Below, piece after piece: positions 1 through 64,000 of a DNA stretch of 64,000 bases. The first letter of the stretch is position 1, and each line of letters opens with the position of its first letter. The notes beneath the pieces are model-generated. The model was not told where the DNA came from, searched no databases, and was given only the letters and a program-made list of their open reading frames with translations. This DNA is from Chloroflexota bacterium (GTDB lineage: Bacteria; Chloroflexota; Dehalococcoidia; Lucifugimonadales; Lucifugimonadaceae). The position numbers and the translations under genes were made by a program. The stretch is from contig PBDR01000001.1 of NCBI GenBank assembly GCA_002717385.1, positions 1-64,000 on the forward strand, written 5' to 3'.

Positions 1-416
1 TTATCTAAGGCGATTCCACTTGGGCGATTCAATTGCCCCTCTTGAATTCCATGAATACCCCATTGATTGATTACTTCACCTTCAATGGTAATTTTAGAAA
101 TTTTATGGGTACCTTCATCTACTATCAATAAATGCCCTGTAGAATTCTTGACCATAGCGGATGGCCATATAAATTCACCTTTTACTTTACTATCACCAGT
201 AGCTGTTGATCCACCCATCAAATTGAACGCACCTTTATCTTGATCTTGGAGCGTTAATCGGCGGATAAATACAACGCTGTCAAGCCTGCATATAATATGC
301 AATTCATTTGGATCATCACCAACCACTACGTTGATCGGGGCATTTGTTAAAACCCGCATACCAACCGTTTTCACGTATGGGTAACCTATCCTAAGCATTC
401 CATATGGTATTTTCAA
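1..416 (-). CDS. NHL-repeat (beta-propeller) protein, 3' end outside window
   Basis: This reading frame is open from a TTG at 416 to the window edge (138 codons) and is absent from the ORF track because it runs off the end. The TTG is preceded by a TAGGTAGGA ribosome-binding site. The translation contains an NHL-type blade (VDEGTHKISKIT, then a GIHG..EGQLNRPSGIALD segment), the typical G-x-LNxPxGIA signature of NHL/SMP-30-like six-bladed propellers. Such proteins are often secreted or act as lactonase-like enzymes or scaffolds, but the N-terminus here shows no signal peptide. The substrate is not predictable. Only the N-terminal part is visible, so total length and blade number are unknown. 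Confidence 0.7.
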   Translation of the reverse strand, partial: MKIPYGMLRIGYPYVKTVGMRVLTNAPINVVVGDDPNELHIICRLDSVVFIRRLTLQDQDKGAFNLMGGSTATGDSKVKGEFIWPSAMVKNSTGHLLIVDEGTHKISKITIEGEVINQWGIHGIQEGQLNRPSGIALD

Positions 417-612
417 TTTATCCTACCTAGTAAAAATTGATTTTGATGTTAAACCTAAAAGAGAATTCCTTTTTGAAAAATAATGAGAATATTATATGAT
501 AAGGATTAATTGACAGTACAACAAACTCTTTCAATATATCTGTTTGGGGTATTTATGGCATAGTAAAATGAAAATCAAGTGAAGTTAAAAAGGTAGTTTT
601 CAGTTCAAATCA

Positions 613-687
613 TGGAGCGGAAGAGGAGATTCGAACTCCCGACCCTCTCCTTGGCAAGGAGATGCTCTACCACTGAGCCACTTCCGC
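613..687 (-). tRNA. tRNA-Gly (anticodon GCC), CCA encoded
   Basis: The minus strand reads as a 75-nt cloverleaf. The acceptor arms are GCGGAAG and CTTCCGC with a T discriminator base and an encoded CCA at 613-615. There is a D-loop AGTGGTAGA, an anticodon loop CTTGCCAAG (anticodon GCC) on a CTCC/GGAG stem, and a T-arm with GGTTCGAAT-like sequence. All arms pair well. Confidence 0.96.
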
Positions 688-730
688 TCATTAAATATAG
701 ATTATATAAAAAACTTACAAATTCTGATAA

Positions 731-1744
731 TTAATCCGATACATGTACTAATAATTTACCGAAATTTTTTCCATTCATAAGATCTATAAATGTTTTTGGA
801 GCATTATCGAAACCTTCACGAATATCCTCTTTATATTTAAGCTTTCCGTCAGAAACCCAAGAAGAAAGCCTTGATAAAGCCTCTTCTTTTTCATCAGCCC
901 AATCGGATACCAACATACCCTGGATCTTAGATCTGGTTCTAATTAAAGTCCATAGATTTCTCGGACCTACTGATTGATCAACATCATTGTATTGAGAAAT
1001 TTGACCACACACTATTACTCTCCCATTTAATGCAATATTATTTATTGCTGCATCAGTTATAGGTCCACCAACATTGTCAAAATAAATATTTAATCCATTT
1101 GAACAATACTTTGAAAGTTTTTTTTCTATATCGTCAGTTTTGTAATTAATCCCAATATCGAATCCGAGATCATTAGTAATATAGTTAATTTTTTCATCTG
1201 ATCCTGCTATACCTATGACTTTGCAACCAGACATTTTTCCTATCTGCCCAACCACAGCTCCAACTGCTCCAGATGCTGCTGATATTACCAATGTATCACC
1301 AGGTACCGGTTTTCCGATTTTCAGTAAACCAAAATAAGCTGTAAGTCCAGGCATTCCCAAAATTCCCAATGAAGTTGAAATAGGAGCTGATTTAGAAGTA
1401 ATTTTTCTCACACTATATCCTTTTGCAACACCCCATTCTTGCCAACCAATATGAGAAGTTACTATGTCCCCTGTACTAATAGACTTATAATTACTTCTAA
1501 TAACTCTTCCTACTACTTCTCCGGTAATTATTTCTCCTATTTGAACTGGTGTGGAGTACGATTTAGCATCTCTTAACCTGCCTCTCATGTATGGATCAAG
1601 TGACATATATAAGGTTTTAATCAATATTTCGTCATGTTTAATTTCTGGAATTTCATTTACATTAATTTCAAAATCTGAATCTTTTGGATATCCAACAGGT
1701 CTATTTTTTAGTATCCACTGTCTATTTGTTGTTTCTAATGACAA
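731..1744 (-). CDS. Zinc-independent MDR oxidoreductase (curcumin/prostaglandin reductase-like)
   Basis: This is a medium-chain dehydrogenase/reductase of the NADPH-dependent alkenal/curcumin reductase type (CurA, leukotriene B4 12-hydroxydehydrogenase family), which reduces activated C=C bonds. The N-terminal part carries the family signature MSLDPYMRGRL. The Rossmann motif SAASGAVGAVVGQIGK sits mid-protein, followed by GIAGSDEK. No catalytic or structural zinc cysteine cluster is present. The ORF track starts at a TTG at 1756, but GGAG lies inside that extension and is six bases before an in-frame TTG at 1744, so I place the start there (about 337 aa, normal for the family). The physiological substrate is unknown. 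Confidence 0.88.
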   Translation of the reverse strand: MSLETTNRQWILKNRPVGYPKDSDFEINVNEIPEIKHDEILIKTLYMSLDPYMRGRLRDAKSYSTPVQIGEIITGEVVGRVIRSNYKSISTGDIVTSHIGWQEWGVAKGYSVRKITSKSAPISTSLGILGMPGLTAYFGLLKIGKPVPGDTLVISAASGAVGAVVGQIGKMSGCKVIGIAGSDEKINYITNDLGFDIGINYKTDDIEKKLSKYCSNGLNIYFDNVGGPITDAAINNIALNGRVIVCGQISQYNDVDQSVGPRNLWTLIRTRSKIQGMLVSDWADEKEEALSRLSSWVSDGKLKYKEDIREGFDNAPKTFIDLMNGKNFGKLLVHVSD

Positions 1745-1958
1745 AGTAATCTCCAATTTATTTTTCGAATAATAATTTCTTTTGCATGATTATTTTATAT
1801 AAAGAAAATTCTTTTTTATATTAAATTATTCTATTTGGAAAAAATTAATGAAAAATAGTTTATATTTTTCATTTGTTAGTGCTTAAAGGATGAGTTTTTT
1901 TTTATAATCTTCGTTTATATATATCATTTCTAGTTGAATAATTTATTGGAAGTATCAA

Positions 1959-3179
1959 ATGAAAATTACAGATTTAAAATGCGCAATTATAGGACAAAAC
2001 CCTGTAGTTAGGATCGTTACTGATGAGGGTATTGATGGGATAGGTGCTGCTGAAGGTTCAAAACCTTATTTGAAGCCTATGGTAATGTTTTATAAAGATA
2101 GCATCATCGGAAAAGATCCAACAGATGTTGAAAGAGTTATGCTCGGAATTCGTAAGATGGGTGCCTTTAAGCCTTGGGGGGCAGCTGTAAGTGCTATTGA
2201 AATGGCTTTATGGGATATAGCCGGAAAATCTGCCGGTGTGCCAGTATATAAATTATTAGGTGGAAAAGTTAGAGATAAAGTAAGGGTTTATAACGGTAGT
2301 AAAAGAGTTAAAATGACTGGAAATAAACCAGAAGATTATGCCCATAATATGAAAAAGATGCTTGAATTTCCAGAGAAATTTTCAATTATAAAACAAGGAA
2401 TTGCATTTCATGGAGATATGGCCAAAGATTTTCCTGATTACTATTATGGAAATCCGACAACTGCTACCCAAGTTTCAGACGATGGTTTTAGTATTAGAGA
2501 TGGTTCTTATAGAGGTTTAATCACCGAAAGAGGTTTTAATCATACTATTGAATGTATAGAAGCTATGAAAGATGCTCTAGGAGACAAAGTCGGGCTTGCT
2601 CTTGATGTTGGACCAGGAGTAACTGTACCTGATGCTTTGAAGTTAGCTAAAGCAGTTGAACATATGAATATTTTGTGGCTTGAAGATATGATAACAGGAG
2701 ATTATACCCCATATGTGCTAGCAGATCTTTATTCACAAGTTACTCCATATACAACAACTCCAATACATACTGGCGAACAAATTTATCTTAGACAAAATTT
2801 TAAGGATTTATTTGAAAAAAAAGCGGTTAATGTTGTTGGTCCTGATCCGGCAGATGTGGGAGGTATAGCAGAAATGAAATGGATTGCAGAATATGCTGAC
2901 TTGCATGGTATATTAATGGCACCTCATGGTACATTGGATGGTTTGATTGGTTTGGCTGCACATGTTCATCTTGGGGCAACTCTTCCACAAAATTATATAG
3001 CATTTGAATACCCAACCGGTAATCCTGATTGGTGGTATGAAATCGTGGATGGTCTACCTAATCCAATAGTTAAGGACAGTTATATTGAAGTTTGGGATTC
3101 TCCTGGATTAGGAATAACATTTAAGCGAGATTTAGCAGAAAAATATCTGAGAGAAGAAGATAAAGGCTTTTTTGATTAA
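1959..3179 (+). CDS. Enolase-superfamily (MR/MLE) dehydratase-like protein, paralog 1
   Basis: Mandelate racemase/muconate lactonizing enzyme family member of 406 aa. These enzymes abstract the proton alpha to a carboxylate using Mg2+, and many dehydrate sugar acids. The N-terminal capping domain contains ISAIEMALWDIAGKSAGVPVYKLLGGK-like sequence. Metal-ligand positions are visible as LALDVGPG (Asp), LWLEDM (Glu) and HTGEQ (Glu), and a later APHG supplies a candidate general acid/base His. The usual KxK barrel motif reads IIKQG here, and the D-x-H pattern of galactonate/mannonate dehydratases is replaced by DVG, so it belongs to another subgroup than the two paralogs at 38 and 44 kb. There is a GGAAG ribosome-binding site before the ATG. 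The gene stands alone beside tRNA-Phe. Confidence 0.88.
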   Translation: MKITDLKCAIIGQNPVVRIVTDEGIDGIGAAEGSKPYLKPMVMFYKDSIIGKDPTDVERVMLGIRKMGAFKPWGAAVSAIEMALWDIAGKSAGVPVYKLLGGKVRDKVRVYNGSKRVKMTGNKPEDYAHNMKKMLEFPEKFSIIKQGIAFHGDMAKDFPDYYYGNPTTATQVSDDGFSIRDGSYRGLITERGFNHTIECIEAMKDALGDKVGLALDVGPGVTVPDALKLAKAVEHMNILWLEDMITGDYTPYVLADLYSQVTPYTTTPIHTGEQIYLRQNFKDLFEKKAVNVVGPDPADVGGIAEMKWIAEYADLHGILMAPHGTLDGLIGLAAHVHLGATLPQNYIAFEYPTGNPDWWYEIVDGLPNPIVKDSYIEVWDSPGLGITFKRDLAEKYLREEDKGFFD

Positions 3180-3202
3180 TTAGGAATGTTATTTTTATTT
3201 GG

Positions 3203-3278
3203 TGGTGCCGAGAGGCAGAATCGAACTGCCGACACATGGATTTTCAGTCCATTGCTCTACCGACTGAGCTATCTCGGC
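3203..3278 (-). tRNA. tRNA-Phe (anticodon GAA), CCA encoded
   Basis: The minus strand gives a 76-nt cloverleaf: acceptor GCCGAGA paired with TCTCGGC, discriminator A and encoded CCA. The D-arm is AGCTCAGTCGGTAGAGC, the anticodon loop is ACTGAAAAT (anticodon GAA) and the T-arm is GGCAGTTCGATTCTGCC. All stems are complete. Confidence 0.97.
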
Positions 3279-3434
3279 CCTGATCGTATAAGGATATCGT
3301 AATTTGCGATAGTAAATCAATCAAGTTATATAAGGCTTTTTAGTGATAAAAACAAAAATATACATTGTTATAATTTATGTCTGATATCTATGAAAATATA
3401 ATTGTTTTTTTAAATTTCAACTCTAGGAGTATAC

Positions 3435-4403
3435 ATGCCACCTCTTATAATCGCATCTACTAAACCGCGAATGGGTAAAACTTCTTTAGTTGCGTCAATA
3501 GCACATATTTTAGGGTCAGAATCTTCTGATATCAAAATTGGTGTACTACCCAGTAATGAAAATGCACAAAAGGATATAGAAAATATAAAAAAATTATTAT
3601 CAAGAAAAAAAAGATGTCAAATTACCCAAGATTTTTTTATAGGTTCGAAGAATAAGAAAAAATCATTCTCTGATATTTTGAAATCTAAAGGTATTATAGA
3701 AGGTTCAGATGATGTTAGATCTAATATGTCTTTGGCTGAAGATCTTGATGGTAGAATTTTGTTGATAGTAAATTTTGGTGACGATATTATAAATATTGCA
3801 AAAAAATATAGAGATAGATTATTAGGGGTGATTGTTAATAATGTATCTAAACATCGAATCTGGAATATTGAGAATCAATTAATTCCAGAATTGAATAATA
3901 AAAAAATTAAATTTTTAGGTTGGATACCGGATGAACGTAAATTTTTAGCTCCATCTATTAGTGATGTTGTCAATCATTTAGATGGAGAATATGTAACCGA
4001 AAAATATAACGATAAAAATCTTCTTGATAATTTTTTAATAGGAGGTCTAGTATTAGACTGGGGTCCGACATACTTTTCTATACATGAAAAAACTGGTGTT
4101 ATTGTACGTGGAGATAGGCCTGATGTTCAGCTTGCCGCATTACATACGGAAAAAACGAAAGCGATTTTTTTAACTAAAGGTTTAAAACCTGTTGAATATG
4201 TTTTTTATGAAGCTCAACAATCGAAAATACCTCTGGTGGTGGTATCTGGAGATACTCACGATGTAGCAGAAAAACTAGAAGACTTGCAGCCAAAAATTGA
4301 TTTTAATCATAAAGAAAAATTGGATTATATGGTAAAGCTGGTTAAAGGTAACGTTGATATTAGTTTAATCATTAATGCTCTTGAGAAAACTCCTACAGGC
4401 TAA
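3435..4403 (+). CDS. P-loop / DRTGG-domain protein (phosphotransacetylase N-terminal-like)
   Basis: This 322-aa protein combines a BioD/MinD-like P-loop domain (STKPRMGKTSL near residue 8-18) with a C-terminal DRTGG domain (roughly residues 195-300, containing VIVRGDRPDVQLAAL and VVVSGDTHDVAEKLEDL). This is the architecture found at the N-terminus of long phosphate acetyltransferases and in free-standing regulators, but no acetyltransferase catalytic domain follows. A regulatory or sensor role is therefore inferred, and the ligand is unknown. An AGGAG site five bases before the ATG supports the start. pcrA begins 73 bp downstream on the same strand. Confidence 0.75.
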   Translation: MPPLIIASTKPRMGKTSLVASIAHILGSESSDIKIGVLPSNENAQKDIENIKKLLSRKKRCQITQDFFIGSKNKKKSFSDILKSKGIIEGSDDVRSNMSLAEDLDGRILLIVNFGDDIINIAKKYRDRLLGVIVNNVSKHRIWNIENQLIPELNNKKIKFLGWIPDERKFLAPSISDVVNHLDGEYVTEKYNDKNLLDNFLIGGLVLDWGPTYFSIHEKTGVIVRGDRPDVQLAALHTEKTKAIFLTKGLKPVEYVFYEAQQSKIPLVVVSGDTHDVAEKLEDLQPKIDFNHKEKLDYMVKLVKGNVDISLIINALEKTPTG

Positions 4404-4476
4404 TACAATTTTTTCTATCCAAAATTTTACGTCTAAAATAATTTCAGTATGAATTTATTTTTAGTAAAGTAGATAT

Positions 4477-6741
4477 ATGCCCAATATGTCAATAAAAAAA
4501 ACTATTCTTTCAGGCTTATCAGATAGACAAAAAGAGGCTGTTACGCATACTGAAGGACCATTATTGTTAATAGCTGGACCTGGTTCAGGAAAAACTAGAG
4601 TAATGGCTCATAGAGTAGCCTACTTAGTTGCTGTAAAAAAAATTCCTACGAATAATATTCTTGCTGTAACTTTTACCAATAAAGCTGCAAGAGAACTGAA
4701 AGAAAGATGCGAAAGATTAGTTAGTTATCAAAAAGAATTTTTACAAGTTCGAACATTTCATGGGTTTTGTTCTAGAATTTTGCGTTTTGAAGGTGAAAAT
4801 ATAGGTTTAAGTAGGGATTTTTCAATTTTTGATGAAGATGATCAGAAAAAAGTAATAAAAAGATCATTTGAAGATGAAAACATTGATATTAAACAACATT
4901 CTCCAGGGAAAATTATATCTGTGATATCAAAATTAAAAAATTCGATCATATCTCCTGAAAAATTTTCAAATGAGGTTACAAATTTTAGTGAAGAAATAAT
5001 ATCTAGAATTTTTTCTAGATATCAAGATATATTACTAAAATCTAACGCTGTTGATTTTGATGATTTATTATTAAAGACTTTTCATATTTTTGATGATAAT
5101 AAATATATTTTAGATAAATATTCTGATCTATATAGATATATTCAAATTGATGAATTTCAAGACACGAACCCGTTACAATTTAGAGTTACTAAATTGTTAT
5201 CTGATCAAAACCGTAATTTGTGTGTAGTTGGTGATCCTGATCAATCAATTTATTCTTGGAGATATGCAGATCCTACTAATTTAACTGAATTTAAAAAATC
5301 TTTTCCAGAGTCAACTACAATTACTCTCGATCAAAGTTATCGTTCTACCCAGAACATTCTTAATGCTGCTAATTCATTAATAAATAACAACTCTGCAAGA
5401 TCAGATAAAAATTTATGGACCAACAATGGTTCTGGAGGCAAATTAATCCTATATGAAACTAATTCGGAAGAGGATGAAGCTCGAATAGTATTAAATGAAA
5501 TTAAACGTTTAAATCAATCAGAAAATATACCTCTCGATGAAATTGCGATAATGTACCGAGTAAATGCTCAGTCAAGAAGTTTTGAAGTTATATGTAATCG
5601 ATTAGCTATTCGTTATAGATTAATAGGGGGAGTTAAATTTTATGATCGTCAAGAAGTAAAAGATATATTGGCATATTTAAGGTTAGTTAGCAATAAATCT
5701 GATGATACTGCTTTACTCAGAATTATTAATACTCCTCGTAGAGGAATATCCGATAGAACGGTTTCTGAGATTACAAGATTAGCTAGGGAAGAAGGTAGCA
5801 CTATATTTGAAATTATTTCTCTTATTAAAGAAGAAAAAATCAAAACTAATTTAATCCCCAGAGCAATTAAGAGTATCAGTGAATTTATTGAGTTAGTAAA
5901 TAATATATTTGAAGTTTCAAATCAAATGGATATTACTGATTTAATTAATTACATTATTGATAAAACTGAGTATCGTTCTTATTTAAGAAGAGACGAAGAA
6001 AAATCTATTACTAGGTTAGAGAATATTAATGAATTAATAGCCTCATCTGACCAATATATAGGTTTAGATTCTGATGTTCAATTGAGTAGCTTTTTAGAAA
6101 ATTTGGCTCTTGTATCTAGTGTAGATTTTCTAGAAACGGGAGATCAAATAGATTCTAATTCTGAAGAACTTACATTAATTACTTTACATCAAGCCAAAGG
6201 TTTGGAATATAAAGTTGTTTTTTTGGTAGGTTGTGAAGATGGTTTGCTGCCCCATATGATGAGTATTGGTGATATTGAAGCTTTAGAGGAAGAAAGAAGG
6301 ATTTGTTATGTTGGGATTACACGTGCTAAAAGTCACCTTTATTTTTCTTATTCAACTACTCGAATGTTTCGAGGTTCTTTTGGAGGACAAATTTTATCAC
6401 GATTTATAACTGAGATTCCCGAACATTTGATTGTCAGAAAACGTAATATGGGATATTCAAATTTTCATATGCCAGAAAATTCTGTTTCTTATAATAAAGA
6501 TAAATTGGATCTTAAAACTCAGAAAAATAGTAGATCTGAGAAATTAATATTTCTCACTGGTTCAAAAGTCAAACATGATATATTTGGAGAAGGAATAGTA
6601 ATGAAAAATTTTGGTGAGGATGGTGAAGTTTTATTTTCTAACTTTGGAATTAAAAAGTTAATGTGGAATTATGCTCCAATTATTTTATTGGAAGATCAAA
6701 ATGAAATTAACTTTATTGATCCAGAAATTGATTCAGCGTAA
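4477..6741 (+). CDS. pcrA: ATP-dependent DNA helicase, UvrD/PcrA family
   Basis: Superfamily 1A 3'-5' DNA helicase of 754 aa, the usual size for PcrA/UvrD, acting in nucleotide-excision and mismatch repair and in removing blocks at replication forks. Visible motifs in order are GPGSGKTR (Walker A, residue ~35), FTNKAARELKER (Ia), DEFQDTNPLQ (II), GDPDQSIYSWRYAD (III), QSYRST (IV), TLHQAKGLEYKVVFLVGCEDGLLPH (V) and VGITRAK (VI). The C-terminus ends with a Tudor-like segment (GSKVKHDIFGEGIV) characteristic of PcrA, which binds RNA polymerase. No key residue is missing. A small membrane protein gene follows after 5 bp, probably in the same transcript. Confidence 0.96.
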   Translation: MPNMSIKKTILSGLSDRQKEAVTHTEGPLLLIAGPGSGKTRVMAHRVAYLVAVKKIPTNNILAVTFTNKAARELKERCERLVSYQKEFLQVRTFHGFCSRILRFEGENIGLSRDFSIFDEDDQKKVIKRSFEDENIDIKQHSPGKIISVISKLKNSIISPEKFSNEVTNFSEEIISRIFSRYQDILLKSNAVDFDDLLLKTFHIFDDNKYILDKYSDLYRYIQIDEFQDTNPLQFRVTKLLSDQNRNLCVVGDPDQSIYSWRYADPTNLTEFKKSFPESTTITLDQSYRSTQNILNAANSLINNNSARSDKNLWTNNGSGGKLILYETNSEEDEARIVLNEIKRLNQSENIPLDEIAIMYRVNAQSRSFEVICNRLAIRYRLIGGVKFYDRQEVKDILAYLRLVSNKSDDTALLRIINTPRRGISDRTVSEITRLAREEGSTIFEIISLIKEEKIKTNLIPRAIKSISEFIELVNNIFEVSNQMDITDLINYIIDKTEYRSYLRRDEEKSITRLENINELIASSDQYIGLDSDVQLSSFLENLALVSSVDFLETGDQIDSNSEELTLITLHQAKGLEYKVVFLVGCEDGLLPHMMSIGDIEALEEERRICYVGITRAKSHLYFSYSTTRMFRGSFGGQILSRFITEIPEHLIVRKRNMGYSNFHMPENSVSYNKDKLDLKTQKNSRSEKLIFLTGSKVKHDIFGEGIVMKNFGEDGEVLFSNFGIKKLMWNYAPIILLEDQNEINFIDPEIDSA

Positions 6742-6746
6742 AAGAA

Positions 6747-7142
6747 GTGAAATTTTTTCTAGTTAAAAAATTTGACAGAGTTTATTCTTTATGTATCATT
6801 TCCTTTTTTTTATCATTAGTATCTTTCGTAGGATTATTTTTTTTCCCTTTATTCTACATTCAAAATACTATCGAATCTGATTCATATATATCGTTACTCA
6901 AACATGGTTCTTACTTATTGATTTTCATTGCAATTATTCCTGTAATATTTACCGGGATTTTATTATTGATAGTAGAAAAATATACTCCTCCTCATAAAAA
7001 CTCCAAAATAAACCTTTGGGTGACAAATTTATTTTTTTATTCGTATGTTTTTGTTGTTATTCCTTCATTTGGGATTCTATATTTGCCGTCGATTATTTTG
7101 CTAACGGGGGCTTCTGTAGCAGCAATAATTCCTAGAAAGTGA
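6747..7142 (+). CDS. Small multi-pass membrane protein, unknown function
   Basis: This 131-aa protein starts at a GTG five bases after the pcrA stop. It has about four hydrophobic helices: residues ~15-38, ~50-75, ~88-110 and ~112-128. Charged residues cluster at the N-terminus (KKFD) and in a short hydrophilic loop (EKYTPPHKNSKIN). I recognise no family motif. Tight spacing implies cotranscription with the helicase, but a functional link is not implied by the sequence. Confidence 0.6.
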   Translation: MKFFLVKKFDRVYSLCIISFFLSLVSFVGLFFFPLFYIQNTIESDSYISLLKHGSYLLIFIAIIPVIFTGILLLIVEKYTPPHKNSKINLWVTNLFFYSYVFVVIPSFGILYLPSIILLTGASVAAIIPRK

Positions 7143-7244
7143 CAATTTGTATTTAACGACGTTTGAGATTTTCTAATATTCGATCTTCTTATTTGATAGA
7201 GTAGAATCGTAATTTTCAAAAAATAATATCCATAGTAACCAAAA

Positions 7245-7745
7245 ATGAGTAAAAATTTACATAGTACCGTTATCACTGATGATATTAAGTCCTTTTTAAA
7301 CGCTGAATCAGAACCAGTATATTATCAAATTGAAAGACAGGCTATATATAATTTTTCTAATGCAACAGGAGATGAAAATTCTCTTTATAATGATGAGATT
7401 TTTGCCAGATCTAGTATCTATGGAACGTTGATTGTTCCGCCATTATTTATAAGATCACTTCGACCTATGAAATATGATCCATTATTTCCTGAACCCTTTT
7501 CTCATATTTTGGATGCAGGGAGTAAATTTTTTTTTATTCATCCTATTAGATTGGGAGATACAATTTGTGTGGTAAAAAAACTTGTAGATATTTTTGAAAA
7601 AGATGGAAAAATGGGAAAAATGTTATTTAGAAAAACAGAAATTACTTTCAAAAACCAGTTCGGTCAAGTTGCTGCGAAAGAATTTAATACAATAATTACA
7701 TATGGATATGGTGAGAAAGACCCAGGGATTGATGATCATGGATAA
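7245..7745 (+). CDS. FAS1-like / MaoC N-terminal-type dehydratase (hot-dog fold)
   Basis: A 166-aa hot-dog protein resembling the MaoC_dehydrat_N (FAS1-like) domain, found as one half of heterodimeric (R)-specific acyl-CoA hydratases. Recognisable segments are ERQAIYNFSNATGDENSLYNDEIFARSSIYGTLIVPPLF and the later IRLGDTICVVKKLVDIFEK. The gene overlaps the next MaoC gene by a few bases, and the two probably form a heterodimer hydrating or dehydrating a CoA thioester. A double-SDR gene follows directly, so the three may carry out consecutive hydratase and 3-hydroxyacyl dehydrogenase steps. The substrate is unknown. Confidence 0.8.
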   Translation: MSKNLHSTVITDDIKSFLNAESEPVYYQIERQAIYNFSNATGDENSLYNDEIFARSSIYGTLIVPPLFIRSLRPMKYDPLFPEPFSHILDAGSKFFFIHPIRLGDTICVVKKLVDIFEKDGKMGKMLFRKTEITFKNQFGQVAAKEFNTIITYGYGEKDPGIDDHG

Positions 7746-8205
7746 TAATCTGTTAGGTAGCTTTAAACCCAAAAGGTGGTTTGAAGAAATTAAGATTAAC
7801 CAAACATTGGATCCAGTGTATAAAATTGCTACAAAACAGCAACTTGTCATGTATGCGGGTGCTTCGAGAGATTTTGTTCCTATACATTATGATTATCAAG
7901 TTGCTCAAAATGCTGGTCACGATCAGGTGATTATTCATGGCGCATTAAAAACAGCTTGGCTATCTCAATTTGTTTCCCAATGGGCTGGTGTAAATTCATT
8001 TATTTTAGAACTTGAAGTTCAATACAGAGCAATAGATTTTCCAGGTGAAAAATTGATTTGTAATGGTAAAGTAGTAAAAAAAACACTCGGGGAATTTTAT
8101 GGGATTGTTGATATTGAAATTAATCTAGAAAAAGAAAATGGGCAAATTTCTGTTCCTGGGAAAGCTAAATTAGCTATTCCATCTAAAGAAAAAATTTTGG
8201 AGTAA
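7738..8205 (+). CDS. MaoC-family dehydratase (hot-dog fold)
   Basis: This second MaoC-like hydratase is the catalytic-type half of the pair. It contains MYAGASRDFVPIHYDYQVAQNAGHDQVIIHGALKTAW, the hydratase-2 region in which the Asp and His near DFVPIH are the usual catalytic pair. The ORF track starts at 7702, but AGGG at 7724-7727 sits ahead of ATGs at 7732 and 7738, so a start at 7738 (about 155 aa), overlapping the previous stop by 8 bp, is more likely. 7732 is the alternative. Overlap and order indicate translational coupling with the preceding FAS1-like subunit. Confidence 0.8.
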   Translation: MDNNLLGSFKPKRWFEEIKINQTLDPVYKIATKQQLVMYAGASRDFVPIHYDYQVAQNAGHDQVIIHGALKTAWLSQFVSQWAGVNSFILELEVQYRAIDFPGEKLICNGKVVKKTLGEFYGIVDIEINLEKENGQISVPGKAKLAIPSKEKILE

Positions 8206-8208
8206 AAA

Positions 8209-9969
8209 ATGTCAAATCTTTTAAGTAATCAAGTAATTCTTATCACAGGCGGCTTAAGTGTTTTAGCAGATAAATTATCTGAAGAAATTGTCAATTTAGG
8301 TGGGAAGGTTTGTATTAGCGATGTCGATTCAAAATTTTCTATTAAAAATAATATTCTTTACATAGAAGAATCTACCGAAACATGGCAGGGGAGTGCGAGG
8401 ATATTAGAGAAAGTTCTCGAAAAATTTGGAAAATTGGATGGTGTTGTTACGGCATCAAATATAAATCGATTAGAGAGAATTGAAAATTTAACATTTGAAG
8501 ATTGGTCATCAGTAATAAACTTCAACCTTAAAGGTACTTTCAATATAGTGCGTCAAATAGCACCATTGTTTAGAAAGCAAAGAAGTGGCCGTATAATTAC
8601 CATTCCATCAGAAACCGCATTGTTTGGTAAATCTAATCATGCTGTTAACTCAGCTGCCGCATCAGGGATTTTAGGTTTTACCAAAGTTGTAGCTAAGGAT
8701 TTGGGCAAATATGGAGTGACAAGTAACTCCGTGATTCAATTTTTTGACAATAGGGATATGGATTCTAAAAAAGAAATTTCTGAAGTTATTTCACGATTTG
8801 GATTACCTTCTATTTCTAATGAAACTTTACTAGATGTTGAAGATATCATCCCTTTTTTATGTTATTTATTATCTGATTTTTCAGCTCCTGTTAATGGGCA
8901 ACTTTTTTTGTCTTACGGCAATAATGTTGTACATATGTCTTTACCTAGAAGAATTGAAACTATTTATAATGAGAATCCTCCTGGTCGCTGGACATTGAAT
9001 CAACTAGATATATTGATTCCGAAAATTTTATTGAAACAATCTGATGTTATTAAAAATAATTCCACTAAAAGACTCAGCGGTAAAGTAGCTATTGTAACTG
9101 GGTCTGGTAGGGGTATAGGACGTGGGATTGCACTTCAACTTGCTCAGGAAGGTGCATCAATATTAGTCAATGATATAGGGGCAAATTTGGATGGTTCTGG
9201 GAAGGATACTTCTCCAGCTCAAAAAGTTGTAGAAGAGATTATGGAATTAGGGAGTCGAGCCATAGTGTCAGATGATTCAGTTGGAACAGTTGAGGGTGGT
9301 CAAAATATCGTAAACAAAGCATTAGATTCCTTTGGTAGAGTGGATATAGTTGTAACTGTTGCGGGTATTCTTCGGGATCGGATGATTTTTAATATGTCCG
9401 AAGAAGAATGGGACCAGGTCATTTCTGTTCACCTTAATGGCACTTATAATGTTGTTAGGCCTGTTTCAGAGGTATTTATAAAACAACGTTTTGGTAGGAT
9501 TATAACCTTTAGTTCAGTTTCTGGACTTTATGGGTATGGTGGACAGTCAAATTATGGAGCTGCAAAGGAAGCTATTGCAGGATTTACCCGTTCAGTTTCT
9601 GAAGATTTATATAAATATGGGGTTACCGCTAATATTATTTCTCCTGGAGCAAGAACTAGGATGACCGAATCGATTCCTTCTTCAACAACAAACTTGAGAA
9701 AAGGAGCTTTTTTACCACCTCCTAATGGAACTTTAACTGATGATCCTGAGGATGTTGCTCCTATTGTCGCATGGTTAGCTTCAAATGAAGCACAAAGTGT
9801 TAATGGAATGATTTTTCATTCTGTGGGGAATTCAATTTCTTTGATTAATACACCAAAAGCCACTAGGTATATAAGTAAGCAAGAACGTTGGACAACAAAT
9901 GAAATAGCGGGGATATTCGAATCTACTATTGGTTTAGATTTAATAAATCCTGCTCCACCTCAAGAATAA
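8209..9969 (+). CDS. Tandem SDR protein: degenerate N-terminal SDR fused to active SDR
   Basis: This 586-aa protein holds two short-chain dehydrogenase domains. The C-terminal one (from ~residue 290) is intact: TGSGRGIGRG cofactor motif, Ser in ITFSSVSGLYG, and YGAAK catalytic Tyr/Lys. It also has the LVNDIGANLDGSG segment seen in the SDR part of multifunctional enzyme type 2. The N-terminal domain (residues 1 to ~250) keeps the SDR outline but has lost the glycine motif (GGLSVLADK), and YxxxK reads NSAAA, so it is probably non-catalytic. A GGAG site precedes the ATG, 3 bp after the MaoC stop. The likely role is a 3-hydroxyacyl-CoA or related dehydrogenase acting after the two hydratase subunits. 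Confidence 0.85.
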   Translation: MSNLLSNQVILITGGLSVLADKLSEEIVNLGGKVCISDVDSKFSIKNNILYIEESTETWQGSARILEKVLEKFGKLDGVVTASNINRLERIENLTFEDWSSVINFNLKGTFNIVRQIAPLFRKQRSGRIITIPSETALFGKSNHAVNSAAASGILGFTKVVAKDLGKYGVTSNSVIQFFDNRDMDSKKEISEVISRFGLPSISNETLLDVEDIIPFLCYLLSDFSAPVNGQLFLSYGNNVVHMSLPRRIETIYNENPPGRWTLNQLDILIPKILLKQSDVIKNNSTKRLSGKVAIVTGSGRGIGRGIALQLAQEGASILVNDIGANLDGSGKDTSPAQKVVEEIMELGSRAIVSDDSVGTVEGGQNIVNKALDSFGRVDIVVTVAGILRDRMIFNMSEEEWDQVISVHLNGTYNVVRPVSEVFIKQRFGRIITFSSVSGLYGYGGQSNYGAAKEAIAGFTRSVSEDLYKYGVTANIISPGARTRMTESIPSSTTNLRKGAFLPPPNGTLTDDPEDVAPIVAWLASNEAQSVNGMIFHSVGNSISLINTPKATRYISKQERWTTNEIAGIFESTIGLDLINPAPPQE

Positions 9970-9974
9970 ATATA

Positions 9975-10604
9975 CTATGGTGAAACATGTTCAATTGAAT
10001 TAGTGATTAATTTTTGGAACATTGGATGAGATTGACTTGAACTTGAATGCCCTAATGCTATATTAGATACTTTCCCTTTACCATATTCTAATGTCCAGCC
10101 TAAAGGTTTAATTTCGTTATCTACTTTTCCATGCATGAATATATCAATGTTTTCTTTAATTTCTAGGCCACAGTAACATTCATCATAAGTCCAAAAATCA
10201 TCTAAACCATTTGTGATTGGATGTTTTTTTTGATCTATAAATACTTTGAACCAACCAAATGGTGGATGCCAACTTTCACCTAAAACCCAGCCTCCACCCG
10301 TTATGTCTTTGATGTTTTTCCAATCTGGGCATGATGCTGCAGATATGTGAATTGAAACTAATCCTATTCCACTTTTAATTTGGTTTTCGAATGATTCTTT
10401 TTGTTTTTTTGTAAAGTCATTATTAGTCTTTTTTTGTCTTAATGAATTCATAACAATTACATCAAATTCAAAATTTTTATTTGTTAATTCTTCGGCTGTT
10501 TCAGAAATCAAAGTATTATGTCCTTGAGAAATTATAAGTTCATTTAAAATGGGTGTGGTTTCTTTATATGGATGGTCACCACCCGTAATTATTAAAATAT
10601 TCAT
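9975..10604 (-). CDS. ThuA-like domain protein
   Basis: A 209-aa protein of the ThuA (trehalose utilization-like, class I glutamine amidotransferase-fold) family. It begins MNILIITGGDHPYKETTPIL and contains GIGLVSIHISAAS and ITGGGWVLGESWHPPFG, corresponding to the GxxGLHxA and GGxFxxHPP regions of ThuA proteins. In carbohydrate-degrading bacteria such proteins often act on disaccharide derivatives or lie beside MocA oxidoreductases, but the exact reaction is not established. Its 3' end is 5 bp from the convergent SDR gene. A GNAT gene lies just upstream on the same strand. Confidence 0.8.
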   Translation of the reverse strand: MNILIITGGDHPYKETTPILNELIISQGHNTLISETAEELTNKNFEFDVIVMNSLRQKKTNNDFTKKQKESFENQIKSGIGLVSIHISAASCPDWKNIKDITGGGWVLGESWHPPFGWFKVFIDQKKHPITNGLDDFWTYDECYCGLEIKENIDIFMHGKVDNEIKPLGWTLEYGKGKVSNIALGHSSSSQSHPMFQKLITNSIEHVSP

Positions 10605-10615
10605 TTTTTTTTAAC

Positions 10616-11239
10616 TCACTTTTTATAATTAGAGCTTGTTTCATTTTGTGGTTTTTTGACATTTTCCCATGAACTTTTTGTAATTTCCATTCTTACAAAA
10701 TCATATCCATTTTTTCTGATGAAATTTTTGAAGATAAATCCTGATTTAATGAATGATTTTTGAGCTCTGAAATTACTTTTTAATGTGTGAAGGTAAACGA
10801 GATTAATTTCTGTGGATGAAAAAATATGAATTAATGTTAATTTTACCGCTTCACTACCGTATCCCTTACCCCAATATTTTTTATTACCTATCATGATCCC
10901 TAATTCGGCGGATTTTTTTTTGAAATCAATATCATAATACATACAGTTTCCTATGTGGATTTTTTCATTTGTTTCTATACCAAATCTTACCGACCAATTT
11001 GAAGGATATTTTAATTCTGACTCATGATATTTTAAATATTCTTTCAATGTTAATGTTATTGGAGTTGTAGCATCCAAATTTGAAAGTTCTGGGTCCGACC
11101 TCCAATAATAATCTGATTCTCCGTCAGATAAAATTTTTGGTCTAATATTTACATTTTCCCCATTAATAATTGATGGAGTAATGTTATATGATTCTATTTT
11201 TGAAAATGGAAAAAGCTTCTTCCAAGATTTTTGATTCAT
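10616..11239 (-). CDS. GNAT acetyltransferase, RimJ/RimL type
   Basis: A 207-aa GNAT-family N-acetyltransferase. The core includes IGNCMYYDIDFKKKSAELGIMIGNKKYWGKGYGSEAVKLTLIHIF, whose acetyl-CoA pyrophosphate-binding loop reads KGYGSEA, and the late LHTLKSNFRAQKSFIKSGF typical of the RimJ/RimL subgroup, which acetylates N-termini or small amines. The annotated start overlaps the 3' end of the Nudix gene by 56 bp, and no convincing ribosome-binding site is visible. The N-terminal ~30 residues could be partly spurious. The substrate is unknown. Confidence 0.8.
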   Translation of the reverse strand: MNQKSWKKLFPFSKIESYNITPSIINGENVNIRPKILSDGESDYYWRSDPELSNLDATTPITLTLKEYLKYHESELKYPSNWSVRFGIETNEKIHIGNCMYYDIDFKKKSAELGIMIGNKKYWGKGYGSEAVKLTLIHIFSSTEINLVYLHTLKSNFRAQKSFIKSGFIFKNFIRKNGYDFVRMEITKSSWENVKKPQNETSSNYKK

Positions 11240-11618
11240 TTTTGTATGTTAACATCATTTTGGCTTTTTTATATGAAATCCATTCAACTAAATCAAATTC
11301 ATTATCATGGAATTGAAAATTTCCTCCAGTAAAATGCATCAAATACCAATGAACAATTTTTTTATAATTAGTTTTATCTGAATTAGTTTTTCTAGAAAAA
11401 GCGTATTCGATTTTTCCTATTTTTGATACTATTTCTACTTTAAGACCAGTTTCTTCATTAACTTCACGTAATGCGGTTTGTTCAATAGTTTCATTTTTTT
11501 TTGGCTTCCCTTTTGGTAATGTCCATAAAGATTCTTTTTGTCTGTGGCAGAGTACTACCTCATTACCCAATTTATTAATTATTACACCTCCTGCAGCCCA
11601 AAGTTTTAATTCTTTCAA
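11184..11618 (-). CDS. Nudix hydrolase
   Basis: A 144-aa Nudix protein with an intact Nudix box GKPKKNETIEQTALREVNEETGL (G-x5-E-x7-REVxEExGL). This catalyses Mg2+-dependent cleavage of nucleoside diphosphates linked to another moiety. The general shape (WTLPKGKPKKNE, a VHWYLMHF segment, WISYKKAKMML) resembles MutT/Ap4A-hydrolase-like housekeeping members. It is the first gene of the minus-strand Nudix-GNAT-ThuA group and is divergent from korA across a 190-bp AT-rich gap. Confidence 0.85.
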   Translation of the reverse strand: MKELKLWAAGGVIINKLGNEVVLCHRQKESLWTLPKGKPKKNETIEQTALREVNEETGLKVEIVSKIGKIEYAFSRKTNSDKTNYKKIVHWYLMHFTGGNFQFHDNEFDLVEWISYKKAKMMLTYKNESKILEEAFSIFKNRII

Positions 11619-11809
11619 TTTAAGTCTTACTTTTTTGTAAAATTCTAACAGTACTTTAAATTCATTAAAAGTATTTATTAATATTTTAATAAGACCTTGG
11701 GGTATTATTGTTATAAGAAAAATATTTTTTTGATTTATAATTTAGAATTATTGAAGTTTATTTAAATTATATTAACCTTAAGTGACAATAGTGATAACTG
11801 GATATTCTT

Positions 11810-13525
11810 GTGCAAAAAAAAGATTTTGTAATTAGATTTGCTGGAGAAGGTGGGCAAGGATTGGTCACCTCCGCTGACGCTCTCGCTAGAGCTGCTACAT
11901 CTGCTGGATATTTTACTCAGACATTTTCTACTTTTCCTTCACAGATTATGGGTGGCCCTGCTTCATCTCAAGTAAGAATTTCTACTTCTCCTGTTTTATC
12001 ATCAGGAGATGGTGTTGATGTTTTAGTTGCTCTTAATCAATATGCATATGATCATCATGAACAAGATTTGGTAGAAAATGGGGTTACTATATATAATGCC
12101 GAAGAATACACTCTTCCGGATGGGGGAAATTATTTTGGTATTAAGGCAGATGAGATTGCAAAATCTACCGGTAATGCCCGAGCAGCTAATATGGTTACAA
12201 TTGGAGCTGTAGCCAATTTAATTGATTTTTCTTTAACTGAAGTAGATAACTTCATAAAAAAAAGATTTAATAGGGGTCGAGATAATGATTCAGAAATTAT
12301 TCGAGCCAATATTCAGTCTGTGCGATTAGGAGCAGAAGTGGCTAGTCAAAGTGGTTTTTCTGTTGGAAAATTGGATAATCCTGTCAAACCCGATTATGAG
12401 CAAATTATGGTTACTGGAAATTCTGCTATTTCTTTGGGAGCACTTTCTGCTGGATTAGATTATTACGTGGGGTATCCAATATCTCCGGCAACAACTATTT
12501 TGGTTTGGATGGAAAATAATTTGATAGGTAGTAATAAATTTGCTTATCAGGTTTCATCCGAAATAGAGTCGATTAATGCAATAATTGGTGCAGGTTATGC
12601 TGGGAAAAAAGCTATGACAGCTACTGCAGGTCCAGGCATAGCCTTAATGAGTGAAGGTTTGGGTTTAGCATGGATGGCTGAAATTCCACTGGTTGTTGTA
12701 GATGTTCAACGTGGAGGTCCTGCTACTGGGTTGCCAACTAAATCTGAGCAATCAGATTTATTTGCTTGTATGCATCCTGCCCATGGAGATGTTAAGATTC
12801 CAATTCTAGCTCCAGGGAGTGTAGAGGAGTGTTTTTATGCAGCGGCTCTTGCAGTTAATTGGGCTGAAAGATATCAAGGCCCAGTAATTTTGATGAGTGA
12901 AATGGCTCAAGCTGATAGAGGTGAGAACATACCTAAACCGAATTTGGATAAAATCAAAGTTGAGTCAAGAAATGTTTACAGTGGAGATAACGGTTTTAAG
13001 AGATATCAATCTTGGGATGGTACAAATGAATTGACTCCTATGCCGATTCCTGGTGGGTCTGGTGCTTACGTTGCAAATGGTTCTGAACATGATGAAATTG
13101 GTGATACCACTCATTTACCGATTCATCATATTAGATTGACTGAGAGGCGTTTCAATAAACTGAAATTACTTGATGGAGCTCATTATGAAATTGAGAATGA
13201 AAATTCTCAATTGATTATTTCCCCATGGGGTTCTTCTAAAGGACCGTCAAGGGAAGCATATGAAAGACTTTTAGATGATAATTATGATATTGGCTGGATA
13301 TATTCGGTAGCTTTAAATCCAATTCCTGAAGAGGTTTTTGAGGCGTTAAAAAAATCAAAATGTGTTTTAGTTCCTGAGCTTAACTATCAAGGGCAATGGT
13401 CTTCATTATTACGTCAAGATGGCATTAAAGCGCAATCTATAATTAAATACGATGGCACACCCTTTAAACCAGGGGAATTGGTAAAAGAAATAACTAATAT
13501 ATTTGATACAGTGAGGAAAAAATGA
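11810..13525 (+). CDS. korA: 2-oxoacid:ferredoxin oxidoreductase, fused gamma-alpha subunit
   Basis: This 571-aa protein has an N-terminal gamma domain (residues 1-~190, starting with FAGEGGQGLVTSADALA and the GGPASSQVRIS segment) fused to the alpha/pyrimidine-binding domain (GNSAISLGALSAGLDYYVGYPISPATT onward). With the beta subunit it forms a thiamine-diphosphate and Fe-S enzyme that oxidatively decarboxylates 2-oxoglutarate or another 2-oxoacid to an acyl-CoA and reduces ferredoxin. The start is GTG. The stop overlaps korB by ATGA. The gene pair is typical of KorAB rather than pyruvate oxidoreductase, though substrate assignment is by family resemblance only. Confidence 0.9.
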   Translation: MQKKDFVIRFAGEGGQGLVTSADALARAATSAGYFTQTFSTFPSQIMGGPASSQVRISTSPVLSSGDGVDVLVALNQYAYDHHEQDLVENGVTIYNAEEYTLPDGGNYFGIKADEIAKSTGNARAANMVTIGAVANLIDFSLTEVDNFIKKRFNRGRDNDSEIIRANIQSVRLGAEVASQSGFSVGKLDNPVKPDYEQIMVTGNSAISLGALSAGLDYYVGYPISPATTILVWMENNLIGSNKFAYQVSSEIESINAIIGAGYAGKKAMTATAGPGIALMSEGLGLAWMAEIPLVVVDVQRGGPATGLPTKSEQSDLFACMHPAHGDVKIPILAPGSVEECFYAAALAVNWAERYQGPVILMSEMAQADRGENIPKPNLDKIKVESRNVYSGDNGFKRYQSWDGTNELTPMPIPGGSGAYVANGSEHDEIGDTTHLPIHHIRLTERRFNKLKLLDGAHYEIENENSQLIISPWGSSKGPSREAYERLLDDNYDIGWIYSVALNPIPEEVFEALKKSKCVLVPELNYQGQWSSLLRQDGIKAQSIIKYDGTPFKPGELVKEITNIFDTVRKK

Positions 13526-14385
13526 GTAAAAGAAATCCTGAATATGATTTTGTTTGGTGTCCAGGATGTGGAGATTTTGGTGTTAGAAGGGCTTTAGAAT
13601 TTGCTCTGCAAGATTATATTACCGAACATGAAAAACCGCATAGTCATAATGTTATTGTTGCAGGGATTGGTTGTTCTGGAAATATGGTTCATTTAATCGA
13701 AGGTGACCAGCCATTTGGTATCCATGGGATACATGGCAGGACTTTACCGATTGCACTTGGAATAAAATCTTCTAGACCTGATCTTAATACTGTTATAGTT
13801 GCTGGTGATGGAGACTTTTTATCTATCGGTGCAGAGCATATTGGCCCTGCAGCTCAAAGAAATTTAGATGTCACTTGTGTAATAATGGATAATGGTGTTT
13901 ATGGTCTAACAAAAGGACAATCTTCACCTACTTCAGATATAGGGATGATAACTACTTCAACTCCTCATGGAAAAATAGAAGTGCCAGTTTCACCACTTAA
14001 CCATTATTTGACTGTAGGTGTTTCTTACATTGCATCTTATTATTCAAGTAAACCAAAAATACTTGCTAAATTTATCAAAGAAGCAATGGATCACAGAGGA
14101 TTTAGTATAGTTCATGTGCAATCACCTTGTACAACATATAATGATACTTATGATCTATTGAAAGGTAAGCCAAGGGAAGGGATTCCTGGCTTGGCTTGGG
14201 ATATACCTGATGATCATGATCCTAATGACTTATCATGTGCATTAAATTTAATTCAAAAACCTGGAATTCCTTTAGGTCTTATTTATAAAATGGAAGGGAA
14301 GACTCTTGAAGATAGACAGCAAGAAATTAGAAATAAGGTTAGTGAGAAAACTGTTGAATCGACCTTGTCAGAATACCTAATTTAA
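13522..14385 (+). CDS. korB: 2-oxoacid:ferredoxin oxidoreductase, beta subunit
   Basis: The 287-aa beta subunit carries the thiamine diphosphate site. It shows WCPGCGDFGV near the N-terminus (two of the iron-sulfur ligand cysteines), GIGCSGNM (third cysteine), IHGRTLPIALGIK, and the ThDP/Mg motif GDGDFLSIG with downstream MDNGVYGLTKGQSSPTS. Length and motif order match KorB. It is translationally coupled to korA by a 4-bp overlap. The convergent plsY gene ends 15 bp away. Confidence 0.93.
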   Translation: MSKRNPEYDFVWCPGCGDFGVRRALEFALQDYITEHEKPHSHNVIVAGIGCSGNMVHLIEGDQPFGIHGIHGRTLPIALGIKSSRPDLNTVIVAGDGDFLSIGAEHIGPAAQRNLDVTCVIMDNGVYGLTKGQSSPTSDIGMITTSTPHGKIEVPVSPLNHYLTVGVSYIASYYSSKPKILAKFIKEAMDHRGFSIVHVQSPCTTYNDTYDLLKGKPREGIPGLAWDIPDDHDPNDLSCALNLIQKPGIPLGLIYKMEGKTLEDRQQEIRNKVSEKTVESTLSEYLI

Positions 14386-14400
14386 ATTAATTAGGAAATT

Positions 14401-15027
14401 TTATATTTTTTCCTTATTAATTATATCTAGATCGAAATAGTCTTTATGTCTTTTATGGAAAAGAATACTGTGTATTAATACACATATAAACAACATTGAG
14501 ATCCCAATTACCAATTGAAGACTGACTTGAGTTTTATCAAAGAATGAAAGAGCTATAAACACAGAGTATCCTATCAAACCAGCCCAAAGTGAAGGATGTG
14601 AGGATATTCTGGAGATCAAAATAATGATTATTCCCGACAAAAAAAATGGAGGTAATATGGCTTGAGGGGCTAAAGCTATTGATACACCTGCCAATGTTGA
14701 TACTCCGTCACCTCCTCGAAATTTTGTAAAAGGTGAATTCCAATGTCCCATTATCGCTAGTGATCCAGGTATTAATAACATCGTACCTTCTAATCCAAAT
14801 ATTTTTGCAAGAATTATTGTGGTGGATCCTTTGGTGATATCAATGATAAAAACATTTATTCCTCCTATTTTAGATACCTTCTTCCAAACATTTGTTGCGC
14901 CAGCTTGGTGAGATCCTACATTGAACACATCTATACCCTTATATTTTCCAAATAGATAAGCTGTAGGAAATGATCCTAAGATGTAACCAAAGGTACAAGA
15001 TAAAAACAGTATCAATAACTCATTCAT
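14401..15027 (-). CDS. plsY: Glycerol-3-phosphate acyltransferase PlsY, divergent motifs
   Basis: A 208-aa integral membrane protein with five or more helices and the PlsY layout (LGSFPTAYLFGKYKGIDV, GATNVWK, GHWNSPFTKFRGG.GVSTLAG). PlsY transfers acyl groups from acyl-phosphate to glycerol-3-phosphate in phospholipid synthesis. Two signature loops deviate from consensus: GSGNxGATN reads GSHQAGATN, and FKGGKGVAT reads FRGGDGVST, so Lys of the second motif is Asp. The C-terminal HRxNIxR motif is also weak (HKRHKDYFDL). It may be a paralog with altered activity, and another PlsY elsewhere in the genome cannot be excluded. Confidence 0.8.
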   Translation of the reverse strand: MNELLILFLSCTFGYILGSFPTAYLFGKYKGIDVFNVGSHQAGATNVWKKVSKIGGINVFIIDITKGSTTIILAKIFGLEGTMLLIPGSLAIMGHWNSPFTKFRGGDGVSTLAGVSIALAPQAILPPFFLSGIIIILISRISSHPSLWAGLIGYSVFIALSFFDKTQVSLQLVIGISMLFICVLIHSILFHKRHKDYFDLDIINKEKI

Positions 15028-15078
15028 AAATAGAAATATACTTTTGATGAAAAACGGAAATCATTAAATATAATTATA

Positions 15079-15558
15079 TTATATTTTGTTTTTAAGATAA
15101 TCTTTTTGATAAGGTGGTGTGATTTGATCTTTTCCAGCTTTTTCTTGTTCAGTAATATATTTTGAAGGACATTTTACTGTAATGTTACTTGCTATGAAAA
15201 TTCCATCTTCTTTTTTGTGACCTTGTAAAATTATTTCTGAATGTTTATTAAAGAAAACTTGCCCAATTTCACCTTTATATTTAACTCGTAATTCTCTAGT
15301 ATTTCCTTCATCAACAATTGAAAAATAAGCGGTTAATCCATCAGGGTCCTTATGGTAAGAATTTTCAACTAGTTTTCCTGATACTCCCAAAACTTCATTA
15401 TTGATAGATTCAATGTTTAAAGTTTCTTCCACACTGAGATACTTAACAGTGTAATTTGAAAGAAGTACGAACCCGAAATAAAATATTACTATTCCAACCA
15501 CAACAAATGATAATATAATTTTAAATTTTCTGTTCAGTAAAATACTTGTTTGAGTCAT
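15079..15558 (-). CDS. ccmE: Cytochrome c maturation protein CcmE, CxxxY type
   Basis: A 159-aa heme chaperone with one N-terminal transmembrane helix (residues ~13-33) and a periplasmic OB-fold domain (VSGKLVENSYHKDP..., RELRVKYKGEIGQVFF). CcmE takes heme from CcmC and passes it to the cytochrome c synthetase. In classical CcmE the heme is bound by a His in an HxxxY motif. Here the corresponding site reads VKCPSKYI, i.e. the CxxxY variant described for some archaea and sulfate reducers. It is the last gene of the minus-strand ccmA-B-C-(CcmD-like)-E group. Confidence 0.9.
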   Translation of the reverse strand: MTQTSILLNRKFKIILSFVVVGIVIFYFGFVLLSNYTVKYLSVEETLNIESINNEVLGVSGKLVENSYHKDPDGLTAYFSIVDEGNTRELRVKYKGEIGQVFFNKHSEIILQGHKKEDGIFIASNITVKCPSKYITEQEKAGKDQITPPYQKDYLKNKI

Positions 15559-15586
15559 AACTGTATTTGGATTTCGAGTATCTTTT

Positions 15587-16114
15587 TCATTTTGATTTTA
15601 GTAGTTTTATTTCTTCTTTTATATTTAATAAACGTCTTGACAGATAAATGAGATATCCAAAGAAAGATAACCATGCAAGTGCAAAAACTATAAAAAGATA
15701 GTTTAAATTTGTCTTGAGATTTTCAGAATTTTTTGTCGTTATAGAATGAGCATATTTCGAATGGTGTAAGATCGTAATTGGGGATAACATATTTTGCTGA
15801 TCATTTAATCTTTTGATAGATTCATTAATGTCATTACTGAATCTATCAATCCATCTTTCACCAACTGCATTATCCAAGCCTAGTACTGTATCTGAAGTGA
15901 TTATTATATCGTATATTACTCCATTATTATCAGTTATAGATAAAATTGTATTTTCATTCGTAGATTCAATAGCAGAAATAAAACCATTTATAATTTCATC
16001 TTCACCATCATCATCTGAATATATTTTTTGAGGAATCAGCAAGAATGAAATTAAAAACAATAAAGCTAGTAAGATATATGAAATATTTTTTGTTTTGAAA
16101 TATTTATTTTCCAA
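15587..16114 (-). CDS. CcmD-tailed periplasmic protein of the ccm cluster
   Basis: This 175-aa protein sits where ccmD is expected, between ccmC and ccmE. It has an N-terminal signal or anchor helix (ISYILLALLFLISFLLI), an extracytoplasmic acidic domain of ~110 residues (EIINGFISAIESTNENTILSITD onward), and a C-terminal helix followed by a basic amphipathic tail (LSFFGYLIYLSRRLLNIKEEIKLLK). That tail resembles the small CcmD protein, which holds holo-CcmE at the CcmABC complex. The extra periplasmic domain is not part of ordinary CcmD (about 50-70 aa). The fusion idea is inference from context and the tail motif. Confidence 0.65.
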   Translation of the reverse strand: MENKYFKTKNISYILLALLFLISFLLIPQKIYSDDDGEDEIINGFISAIESTNENTILSITDNNGVIYDIIITSDTVLGLDNAVGERWIDRFSNDINESIKRLNDQQNMLSPITILHHSKYAHSITTKNSENLKTNLNYLFIVFALAWLSFFGYLIYLSRRLLNIKEEIKLLKSK

Positions 16115-16125
16115 TTTAAATCCTT

Positions 16126-16842
16126 TTAAGTTTTATTTATTATGATTAAGTCTATTTCATCTTCATTTTTTCGTAGAGTGTATCTAAGAAAAATTAAAGA
16201 TGATAAAACTAATGTGAAAGTTACTACTGAAAACAATAGAGTAAGAATTATATTTTGAGAAATAAAAGAATCACTGGTTGCTGCTGGACCAGCTATTAAA
16301 GGAGGGTGAGCTCGTTCCCAAAGATTAGCTGCAAAATATATAATTGGTGTATCTATTGCACCAATTATACCTATAACAGCAGAAATTCTTTTTTGCTGGA
16401 TCCCCTTAGGAAAATATGCTCTGAACATCAAATAGGCTATAAAAAGTATAAATAAAATAAGAGAGAAAGTTAATTTTGCTTCACCTGTCCAAAAAACACC
16501 CCATACAGGTCTAGCCCATAACATTCCTGATAGTAGCATCATTGCACCAAATATTGCTCCAGATTCTGCAGCGGATAGAGCAATTCTGTCCCATTTTTCA
16601 GCTTTTTTATATAGATACATTATAGATGAAAATGCAACTATACAAATTGCTGCCATACTGCCCCATGCAACAGGGACATGTAAATATAAAATTCTTTGTA
16701 TAGCTCCCTGATTAATTTCAGTTGGGACCCAAACGAAAATCATCCACATGTCAATAACAACAATTATGCCGGTAAATATGATAAATATATTAATAAAATT
16801 TAATTTGGTTATTTTCATGGGATCAAAACTTTTTAAAACCAA
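16126..16842 (-). CDS. ccmC: Heme transporter/handling protein CcmC
   Basis: A 238-aa, six-helix membrane protein of the heme-handling family. The His-containing LYLHVPVAWGSM segment, the tryptophan-rich periplasmic loop GMLWARPVWGVFWTGEAKLT and a late IYFAANLWERAHPP region are visible. CcmC attaches heme to CcmE with CcmABD. The WWD-type loop has GEAKLT where many CcmC proteins have WDARLT. It lies 13 bp after ccmB in the same transcript direction. Confidence 0.9.
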   Translation of the reverse strand: MVLKSFDPMKITKLNFINIFIIFTGIIVVIDMWMIFVWVPTEINQGAIQRILYLHVPVAWGSMAAICIVAFSSIMYLYKKAEKWDRIALSAAESGAIFGAMMLLSGMLWARPVWGVFWTGEAKLTFSLILFILFIAYLMFRAYFPKGIQQKRISAVIGIIGAIDTPIIYFAANLWERAHPPLIAGPAATSDSFISQNIILTLLFSVVTFTLVLSSLIFLRYTLRKNEDEIDLIIINKT

Positions 16843-16855
16843 TTTTAATTGTAAT

Positions 16856-17527
16856 TTATTCTTGTAGAATGTGATCGAATAAAAGTAGTGAAATCAAGAA
16901 AAAGATCGCATCATAAAATAACACAAAGAATATCCATGATTGTATATCAGAAAAATTATTATTTTGAATAATTTTGTCCATACAATCGACACCAGCAAAT
17001 AAAAGTGGCGTGACAGCGGGGAAAAAAACAAGTGATAACATTACTTCTCTTGCCCTAACTTTGATGCTCATTATTGCAAAAAAAGTCCCTAATGTAGACA
17101 ATCCAAAAGATATTATTATTGCTAATAATAAGTATTCTATTTTGAGGATATTAATATTGAACAGAATTGATGTGATAGGCAATGCAAAAACAGATGAAAT
17201 TAGGACTAGGATAAAATTACTAGTAAATTTACCAAAAAAAATTATATCTTTAGATATAGGTGATAAGATTAATGCTTCAAACGCACCATTTTCAATCTCT
17301 ATAGAAAATCTTCTGCCTAATGCTATTGTGAAAGAAAAAATTATAGCTGACCAATATATTGCTGGTACAATTTTCTGAGTTTCCTTAGTATTTACATCTA
17401 TAGAAAAAACAAAAATTGATAAAACTAATGTTGAAAATCCTAATATTGTAAATAAAACTTCTTTTCTTCTTAATTCTAAAATGAGATCTCTTTTAGCGAT
17501 ATTCCATATAGTTTTAAAAGGGTTCAA
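16856..17527 (-). CDS. ccmB: Heme exporter permease CcmB
   Basis: A 223-aa, six-helix protein of the CcmB family, the permease partner of CcmA. It starts with a cytoplasmic IWNIAKRDLILELRRKEVL and has IYWSAIIFSFTIALGRRFSIEIENGAFEALILSPISKDIIFFGKF, the characteristic early part of CcmB. Together with CcmA it powers release of holo-CcmE from CcmCD. It overlaps ccmA by 4 bp. Confidence 0.9.
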   Translation of the reverse strand: MNPFKTIWNIAKRDLILELRRKEVLFTILGFSTLVLSIFVFSIDVNTKETQKIVPAIYWSAIIFSFTIALGRRFSIEIENGAFEALILSPISKDIIFFGKFTSNFILVLISSVFALPITSILFNINILKIEYLLLAIIISFGLSTLGTFFAIMSIKVRAREVMLSLVFFPAVTPLLFAGVDCMDKIIQNNNFSDIQSWIFFVLFYDAIFFLISLLLFDHILQE

Positions 17528-18210
17528 AATATTAGATTCTTTCTATCCTTTGTAACGTTTATCAAAGATGAATTTTTCATAAACAATACTTGATCGGCTA
17601 TATCAATCCATTTTTCCAATCTGTGTGATGCTAGTAAAATACTAGTTCCTAATTTTTTCTCCTCTATAATTTCTCTAAATAAAATTTCTTGGCTTTGTTT
17701 GTCTAAACCCGAGTCAGGCTCATCCAAGATAATTAACTTTGGGTTATTTAAGAAAGCTTTAGCATTTGCTATTCTTTTTATTTGTCCTTGAGATAAATAT
17801 TTTATTTTTTTATCTAAAATTTCTGTTAATTCAAATCTATCTACTATATTTTTAAGGTTTCCTTTTTTATTCGTTATTCCGTATAAATCTGATGAGTATT
17901 CAAGATTTTCTTTTCCAGTAAAATCATCGTACATCATGCTATTATGCATTCCGAATCCAATTTTACTTTTTACTATTTCAAATTCTTTTTTAAGTGAAGT
18001 TTGAAAAATTTTTATTTCACCTTCATCATGTGAGCATAATGAAGAAATAATTCTTATTAAGGTAGTTTTACCCGATCCATTAGATCCTGTAATAAGTACA
18101 AATTCACCCTTACCCATTTCAAAGCTTATATTTTCTAATATTTTCTTATTACCAAAACTTTTATATAGTTGTGATACTTCAAGTAGGTTTATATTTTTTT
18201 GATTTTTCAT
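17524..18210 (-). CDS. ccmA: Heme exporter ABC ATPase CcmA
   Basis: A 228-aa ABC ATPase with Walker A GSNGSGKTT, signature LSQGQIKRI, Walker B LIILDEPDSGLD and a switch histidine (LLASHRLE). It is first in the ccmABC-E group and so the expected CcmA. LSQGQ replaces the canonical LSGGQ, which is common in CcmA. The gene is divergent from the RluB-type gene with a 55-bp gap that must hold both promoters. Confidence 0.92.
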   Translation of the reverse strand: MKNQKNINLLEVSQLYKSFGNKKILENISFEMGKGEFVLITGSNGSGKTTLIRIISSLCSHDEGEIKIFQTSLKKEFEIVKSKIGFGMHNSMMYDDFTGKENLEYSSDLYGITNKKGNLKNIVDRFELTEILDKKIKYLSQGQIKRIANAKAFLNNPKLIILDEPDSGLDKQSQEILFREIIEEKKLGTSILLASHRLEKWIDIADQVLFMKNSSLINVTKDRKNLIF

Positions 18211-18265
18211 TCGTATAAAATAATAAATAGTTATATATTTAAGAATACTATTCTGATCTATTATT

Positions 18266-18958
18266 ATGAAGCAAAGACTGCAAAAAATAATAGCTTCTTC
18301 TGGAATTTCTTCCAGACGTAAGGCTGAAGATTTAATAAAAAATAAACGTGTGAAGATTAATGGTAGTTTGGCTTCATTGGGTTCTTTAGCTGATCCTGAA
18401 AGTGATGATATAAAGTTAGATGGTAAATTGATTGTTCCGGAAGAAAAAAAATATATTCTTCTTAATAAACCTGAGGGTTATGTTTGTACAATGAAAGATA
18501 CACATAATCGTCCAATTATTAATTCTCTTATCAATATTTCTGAAAGGATTTTTCCAATTGGAAGATTGGATATTAATACTTCAGGATTGATTTTGCTTAC
18601 AAATGACGGAAATTTTTCTAATATTGTTAATCATCCAAAAAATAGAATAGTAAAAAGATATATTGCGATAACCAAAAAACCGGTAACTTTTCAAATTTGC
18701 GAAGCTTTACAAAAAGGTTTTTACCTAAATGATGGTTTCGTAAAAGTTGATAATGCTATTCCAGTAAATAATAATATAGGTATTCAGATAGATATTCACA
18801 TTGGTAGGAATCGCATTATTAGAAGGATGTTAGAACATTTAAAAAATCCACTTCTGAATCTCAAGAGAACAAAAATTGGTAATTTAAATTTATATGGATT
18901 AGAATTGGGCAGATGGAGGACGATTTCAAAAGATGAACGTGATAAACTTCTTTCTTAG
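18266..18958 (+). CDS. rluB: Pseudouridine synthase, RluB/RsuA family
   Basis: This 230-aa protein has an N-terminal S4 RNA-binding domain (LQKIIASSGISSRRKAEDLIKNKRVKING) and the RsuA-type catalytic domain with GRLDINTSGLILLTNDG, whose Asp is the nucleophile. RluB modifies 23S rRNA at the position equivalent to U2605, while RsuA acts on 16S rRNA. The S4-plus-short-catalytic architecture and genome habit fit RluB, but the two are hard to tell apart by eye. No key residue is missing. Confidence 0.85.
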   Translation: MKQRLQKIIASSGISSRRKAEDLIKNKRVKINGSLASLGSLADPESDDIKLDGKLIVPEEKKYILLNKPEGYVCTMKDTHNRPIINSLINISERIFPIGRLDINTSGLILLTNDGNFSNIVNHPKNRIVKRYIAITKKPVTFQICEALQKGFYLNDGFVKVDNAIPVNNNIGIQIDIHIGRNRIIRRMLEHLKNPLLNLKRTKIGNLNLYGLELGRWRTISKDERDKLLS

Positions 18959-19027
18959 GGATTTGACAGTAAGTAAACAATGAAAATCCAATATATATAT
19001 TAGTAATGTTTTTGAGGTTTTTTTTAA

Positions 19028-19798
19028 ATGAAATTTGTAAGATTTTCTGATGGTTATTCCGAAAAATTTGGTATTGTTGATGGAGAAAAAATAAATGAAA
19101 TATCTAATTCTCCTATAGGTAAAGATTATAATGAAACTGGTGAAGTATTTGATTTAGATTCTATAAAGATACTTGCACCTAATCCTAACCCAGGTAAAAT
19201 GCTTTGCCTAGCACTAAATTATGAAAGTCATTTATTAGGTGCTGATAGACCAACTAGACCTGAACCTTTTTATAAGAATTCTAATGCAATTATAGGTCCT
19301 GGAGATACAATTATTTTACCTAAAGATTCAGGTTTGGTTGTCTGTGAATCTGAATTAGTAGCTATTATTGGAAAAACAACATCAAATGTTTCTGAAGAAG
19401 ATGCTTTAGACCATGTTTTTGGTTATACATGTGGTAATGATGTTAGTGCAAGAGAATGGCAATCTGGTACAAGATCTGATAAACAATGGTGGAGAGCAAA
19501 ATCTTCAGATACTTTTGGTCCAACTGGACCATATATCGTTACAGATCTAGACCCACAGAACCTTTCAATTAGAGGTTTCGTTAATGGAGTCCAAGGGCAA
19601 AAATGTCATACTTCGGAAATGATTTTTACAACAGCCCAGGCTATATCCTTTATAAGTAGATATGTAACATTAGATTGTGGAGATATGATTTGGACAGGTA
19701 CATCAGGGACTACACCTCCAATTAATCCTGGGGGAGATGTCACTGTTGAAATTCAAAGTATTGGAAAATTACATAATTTAGTAAATCTATCAAGCTAG
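19028..19798 (+). CDS. Fumarylacetoacetate hydrolase-family enzyme
   Basis: A 256-aa member of the FAH family, which cleaves or isomerises beta-diketo acids in aromatic and sugar-acid breakdown. The short N-terminal domain precedes the catalytic core (CLALNYESHLLGADRPTRPEPFYKNSNAI, VCESELVAIIGK with the metal-binding E-x-E, GYTCGNDVSAREWQ, and GDMIWTGTSGTTPPINPGGDVTVEI). This arrangement matches ureidoglycolate lyase/2-oxohept-3-ene-dioate hydratase-isomerase-like proteins. The substrate cannot be assigned. Confidence 0.85.
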   Translation: MKFVRFSDGYSEKFGIVDGEKINEISNSPIGKDYNETGEVFDLDSIKILAPNPNPGKMLCLALNYESHLLGADRPTRPEPFYKNSNAIIGPGDTIILPKDSGLVVCESELVAIIGKTTSNVSEEDALDHVFGYTCGNDVSAREWQSGTRSDKQWWRAKSSDTFGPTGPYIVTDLDPQNLSIRGFVNGVQGQKCHTSEMIFTTAQAISFISRYVTLDCGDMIWTGTSGTTPPINPGGDVTVEIQSIGKLHNLVNLSS

Positions 19799-19803
19799 TG
19801 AAT

Positions 19804-19821
19804 TATTGTAATATTACAATA
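19804..19821. repeat. 18-bp perfect palindrome between convergent genes
   Basis: TATTGTAAT followed by ATTACAATA forms an uninterrupted 18-bp palindrome right after the FAH-family gene and before the convergent ccdA. With no loop and no T-tract it is not a standard intrinsic terminator. A cruciform or protein-binding site, or simply a bidirectional terminator stem, are possible. Confidence 0.5.
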
Positions 19822-19835
19822 CTAAACTTTTGATA

Positions 19836-20645
19836 TTATCCAATAAGATCATAATTTAACCAGTATATTATTAAATATATTCCTACAAGAGAAATTAATA
19901 TTCCAGATAGGTATTTGTACCATTTTGTTACAGATGTTTTTTGTAGATTGGAAATGTTTTTTAAAAAACTAGCCAATAAAGTGATAATTAATATCACTGA
20001 AGTCATTCCAAAAGAGTAACTAATGAATTGTTTTATTCCGTTAAGAAATCCGCCAGTGCTAATTGAATTGGATATAAGAGCTATAAATAATGGTAAGGTA
20101 CAACTAATTGATGCTATTCCATAGGATAAACCATATAAGAAAAAATTTTTGAATTGAGAATTAGTATTGATATTAATCATTGATGACAAATTTTGAGGAA
20201 ATGAAAGATATAAACTTTTTCCAGAAAAGGTATAGATCCCTAAAATTACTAATGAAAATCCTATTATTATAGTTAACCAAGATAAAAGTGGTTGTATAAA
20301 AAGTATTCCCCATGAAATAGCTAATCCAACAGATCCAAAAATACTAACAAACCCCAAACCTAAAGCAAAAGATATTTGGAATGATTTTAAAATTTGATTC
20401 GTAATATTTATTTTCTGTTTTTTTTCATTATTTATTGATAAGAACATAGAGATATATACAGGTAACATTACGAATCCACATGGATTTACAGTTGCAATCA
20501 TACCGGACATAAAAGAGAAACTTAACGGTATAAGAGAATCTATTTTTTTAATGTTAACCGTACTGAAACTTGATAGTTCTAGGATATTCAAAAAAATGTT
20601 TTCTAATATTTCATCAAAAAATAAACCTATTAATAATGAAAACAT
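19836..20645 (-). CDS. ccdA: CcdA/DsbD-type thiol-disulfide transmembrane protein
   Basis: A 269-aa, six-to-seven-helix protein of the CcdA family, which moves reducing equivalents from cytoplasmic thioredoxin across the membrane to keep apocytochrome c heme-binding cysteines reduced. The two conserved redox cysteines are present in ATVNPCGFVMLPVYI and SISCTLPLFI. It complements the ccm genes 1.6 kb away on the same strand, although two genes on the other strand lie between. An extra N-terminal hydrophobic segment precedes the first CcdA helix. Confidence 0.88.
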   Translation of the reverse strand: MFSLLIGLFFDEILENIFLNILELSSFSTVNIKKIDSLIPLSFSFMSGMIATVNPCGFVMLPVYISMFLSINNEKKQKINITNQILKSFQISFALGLGFVSIFGSVGLAISWGILFIQPLLSWLTIIIGFSLVILGIYTFSGKSLYLSFPQNLSSMININTNSQFKNFFLYGLSYGIASISCTLPLFIALISNSISTGGFLNGIKQFISYSFGMTSVILIITLLASFLKNISNLQKTSVTKWYKYLSGILISLVGIYLIIYWLNYDLIG

Positions 20646-20853
20646 TAAAATAAAAATAAATATTATTGATAACTTTTTATTAATAGTGGAAATTCCTGTG
20701 AAAAATAATTCATTTTATAAACACGAAAAATCAAAATATCAGTTTTGTTTTATTCGTGCAATGACATTTTAATTTGAAGATAATTACAAGTCTAACCCAA
20801 AATAATAAAATAAATTAATTTATCTTGAAAATTACCTTACTATAAATAATATT

Positions 20854-21558
20854 TTGACAATATCTAATAAACAATCTCAACCATTTCTAATTCCCCCAAA
20901 TACTATTGAGAGTAATTTTGATTCAATAAAAAAAGTATATGTGAATGTAAAAAATAGTTATTCACGTAATGAGTTTCTGATAAATATGAGAGCATTATCT
21001 GATTATTTTATTTTGGATGGTAAACAAAAGCTCGACTCTAAATTTTCTGTAGAAATAATAGATTTTGATAAACTTCAAGATGAAAATTTTCAGATAGATA
21101 ATTCTTTCAATGTGATCTTTTTGGGTGATGACTGGTCTGATAAAGAAATGATCAAGGCTTTTATTTTAGGATGTAAGGGATTTATCACAAAATCCTCATC
21201 TCATGTTTTATTAAGAGAAATTATTGGATCAACAATTCATTATAAGGGCAATTATCTTTTACATCAGATTTCTGAAAGATTTAAAGCAAGTGAATTATTA
21301 AATCTAACTATTAAAGATTTTAATCAAGTTATACAAAAAAAAGAATTTGACGATTGTCCATTAAATTCTAGAGAGATTTCTATTCTTGAACAAATTGCTA
21401 AAGGTACTTCGAGTAAATCTATTGCTGAGATTTTAAACTTAGGAGAGCAAACAATTAAAAACTATGTTTCAGGAATATTAATTAAAATTGGAGCCCAAAA
21501 CAGAACTCATGCTGTATATATCTCTATCAAAAACAATTGGATAACCACTCTGAATTAG
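20854..21558 (+). CDS. LuxR-type transcriptional regulator with degenerate receiver
   Basis: This 234-aa protein ends in a clear LuxR helix-turn-helix (LNSREISILEQIAKGTSSKSIAEILNLGEQTIKNYVSGILIKIGAQNRTHAV). The N-terminal half resembles a NarL-type receiver in outline (NVIFLGDDWSDKEMIKAFILGCKGFITKSSSHVLLREI, with a Lys matching the conserved Lys). It lacks a clear phospho-acceptor Asp in the usual DLxMP context and the early acidic pair. It is likely a phosphorylation-independent regulator. The start is TTG. No kinase gene is adjacent. The target is unknown, and it sits just upstream of the rpsB operon. Confidence 0.75.
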   Translation: MTISNKQSQPFLIPPNTIESNFDSIKKVYVNVKNSYSRNEFLINMRALSDYFILDGKQKLDSKFSVEIIDFDKLQDENFQIDNSFNVIFLGDDWSDKEMIKAFILGCKGFITKSSSHVLLREIIGSTIHYKGNYLLHQISERFKASELLNLTIKDFNQVIQKKEFDDCPLNSREISILEQIAKGTSSKSIAEILNLGEQTIKNYVSGILIKIGAQNRTHAVYISIKNNWITTLN

Positions 21559-21656
21559 TATTTTAATATCCCCCTGGTATTCCTCCAACTTAAATTTTTT
21601 GTTAGAATATTTCTAGTCAATATTTATCAAATATTGGACTGTAGATTATTATTAGA

Positions 21657-21680
21657 CCAATTCAAAAGATGCTGAATTGG
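21657..21680 (+). promoter_or_regulatory. Stem-loop in rpsB 5' leader
   Basis: CCAATTCA and TGAATTGG form a perfect 8-bp stem around an 8-nt loop (AAAGATGC), ending four bases before the rpsB GAGG ribosome-binding site. This location suits translational control of S2, which is known to autoregulate rpsB-tsf in several bacteria. No similarity to a known rpsB leader class was checked. Confidence 0.5.
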
Positions 21681-21694
21681 AAATGAGGCGAAAA

Positions 21695-22789
21695 ATGACA
21701 GCCGAGGAATTGACCTCTACTGAGGCTAATGAGCAACAGATTGAGGCGACGGCTCCTTTAGATCTTCGTACCTTATTCACTGCTGGGGTTCACTTTGGTC
21801 ACCCTACTAAGCGGTGGAATCCAAAAATGGAAGAATATATTTTTTCTAAGCGTGCGGGTGCACACATTATTGACCTTTCTAAAACAATTTCTTGTCTAAA
21901 CACAGCGAAGGAATATATTGAGGAACTGGTTGGAAAAGGTGGAGAATGTCTTATAGTAGGTACTAAGGGGCAGGCGCAAAAATCAATAGAAAAACATTGT
22001 AAACAATCCAATATACTTTATGTTAATCAAAGATGGTTAGGTGGAATGTTAACAAATTTTCAGACTGTGCAAAAACGTATTGAACGTTTAATATTTCTTG
22101 AAGATTCTTTTACAAAAGGAACAGTAGAAACTCAAACAAAAAGAGAGACTTTGAAAGTCAACAATGAAATAGAAAGATTGAATAAATTTTTTGGTGGGAT
22201 TAAGGAAATGGAAAAAATACCTGATGTTATTTATGTCGTTGATACAGAATCGGAACATATTGCAGTTTCAGAAGCAAACAGATTGAAAATACCTGTAATA
22301 GGTATAGTGGACACTAATAGTGATCCTTCAGGTATTGATTATCCTATTCCTGGGAACGATGATTCTATAAGATCGATAGAAATTATTACATCTCATATCG
22401 TTGATGCGATAAACCGTGGTAAATCAACAGCCAAAATTAAATCGGAAGAAAAATTGGCAAATGAAGCTGATTTGGAAGCACAAGAGGAAGCGGCAAGGCA
22501 GGCTATACAACTTGCTGCAGCAGATAGGTCACAAAAAAAACCTGAAAAAATTAAATCTAGTGATTCGTCTTCGTCAAAAGTTATTAAAAAATCTAAAATA
22601 TCAAATAATAATACAAATCCTGATAAAACAAATTCTTCAAAATCGAAAGTTTCTCAAGAAATATCGAATTCTAAAATAGATGATTCATCTAATACATCCG
22701 AACAAATCAACGATTCAAAGAAAAAAACTACTTCAAAGATTAAAAAGAAACAAGAACGAACATCTTCCAATGATGGGGAAAAAGTTTAA
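21695..22789 (+). CDS. rpsB: 30S ribosomal protein S2 with long basic tail
   Basis: S2 core is unmistakable: LFTAGVHFGHPTKRWNPKMEEYIFSKRAGAHIIDL, VNQRWLGGMLTNFQTV, PDVIYVVDTESEHIAVSEANRLKIPVIGIVDTNSDP. The core ends near residue 250. It is followed by a glutamine/alanine segment and then ~100 residues of low-complexity Lys/Ser/Asn (SSSSKVIKKSKISNNN and similar). Total is about 364 aa versus ~230-260 for ordinary S2. The ORF track begins at a TTG at 21677, but a GAGG six bases before the ATG at 21695 decides the start. It is first gene of rpsB-tsf-pyrH-frr. Confidence 0.95.
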   Translation: MTAEELTSTEANEQQIEATAPLDLRTLFTAGVHFGHPTKRWNPKMEEYIFSKRAGAHIIDLSKTISCLNTAKEYIEELVGKGGECLIVGTKGQAQKSIEKHCKQSNILYVNQRWLGGMLTNFQTVQKRIERLIFLEDSFTKGTVETQTKRETLKVNNEIERLNKFFGGIKEMEKIPDVIYVVDTESEHIAVSEANRLKIPVIGIVDTNSDPSGIDYPIPGNDDSIRSIEIITSHIVDAINRGKSTAKIKSEEKLANEADLEAQEEAARQAIQLAAADRSQKKPEKIKSSDSSSSKVIKKSKISNNNTNPDKTNSSKSKVSQEISNSKIDDSSNTSEQINDSKKKTTSKIKKKQERTSSNDGEKV

Positions 22790-22827
22790 TAAAGGAAAAA
22801 ATTAAGATTTCATAGGATCTAAAAGTT

Positions 22828-23328
22828 ATGGTAAATATAGCTCAGGTTAAAGAATTAAGAGATAAAACAGGTGTAGGAATTATGGATGCAAAAAATGCAC
22901 TAGAAGAAGCCGATGGTAATTTAGATACGGCATTAAAGATTTTATCTGAAAAAGGTCTTGCTACAGCAAGTAAAAGATCTGGAAGATCTACATCAGAAGG
23001 TAGGGTGATTAGTTATATCCATACAGGAGGTAGAATTGGAGCAATGTTGGAGATAAAATGTGAAACAGACTTTGTAGGTAAAACTGAAGAATTTACTGAT
23101 CTTGGGAAAAACATTGCTATGCAAATTGCTGCGATGAATCCATTTTATGTTGATAGAGATTCTATCGCAGATGATATTACGGATTTTGAAGACCATGAAA
23201 TTTTGATGGAACAAGAATATATTCGTGACAGTAGTATGACTATTCGAGATTTGGTAAATGCAACCATTAGTAAAACTGGTGAAAATATACGTGTTACGCG
23301 TTTTGTGAGATATGAATTGGGCGATTAG
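22828..23328 (+). CDS. tsf: Elongation factor Ts, short form
   Basis: EF-Ts catalyses GDP release from EF-Tu. The N-terminal UBA-like part (VKELRDKTGVGIMDAKNALEEADGNLDTALKILSEKG) and the first core subdomain (GGRIGAMLEIKCETDFVGKTEEF with the TDFV motif) are present. At 166 aa it lacks most of the second core subdomain and coiled coil found in the 280-aa E. coli protein. It is closer to the short Thermus/Chloroflexi-type factor, which works as a dimer. It is in the standard position after rpsB. Confidence 0.93.
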   Translation: MVNIAQVKELRDKTGVGIMDAKNALEEADGNLDTALKILSEKGLATASKRSGRSTSEGRVISYIHTGGRIGAMLEIKCETDFVGKTEEFTDLGKNIAMQIAAMNPFYVDRDSIADDITDFEDHEILMEQEYIRDSSMTIRDLVNATISKTGENIRVTRFVRYELGD

Positions 23329-23356
23329 TTGTAATTTACAAGTCAAGTGAAAATTT

Positions 23357-24079
23357 ATGCCTGAAAAAAAATACTCTAGAATTTTATTGAAATTGTCAGG
23401 AGAGTCATTAAAGGGGAAAAAAGAATATGGTCTTGATATTAGTATATTAAAATTTATTTCTAAACAGATTTTATCTTTACAAACAATGGGTTTAGAAATT
23501 GGTATCGTAATTGGAGGAGGAAATATATGGAGAGGAGTTGACTATGAATTGATTGGAATGGATAGGTCAACTGCTGATTCAGCAGGTATGTTGGCTACAA
23601 TTATGAATGCTTTATCATTGCAAGATTCTCTTGAATCAATGAATGTCGATGTTAGAACTCAATCTTCAATAAATGTACCTAGTGTTGCTGAACCTTACAT
23701 ACGGAGAAGAGCAATAAGACATATGGAAAAAGGTAGAGTAGTAATTTTTGCTGGTGGAACAGGCAACCCTTATATGTCTACAGATACAGCTGCAGCTTTG
23801 AAAGCCCTAGAGATAGGTGCAGAAGTTTTAATAATGGCAAAAAATAATGTTGATGGAGTTTATAATTCTGATCCTTTGGTAAATAATGATGCAGTAAAAT
23901 TTAGCTCAATTACTCATTATGACGCTCTATCAAAAAAGCTTAACGTATTAGATAGTACTGCTTTATCTTTGTGTATGGATAATAATTTACCTATTATAGT
24001 TTTTAATATTTTTGAAGATATGAATATTATTAGAATATGTGAAGGGGAGAAAATAGGAACTTTAATTAGTACGGATTGA
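23357..24079 (+). CDS. pyrH: UMP kinase
   Basis: A 240-aa amino-acid-kinase-fold UMP kinase, making UDP in pyrimidine synthesis. Motifs are LLKLSGESLKG (phosphate-binding start), GIVIGGGNIWRG, MDRSTADSAGMLATIMNALSLQDSLE, FAGGTGNPYMSTDTAAALKALEIGAE and a C-terminal LDSTALSLCMDNNLPIIVFN. It is full length with normal gene order (tsf-pyrH-frr). Confidence 0.96.
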   Translation: MPEKKYSRILLKLSGESLKGKKEYGLDISILKFISKQILSLQTMGLEIGIVIGGGNIWRGVDYELIGMDRSTADSAGMLATIMNALSLQDSLESMNVDVRTQSSINVPSVAEPYIRRRAIRHMEKGRVVIFAGGTGNPYMSTDTAAALKALEIGAEVLIMAKNNVDGVYNSDPLVNNDAVKFSSITHYDALSKKLNVLDSTALSLCMDNNLPIIVFNIFEDMNIIRICEGEKIGTLISTD

Positions 24080-24136
24080 TATTCTTTGATAACTTTTGAA
24101 TATATTTGAATTTTTATTAATGATTTGAGATAAAAA

Positions 24137-24694
24137 ATGTTAGAAGAAATTTTGAATGATGCAAGAATAAAGATGAAAGCTTCACTTACATCTTACAAAA
24201 GTAATTTGAAAGGTGTTAGGACTGGAAGAGCATCTACTGGATTGGTTGAATCAATGAAAGTAGATTATTATGGTTCCGAAATGCCATTAAATCAACTTGC
24301 GCAAATCAATCTAGGGGATTCTCGAATGATAATTATTCAACCCTGGGATAAAAATTCTATCGAAAGTATTGCCAAGTCTATTCAATCTTCTGATTTAAAT
24401 ATTTCACCTAACATTGATGGAGAGATAATCCGATTGAATATTCCTCCTTTAACTGAAGAAACGCGAAAAGAAATTGTGCGTATGGTGAAATCAAGATCTG
24501 AAGAATCAAAAATAACTATAAGAAATATTAGAAGAACTGCTCAAGAGTCTATCAGAAATGATGAAAAATCAGGAACATCTTCTCAGGATGAATGTAGAAG
24601 AGCTCAGTCATCTTTAGAACAACTTACTACTGAGTTTATAGATAATATCGAAAAAGAATTGAATAATAAGGAAAAAGAGATAATGCAAGTATGA
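24137..24694 (+). CDS. frr: Ribosome recycling factor
   Basis: A 185-aa RRF that, with EF-G, splits post-termination ribosomes. Recognisable segments are LTSYKSNLKGVRTGRASTGLVE, VDYYGSEMPLNQLAQI, IQPWDKNSIESIAKSI, IRLNIPPLTEETRKEIVRMVK and the helical-arm RNIRRTAQESIRNDEK. Length and order are normal. It has 57 bp to pyrH and 36 bp to uppS. Confidence 0.96.
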   Translation: MLEEILNDARIKMKASLTSYKSNLKGVRTGRASTGLVESMKVDYYGSEMPLNQLAQINLGDSRMIIIQPWDKNSIESIAKSIQSSDLNISPNIDGEIIRLNIPPLTEETRKEIVRMVKSRSEESKITIRNIRRTAQESIRNDEKSGTSSQDECRRAQSSLEQLTTEFIDNIEKELNNKEKEIMQV

Positions 24695-24730
24695 ATTGGT
24701 TCAAAAAATATTAACAGGAGTAAAATCTCA

Positions 24731-25420
24731 TTGGAAGATATTCCGAAACATATTTCAATCATAATGGATGGTAATGGGCGATGGGCTACCAAGAATCATT
24801 TTGACGTATCTGAAGGGCATATTGCAGGATACAAGAATATAAGACCAGTAATATCTGAATTATCTTCTATAGGTGTTAAATTTGTTACAGTATATGCTTT
24901 TTCTACAGAAAATTGGGGAAGACCAAAATCTGAAGTTCAAGCTTTAATGGAATTAGCTGCATCTGTTATTAAGGATGAAGTAAAAGCTATTTCTGAAGAA
25001 AACATTAAACTCACACATGCTGGAGAGCTTAATAATTTATCAAATACTTTACGGTCCGATATATTAGATGCAGTAGAAGATACAAAGAATAACTCTGGTT
25101 TAACTTTATGTGTTGCTTTCAATTATGGTGGAAGGCAAGAAATTATTAATGCAGTAAAAAAAATTATTTTAGATGAAATTAATGTAGAAAAAATCAATCT
25201 GGAATTATTTTCAAAATATTTATATGTACCAGAACTACCTTATCCAGATTTAGTGATAAGGACTGGCGGAGAATTTAGAATTAGTAATTTTCTAATATGG
25301 CAATCAGCATATTCAGAATTTTTTTCAACGCCTGTTCTCTGGCCTGATTTTGGATCTAAAGAGATAAATGAAGCTATAGTAGATTATGGACAAAGACAAC
25401 GTAGATTCGGTAGAAGATAA
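24731..25420 (+). CDS. uppS: Isoprenyl (undecaprenyl) diphosphate synthase
   Basis: A 229-aa cis-prenyltransferase that builds the lipid carrier for cell-wall and polysaccharide synthesis. It shows ISIIMDGNGRWATKN (catalytic Asp and diphosphate-binding region), FVTVYAFSTENWGRPKSEVQAL, NYGGRQEI and PDLVIRTGGEFRISNFLIWQSAYSEFF. The canonical GxxRLSNF Arg-Leu-Ser is FRISNF. The start is TTG, preceded by AGGAG. It draws on the isoprenoid pool supplied through dxr and ispG further along the operon. Confidence 0.94.
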   Translation: MEDIPKHISIIMDGNGRWATKNHFDVSEGHIAGYKNIRPVISELSSIGVKFVTVYAFSTENWGRPKSEVQALMELAASVIKDEVKAISEENIKLTHAGELNNLSNTLRSDILDAVEDTKNNSGLTLCVAFNYGGRQEIINAVKKIILDEINVEKINLELFSKYLYVPELPYPDLVIRTGGEFRISNFLIWQSAYSEFFSTPVLWPDFGSKEINEAIVDYGQRQRRFGRR

Positions 25421-25427
25421 TCTGAAA

Positions 25428-26237
25428 ATGAATTTCGACAATTTTTTAACAAGAATACTGATTTCGATAATTTTAATACCTTTGGTAATTGCAGCAATAT
25501 TTCTCAGTCAAATGATCTTTTATATATTGTTAATTTTATTTATGATTATTGCAAGTTGGGAATTTTACAATATGTCCAATTTGAAAAACAATAAAATTGT
25601 TTTATTAGTTGTTTTTATTGCAATTAATTTTCCAATTATTTTTTCAATTTCTATAATTTATTTGGATTATGCTAATTCATTATATTTTAATGTTATTTTA
25701 GGATTCTTCGTAGCAATATTTTTACTATTAAAGATTTTTCAACTTACAAAATTGTTTTTTCATATCGATTGGTTCTTTTGGATTTATATTGTCTTTTTTG
25801 GGTTTTGTTTAGGATTGATTCCATATATTTTGTCTAATGACCAAGGTCATTGGCATTTATTATTTTTATTGACTATTATTTGGATTACCGATACAGGTTC
25901 ATATTTCGTAGGTAATTTTTTGGGTCGACATAAATTACCTGCTTTTTTGAGTAAGAAAAAAAGTGTAGAAGGCGTTATTGGAGGAGTTGTTTCTGGTGTT
26001 GTTTATTCTATATTTTTTCTTAAATATTTTCATTTATCATTAAGTACATTGCAATTTTTTTTGGTAGTAATATTAATTCCTATTACTGCTGTAGCTGGAG
26101 ATTTGTTTGAATCGTTTATTAAAAGAAGATCTAATATTAAAAATTCTAGTAAGATTCTTTTAGGTCATGGTGGAGTTTTAGATAGATTAGACAGTATGGT
26201 ACCTAATGTGCTAATGTTTTATTTAATTTCAGGATAA
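25428..26237 (+). CDS. cdsA: Phosphatidate cytidylyltransferase
   Basis: A membrane enzyme making CDP-diacylglycerol from phosphatidate and CTP. Multiple helices precede the conserved GDLFESFIKRRSNIKNSSKILLGHGGVLDRLDSM signature at the C-terminus. The ORF track starts at 25386 inside uppS. An ATG at 25428 after the uppS stop gives a better family-like N-terminus (MNFDNFLTRILISIILIPLVI), though neither start has a strong ribosome-binding site. Confidence 0.92.
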   Translation: MNFDNFLTRILISIILIPLVIAAIFLSQMIFYILLILFMIIASWEFYNMSNLKNNKIVLLVVFIAINFPIIFSISIIYLDYANSLYFNVILGFFVAIFLLLKIFQLTKLFFHIDWFFWIYIVFFGFCLGLIPYILSNDQGHWHLLFLLTIIWITDTGSYFVGNFLGRHKLPAFLSKKKSVEGVIGGVVSGVVYSIFFLKYFHLSLSTLQFFLVVILIPITAVAGDLFESFIKRRSNIKNSSKILLGHGGVLDRLDSMVPNVLMFYLISG

Positions 26238-26245
26238 TTTAGTAT

Positions 26246-27361
26246 ATGAAAAATATAATTTTATTAGGCTCTACTGGTTCTGTTGGCCGTCAAGTGTTAG
26301 ATGTTGTAAGAAACTATCGAAATAATTTTAAAATTTTAGGCTTGTCGAATTATTCTAATTTAAAACTTTTTGAAGAGCAAATTCAAGAATTTTCTCCAAA
26401 ATACCTTTCTTCCCATTCGGTAGATAAAATTAAGAAAATTGCAGATGGTGAAGTTGTGAATTTAGATGAAATAGTGGTTGTTGATGATGTAGATTTAGTA
26501 GTTAATTGTATTTCAGGAAGCCCTGGATTAATTCCCACTATGAAAGCACTTAAAAATGGTATCAATGTTGCATTAGCTAATAAAGAACCCTTAATAATGG
26601 CAGGTAAATTGATTGTAGATTTATCTAAAAAATTTGGAGGAAAAATTTTACCGATTGATAGTGAACCTTCAGCTATTTGGCAATGTATTGAAGGTGAAAA
26701 CACTATACCTCGTAGGATTTTTATTACTGCTTCCGGAGGAGCTTTTAGAGGTCTAAAATGGGATGGTCTTTTGTCTGTGAAACCTGAAGAAGCTTTACGT
26801 CATCCTACTTGGAAAATGGGAGAAAAAATTACTATAGATTCTGCTACATTAATGAATAAGGCATTTGAAGTTATTGAAACTAAATGGTTATTTGATTCTA
26901 TGTATGAATCAATAGAGGTATTAATACATCCTCAAAGTGTAATTCACTCGATGGTTGAATTTATTGATGGATCTATAAAAGCGCAAATAGGTAATCCAGA
27001 TATGCACCATCCAATTCATTATGCTATGGCATATCCAAGAAGATTAGACAATAATTTTTTGGAATGGTTTAACCCTCTAAAATATAAAGAGTTGACATTC
27101 GACGAATATCATCAAGGTGATTATCCTTGTTTTGACTTGGCAATGGAGTATGCTAAAAAAGGAGGAACATATAATTCAGTACTTGTAGGAGCTGATGAAG
27201 TAGCAGTTTCAGCATTTATTGAAGGCAAAATTAAATTTACTGAGATTTATGACCTGATAAAATATTCTTTATCAAATCATTCACAGATTATGAATCCTAA
27301 TTTAGATGAAATTCTACAATCCCTTGAATATGGGAAGCAATCTGTTTTAAATCAGATATAA
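26246..27361 (+). CDS. dxr: 1-deoxy-D-xylulose 5-phosphate reductoisomerase
   Basis: A 371-aa DXR, the committed step of the MEP isoprenoid pathway (DXP to MEP, NADPH). Motifs are LLGSTGSVGRQVLDVV (NADPH-binding), ALANKEPLIMAGKL, PIDSEPSAIWQCI (metal/substrate), ASGGAFRG, HPTWKMGEKITIDSATLMNKAFEVIE and VLIHPQSVIHSMVEF. SEHSA of many DXRs is SEPSA here. Length is slightly short of the usual 380-400 but domains are complete. Confidence 0.95.
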   Translation: MKNIILLGSTGSVGRQVLDVVRNYRNNFKILGLSNYSNLKLFEEQIQEFSPKYLSSHSVDKIKKIADGEVVNLDEIVVVDDVDLVVNCISGSPGLIPTMKALKNGINVALANKEPLIMAGKLIVDLSKKFGGKILPIDSEPSAIWQCIEGENTIPRRIFITASGGAFRGLKWDGLLSVKPEEALRHPTWKMGEKITIDSATLMNKAFEVIETKWLFDSMYESIEVLIHPQSVIHSMVEFIDGSIKAQIGNPDMHHPIHYAMAYPRRLDNNFLEWFNPLKYKELTFDEYHQGDYPCFDLAMEYAKKGGTYNSVLVGADEVAVSAFIEGKIKFTEIYDLIKYSLSNHSQIMNPNLDEILQSLEYGKQSVLNQI

Positions 27362-27372
27362 GGTACTTTTAA

Positions 27373-29019
27373 ATGTTTAGTAACGTATTTATTTTAAGTA
27401 TTATAACTTTTTTATTAATTCTAATTCCTTTAGTTCTTTTTCATGAGTTGGGACATTTTTTAACTGCTAAGTTATTCAGAGTTAAAATTCTTGAGTTTGG
27501 AATAGGATTCCCACCTAAACTTGTAAGTTTTTGGACAGGAAAAACCCATATAAAAATTTCAAACCAGATTAAAACGGATATAAAACATGAAAATTATTTT
27601 GGAAAAATTATTGCATTGAATGTTAGTTATGAATCTGGTCAAATTGTGGCTACTTCTGTGAAAAATGCTCAGACACAAGATTTTGCTTTGGCATCACAAG
27701 GATCAATAATAGTTGGAAAACTTAGAGATATTTCAAAAAATGAAGTGACAGTATCAGAAATGTTATGGTCTGTTAACTTATTGCCTCTTGGTGGATTTGT
27801 CAAGATGGTTGGTGAAGAATCCTCAAATGTTATTGGATCACTAGGTAGTAAACCTCATTGGCAAAGATTAATAGTTATGGCTTCTGGTGCTTTAATCAAC
27901 TTAATCATTCCATTAATTATATTTCCTTTCATAGGGTTGATTCCTCAGAAAACAATTACTGGGCAAGTAATTGTAAATAATGTTTTTCCGAATAGTCCGG
28001 CATTTGATGCAGGAATAAAAAAAGGGGATATTATTACTTCAATTGAAGGGAAAAAAATCGACGAAATACAAGAACTCCAACTTATGATAAGTTCTAATTT
28101 AGGAGAAAGTATAGATATGGGATTAAATAGATCTATTCCAAATCCTTTTCCTAGACCTGATCAAAAATTGTTTGAATATTCTGGTTCAGAAGACGAGATA
28201 AAAATAATTCCTAGATGGAAACCTCCTAGACGTAAAGTAGTACTGAATCCAAGTGATATATACACAGAAATTTCTTTATCCGATGCAAGAATAATTGACC
28301 CTAATATAGGAATTAATAATAAATTATTAGTGGTTAATAATGTTGGGGACTCGATCGAAGAAATTTCAATTTCAAAATTAAAACAAATTGGGAAAATTTC
28401 TTCTATTGGTGACGAAATATACATTTCTGAAAATGGTGAAGAACCTGAATCAATTTCTATGGTCGAAGCTCGTAAACATAATTCTAATTTAGGAACAAAT
28501 AATTTTATTCAAGAAGGTGCTATTGGTGTTCAAATAGGAATGATTAATCAAATTGAAACAATTAGTTCTAAAAATGTTTTGAGATCAATACTTGATGGAT
28601 GGCGAGAGATTTTAGATATGTTTTTCATAACTAAAAATTCTATAAAATCATCAATAATTGGAAGCACTAACCCTCAATTTCAAGGACCAGCAACTGTTGG
28701 TCCAATTGGAATAAGCCAAATAACTGGTAATATAGCAGTATCAAATATTGAGATTAATACAAAAATAGTTTCATTGCTTTATATTACGGCGGCAATTAGT
28801 TTGTCTCTTGGAATTATCAATTTGTTGCCAATTCCAGCTTTAGATGGGGGGAGAATATTTTTTGTTATAATTGAAATTTTACGTAACGGTAAACGTATTT
28901 CACACACCAAGGAAGCATTAATTCATTCCATTGGTTTTACATTATTAATAGGGTTAATAATTTTGATCTCTATTCAGGATATAATTAGAATATTATCTGG
29001 AGATCTTTTTCCTAAATAA
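27373..29019 (+). CDS. rseP: Site-2 intramembrane metalloprotease RseP, with large insertions
   Basis: M50-family regulated intramembrane protease. The zinc motif FHELGHFLTAK lies at residue ~22-32 and the second active-site motif PIPALDGGRIF at ~485-495, each in a hydrophobic helix. A PDZ domain follows PLGGFVKMVGEES. At 548 aa it is much longer than the ~450-aa E. coli RseP. About 75 residues are inserted between the first helix and PLGGFVKM, and a further ~130 residues interrupt the PDZ region. It probably cleaves anti-sigma or membrane-protein remnants. It has the classical position after dxr. Confidence 0.92.
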   Translation: MFSNVFILSIITFLLILIPLVLFHELGHFLTAKLFRVKILEFGIGFPPKLVSFWTGKTHIKISNQIKTDIKHENYFGKIIALNVSYESGQIVATSVKNAQTQDFALASQGSIIVGKLRDISKNEVTVSEMLWSVNLLPLGGFVKMVGEESSNVIGSLGSKPHWQRLIVMASGALINLIIPLIIFPFIGLIPQKTITGQVIVNNVFPNSPAFDAGIKKGDIITSIEGKKIDEIQELQLMISSNLGESIDMGLNRSIPNPFPRPDQKLFEYSGSEDEIKIIPRWKPPRRKVVLNPSDIYTEISLSDARIIDPNIGINNKLLVVNNVGDSIEEISISKLKQIGKISSIGDEIYISENGEEPESISMVEARKHNSNLGTNNFIQEGAIGVQIGMINQIETISSKNVLRSILDGWREILDMFFITKNSIKSSIIGSTNPQFQGPATVGPIGISQITGNIAVSNIEINTKIVSLLYITAAISLSLGIINLLPIPALDGGRIFFVIIEILRNGKRISHTKEALIHSIGFTLLIGLIILISIQDIIRILSGDLFPK

Positions 29020-29040
29020 GCTGAATTAGTTAAAAAAAGT

Positions 29041-30267
29041 ATGACTGATTTTAATTTCACAAAAAGAAAATATACTAAACAAGTTTTAGTTGGCGATGTG
29101 AAAATTGGTGGGAATGCTCCCATTGTAGTCCAATCTATGACTGATACAGATACGGTAAACATCCTAAAAACTACTGAACAAATTATTTTATTAGCAAAAG
29201 CCGGTAGTGAGATTGTTAGACTTACAGTAAATAATGATAGGGCCGCAAAATCTGTTTATGAGATCAAATCTAGGATAAATGATCTTGGTTACAATATTCC
29301 TCTAGTTGGGGATTTCCATTTTATTGGACATAGGTTGTTAAATGATAATCCATCTTTAATTAAATCTTTAGATAAGTTACGTATTAATCCAGGGAATGTA
29401 GGGCGTGGAGTAAAACATGATGAAAATTTTTCAAGTTTTGTTAATTTAGCAAAAGAATATAATAAAACTATTAGGATAGGTGTTAATGCTGGTAGTTTAG
29501 ATCAAGATGTACTTTCCAAAAAAATGGATAAAAATTCACTTTTGAAAACACCTAAATCTTCTGAAGAGGTAGAAAATCTTGCGTTGATTGATAGTGCATT
29601 ATTAAGTTTAGATGCTGCTATAAATATAGGTTTGCCTGAAGATAAAATCATTATTTCTTGTAAAGTTTCTAGATTAAATCAAATGGTTAATGTTTACAGG
29701 GAATTATCTAAGAAATGTGACGTTCCTTTACATCTCGGATTAACTGAAGCAGGTATGGGACAAAAAGGTATCGTAGCAACTACATCTGCTTTATCTATAC
29801 TTTTATACGAAGGTATTGGAGATACTATAAGAGCTAGCCTTACACCAAAGGTTGGTGACGATAGGACACTAGAAGTAAAATTATGTCAAGATATTTTACA
29901 GTCAATTGGTTTGAGGAAATTTCGCCCTTCAGTTACTGCTTGTCCTGGTTGTGGTCGAACAACCTCTACATATTTTAGAGAATTAGCTTCAGATATAGAA
30001 GGATTCTTGGAAATTAGTCGTCCTAGATGGGAAAAGGAATTTCCCGGATCAGAAGAATTAAATGTTGCTGTGATGGGATGTGTGGTTAATGGACCAGGAG
30101 AATCTAAGGCCGCAAATGTAGGTATTTCTCTCCCTGGATCTGGGGAAATGCCAAGGGCTCCTGTATATATTGATGGTAAAAGAGAGAAATTTTTGAATGG
30201 GAATGATATTGCCAAACAATTTATAACTATTGTTGAGGAATATGTTTCGAATAAATGGGGAATTTAA
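29041..30267 (+). CDS. ispG: 4-hydroxy-3-methylbut-2-en-1-yl diphosphate synthase
   Basis: A 408-aa IspG (GcpE), a [4Fe-4S] enzyme of the MEP pathway converting MEcPP to HMBPP. It has VGDVKIGGNAPIVVQSMTDTDT at the N-terminus and the cluster cysteines in ITACPGCGRTT and VAVMGCVVNGPGE. The start is at 29041, 21 bp after rseP. It is the last gene of the rpsB-to-ispG run. The electron donor (ferredoxin or flavodoxin) is not in the window. Confidence 0.95.
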   Translation: MTDFNFTKRKYTKQVLVGDVKIGGNAPIVVQSMTDTDTVNILKTTEQIILLAKAGSEIVRLTVNNDRAAKSVYEIKSRINDLGYNIPLVGDFHFIGHRLLNDNPSLIKSLDKLRINPGNVGRGVKHDENFSSFVNLAKEYNKTIRIGVNAGSLDQDVLSKKMDKNSLLKTPKSSEEVENLALIDSALLSLDAAINIGLPEDKIIISCKVSRLNQMVNVYRELSKKCDVPLHLGLTEAGMGQKGIVATTSALSILLYEGIGDTIRASLTPKVGDDRTLEVKLCQDILQSIGLRKFRPSVTACPGCGRTTSTYFRELASDIEGFLEISRPRWEKEFPGSEELNVAVMGCVVNGPGESKAANVGISLPGSGEMPRAPVYIDGKREKFLNGNDIAKQFITIVEEYVSNKWGI

Positions 30268-30341
30268 TTTAGTTAATAAAATTTAACAATTGGCAAATAA
30301 AAATTTATACTTTATAGATATTACTTGGATAGGATTTATAT

Positions 30342-31070
30342 TTGAATAATTATGATGAACCTGATAATAGGAAACGACTTCTTGTTGTTGAGGATGATAA
30401 TAGTTTGGGAGAAGTTATTAAATATAACTTTTTATCTGAAGGATATGAAGTCAAGTTGGAAAAAAATGGTAAAGAAGGCTTGGATTCAGCACTAAGATGG
30501 CAATCAGATGTGATCATATTGGACCTAATGTTACCTTTAATTAATGGGATTGAAATTTGTAGAACTATTCGTAAAGAAGGAATTTTTACTCCTGTCATAA
30601 TCCTTACGGCTAAGGACACTGAAGTTGATAGGGTGGTAGGTTTGGAAGTTGGGGCAGATGATTATGTTACAAAACCTTTTAGTACTAGAGAATTAATTGC
30701 TCGTGTTGGTGCCAATATTAGAAGGACGGAAATGATTAAAATTGCAAGAGAAAATTATTCTGATGAAATAATAAATACCGGTAACTTAATTATTGATAAG
30801 CTATCAAGAAAAATTACACTAAATAATCAAGATATTTCTTTAAGACCCCGTGAATATGATTTACTTTTACATATGGCGTCAAATCCGAGCAGAGTTTTTA
30901 CTAGAGATCAATTACTTCAACAAGTTTGGGGATATGAGTATGCTGGTGATACACGTACTATTGATGTTCATGTGAGATGGTTGCGACGAAAAATAGAAAA
31001 AGATCCTTCTAATCCTATTCTTCTTCAAACAATTAGGGGAGTAGGATATAGATTTCATTCGGAAGTGTAG
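30342..31070 (+). CDS. phoB: OmpR/PhoB-type response regulator
   Basis: A 242-aa response regulator. The receiver has LLVVEDDNSLGEV (acidic pocket), VIILDLMLPL (phospho-acceptor Asp), ILTAKD and DYVTKPFS (Lys). The C-terminal winged helix has LRPREYDLLLHMASNPSRVFTRDQLLQQVWGYEYAGDTRTIDVHVRWLRRKI. It pairs with the kinase gene 2 bp downstream, which is followed by pstSCA, so I call it PhoB/PhoP-like phosphate control; this assignment rests on context. The start is TTG. Confidence 0.88.
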   Translation: MNNYDEPDNRKRLLVVEDDNSLGEVIKYNFLSEGYEVKLEKNGKEGLDSALRWQSDVIILDLMLPLINGIEICRTIRKEGIFTPVIILTAKDTEVDRVVGLEVGADDYVTKPFSTRELIARVGANIRRTEMIKIARENYSDEIINTGNLIIDKLSRKITLNNQDISLRPREYDLLLHMASNPSRVFTRDQLLQQVWGYEYAGDTRTIDVHVRWLRRKIEKDPSNPILLQTIRGVGYRFHSEV

Positions 31071-31072
31071 TT

Positions 31073-32467
31073 TTGTTTTTAGAGAAATTAAATTTGAAAT
31101 GGAGAATACTTTTATCTTCATTTTCTGTTTTGTTTTTAATTACTTTTTCATTTTTATTTATAAATAATTTTGTTGGGATATTTTTTGTTCTATTAACTTT
31201 TCTTTCTACTTTATTTATTGCGTATAAGGCTGTAGATGATTTTAAAAAAATTGGTGAAGATATATTAATTACTGAAAAAAAGCCTGACTATAGGATAGTT
31301 GATAGAGGTCCGAAAGAGATTTATAACGTTACTAGAGCAGTGAATAATTTGTCTGATCAACTTTCCAAGCAATTCATAATTGAAAAACAACAATCTAAAA
31401 AATTAAATGCAATTTTAGATGGAATACAAGAGGGTATTATTGTAATTAATCAAGATAACTTCTTAGATTATATCAATCCTGTAGCAATAAAAATTTTAGG
31501 TATAGATCAAGAAAGATTTGATATTTTTTCTAACCCAATTTCAACATTAAATAACAATCCAGAACTAAATGAAATTATTGAGAAAACTTTTTTAACGGGA
31601 AAGCCAATGACTTCAGAATTTGATCTTGTGGATTCTGGGACATCTATTTTAGTTTCTACTTCAGTATTATTTAATTGCATTAATGATGTAGATAACGAAG
31701 GGATTTTTTCAAAAAGAGAAATCATTGTTTTGTTGTCTGATCTTACCGCATTAAAAAGATTAAATATTACACGGAGAGAATTTATATCAAATGCTTCACA
31801 TGAATTAAGAACCCCGATAGCTGCAATTAAATCTTCTGCTGAGACCTTACAAATGGGAGCGATATCGGATCAAAATTTTTCAAGAAAATTTTTAAAATTA
31901 ATTTTCAATGATGCTCAAAGATTAGAAGATTTAGTTACAGAATTGATGGAATTAACCCGTTTAGAATCTGGAGATATTGAATTAAACCTGATTAAGATTA
32001 GCCCTTTTCATATAATTAATAATTCGTTCGATAGATTTTTTCAAATTTGTTCAAATAATAAAATTGAACTATATTTGGATCCAAATAGTAAAAATGTTAA
32101 TTCTTTGGTTAATGTAGATACTGATAAATTTGATCAAGTTTTGGCTAATATGATTAATAATGCTATTAATTGGACCGATGAAGGTGGAGAAATAGTTTTA
32201 TCATGTATTGAAAAAGAAAAAACTATTGAATTTAAAATTCTGGATAATGGCTCTGGAATTTCTCAAGAAAGTCTACCTCATATTTTTGAACGTTTTTTTA
32301 AGATTGATTCTTCCAGATCAGAACCCGGTACGGGTCTCGGATTATCGATTTCAAATCATATTGTCGGCTTGCACGGTGGGGAAATAACTGTTAAAAGTCA
32401 AGAGAATATTGGAACGGAATTTACTATAACTTTAACAAAATTTTCAGATAAATTAACATTTAGTTAA
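31073..32467 (+). CDS. phoR: Membrane sensor histidine kinase, PhoR-like
   Basis: A 464-aa kinase: two N-terminal helices (residues ~10-50) with almost no periplasmic loop, a PAS-like domain (~110-225, LDGIQEGIIVINQDNFLDYINPVA), HisKA (FISNASHELRTPIAAIKSSAETL) and HATPase with N box NMINNAINWT, G1 ILDNGSGI and G2 GTGLGLSI. The short extracytoplasmic part fits PhoR, which senses phosphate status through the Pst transporter. It is cotranscribed with the regulator gene (2-bp gap). The start is TTG. Confidence 0.88.
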   Translation: MFLEKLNLKWRILLSSFSVLFLITFSFLFINNFVGIFFVLLTFLSTLFIAYKAVDDFKKIGEDILITEKKPDYRIVDRGPKEIYNVTRAVNNLSDQLSKQFIIEKQQSKKLNAILDGIQEGIIVINQDNFLDYINPVAIKILGIDQERFDIFSNPISTLNNNPELNEIIEKTFLTGKPMTSEFDLVDSGTSILVSTSVLFNCINDVDNEGIFSKREIIVLLSDLTALKRLNITRREFISNASHELRTPIAAIKSSAETLQMGAISDQNFSRKFLKLIFNDAQRLEDLVTELMELTRLESGDIELNLIKISPFHIINNSFDRFFQICSNNKIELYLDPNSKNVNSLVNVDTDKFDQVLANMINNAINWTDEGGEIVLSCIEKEKTIEFKILDNGSGISQESLPHIFERFFKIDSSRSEPGTGLGLSISNHIVGLHGGEITVKSQENIGTEFTITLTKFSDKLTFS

Positions 32468-32555
32468 TATCAAAGTTAGAAGATCATAAATAACCTAAAA
32501 TTTTATTTAGAAATACTTAACGTTTCTCCCTGAAACTCATAAGGAGGCACAGATC

Positions 32556-33515
32556 TTGAGGATTAATATTTATGATAGGGATATTAGGACCTTTTTCCTT
32601 TTTGTTATTTTAATGATAGTTTCTTTGGCTTGTACTGAAACTAAAACCGTTGAGGTTGAAAAGATTGATAAAGCAGTACTGAGTTTAAAAGGTACTTTAG
32701 AGATAGATGGATCATCTACGGTTTACCCAATAACTGTCGCGGTTGCTGAAGAATTCCGAAAAATTCATCCTAATATTCAGGTTCCAGTAGGGGTATCTGG
32801 TACAGGTGGGGGTATGAAACGTTTCACTGTTGGAGAAACTTCAATTTCTAACGCCTCTAGGCCTATCAAGGATAAAGAAGTTACAGAGGCTGCGGATAAT
32901 GGAATTGAATTTATTGAACTTGCTATTGCATATGATGGTTTGTCAGTAATTGTAAATCCTGCGAATGATTGGGTAGATTGTTTAACAACGGAAGAGTTAA
33001 ATAAAATTTGGGATCCTCATAGTAAGCTCAGTAACTGGTCTGAAATACGAAGTGGTTTTCCTGATCAACCTTTGAGATTATATGGTCCAGGAACTGACTC
33101 AGGAACATTTGATTATTTCACAGATGTGATCAATGGAGAAGAAGGTGCATCTAGAGCAGATTACACACCATCAGAAGATGATAATGTACTTGTTCAAGGT
33201 GTGTCAGGCGATAAAGGCTCTTTAGGATACTTTGGATACGCGTACTACCTTCCAAATGCTGATAATTTGAAGCTTGTTGCTATTGATGGTGGGACAGGTT
33301 GTATTACTCCTGATTCAACTACAATTAATGATGGTAGTTATTCTCCTCTTTCACGACCGTTATTTATATATTTGAACAAAGCACACTTAAACAGACCTCA
33401 TGTAAAAGAATTTGTTAATTACTATTTAACTAACGGAGCTAAGTATGCTGAAGAAGTTGGTTACGTCGCTCTTACAGAAGGTATGTATAACGAAGGCAAA
33501 GAAAAAATTAAATAG
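32556..33515 (+). CDS. pstS: Phosphate-binding lipoprotein PstS
   Basis: A 319-aa periplasmic phosphate-binding protein of the high-affinity Pst importer. A signal peptide ends in a lipobox (IVSLAC). The ligand loop [37 protein letters not shown] and [13 protein letters not shown] are PstS hallmarks. The start is TTG with a strong AAGGAGG seven or so bases upstream, which implies high translation. pstC and pstA follow. The 88-bp gap after phoR carries TTAACA/TTAATA-like repeats that could be regulator sites. Confidence 0.93.
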
Positions 33516-33613
33516 CACTTTTATCTTAAAAAAATATCTTTAACTTTACGTTAAGAGATTTGGTATAAAGTCATAAAGTGTTTTTTATTTTAATGTTTAG
33601 TAGAAATTATCAA

Positions 33614-34597
33614 ATGAATAAAAGATCAGAAAAAACGACGAGAGGGATAAACAAGATAGAAGAAGTGGTAATTGTATGGTTGTTGCGAATAATAACTCTT
33701 ATTTCAATTTTGACAACAATAGGTATAGTTTATGTTCTACTAAAAGAAAGTTTAGCTTTCTTTGTCGAAACACCTGAAAATCGTGAAACCCCTGTTTCTG
33801 TAATGGAATTTCTTACAGGTATTAATTGGACACCATTATTCAATTGTGCAACCTGTGACCCACCAATGCCAAGTTTTGGTGTTTTACCACTTGTAGTTGG
33901 GACATTGTTGGTAGCTTTTATAGCTGGGATAATAGCTTTAGCATTAGGATTATGTACAGCTATTTTTTTATCTGAATATGCTCCAGAAAAATTAAGGAAA
34001 ATATTGAAACCAGTTTTAGAAATTTTAGCTGGGATCCCTACTGTAGTTTATGGATATTTCGCTTTAACTTTGATAACTCCTTTTTTACGTACAGTATACA
34101 ATTATTTTGAATTAGAAACTGTCTTTGGTTTTTTTGGTGTTTTTAATGCATTGAGTGCTGGGCTTGTAATGGGATTAATGATTATGCCTATGGTTTCTAC
34201 ATTAAGTGAAGATGCCATGATGTCTGTTCCAAAATCTTTGAGAGACGCTGCATATTCTATGGGTGCTACAAGATTTGAAGTTTCCACGAAAGTAGTGGTT
34301 CCTGCAGCACTTTCAGGTATAGTTGCATCTTTTATTTTGGCATTGTCAAGAGCGATTGGCGAGACTATGATTGTTACTTTAGCAGCTGGTGCAACACCAA
34401 ATTTAACTTTCAATCCTATCGAAAGTATACAAGCAATGACAGGATACATCGTAAATATAGCTCTTGGTGAAGCTCCACATGGTTCTATAGAGTATCAAAC
34501 GTTATTCGCAGTGGGATTGTTATTGTTTTTGATAACACTTTTGATGAATATACTTGGAAGATGGGTTATAAGTAGATATAGACAAGTATACGATTGA
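33614..34597 (+). CDS. pstC: Phosphate ABC permease PstC
   Basis: The inner-membrane permease of the Pst importer has six helices with the EAA-type loop [28 protein letters not shown] and [16 protein letters not shown]. Its periplasmic part includes [31 protein letters not shown]. The ORF track uses a GTG at 33578. MNKRSEK at 33614 gives the usual N-terminus, but neither has a clear ribosome-binding site. An 8-bp gap separates it from pstA. Confidence 0.92.
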
Positions 34598-34605
34598 AAA
34601 ATTAA

Positions 34606-35487
34606 ATGAATCATAAAATAAACAGAAATAGAAACACGAATTATAGGACCATTAGAGACAATTTTTTTTACAGCTTGTTTGTTTTCTGTACAATGATTGG
34701 AGTTATAGGATTAGCAATACTACTAATTGATGTTTTTTTAGATGGATATAGTTGGGTAAACCTTGATTTTCTTACAAATTATGCTTCTAGATTTCCTGGT
34801 CAGTCAGGTATATTAGCTCCATTGATGGGTACCTTGTGGGTTGTTGGGTTAACTGCAATTATGGTTATCCCAGTTGGGTTAGGTACTGCTATATATTTAG
34901 AAGAATTTGCAGCAGATAATATTTTTAATAGATTGTTAAATTTGAACATTTCAAATTTAGCAGGTGTGCCTTCCGTGATTTATGGTTTATTAGGATTAGC
35001 CATTTTTGTGCAGTTAATGTTGGATGGACAAAGAGCTATAATAGCGGGTTCCTTGACAATGACACTACTAGTTTTACCCATAGTTATAATTGCTTCACAA
35101 GAAGCTATAAGAGCTGTCCCGTCTGGCTATAGAGATGCAGCTTTTGCTATGGGGGCCACACGTTGGCAAGTAGTAAAAACGGTTGTGATTCCACAGGCAA
35201 TGCCGAGTGTGATGAGTGGAATTATATTAGCACTTTCGCGGGCAGTTGGTGAATCTGCTCCTATCTTGGTTATTAGTGCGTTGATTTTCCTTACGTATAT
35301 TCCTACTAGTCCATTGGATAGATTTACGGTATTACCTTTACAAATTTTTAGTTGGGCTTCTCAACCCCAGCATGAATTTAGAAGTATAGCTTCTGCTGGT
35401 ATTATAGTTTTATTAATTGTTCTGTTATCTATGAATTCTATTGCTATATATATTAGAAGTAAAACTCAATCAAGATCTGAGCAATAG
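34606..35487 (+). CDS. pstA: Phosphate ABC permease PstA
   Basis: A 293-aa partner permease with GILAPLMGTLWVVGLTAIMVIPVGLGTAIYLEEFA, LAGVPSVIYGLLGLAIF, and the EAA loop YRDAAFAMGATRWQVVKTVVIPQAMPSVMSGIILALSRAVGESAP. It would combine with PstC and the ATPase PstB. However no pstB or phoU follows: the next gene encodes an EVE-domain protein 48 bp later. Confidence 0.93.
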   Translation: MNHKINRNRNTNYRTIRDNFFYSLFVFCTMIGVIGLAILLIDVFLDGYSWVNLDFLTNYASRFPGQSGILAPLMGTLWVVGLTAIMVIPVGLGTAIYLEEFAADNIFNRLLNLNISNLAGVPSVIYGLLGLAIFVQLMLDGQRAIIAGSLTMTLLVLPIVIIASQEAIRAVPSGYRDAAFAMGATRWQVVKTVVIPQAMPSVMSGIILALSRAVGESAPILVISALIFLTYIPTSPLDRFTVLPLQIFSWASQPQHEFRSIASAGIIVLLIVLLSMNSIAIYIRSKTQSRSEQ

Positions 35488-35535
35488 ATAAATGTAATAA
35501 TTTTGCTAATATATTTTTGGTATAAAGGAAACTAA

Positions 35536-35979
35536 ATGGCAAATAACAATACTTATTGGATGATTGTTACTGAATCAGATAATTTCAAGATAACAAAAGA
35601 AAAAAACTTTGATATACAGGGTATAGATTTTCCTAATCGAAAGAAAGCTCAAAGAATGATTAAGAATGATCGAGTACTTTATTATGTAAAAGAGTCGAGA
35701 TCATTTTTTGCTACTGCCACTGTATTATCTGATTCTTTTGAAGATGATTCTAAAATTTGGGTTCACCATAATCCTGATGAAAAATTTATATATAGAGTTA
35801 ATTTAGAATCCAATATTGTAGTTGATGAAGGTATTGATGCTAAATATTTAGCTCCATCAATGGAATATGTAAAAAGATGGCCCCCCGAAATGTGGGAGAT
35901 GGCATTTTTTGGGATGTTACATATAATATCTCAGAAAGATTTTCGTCATATAGAATCTGAATTAATCCGCTCAAAATAG
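35536..35979 (+). CDS. EVE-domain (PUA-like) protein
   Basis: A 147-aa protein consisting of one EVE domain: YWMIVTESDNFKITKEKNFDIQGIDFPNRKKAQRMIKNDRVLYYVKESRSFFATATV. EVE domains are related to YTH and PUA folds and bind modified nucleobases in DNA or RNA; they occur in modification-dependent restriction and RNA regulation. No nuclease or methylase partner is adjacent, so a housekeeping RNA/DNA-binding role is as likely. RBS-like AAAGGAAAC lies ahead of the ATG. Confidence 0.85.
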   Translation: MANNNTYWMIVTESDNFKITKEKNFDIQGIDFPNRKKAQRMIKNDRVLYYVKESRSFFATATVLSDSFEDDSKIWVHHNPDEKFIYRVNLESNIVVDEGIDAKYLAPSMEYVKRWPPEMWEMAFFGMLHIISQKDFRHIESELIRSK

Positions 35980-35988
35980 GAGTTTTTT

Positions 35989-36804
35989 TTATTTATAAAG
36001 AATTTTTTCTAGTTGGTTTTTATGATTATTGAAAATTTCCATTGAATTTCTTCTACTAGATTCGGAAATTTTTTCTATGTTTGTTTTTCTTAGTTGACTG
36101 ATTCTTTTGATTATTTGTTGTAAGTGATAGGGTTCGGTCCATTTATTTCTATTTTTTTTGAAAGTTTGGGGATATGAGTCTGTTTCTACTACAAACATGT
36201 CATTAGGGATTTTTTTGACAATTTCTTCAAGTTCTTTAATTCTGATAATAGGTTTTGCGAAAGAAATATATATACCTAGATCTATTAATTTTTTAGCATA
36301 TTTCCAATCTCCCTGAAAATAATGTGCTACCCCTTTTACCATTAAATTTTCTTTAAGTATTTCAATTCCAATTTTTCTCGCATCCCATCCATCAAATGAA
36401 TCATTTTTTTCTCTAATATGAAAAATTACTGGTAAATTATTTTTATTTGCGATATCTATTTGACTGATAAAAGCTTTTATTTGCAGATTTTTATCAGTTT
36501 TATCATTTTGAAAATCTAGGCCAATTTCACTTATGCATATCACTTTATTATGATTAGAAAATTTTGTTAAATTATTTAATTCGTCTTTTTCAAACTTTTT
36601 TAATTCAGTTGGATGAATTCCTATACCAGCAAAAACATTTTCATTTCTTTCTGAAACTAATAAAGCTTTTTTAGAATCATTAATATTTGTTCCTGCTGAA
36701 ACTATGATTTTTACTTTTGCAGACAAGGCACGTTTAATGATTTCTTTATGTTCATTTTCATTGTATTGATGTATGTGTGTATGACAATCAATTAGTGCAT
36801 TCAT
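35989..36804 (-). CDS. tatD: TatD-family metal-dependent deoxyribonuclease
   Basis: A 271-aa TIM-barrel hydrolase of the TatD/YcfH family. It has metal ligands DCHTHIH, SEIGLDF (Glu), IFHIRE (His), GVAHYFQG (His) and VETDSYPQ (Asp). Members degrade DNA 3' ends and D-aminoacyl-tRNA in some species. It is divergent from the sugar-acid cluster that starts 86 bp away and convergent with the EVE gene (9-bp gap). Confidence 0.88.
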   Translation of the reverse strand: MNALIDCHTHIHQYNENEHKEIIKRALSAKVKIIVSAGTNINDSKKALLVSERNENVFAGIGIHPTELKKFEKDELNNLTKFSNHNKVICISEIGLDFQNDKTDKNLQIKAFISQIDIANKNNLPVIFHIREKNDSFDGWDARKIGIEILKENLMVKGVAHYFQGDWKYAKKLIDLGIYISFAKPIIRIKELEEIVKKIPNDMFVVETDSYPQTFKKNRNKWTEPYHLQQIIKRISQLRKTNIEKISESSRRNSMEIFNNHKNQLEKILYK

Positions 36805-36889
36805 AAGATTATTTCTTGTAACTTAAGTATTTTACTGATATATATTCTATGATACTTTTATTATTTATTCAGTTTATAAGGTAGGAAAA

Positions 36890-37879
36890 ATGAGAGCAGG
36901 TTTTGGACAATTTAGTGAAGCTATACCTGAATATTTACGCTTTGCTCTTCAGTATGGTGTTACTGATATTCTATTGAATACACCAAAACTTCCTGCAGTT
37001 GGAGGAAAATGGGAACTCTATGATTTGGTAAAACTTAGAGAAGCAGTAGAGTTACGTTTAGGAGGAACTAATATGAAACTTTCAGCTTTGGAGAATGTTC
37101 CAACAAATTTTTATGATCATATTATGCTTAACGGTCCACGTCGCGATGAACAGATAGATAATATGATCTATACCGTTAGAAATATTGCACGAGCTGGGAT
37201 TCCTATTTTTGGATACAATTGGATGCCCTCTCATGTTTGGAGAACTACCCCTGCAATCATAAGAGGAGGTGCTATAGCAACCGCATTTAATTATTCTGAA
37301 GCAAAGAAACTTCCTCTTACTCATGAAAGGGAATATAGCGATGAAGAAATGTGGAATAATCTTGAATATTGGATAAAAATCATTACTCCCATTGCTGAGG
37401 AAGAAGGTATAAGGCTAGGTATACATCCATGTGACCCTCCAGTAAAAAAATTAGGAGGAATTCCTCAGTTATTCAGATCATACGATTCTTATAGGCGATT
37501 ATTATCAATTGTGGATTCACCTAGTAATGCTATAGAATTTTGTCAAGGGACTATATCTGAAATGAAAGATTCTGCGAATGATGGAATTTATGATTTTATT
37601 GATGAAATGTGTAGAAGAGATAAAATATTATATGTACATTTTAGGAATGTTTCTAAACCTGATCCTGAAGATTTTCACGAGGAATTTATTAATACAGGTC
37701 ATGTAGATATGTATAAGGCAATGAAAACCTATTTTGAGGCCGGATATGATAGTTTTTTTATAGATGATCACGTTCCTCAAACTTTTCAGGATACTCATTG
37801 GGGACATAGAGGTAGAGCATTTGCTAATGGTTACATTCAAGCAATGATAGAGGCTATCACAAAGGAGAAATCTGAATAG
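36890..37879 (+). CDS. Mannonate dehydratase-like (UxuA family) TIM barrel
   Basis: A 329-aa protein of the xylose-isomerase-like superfamily closest to UxuA. Characteristic parts are IPIFGYNWMPSHVWRT, IRLGIHPCDPPVKKLGGIPQLFRSYDSYRRLL (in UxuA HPDDPP), VHFRNV and a late FIDDHVPQTFQDTHWGHRGRAFANGYIQAMIEA. UxuA dehydrates D-mannonate to 2-keto-3-deoxygluconate. The Asp-to-Cys change in HPCDPP is a visible deviation. It leads a co-directional set with an MR/MLE dehydratase and an SDR. A sugar-acid substrate is likely but not certain. Confidence 0.85.
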   Translation: MRAGFGQFSEAIPEYLRFALQYGVTDILLNTPKLPAVGGKWELYDLVKLREAVELRLGGTNMKLSALENVPTNFYDHIMLNGPRRDEQIDNMIYTVRNIARAGIPIFGYNWMPSHVWRTTPAIIRGGAIATAFNYSEAKKLPLTHEREYSDEEMWNNLEYWIKIITPIAEEEGIRLGIHPCDPPVKKLGGIPQLFRSYDSYRRLLSIVDSPSNAIEFCQGTISEMKDSANDGIYDFIDEMCRRDKILYVHFRNVSKPDPEDFHEEFINTGHVDMYKAMKTYFEAGYDSFFIDDHVPQTFQDTHWGHRGRAFANGYIQAMIEAITKEKSE

Positions 37880-37968
37880 ATTGTATTTGAATGACTTTTT
37901 AGGAGATGGGTTAACGAATCGTTTAGATTATAGATTAAGTCAATTATAATGATTAGTAAGGATAAAAA

Positions 37969-39105
37969 ATGAAGATAGAGAAAATTGAATCTTGGGTTGT
38001 TTCAAAATGGTTAGTAGTTAGAGTAACTTGTGAGGATGGAACATACGGAGTAGGAGAAGGAAATTTTTGGAGTTTTGCTGATGCTACTCAAGTAATAGCT
38101 AAAAGATTAGATGATGATTTAAAAGGATTTGACTCGAGAGATACTGAGCGTATTTGGAATACTATTTACAGAAAGTTTAGTTTCCGGAGTCCAGCTTTGA
38201 CCGCTGTAATTAGCGCTATAGATATTGCATTATGGGATATTAAAGGGAAAAGACTTGGGGTTCCTGTTTGGGATTTACTTGGTGGTAAATATAGGGAGAA
38301 AGTTAGAGCGATAGTTCTTTTGGGAGGTAAATATGGACCTACAGGAAATGCGGAAGAATTTGCTCTGGCAGCTAAAAAAGCAAAAGCGGATGGTTATACT
38401 GCTCTTAAAATGACTCCTTTTCCTCAAAATTGGGCAAATTTGTCTTATGGAGATCTTATTAGGGAAAATACTAAAATTGTTGAAGCAGTTAGGGAGGCAG
38501 TAGGTTGGGATTTTGATATTGGTATAGAAATTCATCGTAATATGGTTCCAGGAGAAGCTATAACATTTTCAAAGAATATAGAAAAATTTTTACCTTACTT
38601 TATTGAAGATCCTATTGCGCCAGATTCTGTAGATTCTATGGCAAGTATTGCTGAGAGAATTTCTATACCATTGGCGGTCGGTGAACGAAACAACACAATG
38701 TGGGAATTTAAAGAATATTCTGCGATTCCAGGTGTAAGGTATATTAAGCCTGATATAGGTTTAGCAGGTGGTTTTAGTCATGTGAAAAAATTTGCGGCTA
38801 TTGCTGAAAGTTATCATCAAGGCATTTTACCTCATCATTTTCTTGGCCCTATAGTTAATTTAGCTTGTGTTCATTTAGCCACGGCAGTTCCTAATTGGGA
38901 TATGAATGAGTTTGCTCCAGAGCATGGTACTTTTAAAGAGAAATTAGTTACTAATATAGCTAAAATTCAAGATGGATATTTTATACCTTCAGAAGAACCA
39001 GGTTTAGGAACAGATATAGTTGAAGAAGAATTCAAAAAATATCCTTATGAAGTTGGAGATGGAGAAACTTCAAGACGAAATGATGGATCAATAGCATTAA
39101 GATAA
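37969..39105 (+). CDS. MR/MLE sugar-acid dehydratase-like protein, paralog 2
   Basis: A 378-aa enolase-superfamily member of the galactonate/mannonate dehydratase-like subgroup. The capping domain ends ISAIDIALWDIKGKRLGVPVWDLLGGK. Barrel ligands read GIEIHRNM (E-x-H), YFIEDPI (Glu), VGERN (Glu), and LPHH supplies a candidate catalytic His. The typical D-x-H of DgoD/ManD is E-x-H. An AAGGA site precedes the ATG. The gene is downstream of the UxuA-like gene and 11 bp ahead of an SDR, suggesting a small pathway oxidising and dehydrating a sugar acid. Confidence 0.88.
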   Translation: MKIEKIESWVVSKWLVVRVTCEDGTYGVGEGNFWSFADATQVIAKRLDDDLKGFDSRDTERIWNTIYRKFSFRSPALTAVISAIDIALWDIKGKRLGVPVWDLLGGKYREKVRAIVLLGGKYGPTGNAEEFALAAKKAKADGYTALKMTPFPQNWANLSYGDLIRENTKIVEAVREAVGWDFDIGIEIHRNMVPGEAITFSKNIEKFLPYFIEDPIAPDSVDSMASIAERISIPLAVGERNNTMWEFKEYSAIPGVRYIKPDIGLAGGFSHVKKFAAIAESYHQGILPHHFLGPIVNLACVHLATAVPNWDMNEFAPEHGTFKEKLVTNIAKIQDGYFIPSEEPGLGTDIVEEEFKKYPYEVGDGETSRRNDGSIALR

Positions 39106-39116
39106 AGGAGATAATA

Positions 39117-39902
39117 ATGTCTGGTTTACTGTCAGGAAAAATTGCTGTTATAACTGGAGGTGGAGGAGCAATGGGAGGTGCTCAAAGTTCCTTGTTTGCT
39201 TCAGAAGATGCTTCGGTTTGTGTAGCGGATGTTAATTTAGAAAAAGCTGAAGATCGCTCTAATTTGATAATCAAAAACGGTGGTAAAGCTTTGCCTTATC
39301 AATTAGATGTTCGAGATGAATCTGAATGGGCTCAATTGGTAAAAAAAGTCGAAAATGAATTTGGACCAATAAATATTCTATGTAATAATGCTGGTGCCAA
39401 TTTCAGGGTTTCATTCGAAGAACAAACTCTGGAAATGTGGAATCAAATCATTGAAGTTGGTCTAACTGGTTCTTTTTTGGGAATTAAAGCTGTAGTACCT
39501 TCAATGAAAAAAGCAGGAAATGGAGTCATTCTTAATATGGGTTCACTTGCTTCAATTAGGCCAGGTGGAGGTAGTCCAGGTTATGCGGCACAAAAAATGG
39601 GGATGTTAGGAATTAATCGTTCTGCAGCAGCATCCTTCGCTAAGTATAATATTCGTTCAGTTATTATCTCTCCGGGTCATGTAGATACACCATTTCTTAG
39701 GGAAAACAATCCACACAGTCCAAATGGTTGGGATACCAGTATAGATAACCCTGAAAATTTCAATAAAAGAAAAGATGGCACACCATTAGGAAGGCTGATG
39801 GTTCCTGATGATTTAGCTCAAGCATTTTTATTTGCTGCTTCTGGGAATGCTTCCATGATTACAGGTTCAATGATTACTGTTGATGGAGGCGCTGCACTTT
39901 AA
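39117..39902 (+). CDS. Short-chain dehydrogenase/reductase
   Basis: A 261-aa classical SDR: cofactor motif TGGGGAMGGAQS, DVNLEKAE (Asp after beta-2, suggesting NAD preference), NNAGAN, and catalytic Ser in MGSLASI with Tyr-Lys in YAAQK. The C-terminal SMITVDGGAAL is typical. AAGGAG sits six bases before the ATG. The gene belongs to the sugar-acid cluster. The substrate is unknown. Confidence 0.9.
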   Translation: MSGLLSGKIAVITGGGGAMGGAQSSLFASEDASVCVADVNLEKAEDRSNLIIKNGGKALPYQLDVRDESEWAQLVKKVENEFGPINILCNNAGANFRVSFEEQTLEMWNQIIEVGLTGSFLGIKAVVPSMKKAGNGVILNMGSLASIRPGGGSPGYAAQKMGMLGINRSAAASFAKYNIRSVIISPGHVDTPFLRENNPHSPNGWDTSIDNPENFNKRKDGTPLGRLMVPDDLAQAFLFAASGNASMITGSMITVDGGAAL

Positions 39903-39909
39903 ATGTATA

Positions 39910-40812
39910 TCATGCTTTACTAAGATAATTGTAACAATCAGTAGCAGTTTTCAATTCGTCGTAATTTGCTGTTCTTGATAATTGCATACTAACTTCAGCG
40001 AAAACTGGTAAATGTGTTAAATTGGCTTCAGTAAGTGAATCCAGATATTCGGTTAGATTTAGATTACCTTCACCAGGTAATTGAAAAACTACATTGTTAT
40101 TATTTACAGGTTCTATAGTAGGGTCATCAAGCATGTAACCGTCTTTAACATGTATGAGAGCAGTGTGTGGTCCGCATAAATCCACAGAATGTTGTAAGTC
40201 TATTCCTTGGCAAACAAAATGGCTTATATCAAAATCCACTTTTATATTGTCATGATTTGCTTCTGTAATTGCCCAAACTACTTTTTCAGGTGTGTCAATT
40301 AATTGATTGATATGAGCTTCTATACCAATAACGACATTAAATTGAGACGCTATATCTCCCACTTCATTGAGACCATCAACAACACGTGCTTTTTGTTTTA
40401 TTAATAGGGTCGAAAGGCCCCAACTCAGTTCCGGTTCAGGTGTACCTAACTGAGTAACTATTAATCCGTGTTCTCTATTATAATTTAAGTTTCCAGCAAG
40501 TTCGCAGGTTCGTTTAACTCTATCCATTGCTTCTTTTCTATTTGATGGTTCAGCACAAACACTAAATAGATCAAATAACACGGGTGCGATTAAACCTTCA
40601 GATTGAGTTAAATTTCTCACGTCTTTCCATGAATTACTTAATGCATTTAAATTTGTTTTCCAAGTGTCTCCAGTAGGAGTAATTGGTCGATCCATTACAC
40701 AAAACTCTATGGCATCGTAACCGATTGAACTGACCATAGAAATTGCTTTAAAAGCATCAATCTTAGGCATTGCAAAAGTACTATATCCTAATTTTATATC
40801 TCTTTTTGACAT
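39910..40812 (-). CDS. Sugar phosphate isomerase/epimerase-like TIM barrel
   Basis: A 300-aa AP-endonuclease-2-fold protein (xylose-isomerase-like). It begins DIKLGYSTFAMPKIDAFKAISMVSSIGYDAIEFCV and has metal-ligand candidates GIEAHINQLIDTP (Glu, His), VDFDISHFVCQGIDL (Asp, His), HVKDGY (His) and FAEVSMQ (Glu). It may isomerise or epimerise a keto-sugar. It is in a minus-strand group with an aldo-keto reductase and a VOC protein, 7 bp from the convergent SDR. Confidence 0.85.
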   Translation of the reverse strand: MSKRDIKLGYSTFAMPKIDAFKAISMVSSIGYDAIEFCVMDRPITPTGDTWKTNLNALSNSWKDVRNLTQSEGLIAPVLFDLFSVCAEPSNRKEAMDRVKRTCELAGNLNYNREHGLIVTQLGTPEPELSWGLSTLLIKQKARVVDGLNEVGDIASQFNVVIGIEAHINQLIDTPEKVVWAITEANHDNIKVDFDISHFVCQGIDLQHSVDLCGPHTALIHVKDGYMLDDPTIEPVNNNNVVFQLPGEGNLNLTEYLDSLTEANLTHLPVFAEVSMQLSRTANYDELKTATDCYNYLSKA

Positions 40813-40831
40813 GTATATTTCCCCTTTTTAT

Positions 40832-41746
40832 TTATCCTTGTTGAGGCCAAGAATTTCCTACGGAATCCCAGCGATCATATAATTTATTTATAATTTCATT
40901 AGAGATTGGCAACTCATTTTTTATAATCGAAACATTTGATGTGACATGATCTGGTCTTTGAGATCCTACAATTGCTACATTGACTTCATTATGATATAAC
41001 GTAAAACCTAAACACAATTTTATTGGATTAGAAATATCATCTGTTAGTCCTTCTGCATTTAAAATGTTCCATCTTCTAAAATATTCCTTGGTATAACCAG
41101 GTAAATGTTGCATTGGATCTGGATCAATTTTCTTCCCCCACACCCCATTTCCAATTGGCCGTTTAGCTATTAATCCCATATTCTTATTTTTTATTAATGG
41201 GAACAAACTTTTTCTTGCCGATTGGTCAACTATAGAAAAACTTGTTTGAAGAGTATTAAATTCCCCGCTTTTAATAGCCCAAATCGCATTTTCATTATCT
41301 CCACTGTAGCCGATATATCGTACTTTTCCTGATTGTTTTGAATCTTTAAGAGCTTTAATAATTTCGCCTCTTTCGAGTATTTCAATCGTAGGAGAGTGTA
41401 ATTGTAAAAGATCAATATAATCTGTTTTCATTCTAACTAATGATCTTTCAATACTTGAAATAATAGTGTTATAACTCCAGTCATCACCATCAGATTTGAG
41501 AGGACTTGCTTTTGTAGCTAATATATATTCATTTCTACGATTAGATATAGCCTCTCCAATGGTTTCCTCGCTGATCCCATATCTTGCAGCAGTATCAAGG
41601 AAGTTAATTCCATTGTCCAGAGCAGAATTTAAAACCTTACTGGCTTGATTGAAATCATCTTTTGAAAGATTATTGCCTATTTCAGATAGACCTATACCTA
41701 ATGGACTTATAAATAGTTCTGTTTTACCTAATCTTCTTCTGTCCAT
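40832..41746 (-). CDS. Aldo/keto reductase
   Basis: A 304-aa AKR with the catalytic tetrad visible: Asp and Tyr in INFLDTAARYG, Lys in ILATKASP and His in LLQLHSP. The NADP-binding C-terminal region has NVAIVGSQRPDHVTSN. Shape and N-terminus (RRLGKTELFISPLGIGLSEIG) resemble L-fucose/D-threo-aldose dehydrogenase-type AKRs, fitting carbohydrate metabolism. It is directly behind the VOC gene. Confidence 0.9.
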   Translation of the reverse strand: MDRRRLGKTELFISPLGIGLSEIGNNLSKDDFNQASKVLNSALDNGINFLDTAARYGISEETIGEAISNRRNEYILATKASPLKSDGDDWSYNTIISSIERSLVRMKTDYIDLLQLHSPTIEILERGEIIKALKDSKQSGKVRYIGYSGDNENAIWAIKSGEFNTLQTSFSIVDQSARKSLFPLIKNKNMGLIAKRPIGNGVWGKKIDPDPMQHLPGYTKEYFRRWNILNAEGLTDDISNPIKLCLGFTLYHNEVNVAIVGSQRPDHVTSNVSIIKNELPISNEIINKLYDRWDSVGNSWPQQG

Positions 41747-41747
41747 T

Positions 41748-42143
41748 TTATTTTTTTGCGAATTGTATTAATTCAACCCTTACATCGTCTGGACATCCAA
41801 TCCAACATGCCTTTACTCCATCCGATCCACTAACCGGCCCTTCGAGTAGAGTGGCACCCAACTTTTTTAATCTTTCAAGTTCATCATCTAAATCTTCAAC
41901 ATCAACTCCAAAATGTTCAATGCCTTGTTTAACTCCTGAATCACCTTTTGGTAAAAATTGATCTTTTCTAGGACCTGAAATATATATAGGAATACCATTT
42001 TCAGATTCACACCAGTAAAAAAGATCACCATTTTCTCGAACTTTATGATCTGTAATCTTGAAATTAAATGCCCTTACCCACCATTTCACAGATTTCTCAG
42101 GATCAAGTGATTTAATATGTAAATGGTTAACGTTATAAGGTAT
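41748..42143 (-). CDS. VOC-family (glyoxalase-fold) protein, apparent ATA start
   Basis: A vicinal-oxygen-chelate domain protein. The ORF track begins at a GTG at 42089, which cuts off the first beta strand. Reading further upstream the frame stays open for 18 codons and encodes YNVNHLHIKSLDPEKSVKWW, an exact-looking VOC N-terminus with the first metal His. The open frame ends at a TAA, and the first codon after it is ATA, with AAAGGA eight bases before it. No ATG, GTG or TTG exists between. Other ligand candidates are HFGV (His) and VELIQ (Glu). Either ATA initiates or the start has mutated. Confidence 0.75.
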   Translation of the reverse strand: MPYNVNHLHIKSLDPEKSVKWWVRAFNFKITDHKVRENGDLFYWCESENGIPIYISGPRKDQFLPKGDSGVKQGIEHFGVDVEDLDDELERLKKLGATLLEGPVSGSDGVKACWIGCPDDVRVELIQFAKK

Positions 42144-42171
42144 TTAGCTTATCCTTTTACATGCTTGATTA

Positions 42172-43623
42172 TTAGAAACCAGGTCTAGGTTTTGGTTGGT
42201 CTCCTGATACTATATATCTTCTTGATTCTGCAATTGTGAGGAATTGATAATCTCCTCTAACGGCATAAAGTCTTCCATTAGAAATACGTAAACCTATTTT
42301 TATGACTTTACCAGCAAGTTGGGACATATTTTTATTCCCTGACCATTTAGGTTCCCAATTTACTGAATCTCCCCTAAAAGGTATAGAATCTTCATAACTA
42401 TAACCTGGGATAATTTCACCTCTGTCGTCCATTATTTCCACTAAAACATCCCCATAAGGAAGAGAAGCATTAATAGATAGTTCTCCAGAATTCCAAAGAA
42501 TCCACTTAGTGTTTATTTCTCCAGTTCCTCCAGGTGGTTCGAGGTAAATAAATCCATCTTTTCTTAATTCATGCATAAATATTGAACCTTGCCTGGTATC
42601 AGGATCTGAACGTAATTGAGCATGTTCTCCAACAGAAGCACTCGAATAAATTCTTATTTTATCTTTATAGTTAACAATTGATGTTGGATAAACACAACCA
42701 GAAGTAGGATCACCAGGTTCTCCATTTGCAATTAACGGTTCCCTCAATGTTCGTTGGAAATGCCATCCGTTTAGGCTATATGCTAGTTGGCAATCGATTT
42801 TTCCCATTATCCGAGCTATATCATCTCCTTCATTCATTTCCAATAACCCTTTGAATTTATCATCCCATCTGAGAATTGGGTCAGTATGATATACCCATAA
42901 CAAAGCTATAAACATTTGATCATATTGTATTACAGGCATTCCATAAAATAGAGCAGATGGTGTATCAAGTGCATCAGGCTGTAAAATCAAAGAAGGTTCA
43001 GTAAAAGTTTTCCAGTCTTTTGTTTCTGAAATAGCCTGCCTTCTATCAGCTAAACCAGGCCTTACCGATAAGACATATGATTTTCTATAAGGGTTCCAAA
43101 ATATAAACATTCCAGGGTCAGCACCAGTAGGATGCCACTGTATATCATCGTGGATTTTCCATTGCATTCCATCTGGACTTGTTCCTAATCTCCCTTCTAA
43201 TCGCAGTTTTTCCTCAGGTCTAAAGTTAACAAAAGCTTTTAGCCATTCATCTGTGTTTTCTGCATTAGGGTCGGCATATACGCCACACCATTCACTAAAA
43301 CCATCTGCTTCAAAAAGTTGATTTGGGGCAAATCTTTTTTTTAACGATACCCTGTCCGTAAGATCTGGGATAGTCCATTCAACACCATCTTCACTTTCAG
43401 CTAAAAGAGGGACATGCTTTTCACTTTCTTTTGTTTCACCTTGATAGTAACATTTCCAAATATCAGTATTTGGATCTTGAATGACACTAGGATAACCCCA
43501 TGCGGAGTCAGCTATAGGATCTCTAAAAATTGATTCGGGAATAAATTTTGGGGTTCCTATTTTTCTATCTAAATTAATTCTATTGTGTAGATGCCAATCA
43601 TCAAAAAAAAACAATGTGTACAT
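42172..43623 (-). CDS. Beta-propeller protein, glycosidase-like, unknown function
   Basis: Roughly 483 aa from the ATG at 43623, chosen because AGGA lies before it; the track start at 43656 has none. Residues 1 to ~370 look like a five-bladed propeller as in GH32/GH43-like proteins (YPSVIQDPNTDIWKCYYQG, AESEDGVEWTIPD, GMFIFWNPYRKSYVLSV). The last ~100 residues form a beta-sandwich (ELSINASLPYGDVLVEIMDDRG.IIPGYS). There is no signal peptide. It lies among sugar-acid enzymes, so it may act on a glycoside or uronate, but catalytic acids cannot be assigned by eye. Confidence 0.7.
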   Translation of the reverse strand: MYTLFFFDDWHLHNRINLDRKIGTPKFIPESIFRDPIADSAWGYPSVIQDPNTDIWKCYYQGETKESEKHVPLLAESEDGVEWTIPDLTDRVSLKKRFAPNQLFEADGFSEWCGVYADPNAENTDEWLKAFVNFRPEEKLRLEGRLGTSPDGMQWKIHDDIQWHPTGADPGMFIFWNPYRKSYVLSVRPGLADRRQAISETKDWKTFTEPSLILQPDALDTPSALFYGMPVIQYDQMFIALLWVYHTDPILRWDDKFKGLLEMNEGDDIARIMGKIDCQLAYSLNGWHFQRTLREPLIANGEPGDPTSGCVYPTSIVNYKDKIRIYSSASVGEHAQLRSDPDTRQGSIFMHELRKDGFIYLEPPGGTGEINTKWILWNSGELSINASLPYGDVLVEIMDDRGEIIPGYSYEDSIPFRGDSVNWEPKWSGNKNMSQLAGKVIKIGLRISNGRLYAVRGDYQFLTIAESRRYIVSGDQPKPRPGF

Positions 43624-43732
43624 ATTAAATCCTATTTTAAGAGCAATTTTTATCAATATTGTATAAGATATGTGAGATAAATGAGATGCTAAAACTCAAA
43701 TCTCTAGTAGTTATCAAGAAAATTGGTGAAAT

Positions 43733-44857
43733 ATGAAAATTGAAAACCTGGAAACTTTTATTGTGGATTCATGGTTAATTACAAAAATAACCACAGATAA
43801 CGGGTTGATAGGAGTAGGGGAGTCTACATTTTTTGGTTGGCCAAGAGCTGCAAAAGAAGTAGTGCTTTCATTTAGAAAATATTTAATCGGAAAAGATCCA
43901 TTAAATGTAGAACATCATTGGAATTTTATGTATAGATCTAAATCTATGAGAGGTGGATCAATTGTTGGGGGGATAAGTTCAATTGATCAGGCTTTATGGG
44001 ATATTAAAGGTAAACATTTTGATACCCCAGTTTGGCAACTTCTTGGAGGGAAAGTGAGAAATAAAGTTCGAGCAATGTTGTGTTTACGAACAGGTACAAG
44101 TGATGAAGTCGCAAAACATGCATTAGATGCTAAGAATTCAGGATTTACTGCTCTAAAAGTTTTCCTTTATCAACATGGACACTCCACAATGCGTCACTCA
44201 GAGAGAATAAAAGATTTAGTTGAAAGACTTCAAGCTATCAGAGATTCAGTTGGGTGGGATTGTGATATAGGAGTAGAAATTCACAGGAATATGACTCCAG
44301 GTGATTCTATTGTATTAGCTAAAGAAATTGAACATATTAGGCCATATTTTTTTGAAGATCCTATTGCTCCAGATTCTGTATTATCCTTTGGAGAAGTATC
44401 TGAAAAATCTAATATACCAATGGCAGCTGGAGAAAGGAATTTAAATATCTGGGAATTTAGAGAATACGTAGAAAAGGCTGGGGTTCATTACATACGCCCA
44501 GATGTAGGTTTAGCAGGAGGCTTTACACATTTAAAGAAAATTTGTGCGTTAGCTGAAGCCCATCATCAAGGTATTATACCTCATGCGGTTCCATCTGGAC
44601 CGATAGCAACTGCGGCACATGTTCAGTTAGGGGCATGTGTTCCTAATTGGGAAGTACAAGAACACATTATTGAAGATCAGCCTGTTCATTCCAAAATAGT
44701 TAATAAAATTTCCACATTGAAGAATGGTTTCTTTGAAATTCCTGATAGTCCTGGGATAGGTATTGAATTTAACGAAACTGGCGCAAAACAATACCAACTT
44801 TCCAGTCCTGATATGAAAACAGACTTACGTGATGATGGATCAGTATCTTTAAGATAA
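43733..44857 (+). CDS. MR/MLE sugar-acid dehydratase-like protein, paralog 3
   Basis: A 374-aa paralog of the 38-kb enzyme, with the same layout: ISSIDQALWDIKGKHFDTPVWQLLGGK, GVEIHRNMTPGDS (E-x-H), YFFEDPIAPDS, AAGERN and IIPHAVPSGPI. The FEDPIAPDSV and RPDVGLAGGFTH stretches are near-identical to paralog 2, so the two arose by duplication or share a subgroup. HAV replaces HHF at the last catalytic site. It stands alone on the plus strand, flanked by minus-strand carbohydrate genes. The reaction is probably dehydration of an aldonic or uronic acid. Confidence 0.88.
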   Translation: MKIENLETFIVDSWLITKITTDNGLIGVGESTFFGWPRAAKEVVLSFRKYLIGKDPLNVEHHWNFMYRSKSMRGGSIVGGISSIDQALWDIKGKHFDTPVWQLLGGKVRNKVRAMLCLRTGTSDEVAKHALDAKNSGFTALKVFLYQHGHSTMRHSERIKDLVERLQAIRDSVGWDCDIGVEIHRNMTPGDSIVLAKEIEHIRPYFFEDPIAPDSVLSFGEVSEKSNIPMAAGERNLNIWEFREYVEKAGVHYIRPDVGLAGGFTHLKKICALAEAHHQGIIPHAVPSGPIATAAHVQLGACVPNWEVQEHIIEDQPVHSKIVNKISTLKNGFFEIPDSPGIGIEFNETGAKQYQLSSPDMKTDLRDDGSVSLR

Positions 44858-44866
44858 TACTATTTT

Positions 44867-46441
44867 CTAGTAGTTTACAAACAATTCTACACTTTCGATA
44901 GTTAGTGAATTGTTGACCATTTTATTTCTTTTGATTGTGTTTATATCTATCGAATTAAAACCTTTTACTAAAACTCTTCTATCCAATTCAAAATCAATCC
45001 AATAATGATTGTAATTTATATGTTTTTTATTATACTCAATTTTTGTTTCATTGATTTTATATTCCAACACATCTAATGAAGTAAGATTGTTAATTAGTAT
45101 TCTGAATACAACAGACTTAATGGAATCATCAGTGGGGTCATCAGCTATATCCATTTTAAGATTTATGCTATCACCAGCCTTATCAAGTTTTGCTGGTAAT
45201 GGTGCTTTTGGAACAGTTCGCCCCAATTCACCCATCCTTGGTATTATGACTATAGGGTCATAATCTAATAAATAATGTTTATTTAGTTTAGATATTTTAT
45301 TTGGATCAGCCACTTCTTTCCATGGACCGCGATTGTAATTAGCATTTGCAGCCCATTCGATTAGGTGATTGTTCCATAGATAAATTCCATCGATTCCCGC
45401 TTGCCAGTATGTTGCAGCTGAAGCTCGACACATTTCGTCTGTAAAGACGTTGGGTTCATTGAAAAGTATTTCGGAAGAATACGGTCTAGTAAAAAAAAAC
45501 AAACCAGGATTTTGAACTAGAACTTCTGTTTGAGTGTTTTTTGTATATTCGATTAAATCTTCTACAGGAACTCTATGCATATTTCCATGAGTAACACCTG
45601 CAACTACAATATCAACTAAACCTTCGTCTATCCAAGTTTTTACATCTAACCCATAATTTTTGGATGTATCTATGATAGGAGGGACTCTTACAGAGAGCGC
45701 GAGTTTTCTATTTATTCTTTTTCCTTTTTCGTCTAATTTTGATCTAACCATCCGCATCATTTCAGTAATAAGATCAATATTTTTTTCTTCGGTTCCTTCG
45801 GGGAAAAACCTAGGGAATCTACAAAAATCCCAATCCCAGCCATCGAGGTCATATTTTTCTATGGATTCATAAACGAGCTCCATTTTGTATTCTCGTACTT
45901 CTGGGAGAGCAAAATTATAAGCAAATCTTGTAAAGGATTTCAATCTTTCAATTTTGGAAGGATTACTGGTTGGTCCTAGCAACCAGTCAGGGTTATCACG
46001 TTTTTTTGAAGAATAAGGTACTTTAGTATCAGTGATACCGTCATGGACATCATTAAACCTGGTTGAAATGAATACTTCAAGCCCCATGTCTTTTCCGGCT
46101 TCGATAAGAACTTTAGGTGGATCGTTTCCCTGTTCAATTAATGATCTGGTATTTTCGTATATCCTCCAGTCTGTAGAAGAGTTGAATATTTCCATGTCTT
46201 CACCCCACATTGGTGCGGCTGAAGTATCATGACTGTAAACATCTGAGTACCTGAGAGTTGGTGAGCCATGGAATACATCAGTCCCCAATTGCCAATAAAA
46301 TGTATCGATTTGAGTGTTTTTTAGAGGTCCCAAAGTAACTTCGATAAATTTTTCCTTTGTCATAGGGGCGTCATCTGCGGGTCCACTTAATGATTCTCCA
46401 TCGTTACATAAAACAAATCTTCTCTCTCTATTATTTTTCAA
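44867..46441 (-). CDS. Glycoside-hydrolase-like TIM-barrel protein, unknown substrate
   Basis: A 524-aa protein with a TIM-barrel core resembling the GH10-like/hypothetical glycosyl hydrolase group. It has DTFYWQLGTDVFHGSPTLRYSD, AGKDMGLEVFISTRFNDVHDG, DLDGWDWDFCRFPRFF, LALSVRVPPIIDTSKNYGLDVKTWIDEGLVDIVVAG, and GIDGIYLWNNHLIEW. The DGWDWDF strand offers acidic residues that could be catalytic. The C-terminal ~130 residues form a beta-rich domain. There is no signal peptide. The start is TTG with AAGGAG about 12 bases upstream. The function is not established. Confidence 0.7.
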   Translation of the reverse strand: MKNNRERRFVLCNDGESLSGPADDAPMTKEKFIEVTLGPLKNTQIDTFYWQLGTDVFHGSPTLRYSDVYSHDTSAAPMWGEDMEIFNSSTDWRIYENTRSLIEQGNDPPKVLIEAGKDMGLEVFISTRFNDVHDGITDTKVPYSSKKRDNPDWLLGPTSNPSKIERLKSFTRFAYNFALPEVREYKMELVYESIEKYDLDGWDWDFCRFPRFFPEGTEEKNIDLITEMMRMVRSKLDEKGKRINRKLALSVRVPPIIDTSKNYGLDVKTWIDEGLVDIVVAGVTHGNMHRVPVEDLIEYTKNTQTEVLVQNPGLFFFTRPYSSEILFNEPNVFTDEMCRASAATYWQAGIDGIYLWNNHLIEWAANANYNRGPWKEVADPNKISKLNKHYLLDYDPIVIIPRMGELGRTVPKAPLPAKLDKAGDSINLKMDIADDPTDDSIKSVVFRILINNLTSLDVLEYKINETKIEYNKKHINYNHYWIDFELDRRVLVKGFNSIDINTIKRNKMVNNSLTIESVELFVNY

Positions 46442-46488
46442 AATTTATCATTACTCCTTAATAATCTACAAATTACAAATAATTTCTA

Positions 46489-47529
46489 TTACCATTCAAA
46501 AACAACTTTACCGGTTCCTCCAGAAGCAAATTTTGTGAATGCATCTTCTGCTTCAGAAAGTTTATATTTATCGGTGATAATACTATTTAATGGAATTTTC
46601 CTATCAACTACCCACTGTGATAATTCGCTTAAAACATGAGTACTAAATGTCCATGATCCCATAAGGTTTAAATGTCTGTGAATTATATCCGGAGATGGTT
46701 CAAATGTAACTGTTCCACCTTCACCAACTAAACATGCTCTTCCCCAAATTTTTGTTGATTGAACCATCTGTCTTCTGACAGGTCCAATAGCGGTGGCTTC
46801 AAATCCTGCATCAGCACCTTCACCATGAGTTAGATCTTTTATAGCTTCAACAGGATCAATTTTATTTGGATTGATCGTGTGTGTAGCTCCGTGTTTTTTT
46901 GCAAGTTCTAATCTTTTTTCATCTACGTCAATTCCTATCACAGTTGCGCCCATTTCTGCTCCAAGTAAAGTAGCTGACAATCCAACAGGACCTTGTCCAA
47001 AAACAGCTAAAACATCCAAGCCATTTACATTAAGTCTTTTTAATGCTTGAAATGCTGTTCCTGTTCCACAGGCAATCGCAGCACCTTCAGCGAATGTGAT
47101 TTCTTCAGGCATAGGTATGCACATTTCAGGGAGCACAATCATATAATCAGAGTTTCCTCCATCTGTAGAGAATCCGTAAGTTTTATTCTCTCCGTTTAAA
47201 CATAGTTGAGGCCATCCAGCGACACAATGTTTACATTTTCTACATCCACTATAGTGGTGAACAATTATACGTTCTCCAACTTTTATCCCTTCAATATTTT
47301 TACCAACTTCTGCTACAACTCCGCAGGGTTCATGTCCACTAATATTAAGTCTGCCTTTACTATCAGCAAATTCTCCTCTTTCCTTTTTGTCCATTGCATA
47401 TGGCTTCAAATCGCTTCCGCATAATCCTGAAGATTTCACTTCAATTAAAATTTGATCATCAGTTGGTTGTGGGGTTTCCTCTTCTTCAAATAATATTTCT
47501 TTTTCTCCAGGCAATTTAACTGTTAACAT
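46489..47529 (-). CDS. Zinc-dependent alcohol dehydrogenase (MDR, sorbitol/threonine dehydrogenase-like)
   Basis: A 346-aa MDR dehydrogenase with catalytic zinc ligands SSGLCGSDLKPY and SGHEPCGVVAEVG, structural zinc cysteines HHYSGCRKCKHCVAGWPQLCLNG (four Cys), and the NAD motif VFGQGPVGLSATLLGAEMGA followed by GIDVDEKRL. It oxidises a polyol or alcohol, probably of the sugar pathway given its neighbours. No residue of the family signature is missing. Confidence 0.9.
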   Translation of the reverse strand: MLTVKLPGEKEILFEEEETPQPTDDQILIEVKSSGLCGSDLKPYAMDKKERGEFADSKGRLNISGHEPCGVVAEVGKNIEGIKVGERIIVHHYSGCRKCKHCVAGWPQLCLNGENKTYGFSTDGGNSDYMIVLPEMCIPMPEEITFAEGAAIACGTGTAFQALKRLNVNGLDVLAVFGQGPVGLSATLLGAEMGATVIGIDVDEKRLELAKKHGATHTINPNKIDPVEAIKDLTHGEGADAGFEATAIGPVRRQMVQSTKIWGRACLVGEGGTVTFEPSPDIIHRHLNLMGSWTFSTHVLSELSQWVVDRKIPLNSIITDKYKLSEAEDAFTKFASGGTGKVVFEW

Positions 47530-47580
47530 ATTTTTATCCTTAAATTTTTTATGTCAAGATGAGTTCGATTCATTATACAC

Positions 47581-48327
47581 TTAATATGTTCTTGCAATCC
47601 AATCTGCCCAATACTTTCTTCCATTTAATCCAATTTCGTTAAATGTTGGTGTACCGAAAGGATAATAATCTCTTTTTTCTAAATTTATTAAAGGAATCGA
47701 AGTGAATTTATAGTTCCAATTTTCGTTAGTTTTACTTAAACCACATTCGGTGAAAGAAAAATTACTTAGATCAATGGATGAAATCTCATTCATCATGATG
47801 CTGTTTTTTACCCATTGATTATCATCGTTATTTTTTATAGGGATGCTAAATTTGATAGTCTTATTTGGTTTTATTAGAATACCTTTATCTTCACATCTGT
47901 TACCTGTAAATCTAGCTCGCGTGTTCAAAAATTCTCCGCTAATATTTTCTAACTTTATTCCATCAATACCATTGTCATCATAAAAAAAATAAGTTATCGT
48001 TTTTGAGGTTTTGTTTTCAATATAACCATCTATAAGAATGTATGGTTCTGATTTTTTTTCTGAGTAAGCACTTAATCGTATATGGAATTTAGGTTGGAAA
48101 GTTATCCTTTTTATGTGTAAGGTCACATTATTTTTAGTAATAGATTCATCTAATGAAAAAGTATCTACAGTCACATATTTTTTATTAGAAGTATATTTTG
48201 TAGAAAATTCCCAAACCACTAATATTGACGCAACAACAAAAAAAATTGCACCTAATCCCATTAATGGATTTTCTATCGCCCATCCTATTCTTTTTGTGTG
48301 CTTAAACTTATTAATGAAATCTAACAC
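47581..48327 (-). CDS. Membrane-anchored extracytoplasmic protein, unknown function
   Basis: A 248-aa protein with one predicted helix (residues ~22-42, PLMGLGAIFFVVASILVVWEF) and a large extracytoplasmic beta-rich domain (YILIDGYIENKTSKTITYFFYDDNGIDGIKL...). Two cysteines (NRCEDKG and FTECGLS) could form a disulfide. The IENKTSK pattern is reminiscent of immunoglobulin-like DUF4352-type domains, but I cannot assign a family. It is 34 bp downstream of the dppC-like gene and may be cotranscribed. Confidence 0.6.
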   Translation of the reverse strand: MLDFINKFKHTKRIGWAIENPLMGLGAIFFVVASILVVWEFSTKYTSNKKYVTVDTFSLDESITKNNVTLHIKRITFQPKFHIRLSAYSEKKSEPYILIDGYIENKTSKTITYFFYDDNGIDGIKLENISGEFLNTRARFTGNRCEDKGILIKPNKTIKFSIPIKNNDDNQWVKNSIMMNEISSIDLSNFSFTECGLSKTNENWNYKFTSIPLINLEKRDYYPFGTPTFNEIGLNGRKYWADWIARTY

Positions 48328-48361
48328 TGAAGGTAGGGTTTCAAAAAAATATTATAGAAGA

Positions 48362-49222
48362 TTATTCTCTTAATTGTCTTAACCTAGGATCAAGATAATC
48401 TCTTAGCCAATCTCCAAGAAAATTAAACGCCATAACGGTGAGGAAAATAGCTAGACCAGGAAAAAATGTAACCCACCATGCTGTAGCTATATAATCTCTA
48501 CCATCTGAAACCATAGCACCCCATGCGGGGGTAGGGGGTGGTACACCTACACCTAAGTAACTTAATACAGATTCAGTAAGAATTAGTGATCCGACTCTAA
48601 GACTGCCGATCACAAATAAAGTGTTGACTACACCGGGGAAAATATGTTTCCAAAGAATATACGGTGTGCTTGCGCCCGATATTCTGGCTATAGAAACGTA
48701 ATCTCTTCCTTTTAAAGCTAAAGATTCACCTCTGATTTGTCTTGCAAATGCACCCCAACTGAAAATTATCAGTAAAAGAACAATGACTGACATACTTTGA
48801 CCGAGGACAATTACTACAACAAGTGCTACAAGGATAAATGGAATTGCAAAGGTCAAATCTACAAATCTCATAAGTAATTCGTCGATTTGCCCACCTTTAT
48901 ATCCAGCTATAAGCCCTATTAATGTACCTATTAATCCTCCCAAGCTAAGAACTATCGTTGCAACCATTAAGGATATTCTTGCACCAAATATTACTCTAGC
49001 AAATACGTCTCTTCCTAAAGGATCAGCACCCAGAATGTAATAAGTGGATCCATTTTCATACCAAGAAGGAGGAAAATTTCTATAAAAAAGATCACCACCT
49101 TCACCATTGTTTGTAGTAATGAGTTCTGCAAATACAGCAGCAAAAACCAATAAACCTATTAGTATTAGAGGAACTACAGGATATACTCTTACAAATTTCC
49201 AAGAGGATTGTAATTGTTTCAT
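48362..49222 (-). CDS. Peptide/nickel-type ABC permease (DppC-like)
   Basis: A 286-aa permease of the dipeptide/oligopeptide family. An N-terminal helix is followed by YYILGADPLGRDVFARVIFGARISLMVA, LMRFVDLTFAIPFILVALVVVIVLG and the EAA loop KGRDYVSIARISGASTPYILWKHIFPGV, then LSYLGVGVPPPTPAWGAMVSDGRDYI. It pairs with the DppB-like gene (4-bp overlap). The substrates of this family include peptides, sugars and nickel, and the sequence does not decide which. Confidence 0.93.
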   Translation of the reverse strand: MKQLQSSWKFVRVYPVVPLILIGLLVFAAVFAELITTNNGEGGDLFYRNFPPSWYENGSTYYILGADPLGRDVFARVIFGARISLMVATIVLSLGGLIGTLIGLIAGYKGGQIDELLMRFVDLTFAIPFILVALVVVIVLGQSMSVIVLLLIIFSWGAFARQIRGESLALKGRDYVSIARISGASTPYILWKHIFPGVVNTLFVIGSLRVGSLILTESVLSYLGVGVPPPTPAWGAMVSDGRDYIATAWWVTFFPGLAIFLTVMAFNFLGDWLRDYLDPRLRQLRE

Positions 49223-50136
49223 TCTAATCTTATCCTCGGATCAGCCCATGAATAAAGAAGATCTACTATGAAATTTGCTATCACAAAAAAACCAGCGAAA
49301 ATCATTACTACACCTGTCATAATAGGAAAGTCATTATTAAATACAGATTGTACCGCTAGACGTCCAAGTCCTGGCCATGCAAAAACAGTTTCTGTAACTA
49401 CTGTCCCGGTAAGATATGCAGCTAAAAGTACACCAGCAAAAGTCATTGGAGCTATTAGAGCATTTCTAAATGCATGTTTCCAAACAATCCATCGGGTCGC
49501 AACTCCTTTAGCCCTTGCAAGTACTACAAACTCAGAATCTAGAACTTCTAACATTGATGATCGTACTAATCTTACGAAAGCAGCAGATGCTCCCCATCCT
49601 AGAGTTATCCCGGGTAAGATAAAATGCGTCCAATCTCCCCTTTGTGAGGTTGGAAGCCACTTCAGTTGTACTGAGAAAATTAGTATTAACATTACTCCTA
49701 ACCAAAATGCTGGTAGTGCTTGACCATATAAGGCAAACGTTCTACCTATATAATCCCACACAGAACCTCTCCTAACAGCTGATAAGACTCCTAGAGGGAA
49801 TCCAGTTATTACAGCAAAAAAAAGACCACCTAAAGTTAATTCCAATGTAGGTCTTATTCTTTCACCAATAACTGCTCTAGCAGATGTCCTATGGTACATA
49901 GATCTTCCAAAATCTCCTGTAAGTGCATTTCCAAACCACAACGTATATTGGACAATTAATGGTTTGTCCAGTCCCATTTCTCTTCCCATAGCTTCCCAGG
50001 ATTCTGTTGTTGTATATTCATCTATGTATAAATCCCTAGGATCTCCGGCAGCTCTGGACAATCCAAAGACGATGAAACTTACCAACCAAACTACGGCTAG
50101 ACCGTAAATAACTCTTCTAATAATAAACGTTCGCAT
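49219..50136 (-). CDS. Peptide/nickel-type ABC permease (DppB-like)
   Basis: A 305-aa permease with the DppB N-terminus FIIRRVIYGLAVVWLVSFIVFGLSRAAGDPRDLY, the TGFPLGVLSAVRRGSVWDYIGR segment, EAA loop SEFVVLARAKGVATRWIVWKHAFRNALIAPMTF and the C-terminal TETVFAWPGLGRLAVQSVFNNDFPI. It forms the translocation pore with the DppC-like protein. It is separated from the binding-protein gene by 141 bp containing a long hairpin. Confidence 0.93.
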   Translation of the reverse strand: MRTFIIRRVIYGLAVVWLVSFIVFGLSRAAGDPRDLYIDEYTTTESWEAMGREMGLDKPLIVQYTLWFGNALTGDFGRSMYHRTSARAVIGERIRPTLELTLGGLFFAVITGFPLGVLSAVRRGSVWDYIGRTFALYGQALPAFWLGVMLILIFSVQLKWLPTSQRGDWTHFILPGITLGWGASAAFVRLVRSSMLEVLDSEFVVLARAKGVATRWIVWKHAFRNALIAPMTFAGVLLAAYLTGTVVTETVFAWPGLGRLAVQSVFNNDFPIMTGVVMIFAGFFVIANFIVDLLYSWADPRIRLE

Positions 50137-50191
50137 AGATATTAAAAAAAACTACTATTTTTTCTTTCTTTTATTAATGAATGTTCGATAC

Positions 50192-50243
50192 ATATGAGAA
50201 AGGGACCGATCCGCATTCCGCATCTCCTGTCCCTTTCTCATAT
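50192..50243 (-). promoter_or_regulatory. 15-bp perfect inverted repeat between binding-protein and permease genes
   Basis: ATATGAGAAAGGGAC at 50192-50206 and GTCCCTTTCTCATAT at 50229-50243 are exact inverse complements around a 22-nt loop that itself holds TCCGCAT twice in tandem. It lies 35 bases after the binding-protein stop and 56 bases before the DppB-like start, in one transcription direction. No T-run follows on the minus strand, so it looks more like an mRNA-stabilising or attenuating hairpin than a full terminator. Confidence 0.75.
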
Positions 50244-50277
50244 TTAATTTTTACACTATTTTATAAATGCAGGAATA

Positions 50278-52122
50278 TCATTCCTTCATTTTAATAGTTT
50301 GTGGGTTACCGAAGTAAGGTATGTTACCTTGGTAAGGATTCCACTCTGCAACGGTTGGGTGCAAAGCCCAGTAAGGAGTTGATTCTACCTTGCTTATAAA
50401 GATATGCCAATCAGCAACAAATCCTGTGACTTGTTCGTTGTACGCACGTCTCTTATCTGAATCTGGTTCAGCATCGATTACAGGGTGAAGTTTTCCGAGT
50501 TCATCTGGGAATTCGAATCCACCATTCCAGCTTCCAGCTCTTGGAACCCAAGGGCCAACACCGTTTGTATCTTTCGGTGAAGCTGCTCCAGCAGTGTTCC
50601 AAGCGAAGAATACGTTAAGATCTCTTGATACTAGAGTTGGGCGTCTAGCAGAATATGCTGTCTTTTCAATTTCGACCTTACATCCGCCATCAGACCAGAA
50701 CTGAGCTACAGCTTCAGCAAACTCAGGATCAATTACAACTGTTACGTCAGGTGGTATCCAATAAGGAACTGTGAAACAGTCGGAGTATCCAGCTTCATCC
50801 AATAAAGCTTGGGCTTTATCAGGATCGTAGTCTATGAACCATTCGTCTTTCCATTCAGGCATATCAGGAGTCCATCCGAAATAAGCTAAAGGAGCGGCAG
50901 AACCTAGTCCACCGAATATAGCATTATTTAGTTTTTCTCCATCAACCATGTGTCCCATAGCTTTTCGAATTTTGTGAGCTCTTTCCATAGACTCATCGTT
51001 TCCCCATTCACCTATCCATGGGTGATCATCATCATGCATATATCCTGGCCTAGCAGCTGGGTCGTTACCTTCACCAGCAGCACCTAGATAGTCAGTTTGT
51101 GCCCAGAATTGACCGGAAGCAAACCAACCTTGACCTTTACCACCACCAATTTGTTGAGCTGAACCACCAGATTTCTCTACTGCTTCTGCAACAAATTTTG
51201 GAGGAAGATCTGACAAGTGAATTTCACCATTGACTAGAGCCGCTGTCCTTACAGATGTTTCTGGAATTTCAACGAAAGTCATACTGTCAAGATGAGGAGG
51301 GTGACGCCAGTGATCCTTTACACCAACTGATTCAATAGTGCTTCCTGCAACCCATTTTGTTGCACGGAATGGACCTGTCATATTATCAAGATCAGCCAAA
51401 GAAGCCTCTTCTCCTAATTGATCAAAAGCATCTTTACTTGTGATTGATGCAGTTTGACCATTATAGTTTGACTGCTGTCTGATCCAGTCCTTCTGACAAC
51501 CGGTGTCCTTACATTGAATAAAGACTTTACCGTCTTTTGCTTCAATTGATACAATCCAAGCTCTAAGTTGACCTGCTCTGTTGAAAGTTGATCCTTCAGC
51601 CATTGCTTCATTAAAACTGAAAGCAATGTCTTCAGCATCGACTGTGCCAAAGTCAGGGTTATGGAACTTAATACCTTCCCTGATTGTCCAAGTTAGGGTA
51701 TTTGCAGTATCATCATGTTCCCATGACTCTACCATACTTTTCTCTGGGACATCTTCGTCAACCTGAACAGGTATAGGAGCGTGTTTCATCCAAGTTAATC
51801 CCTCAGTGAAACCCCACATTTGTACACGTTCAAAACAGGAACCTGTTAGGAATCTGTTGTTAAATATCGGTGGACAAATCGCTGGGACACCTATGACTAC
51901 GTCTTGAGTAACCGTTTTTGCAGGTGCTTCCTCTTTAGCGGGAGCCTCCTTTTTTGGAGCTGATGTTGCTGTTGGCTTTGGGGCTTCCTTAGCAGGAGCT
52001 TCCTTAGCAGCAGGTGCAGGTGCTTCAGTTGTAGTTGTTTCCTCATCAGAACTACAAGCTGAAAAAGCAAAAACTGCAAACAAACCAAAGGCTATCAACC
52101 CAAGTTTAATATAGTGTTTCAT
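50278..52122 (-). CDS. Extracellular solute-binding lipoprotein, family 5 (DppA/OppA-like)
   Basis: A 614-aa substrate-binding lipoprotein. The signal peptide ends at a lipobox (FAFSAC), followed by ~55 residues of Ala/Pro/Lys/Glu linker built of APAKE repeats. The SBP_bac_5 domain shows TLTWTIREGIKFHNPDFGTVDAEDIAFSFNEAM, MVDGEKLNNAIFGGLGSAA and DPDKAQALLDEAGYSDC. By eye the gene is visibly richer in G/C than its neighbours, consistent with high expression or selection. AGGA precedes the ATG. It feeds the two permeases downstream, but no ATPase gene is present. Confidence 0.92.
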   Translation of the reverse strand: MKHYIKLGLIAFGLFAVFAFSACSSDEETTTTEAPAPAAKEAPAKEAPKPTATSAPKKEAPAKEEAPAKTVTQDVVIGVPAICPPIFNNRFLTGSCFERVQMWGFTEGLTWMKHAPIPVQVDEDVPEKSMVESWEHDDTANTLTWTIREGIKFHNPDFGTVDAEDIAFSFNEAMAEGSTFNRAGQLRAWIVSIEAKDGKVFIQCKDTGCQKDWIRQQSNYNGQTASITSKDAFDQLGEEASLADLDNMTGPFRATKWVAGSTIESVGVKDHWRHPPHLDSMTFVEIPETSVRTAALVNGEIHLSDLPPKFVAEAVEKSGGSAQQIGGGKGQGWFASGQFWAQTDYLGAAGEGNDPAARPGYMHDDDHPWIGEWGNDESMERAHKIRKAMGHMVDGEKLNNAIFGGLGSAAPLAYFGWTPDMPEWKDEWFIDYDPDKAQALLDEAGYSDCFTVPYWIPPDVTVVIDPEFAEAVAQFWSDGGCKVEIEKTAYSARRPTLVSRDLNVFFAWNTAGAASPKDTNGVGPWVPRAGSWNGGFEFPDELGKLHPVIDAEPDSDKRRAYNEQVTGFVADWHIFISKVESTPYWALHPTVAEWNPYQGNIPYFGNPQTIKMKE

Positions 52123-52133
52123 ACGTTTTTCCT

Positions 52134-52152
52134 AAACCAGATTCACTGGTTT
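52134..52152 (-). promoter_or_regulatory. Leader hairpin adjacent to the binding-protein ribosome-binding site
   Basis: AAACCAG and CTGGTTT form a perfect 7-bp stem with a 5-nt loop (ATTCA as written on the plus strand). It directly abuts the AGGA (complement of 52130-52133) of the solute-binding protein gene. It could stabilise the mRNA 5' end or influence ribosome access. Confidence 0.45.
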
Positions 52153-52194
52153 TAAATTATTCAACCCAAACGAAGTTGTTTAGGTTCTTGAGAA

Positions 52195-52230
52195 ATTATA
52201 CTATACAGTAATTTTCTTTTATAACTTCAA
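52195..52230 (-). promoter_or_regulatory. Candidate promoter of the solute-binding protein gene
   Basis: On the minus strand TTGAAG (52225-52230) is followed after 19 bases by TATAGT (52200-52205), with TATAAT overlapping next to it (52195-52200). Spacing is longer than the ideal 17, so this is only a candidate. It would give a leader of about 65 bases. Confidence 0.3.
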
Positions 52231-52283
52231 AAAAAGGTCTTTTAAAAAAGTTTTTATAAATTTTTTTTGAAAAGCGAGCTTTC

Positions 52284-52338
52284 GATTACGTAAATCAGCA
52301 TATAATGTATAGTATTTACGCATTTCGTAAATGCTATA
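52284..52338. promoter_or_regulatory. Cluster of CGTAAAT inverted repeats upstream of the binding-protein gene
   Basis: TATAGTATTTACG at 52308-52320 and CGTAAATGCTATA at 52326-52338 form a 31-bp near-palindrome with one mismatched pair. A third copy, CGTAAAT, at 52289-52295 is embedded in TTACGTAA. It lies some 50-110 bases upstream of the candidate promoter and after the lipoprotein pseudogene. It could be a regulator-binding region, or the stem a transcription end for the lipoprotein array. Confidence 0.45.
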
Positions 52339-52406
52339 CCTGTTCATAACAAATATGAATTTTAAATAAAATTTAGTTTTTTTGGAAGGAATTTTTATCT
52401 GATATA

Positions 52407-52799
52407 TTATAATGTCCATCGCTTCATATATTTGTTATTGGATACGATAGAAGTAATATGTACTTCATCCAAATCTCTACCTATGTATCTTTCCTTTAAT
52501 TTCTTCTAGTCTAGTGGGATCATTATTTTGGGAGTTGATATTCCTAAAACACCGATTATTTCTTTGTTTTTAGAAAGTAAATTTACATTGACTGTAAATC
52601 TATTACACTTATTTTGAGAATTATTTTTTGCCTGGTAAATTAGTTCTCCGCCTTCTGGAAATTTTTGGTTAGTAATTAAGCTTTTTATTGTTATATCAGT
52701 TTCATGCTCAGCCTAAGCTGAATATTTATTTTTTTTGTTTGTACAAGAAAAAAGAAATAAAGCGAATAATAGTAATAGTATTAATTTATATATATTAAT
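52407..52799 (-). pseudogene. Decayed fifth copy of the tandem lipoprotein family
   Basis: On the minus strand one frame reads a signal peptide and lipobox (LILLLLLFALFLFSC), then KYSA-stop, then TDITIKSLITNQKFPEGGELIYQAKNNSQNKC, VNVNLLSKNKEIIGVLGISTPKIMIPLD-stop, and LKERYIGRDLDEVHITSIV. These pieces align along their length with the four intact neighbours (KNTSDKEC, INVDLLS, LKEGYIGK, VTEL). Two in-frame TAG stops, no usable start codon after an upstream TAA, and loss of the CLNSEPPP motif and last Cys mark it as a pseudogene. It explains most of the apparent 700-bp gap before the binding-protein gene. Confidence 0.75.
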
Positions 52800-52819
52800 T
52801 TATATATATTGAACTTTTT

Positions 52820-53278
52820 TCAGGCTCTACTTTGCCAAGGGTCATAATCACATGTAAGTTCTGTTACAACAGCTGTACTTGCTTCTTTACCAATATATCC
52901 TTCTTTTAAAGTTTCTTTTCCTGATGGTGGGATTGATTTAGGTGCTTTCAATCCTAGACTAACTATTACTTTTTTTGTTTCCGAGAGAAGGTCAACATTA
53001 ATTATTAGACCACCACATTCTTTATCAGAAGTGTTTTTAATATTAATGATTACTTGACCACCTAGGGAACCCTTGGGTTTAATTATTATCTCTGTTACCT
53101 CAACTCCAGTGTCATTTTCAAATTCATTTGTAGTTTCTTGAGATATCGTTTCTTTTTTATTAGTTGAATTTTCTATTTGTTGCCCAGGAAGTGGAGGAGG
53201 TTCGCTATTCAAACATCCTGACAAAGCAACTAAACCTAAACCGAACAAAAAAAATAATATTTTTCTATCAAAAATCAT
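52820..53278 (-). CDS. Tandem family lipoprotein, copy A
   Basis: A secreted lipoprotein of ~152 aa from ATG 53278; a TTG at 53299 is the track start and neither has a clear ribosome-binding site. The signal peptide is followed by lipobox LSGC and LNSEPPPLPGQQI, then a Ser/Thr/Glu linker, then a ~95-residue beta-rich domain (EIIIKPKGSLGGQVIINIKNTSDKECGGLIINVDLLSE...LKEGYIGKEASTAVVTELTCD). Two Cys are conserved among the copies and may pair. The domain resembles small extracytoplasmic immunoglobulin-like (FxLyD-type) modules, but no family can be named with confidence. Confidence 0.75.
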   Translation of the reverse strand: MIFDRKILFFLFGLGLVALSGCLNSEPPPLPGQQIENSTNKKETISQETTNEFENDTGVEVTEIIIKPKGSLGGQVIINIKNTSDKECGGLIINVDLLSETKKVIVSLGLKAPKSIPPSGKETLKEGYIGKEASTAVVTELTCDYDPWQSRA

Positions 53279-53314
53279 TTTAAAAAAAAATTGATTCAAA
53301 ATTAGAAATTCAAT

Positions 53315-53752
53315 TTACGACCAAAGTGATGACATGTTATCACAATTAATACTCTTGATTTCCGCTTTAACAGCACCTTTACCTATAAATAAACCTTTAA
53401 TCTCCATTTCTTCTCCAGGCCCAACTAGTGTTGGAGAATTAACTCCCACACTGACTATTAATTCATCTGTATCGGATAACATATCAACTTGAATAACTAA
53501 ACCACATTCTTCGTCAGATTCATTTTGGACTAGGAAAACAATATCACCACCTAAAGTTCCTTTGGGTTTAATTGTTATATCTTTTACGACAATTCCAGTA
53601 TCGTTTTCGAATTCAATTTTAGCTTCCTGCGAAATATCCTCTTTTTTATCAGTTGAATTTTCTATTTGTTGCCCAGGAGGTGGAGGAGGTTCACTATTCA
53701 AACAACCCGAAACAAAAAAAATTAATGTAAAGACTAGAACTGTAAACTTCAT
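53315..53752 (-). CDS. Tandem family lipoprotein, copy B
   Basis: A 145-aa lipoprotein. Signal peptide MKFTVLVFTLIFFVSG, then Cys and LNSEPPPPPGQQIENSTDKKE, and the same domain (DITIKPKGTLGGDIVFLVQNESDEECGLVIQVDMLSD...IKGLFIGKGAVKAEIKSINCD). It is the most diverged intact copy (EECGL in place of ECGGL/ECTGL, no LKEGYIGK). It is 36 bp from copy A and 37 bp from copy C, all in one direction, so cotranscription is likely. Confidence 0.78.
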   Translation of the reverse strand: MKFTVLVFTLIFFVSGCLNSEPPPPPGQQIENSTDKKEDISQEAKIEFENDTGIVVKDITIKPKGTLGGDIVFLVQNESDEECGLVIQVDMLSDTDELIVSVGVNSPTLVGPGEEMEIKGLFIGKGAVKAEIKSINCDNMSSLWS

Positions 53753-53789
53753 ATAAACTTTCTAAATCTCATTTTTTTAATCTATTTCA

Positions 53790-54245
53790 TTATGGACAAT
53801 AGGCTTGTGCCATGGTACATGCCGCATCACATGTAATTTCAGTTACAACCACTTCCTTTGCACCTTTACCAATAAACATTTCTTTTAAAGTTTGTTTTCC
53901 AGATGGGGGGATACCTCCTCTAGAATTATATTTCAATCCCATACTAGCTACAACACTGTTCGATTCTGTAAGAACGTCAACATTAATGGCAAGACCTGCA
54001 CAGGCTTCTGATGCAGAATTTGTAACATTTATAATTACATCACCCCCAAGAGTACCTTTAGGTGCAATAGTTATATCATCTATAACAATTCCAGTGTCGT
54101 TCACAAATTCATTTGTAGTTTCTTGACTAATAGATTCTTTGGTTTCAGAAGATGTATCTATTTGTTGCCCAGGAGGTGGAGGAGGTTCACTATTCAAACA
54201 TCCAGAAAAAACAATTAAACCAAACAAAAAAAATGTTATTTTCAT
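53790..54245 (-). CDS. Tandem family lipoprotein, copy C
   Basis: A lipoprotein of ~151 aa. The ATG at 54245 is chosen over the track TTG at 54266 because AAGGAGAG lies seven bases before it. Signal peptide and lipobox FSGC precede LNSEPPPPPGQQIDTSSETKE, then DITIAPKGTLGGDVIINVTNSASEACAGLAINVDVLTE...LKEMFIGKGAKEVVVTEITCD. It ends with two extra cysteines (AACTMAQAYC). It is spaced 21 bp from copy D. Confidence 0.8.
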   Translation of the reverse strand: MKITFFLFGLIVFSGCLNSEPPPPPGQQIDTSSETKESISQETTNEFVNDTGIVIDDITIAPKGTLGGDVIINVTNSASEACAGLAINVDVLTESNSVVASMGLKYNSRGGIPPSGKQTLKEMFIGKGAKEVVVTEITCDAACTMAQAYCP

Positions 54246-54266
54246 ATTAAAACTCTCCTTAGACAA

Positions 54267-54779
54267 TTATCTACCGCCTTTATCTTTTTTCCCACCAGCA
54301 TCTCCAGAAGTGTCTCCTAAAATTGATGCATCACATGTAAGTTCTGTTACAACTACTTCAGTTGCTCCTTTACCAATATAACCTTCCTTCAAAGTTTCAC
54401 TTCCAGATGCAGGTACAGTTTTCGGAGATTTCAATCCCAAATTAACTATTACATTCCCTGTATCAGAAACTAGATCAACATTAATAATTAGACCAGTACA
54501 ATCTTCTGAAGAAGTATTTTTAACATTTATAATCACATCACCACCTAAAGATCCTTTTGGTTTAATTGTTAAATCTTCTAATACAATTCCAGTGTTATTC
54601 ACAAATTCATTTGTGCTTTCTTGGATAATGGCTTCTTTTTGTTGATCAGTGGTGGTATCGATTTGTTGAGGAGGTGGAGGTGGTTCACTATTTAGACATC
54701 CGAAAAAAAAGGTAAGAATAATTACAATACTCAAAGTAAGTTTTAGGCGATTAAATATTTTATTGATAATAATGAACAT
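54267..54779 (-). CDS. Tandem family lipoprotein, copy D (first in transcript)
   Basis: A 170-aa lipoprotein with a longer N-terminus and signal (LTLSIVIILTFFFGC), LNSEPPPPPQQIDTTTDQQKE, the shared domain (DLTIKPKGSLGGDVIINVKNTSSEDCTGLIINVDLVSDTGNVIVNLGLKSPKTVPASGSETLKEGYIGKGATEVVVTELTCD) and a unique Gly/Lys/Asp tail (DTSGDAGGKKDKGGR). It is the first gene in transcription order. A separate promoter must lie in the 165-bp gap before the divergent oxidoreductase gene. Confidence 0.8.
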   Translation of the reverse strand: MFIIINKIFNRLKLTLSIVIILTFFFGCLNSEPPPPPQQIDTTTDQQKEAIIQESTNEFVNNTGIVLEDLTIKPKGSLGGDVIINVKNTSSEDCTGLIINVDLVSDTGNVIVNLGLKSPKTVPASGSETLKEGYIGKGATEVVVTELTCDASILGDTSGDAGGKKDKGGR

Positions 54780-54944
54780 TATTAAGCTTTTTATCAGAAA
54801 TAAACAATTTGATCAAATAAAATTATAAATTTAACTGGGATTTATATATGATTTATATATTAAATGATTTAAATAATTTTGGAAATCAAAATACGGTATT
54901 GTTATATTTTGTTTATTTTAGGAGAATTTTGCGAGGATTATAAT

Positions 54945-56207
54945 ATGTCAATGAATTTAGCTATAGTAGGTTGTGGTGGTATGGGATTAAGACATGCTTT
55001 AGGTTATATAGAATTATTAGATAAATCAGAATCTTTTAAACTGGTTTCTGTTTGTGATCCTTATTATGATTCTGCTAAACATGTCGCCGATATAGTTTAT
55101 AAATCTACAAGTGATAGACCAAGAATTTACACTGATTTTTCAGAAATGCATGATCAAGAAAATTTAGATGCGATTGATATAACTACTAATACTTTAAGCC
55201 ATCATTCTATAGCTATTTCTGCTATGAAAAGAGGTATTCATGTCATGACAGAAAAACCTATGGCAGTGACTTTAAAAGCATGTAGGAAAATGAAAGAAGT
55301 TAGTGAAAAGAATAATGTAGTACTTTCAATAGCAGAACAATATAGAAGGGATCCAATGTGTAGATTTACAAAAGCTTTACTGGATTCGGGCATAATTGGA
55401 GATCCGTCTTTCGCAGTAAAATTATCTGTAGGCGGAGGAATTGAATTGCCGCATAACACTGTTTGGAGATCTAAAAAAAACAGTGCTGGTAGTATGATAA
55501 TTGATCAAGGAGTACATGAATCGGACATGATTCAGTACCTATTGGGAGATATACAAACTATCTATTCTGAAACAAAAATGGTCCACACTAATCTATATTT
55601 GGGTAAAATCAATCCAATTTTAGCAAAATTTTATGAACATAGATCAGATGAATATCCTGAGGATAAAAATTTTATTCAAGCAGATCAGGAAGATACAGCT
55701 TTTGCAGTTCTTAAAATGAAGTCTGGTGTGATTGTCAATTTCGTTACATCTTATGCTTCTATAGGTATTTCTAATGGTGTAAACACTATCCAAGGAACAA
55801 AAGGTTCAATGGCTTTTGTATATGGAAGGACTGGTAATCCACCAAAAATATATATCATAGGAAAAGATGAACCACTTTCAGAAGAAGAAATGCTTTCTGC
55901 AGTTCCTGATTGGAAACTTGACGAATTAACTGCTAAGTTCTGGGGATCGAATAGGATGGGTCATTATAATATGCCATTTGAAGTAGCTGACAAAAAGTTA
56001 ATTGCTATAGAACTAGAAGAGTTGGCAAGATCTATTACCGGTATAGAAAAGCATGAAGTAGGACCTGATATTGGTATGAAAGCTCTGGCTTTACCTTACG
56101 CTATCTTTGAATCAGGACTAACATCAAATGCAATTGAAATGTCAGAAGTAATCAATGGAAACATAAGTAAATATCAGGATGAAATTGATAGTAATCTTGG
56201 GATATAA
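54945..56207 (+). CDS. Gfo/Idh/MocA-family oxidoreductase
   Basis: About 420 aa from the ATG at 54945, chosen because GAGG sits eight bases before it; the track start 66 bp upstream adds a non-homologous extension. The Rossmann motif is AIVGCGGMGLRHALG, followed by GIHVMTEKPMAVTLKACRKM (catalytic EKP Lys) and a C-terminal dimer domain. The family oxidises or isomerises sugars and inositols with NAD(P). It is convergent with an MFS transporter by a 1-bp gap. The substrate is unknown. Confidence 0.88.
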   Translation: MSMNLAIVGCGGMGLRHALGYIELLDKSESFKLVSVCDPYYDSAKHVADIVYKSTSDRPRIYTDFSEMHDQENLDAIDITTNTLSHHSIAISAMKRGIHVMTEKPMAVTLKACRKMKEVSEKNNVVLSIAEQYRRDPMCRFTKALLDSGIIGDPSFAVKLSVGGGIELPHNTVWRSKKNSAGSMIIDQGVHESDMIQYLLGDIQTIYSETKMVHTNLYLGKINPILAKFYEHRSDEYPEDKNFIQADQEDTAFAVLKMKSGVIVNFVTSYASIGISNGVNTIQGTKGSMAFVYGRTGNPPKIYIIGKDEPLSEEEMLSAVPDWKLDELTAKFWGSNRMGHYNMPFEVADKKLIAIELEELARSITGIEKHEVGPDIGMKALALPYAIFESGLTSNAIEMSEVINGNISKYQDEIDSNLGI

Positions 56208-56208
56208 A

Positions 56209-57489
56209 TCACCCAATATTTTTCTCTACAGGGATTTTTTTAAGAAATATCATTGATAAAGCTCCAATTATTCCAACCACAGTGAATATTGGGAAGGTGA
56301 TTTCATAAGAATTTGTAGTGTCGTATATAATTCCAGCAGAAATAGCCCCAACAGATTGACCAAAACTAATAAAAGGTTCAGTTATACCTCTAATAGCACC
56401 AAGAGATTTTCTACCGAAGTAGTTAGCTATTGCAACTGGAGGTACAACCAATAAACCTCCTAAACCAATTCCAAAAATTAAAGCAACAGGATACGCAATT
56501 AAAATGCTATCAACATACAGGAATAATAAAGATGATAATCCTAACCAGATATTCAACAAAATATATACAGATTTAACTGAAATTTTATCTAGTAGATTAC
56601 CCCAAATAATACTACCTATTGCTGAACCTAATGCCATTATTGAAAGAGAAGCAGCGGCAGCAGTTGCGTTAATTCCCTGATCACGCAAAAATGCTGCCTG
56701 ATGAATATTTACACCTGTGTGTATAAAAAATACTAAAAAACTTCCTATGCATAAAATCCACAATGAAGATGTTTTTATAGCTTCTTTTGCAGACCAAGAA
56801 ATTTCGTCTTTAAATTTTGATTTATCTTCTGTATCTATTTTTTTGTCATCATTAGATTTTGTTCCAATTTCTTCTGGAGTTTCGACTAAAAAAATATATG
56901 AAGCTGGAAGAGCTATAACCCATACAGATATTCCTATCCAAAACCAAGCCATTCTCCAATTATTATTATCAGAACCAATTAATAATTGTGCAAAAAGAGG
57001 AAACAAACCCATACCAATGGAGTGAGATAATCCTAGAATTGATGTGGCTTTTCCTCTACCTTTTACAAACCATTTTGCTACAACAGTACTTGCCCCTATC
57101 TGTATAGGGGATTGAAAGATTACTCTACCAATACCAAAAAGTATGTAAAATTGTATAGGATTTGAAATCCATCTAATTGAAATTAAAGTTGCTCCTAATA
57201 ATAATATTGATCCTGTAAGTAGATTTCTTGAACCGAACTTTTGGATTATGAACCCTACAATAGGTGACACGAATACAGCTACGATTCCTGCAACAGCTGC
57301 AGCTCCGACGATTAGAGTTCTACTCCAACCAAGTGATTCACTCATTGGGAAAACAAAAATAGCCATTGTTAATGTTGCTGCAGCATTTCTTGAAAACATT
57401 GAAGTACTACTAGCGAAAACTATTAACCAACCATAATAAAAAGGGGTAAATTTAGAGATTTTATTACCAGGTTTTAGTAAAAGAGACAT
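56209..57489 (-). CDS. MFS transporter, monocarboxylate/oxalate-formate-like
   Basis: A 426-aa major facilitator with about 12 helices and a central cytoplasmic loop rich in charge (GTKSNDDKKIDTEDKSKF). It starts with YYGWLIVFASSTSMFSRNAAATLTMAIFVFPMSESLGWSRTLIVG, like bacterial MCT/OFA-type carriers. It is likely an organic-acid permease, which fits the neighbouring sugar-acid and oxidoreductase genes, but the substrate is not shown by the sequence. Confidence 0.85.
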   Translation of the reverse strand: MSLLLKPGNKISKFTPFYYGWLIVFASSTSMFSRNAAATLTMAIFVFPMSESLGWSRTLIVGAAAVAGIVAVFVSPIVGFIIQKFGSRNLLTGSILLLGATLISIRWISNPIQFYILFGIGRVIFQSPIQIGASTVVAKWFVKGRGKATSILGLSHSIGMGLFPLFAQLLIGSDNNNWRMAWFWIGISVWVIALPASYIFLVETPEEIGTKSNDDKKIDTEDKSKFKDEISWSAKEAIKTSSLWILCIGSFLVFFIHTGVNIHQAAFLRDQGINATAAAASLSIMALGSAIGSIIWGNLLDKISVKSVYILLNIWLGLSSLLFLYVDSILIAYPVALIFGIGLGGLLVVPPVAIANYFGRKSLGAIRGITEPFISFGQSVGAISAGIIYDTTNSYEITFPIFTVVGIIGALSMIFLKKIPVEKNIG

Positions 57490-57645
57490 AAAAAAATATG
57501 TGAAGGTCTTAAAATTATAATTATTAATTATTTAATCTAATCTAAATATATACTTATTGGTATAGTTAGTTTAATTTAAATGGATAAAGAAATTTCTATT
57601 ATGAATTAATTATTTACATCTCTATAAGAAGTAAAAAGGTGATTT

Positions 57646-60309
57646 ATGTTAAAAAAACAATTACAAACTAATTTTGGGCAGTTTGATTATTTTGATATTT
57701 CTTACTTTGAGAAATTAGGATCAATAAAAATTAAAAATACACCTTACACAATAAGGGTTCTTCTTGAAAATTGCTTAAGAAATTCTGAAAAAAAAATTGT
57801 CAATCAAGATCATTTAAATTTACTTTCTTCGTGGAATCCTGAAAAAAATACTAATGGCGAGTTTCCTTTTATGCCTGGTAGGGTAATTCTTCAAGATTTT
57901 ACTGGTGTACCTGTTGCAGTTGACCTAGCTGCAATGAGAGACGCTGTATCTGATATTAATAAAGATCCTTCAATAATCAATCCTATTGTTAGAACAGATA
58001 TGGTGATTGATCATTCAGTTCAAGTCGATTATTTTAATTCTAATGGAGCTCTTTCTAACAACATTGAAAGAGAATATGAAAGAAATTCGGAGAGATATAA
58101 ATTACTTAAATGGGCTCAGAAATCATTTGCTAATTTTCGAATTGTTCCACCTGGTACAGGAATAGTTCATCAAGTGAATCTTGAATATTTGGGTGATGTT
58201 GTATTACAAGAAGACACAGGTACTAATATAGTAGTTTATCCTGATACCTGTATTGGTACAGATTCGCATACAACAATGATTAATGGTTTAGGGGTTTTGG
58301 CTTGGGGAGTAGGAGGAATTGAAGCAGAGGCTGTTATGTTAGGTCAACCTAGTTACATCGTTTTACCTGATGTTGTAGGAGTTAAAATTACCGGTGAATT
58401 AAATGAAGGAGTTACTGCTACTGATTTAGTTTTATCTATTACAGAAAAATTGCGTAATTTAGGAGTTGTTGAAAAATTTGTAGAATTTTTTGGGAATGGA
58501 TTATCTAATTTATCTTTAGCAGATAGAGCTACAATAGCTAATATGTCACCAGAATATGGCGCCACATGTGGTTTTTTCCCTGTTGATAACCAGACCATTA
58601 AATATTTAAGGGATACTGGGAGAAGTGAAAAGCAGATAGATTTAATAGAATCTTATTGTAAGTCAAATAATTTGTTTCATGATGAAGAAAACGACCCCGA
58701 ATATTCACAGGTTATGGAATTTAATTTGAATGAAGTAGTTTCTAGTCTTAGCGGACCTAAACGTCCTCAAGATAGGATATCTTTACAAGATGTTAAAGAC
58801 AATTTTGAGAAATCATTTCCTCAAACTATGCTCAATAAACATGAAATAACGATAGATGATATAAATTGTTCGATTTCTGATGGATCAGTAGTGATTGCTG
58901 CAATTACGAGTTGTACAAATACTTCTAATCCTTCGGTTATGATGGGTGCTGGACTTTTGGCAAAAAATGCAGTTTTAAATGGATTATCTCGTAAACCATG
59001 GGTTAAAACTAGTTTGGCTCCTGGATCCAAAGTAGTTACAAGTTACCTGAAATCTTCAGGTTTGGATAAATTTCTTGAAGAATTAGGTTTTAATACTGTT
59101 GGTTATGGATGTACTACTTGCATAGGTAATTCTGGTCCGTTACCCCAATCTGTATCAGACACAGTTAATGATAATAATTTAGTAGTTGCTGCGGTACTTA
59201 GTGGGAATAGAAATTTCGAAGGTCGTGTTCATCCTCAAGTAAAAGCAAATTATTTAGGTTCACCTATGTTAGTAGTTGTGTATGCACTATTTGGTCGAAT
59301 TGATATTGATATTGTAAATGAGCCTATAGGAGTTAATGTTGAAGGAAGAAAAATTTATCTACAAGATATATGGCCCACTTCTGAAGAAATTTCTGAAACT
59401 TTAAACAATTTCCTTACTCCAGAAATATTTAAAGAACAATATTCTAACGTTTACTTTGGTACAAAAAAATGGAGGGATTTACCAAATTCTGAAGGAGATT
59501 TATTTTCATGGGATTTTGATTCTTCTTATATTCAAAAACCTCCTTTTTTTGATAATTTTCAATTATCTCCTTCTAAAAGACAAGAAATAAAAAAAGCTAG
59601 AGTTTTAGTATATCTTGGTGATTCAGTGACGACTGACCATATTTCTCCGGCAGGCTCAATTCCTATAAATGCACCTTCTGGTAAATTTTTAATTTTAAAT
59701 GAAGTACCACGTAGAGAATTTAATTCCTATGGATCACGCAGAGGTAATCATGATGTTATGGTTAGAGGAACATTTGGGAATATACGCTTGCGTAACATGT
59801 TAACACCAGATGATGAAGGAGATTGGACTATACATGTGCCTAGTAAAAAGCGTATGAGAATTTATGATGCTTCTAAAGAATATATAAAAACTAAAACACC
59901 AACCATAATATTGGCAGGTAAAGAATATGGTACTGGTAGTTCCAGAGATTGGGCAGCTAAAGGACCTTCATTACTTGGTGTTAGAGCTGTGATAGCGGAA
60001 AGTTTTGAACGAATTCACAGATCTAATCTTATAGGTATGGGGATCATACCATGTGAATTTATGGAAGGTCAGAATTCTACTTCTCTTGGATTAAATGGGT
60101 TTGAGGAATATGAAATATGTGATTTAGAAGAAGAAATTAAACCCGGATCAATAAAAAAAGTAAGAGTTACTAAAGAAAATTCTCTCGAATTCTTTTTTGA
60201 TGTTTTGATTAGAATTGATACAGAAATAGAATCTGATTATTATAAACACGGTGGTCTTTTACCATATGTTCTTAGACAGATGATTTCAGATATTGATCCA
60301 GATAATTAA
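57646..60309 (+). CDS. acnA: Aconitate hydratase A
   Basis: An 887-aa aconitase of the AcnA/IRP1 type, interconverting citrate and isocitrate in the TCA cycle. The [4Fe-4S] cysteines appear in ITSCTNTSNPSVM (~residue 423) and GCTTCIGNSGP (~489 and ~492). Other marks are GTDSHTTMINGLGVLAWGVGGIEAEAVML, DSVTTDHISPAG and AGKEYGTGSSRDWAAKGP. Length is normal. GTGATTT with AAAGGTG precedes the ATG. Its 3' end overlaps the convergent epimerase gene by 38 bp. Confidence 0.96.
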   Translation: MLKKQLQTNFGQFDYFDISYFEKLGSIKIKNTPYTIRVLLENCLRNSEKKIVNQDHLNLLSSWNPEKNTNGEFPFMPGRVILQDFTGVPVAVDLAAMRDAVSDINKDPSIINPIVRTDMVIDHSVQVDYFNSNGALSNNIEREYERNSERYKLLKWAQKSFANFRIVPPGTGIVHQVNLEYLGDVVLQEDTGTNIVVYPDTCIGTDSHTTMINGLGVLAWGVGGIEAEAVMLGQPSYIVLPDVVGVKITGELNEGVTATDLVLSITEKLRNLGVVEKFVEFFGNGLSNLSLADRATIANMSPEYGATCGFFPVDNQTIKYLRDTGRSEKQIDLIESYCKSNNLFHDEENDPEYSQVMEFNLNEVVSSLSGPKRPQDRISLQDVKDNFEKSFPQTMLNKHEITIDDINCSISDGSVVIAAITSCTNTSNPSVMMGAGLLAKNAVLNGLSRKPWVKTSLAPGSKVVTSYLKSSGLDKFLEELGFNTVGYGCTTCIGNSGPLPQSVSDTVNDNNLVVAAVLSGNRNFEGRVHPQVKANYLGSPMLVVVYALFGRIDIDIVNEPIGVNVEGRKIYLQDIWPTSEEISETLNNFLTPEIFKEQYSNVYFGTKKWRDLPNSEGDLFSWDFDSSYIQKPPFFDNFQLSPSKRQEIKKARVLVYLGDSVTTDHISPAGSIPINAPSGKFLILNEVPRREFNSYGSRRGNHDVMVRGTFGNIRLRNMLTPDDEGDWTIHVPSKKRMRIYDASKEYIKTKTPTIILAGKEYGTGSSRDWAAKGPSLLGVRAVIAESFERIHRSNLIGMGIIPCEFMEGQNSTSLGLNGFEEYEICDLEEEIKPGSIKKVRVTKENSLEFFFDVLIRIDTEIESDYYKHGGLLPYVLRQMISDIDPDN

Positions 60310-61171
60310 ATTCAAATTTATAACCTGCTTCTACTAATTTTTTTGGTGCAACCTTAGAATTTGTTAGTATCATTTCTTTTCCCATTTCACCTAAGATGGA
60401 TCTTATAAAGAAATTAGGAATTTTAAAGATAATTTTTTTATTGTAATAATTTGATAATATTTCACAAAATTCATGAATATATATTGGTTTTTCATTAACA
60501 ATATTCACTGGTCCAGAAAGGTCGTTTTTTAGGATAAAATCAAAAATTTTAATCACATCTATTAAACTAACCCATGAAATCCATTTGTCACCTTTGGTAA
60601 GTAAAGCTCCAAAGCCATATTTAAAAGGAACAGAAATTAACGGTAACGTTCCTCCAGAATGATCTATAACCATTCCAAAACGAGTATTTGTGACAGAAAT
60701 GTTTTTGAGGTTAAATTCAGATGTTGTATCTTCCCATTTTCTTGCTGTATTAGCAAGAAATCCGTCTCCATATTTTGCTGTTTCATCAACCAATATATTT
60801 TTAGTGTTTCCATAAAAACCAGTTGCAGATGCAATAATAAATTTTTTTGGAGGATTTTTCATTTGAGATAGATGTTTAGCAATTAATCTAGTTGTCTCAA
60901 CTCTACTTGAAATTATTTTTTCCTTATGTTTTTTTGTCCATCTAAAAGAAAATATTCTACACCCACCTAAATGTATCACTACGTCACTTCCCAAAAAAGG
61001 TTCATAAGGTATTTGAGAATTTTCCGGATCCCATATATGAGTTTCGTGTTCGGATGACTTTTTGGAAGAATTGTTTCTTGTTAGTCTTACAATCTGATTA
61101 CCTGAATTTGACAGATATTCACACAAATTTTTTCCTATGAATCCAGAAGAACCTGAAATAACTATCTTCAA
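60272..61171 (-). CDS. NAD-dependent epimerase-like protein, TIGR01777/YfcH type
   Basis: An extended-SDR protein of ~300 aa from a TTG at 61171, which overlaps the previous stop as TTGA and gives the normal family N-terminus LKIVISGSSGFIGKNLCEYL. The track start at 61216 lies inside the RidA-like gene. Other marks are DVVIHLGGCRIFSFRWTKKHKEKIISSRVETTRLI and SATGFYGNT, diagnostic of the TIGR01777 (SulA/YfcH) family, whose function is not firmly known. Translational coupling to the RidA-like gene is suggested. Confidence 0.88.
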   Translation of the reverse strand: MKIVISGSSGFIGKNLCEYLSNSGNQIVRLTRNNSSKKSSEHETHIWDPENSQIPYEPFLGSDVVIHLGGCRIFSFRWTKKHKEKIISSRVETTRLIAKHLSQMKNPPKKFIIASATGFYGNTKNILVDETAKYGDGFLANTARKWEDTTSEFNLKNISVTNTRFGMVIDHSGGTLPLISVPFKYGFGALLTKGDKWISWVSLIDVIKIFDFILKNDLSGPVNIVNEKPIYIHEFCEILSNYYNKKIIFKIPNFFIRSILGEMGKEMILTNSKVAPKKLVEAGYKFEFNYLDQYLKSSV

Positions 61172-61815
61172 TTTTTCAATCTTTTTAATTCTTTTGGAGG
61201 AAGAGGAAAAATCCAACCACGGTTTTTAATAATGGTTATTGATAATTCTGGTGGAATGGCAATTATTATCTCTGGTTCGAGAGAAAATCTTCCTGTAAAA
61301 CCTCCAATGGCTGACCTTGCATGTACACCAGAATAGTTTTGGTCTTCTCCATTGTTTGAAAATTCTCCTAATCCACCTCCAAAAATTGATTGCCATCTCA
61401 CAGAAAAACCATTTACCACTGAAGGTGCTGAGTTAAAATCAACATCTGTTGATACAACCATTCCCAGTGCTTTGACAGTATAAAGTACATCGTTTAAATC
61501 TCCTCCTTCACCTCCACAGGTTAAAGCCCAATGTAATCTAACAATCATTGAATCAGCTATTTTTTGTCCAAAGTTTTGTCCTATTTTAATTCTTTTTGGA
61601 TCATCATACATTTGACCAGGTCCCAAACCTAATCCTGAAAGATAAGTCGTTCCCGATTCGTGGAAAACTACACTAGCAATAGGGGCATTTCTTAAATCAG
61701 TTACCCAATCTTTTTCATTTCCTAAATCTATATTTAATTTTTTGATTCGATCATAAACATTAAAATTTCTACGTAAATGATTAGGGATTATAGAATTTTT
61801 ATAATATTTTCCCAT
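61168..61815 (-). CDS. RidA/YjgF-like protein, extended form
   Basis: A 215-aa protein with a RidA-like core: APIASVVFHESGTTYLSGLG at the start, then VKALGMVVSTDVDFNSAPSVVNGFSVRWQSIFGGG, and HARSAIGGFTGRFSLEPEIIIAI at the end. These match the strand-helix order of RidA trimers, which hydrolyse reactive imines/enamines. It is ~80 residues longer than the 130-aa RidA, with an N-terminal extension (PNHLRRNFNVYDRIKKLNIDLGNEKDW) and a Gly-rich loop (CGGEGGDL). The conserved Arg that binds the substrate carboxylate may be in HARSAIG. The assignment is moderate. Confidence 0.65.
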   Translation of the reverse strand: MGKYYKNSIIPNHLRRNFNVYDRIKKLNIDLGNEKDWVTDLRNAPIASVVFHESGTTYLSGLGLGPGQMYDDPKRIKIGQNFGQKIADSMIVRLHWALTCGGEGGDLNDVLYTVKALGMVVSTDVDFNSAPSVVNGFSVRWQSIFGGGLGEFSNNGEDQNYSGVHARSAIGGFTGRFSLEPEIIIAIPPELSITIIKNRGWIFPLPPKELKRLKN

Positions 61816-61902
61816 AATAAATTTCTTTCTTAATCTTTCTTAAAGGTATTATTTACATTGGTAGATAGTATATTTCTGCCAATTAGTTTATTGGAGATAA
61901 CA

Positions 61903-62907
61903 GTGGAAGACAACAGAAATTTATCAAATTGTGCACCAACTACTGCAAAAAAAATAAGAATATCTACTTTGGATTTCCTTGATTCATTAAATAGTAATCA
62001 AAAGAAAAAAGTAACTTTCAAATTTGATTCAACCAATGAAAGATATGAATGGAACTATACGCCTGTTGATAGAAATGGTTTGTTAATGTCTGAAATGAAC
62101 CAAAAACAAGTTAATTTATTGTTGAATATTATGGAAAAATGTTACAGTCCTTCAGGTTACAAAACTGCCTTAGAAATAATTGATTTGGAAAAAATTTTGT
62201 GTGAATGGGAGTCTATTTTAAATCATAAATCAAGGTTTGCTAGAGATACTAGACGTTATTGGGTTAGTGTATTTGGGGATCCTAATAAAAGTTCAAATCC
62301 TTTTAGTGTGAGGGTAGGTGGTCATCATATAGGTCTGATAGCTACAGTTGTTGATCAAAAAGTATCAACATTACCACTATTTTTTGGCGCTAATCCAAGT
62401 GAAATTAAACATGGAGAAAATAAAGGAGTAAAAACTTTATTAGAAGAAGAAGAATGGGCAAGAAATTTAGTTGTAAATATAGATAATGAATATAAAGAAA
62501 AAATTATTTTTTCACCAATAGCACCTGATGATATTTTAACTGCAAATTTCAGTAATATTCGAGATATTTCTATACCGACAGGCATTTCATTCAAAGAATT
62601 ACCTGATGGATCCCGTCAAGAATTAGTTAATTTGATAAAACACTATATTTTTCGTTCGAACAATGAAACTGCTGAAAATTATTGGAATCAAATAAAGGCT
62701 CAAAGTTTTGATAGTGTTAATTTTTCATGGTCAGGTTCATTGAATCCTGGAGAAGGTCACTATTACAGTATTAAGCATCAAAGTTTTTTAATTGAATATG
62801 ATAATACTCAAAATAATGCAAATCATATACATTCTGTTTTACGTGATTTCAATGGAGATTATGGATTAGATATTCTTGCAGATCACTATAAAGTTAATCA
62901 TAATTAA
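61903..62907 (+). CDS. DUF3500 family protein
   Basis: About 334 aa from a GTG at 61903 preceded by GGAG at a good distance; the track TTG at 61858 lacks one. The family pattern is clear: FKFDSTNERYEWNYTPVDRNGLLMSEMNQKQ, RRYWVSVFGDP, FSVRVGGHHIGLIATVVDQKVSTLPLFFGANPSE, EEEEWARNLVVNID and the C-terminal HYYSIKHQSFLIEYDNTQNNANHIHSVLRDFNGDYGLDILADHY. The function of DUF3500 proteins is unknown; conserved His residues suggest metal binding. It is followed 61 bp later by a flavoprotein gene, possibly in the same transcript. Confidence 0.85.
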   Translation: MEDNRNLSNCAPTTAKKIRISTLDFLDSLNSNQKKKVTFKFDSTNERYEWNYTPVDRNGLLMSEMNQKQVNLLLNIMEKCYSPSGYKTALEIIDLEKILCEWESILNHKSRFARDTRRYWVSVFGDPNKSSNPFSVRVGGHHIGLIATVVDQKVSTLPLFFGANPSEIKHGENKGVKTLLEEEEWARNLVVNIDNEYKEKIIFSPIAPDDILTANFSNIRDISIPTGISFKELPDGSRQELVNLIKHYIFRSNNETAENYWNQIKAQSFDSVNFSWSGSLNPGEGHYYSIKHQSFLIEYDNTQNNANHIHSVLRDFNGDYGLDILADHYKVNHN

Positions 62908-62968
62908 TTTTTATGGTTTTATTGATAATTTGTCTTTACAAAATTTTTCCAAATAGTTGGAGAATAAT

Positions 62969-64000
62969 TTGAAAAAAACAAAGCAATTAAATAGATCATG
63001 TGATGTGCTAGTTATTGGTGCTGGACCAGGCGGGCTTGGTGTGGCTGCTACTCTTGAGGGTTGGCACCCTTTTACTAAAGATTCGTTAAGTTTTCTTCCC
63101 GAACATGTATCAAGAGAAGTAAAAAATTTTTCTTCCGATTTATTGTCTTTTGATACTCGTTTTCTTATGAGAAATGGTGTTAGGCCTATAGAATTTTATA
63201 GGAATCTTCATCATCCTACCAATCACCCACTTAATCCATCTGAATATAGATTAAAATTTTTTAAGACGGATCCTGTTGATTGGATCATGATTTCTATTGA
63301 TGAACCTGGTGGTTTATGGAACAATGTTCCAACTAATCAGTTAACTTTAGGACCTGCTTACTGGATGGAATTGGCTCATTATCCGATAGAACAATTTTTT
63401 CAAGATAATGGGATAAATAAAGATCCAAATGATTTGGCCCATAAAAACGATCTAGTAAATTATTATCAGAAATTTGTGGAATATTTGGGGATGAGTAAAA
63501 AAATAATTACAAAATCTACAGTTAGGAGTATTTCTAAGGGTAAAAATCATAGAAGATTCAGATTGGTGGTTGATTCTTCAAATTCTTCAAATATTTATGA
63601 ATGTGATTATATTGTTTTTTCTGTAGGCCCAAAATCAAAAGAACGGAAATTTAATTGGCAAAAAAATGAACTGGATTATATTTCAAGTCAGTTTACTTGT
63701 GCTTCTGACTATTCGGGTGAAAACGTTTTAGTTGTTGGAGGAGGCAGATCATCGGATTGGGCAGTAACTGAGTTATTTAAAGCAGGTAAAAAAGTCGAAT
63801 ATGTAATGCGACAGGATTCTGATAATCATTTGAGACTTGTTAAAGACTCTTTAAATCTACCTTATTACGATTTTCTATACGGTATTATTCAAGAAGATAA
63901 CCAAAGATTGACTATCCATTATAATTCAGAAATATCAAATGCATTTCCGGGAGGAAAAGTTTTCGTAATTAATAATAAAGCCCAATTAGAAACAAAATTT
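62969..64000 (+). CDS. FAD/NAD(P)-dependent oxidoreductase, monooxygenase-like (3' end outside window)
   Basis: The frame is open from a TTG at 62969 (GGAG just upstream) to the window end, 344 codons, and is absent from the ORF track. The first dinucleotide-binding motif is CDVLVIGAGPGGLGVAATLEG and the second is NVLVVGGGRSSDWAVTELFKAGKKVEYVMRQ, as in flavin-containing monooxygenases and thioredoxin-reductase-like enzymes. Segments such as WHPFTKDSLSFLPEH resemble lysine/ornithine N-monooxygenase-like proteins only loosely. The substrate is unknown and the C-terminus is missing. Confidence 0.78.
   Translation, partial: MKKTKQLNRSCDVLVIGAGPGGLGVAATLEGWHPFTKDSLSFLPEHVSREVKNFSSDLLSFDTRFLMRNGVRPIEFYRNLHHPTNHPLNPSEYRLKFFKTDPVDWIMISIDEPGGLWNNVPTNQLTLGPAYWMELAHYPIEQFFQDNGINKDPNDLAHKNDLVNYYQKFVEYLGMSKKIITKSTVRSISKGKNHRRFRLVVDSSNSSNIYECDYIVFSVGPKSKERKFNWQKNELDYISSQFTCASDYSGENVLVVGGGRSSDWAVTELFKAGKKVEYVMRQDSDNHLRLVKDSLNLPYYDFLYGIIQEDNQRLTIHYNSEISNAFPGGKVFVINNKAQLETKF

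Follow-up and report, generated by a model that had tools for sequence, protein, structure and literature searches.

A CcmD enlarged by a predicted OB-type domain accompanies a changed CcmC WWD motif in a family of SAR202 bacteria

An enlarged CcmD gene lies between ccmC and ccmE

The window (the whole 64,000-nucleotide stretch of Chloroflexota DNA analysed here) carries a System I operon on its reverse strand in the order ccmA-B-C-X-E. The first gene encodes a ccmA-like ATPase (17524–18210), assigned from its operon position and an NCBIfam ccmA score of 130 bits against a cut-off of 131.6. It is followed by ccmB (16856–17527; Pfam CcmB, 105.9 bits) and by ccmC (16126–16842), which matches the Pfam Cytochrom_C_asm and NCBIfam ccmC models and was aligned to the E. 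coli CcmC chain 7f02_C. The last gene, ccmE (15079–15558; Pfam CcmE, 58.8 bits), is of the Cys type, with an aligned CPSKY motif at 15157–15171. X, flanked by ccmC and ccmE, is an open reading frame for 175 amino acids with a TTG start (15587–16114, reverse strand), which we refer to as OB-CcmD.

The position of this gene is conserved. At the loci of 47 relatives, the ccmD gene directly follows ccmC and precedes ccmE wherever a CcmE was detected. A short gene occupies the identical slot in the short-CcmD relatives examined, and homologous long forms occupy it at all 26 other long-form loci. Because these slot-conserved homologs align with the window protein from end to end, the reading frame is not a chance one, and a mis-called fusion is excluded as well.

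CcmF and CcmH are encoded on another contig, so the System I machine is split over two loci. The second locus (L154, positions 1392–5899; contig C29 of genome G000) places ccmF and ccmH beside genes for a cytochrome c, ActD, and an NrfD-like protein, that is, alternative complex III genes. Within a few genes of the ccm operon, the window also encodes a DsbD_TM/CcdA-type membrane protein (19836–20645, reverse strand; Pfam, 28.5 bits against a cut-off of 27.1), a possible thiol-reduction partner. In one related genome (G018), the OB-ccmD locus appears on two contigs (C6 and C14) with equal scores, probably as an assembly duplicate.

The C-terminal part of the protein is a CcmD

A preliminary description of this DNA had proposed, from gene position and a C-terminal transmembrane helix with a basic tail, that the gene encodes a CcmD fused to an extracytoplasmic domain. 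Profile searches support the CcmD part of this reading. Residues 138–173 (15596–15703, reverse strand) cover all 36 positions of NCBIfam TIGR04391 ("CcmD family protein") at 26.5 bits, above the cut-off of 24; in the genome-level search the gene scores 29.1 bits against the same cut-off, and 21 of the 26 long forms scanned match the model at E ≤ 0.1. The matched segment comprises a CcmD-like transmembrane helix and an amphipathic tail, which the structural model renders as a helix spanning residues 133–174. Hydropathy analysis places hydrophobic segments near residues 8–29 and 140–159, and the C-terminal tail, RLLNIKEEIKLLKSK, is basic. We infer from these features a single anchoring helix with the N-terminus outside and the C-terminus inside. 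A separate short ccmD was also sought: in the assembly, which is about 86% complete, TIGR04391 matches the OB-CcmD gene only, and the classical CcmD model (PF04995) finds no match at E ≤ 10.

Taken together, the profile match, gene slot, predicted topology, and lack of a second CcmD match in this genome point to the gene as CcmD in a Cys-type System I machine, enlarged by a putative extracytoplasmic domain. At 175 residues, it lies beyond the 37–100 residues that a 44-organism survey gives for CcmD (PMC12077264), while its CcmD part is intact; size is a typical feature of CcmD and not a defining one. With the alternative CcmD family described by TIGR04391, the window protein shares the single N-out helix, the basic amphipathic tail, and a gene that adjoins ccmC, but it adds a folded extracytoplasmic domain of about 93 residues that two genera of its own family (g3 and g4) and the rest of the order do without. 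Its slot and topology suggest a role and position like those of E. coli CcmD in the CcmABCD complex (7F04, 8CE1), where the N-terminus likewise lies outside and the C-terminus inside. In contrast, the outside part of E. coli CcmD is only a short amphipathic helix (PMC10457321), and PF04995 is unmatched by the window protein.

The extracytoplasmic domain is predicted to adopt an OB-type fold

The preliminary description had placed a signal helix and an acidic domain of about 110 residues ahead of the CcmD-like part. Both are present. A signal-like hydrophobic helix spans residues 7–28 (16031–16096, reverse strand) by hydropathy and residues 7–25 in the model, and the segment between the two hydrophobic stretches is acidic, with 18 Asp/Glu against 6 Lys/Arg. 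The helix, however, also occurs in most short-form relatives, which leaves the folded domain as the one novelty.

This domain occupies residues 38–130 (15725–16003, reverse strand). AlphaFold modeled the full-length protein with a mean pLDDT of 87 (26 homologs) and the domain alone with a pLDDT of 93.2 and a pTM of 0.83 (43 homologs). From the N-terminus, the full-length model runs through helix 7–25, strands 40–51, 56–61, 67–81, and 87–91, helix 96–109, strands 113–118 and 121–127, and the single long helix 133–174. An OB fold is a five-strand barrel with a helix between strands 3 and 4, and the prediction conforms to it in having strands, a helix, and then two more strands. OB folds predominate among the top Foldseek matches in the PDB (probability up to 1.0, TM-scores of about 0.5–0.6, E-values of 0.003–0.03), which include the anticodon domains of Lys- and Asp-tRNA synthetases, RPA14/32, Stn1/Ten1, and the DP1 subunit of DNA polymerase D. 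As the E-values exceed 1e-3, we base the OB assignment on topology and on the consistency of the matches, and consider it well supported but short of proof. By sequence, no relative of the domain turned up in Pfam or the PDB.

Five residues are invariant across 43 sequences of the domain: Gly44, Gly65, Gly79, Arg87, and Trp88. The Arg-Trp pair (15851–15856, reverse strand) is always preceded by an acidic residue at position 86 and could be a feature of the structural core. No His, Cys, Tyr, or Met of the domain is conserved. A string in the window protein, HHSKY (15752–15766, reverse strand), resembles the HxxxY heme motif; it sits in a hairpin turn, is not conserved across homologs, and looks coincidental.

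The domain is confined to one family

The OB-type domain was found in 63 of 76 genomes and in ten of the 12 genera of the window's family; in one of the 63 (G074), the match is partial and lies at the end of a contig. Genera g3 and g4, represented by seven genomes, have no such domain, and their slot holds a short CcmD. Another 174 genomes of the order gave no credible domain match, and among 400 genomes sampled from the phylum only family members matched convincingly. Two distant matches in that sample, to what reads as a DUF5666-like repeat protein (L111) and to a TetR-like regulator (L113), are unconvincing. A first contig scan with the window protein alone as query gave no match.

Ca. Lucifugimonas marina JH1073, which is in culture, and the metagenome-assembled genome UBA1328 are among the family's named members, which identifies the family as the SAR202 Lucifugimonadaceae, equivalent to GTDB f__UBA1328 (PMC10444878). 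In a tree of CcmB and CcmC, the latter itself the subject of the comparison below, the long forms make up one side of a branch with an SH-aLRT support of 100. Since the other families sampled have short forms, a single gain of the domain is the simplest reading.

A Cys-type CcmE occurs in both long and short systems

The preliminary description had suggested that the extra domain could interact with the Cys-type CcmE encoded next door and that co-occurrence of the two would support the idea. A pairing of the two does not hold up. Every relative with a detected CcmE, whether its CcmD is long or short, carries CPSKY or CPTKY, or CPSKF in genus g9, and only one or two CcmE positions set the long systems apart from the short. 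Because the two kinds of system share the Cys-type motif, co-occurrence does not discriminate between them.

The CPSKF motif of genus g9 (L042, L047, L051) replaces the heme-ligand Tyr with Phe; four CcmE cases with this substitution have been reported, as has Cys-type CcmE from Chloroflexi (PMC3601427). Five loci with short CcmD (L060, L061, L070, L071, and L072, from families f22, f20, f7, f21, and f5) have no CcmE detectable by blastp, and the CcmE of these families may be diverged or encoded elsewhere. The window's system shares with System I* a CcmE with a CxxxY motif, here CPSKY; it is set apart by the presence of CcmH in the genome, the OB-type domain on CcmD, and a Gly-Glu WWD motif in CcmC.

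The CcmC WWD motif changes on the same branch

The WWD motif of CcmC has the consensus WGX(aromatic)WXWDXRLT (PMC3884852) and reads 119-WGTWWVWD-126 in E. coli (PMC10457321). The window CcmC still matches the Cytochrom_C_asm and CcmC models but departs from this consensus with WGVFWTGEAKLT, its aligned segment WGVFWTGE (16480–16503, reverse strand) having Gly-Glu in place of Trp-Asp. All 27 long-form CcmC proteins, the window's included, read W-x-x-(W/F)-W-T-G-E, corresponding to Trp125→Gly and Asp126→Glu. Short-form CcmC retains Trp125 in 21 of 21 cases and Asp126 in 17 of 21. The positions of E. coli Asn181 and Thr182, in the P-His2 loop just before the heme ligand His184, also differ between the two groups; at the former, 20 of 21 short forms have Arg and no long form does. 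Both histidine ligands of the external heme are kept (His55 and His179 in the window CcmC; His60 and His184 in E. coli). CcmF of the same genome has its canonical WGGYWSWD motif intact.

In a codon-pattern search across 250 genomes of the order, 61 of the 63 domain genomes proved to encode WTGEAK no more than 1 kb from the domain. The remaining two have WWTGEPK (G072) or the motif on a separate contig, owing to a contig break (G061), which brings Gly-Glu in place of Trp-Asp to all 63, and the sole match outside the domain genomes is a DNA methylase. In the phylum sample, the stricter WWTGEAK pattern occurs in three genomes, all in the window's family.

Across the branch that separates long from short forms, fully disjoint alignment columns number 6 of 216 in CcmC, 0 of 209 in CcmA, 1 of 219 in CcmB, and 2 of 147 in CcmE. 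The difference between CcmC and CcmA plus CcmB (6/216 versus 1/428) has a Fisher p of 0.007, and CcmC has at most three such columns on every other branch tested. By these alignments, CcmC is the partner that covaries with the OB-type domain among the four proteins compared.

A proposed role at the heme hand-over site

In E. coli, CcmD Tyr17 adjoins and coevolves with Met118 of the WWD motif (PMC9616876), a hydrogen bond from Asp126 to the heme ligand His184 has been predicted (PMC10457321), and release of holo-CcmE needs CcmD (PMC9084895). Since CcmD has its N-terminus outside and touches CcmC beside the WWD motif, the OB-type domain most likely lies over the external heme site of CcmC. We propose that in one SAR202 family the outward, N-terminal side of CcmD grew into a folded OB-type domain that would cap this site, between CcmC and CcmE, where it could assist in holding heme or in positioning and releasing CcmE. 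The domain would compensate for, or permit, the changes in CcmC and would have been selected together with the remodeling; with its invariant acidic-Arg-Trp stretch, it probably took over or reshaped the part of the heme site that CcmC changed. The change of both CcmD and CcmC in one lineage suggests that the heme hand-over site was rebuilt. On balance we lean toward an enlarged CcmD placed over a remodeled CcmC heme site; the CcmD identity, the gene slot, the restriction to one clade, the predicted fold, and the co-occurrence with the CcmC change are results, whereas the contact with CcmC and CcmE and the functional takeover are deduced. A stricter version, in which the domain supplies in trans the Trp, acidic, and Arg contacts that CcmC lost and so forms a two-subunit heme hand-over site in the System I of the Lucifugimonas family, is a tentative idea that we think probably does not hold, and direct replacement of the lost Trp-Asp by Arg87 and Trp88 is speculation.

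The strongest competing explanation is that the extra domain of an otherwise ordinary CcmD is neutral or does no more than stabilize, and that the CcmC changes are clade drift that fell on the same branch by chance. The CcmC change occurred once on the tree, so it may coincide with the domain gain without a functional link; both traits have a single origin, and several of the CcmC changes (positions 131, 140, and 144 in the numbering of the window CcmC) lie away from the WWD motif. We nevertheless consider drift unlikely, as the domain has been retained with invariant residues in ten genera, including small, streamlined genomes, and the changes strike one of the most conserved motifs of CcmC, with almost none in CcmA and CcmB. 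OB folds often bind partners, and the domain might instead serve step 2 as a docking arm that brings CcmFH or apocytochromes to CcmABCDE, a physical link that could be useful where the genes for CcmF and CcmH lie at another locus; this seems improbable given that, among CcmA, CcmB, CcmC, and CcmE, the covarying partner found is CcmC and no step 2 protein. That the domain is a second, CcmE-related heme carrier, passing heme from CcmC to CcmE, is very improbable: CcmE is likewise an OB fold outside the membrane (PMC3884852), and HHSKY is reminiscent of its motif, but the domain lacks conserved ligands and the C/HxxxY heme-binding tail of CcmE, has a helix between strands, is anchored at its C-terminus and not, like CcmE, at its N-terminus, reaches a probability of only 2.1 in profile comparison with CcmE, and does not have CcmE among the 50 fold matches listed.

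In the open-access literature searched, where absence is not proof, we came across neither an OB-bearing CcmD nor a WWD motif with Gly-Glu. The enlarged CcmD over a remodeled CcmC site, if correct, bears on how CcmD helps CcmC to load and release CcmE. A lineage in which the gain of a CcmD domain is joined to a WWD change offers a ready-made test of Trp125 and Asp126 and of the outer face of CcmD, and the pair occurs in deep-ocean SAR202 bacteria, the cultured Ca. Lucifugimonas marina among them.
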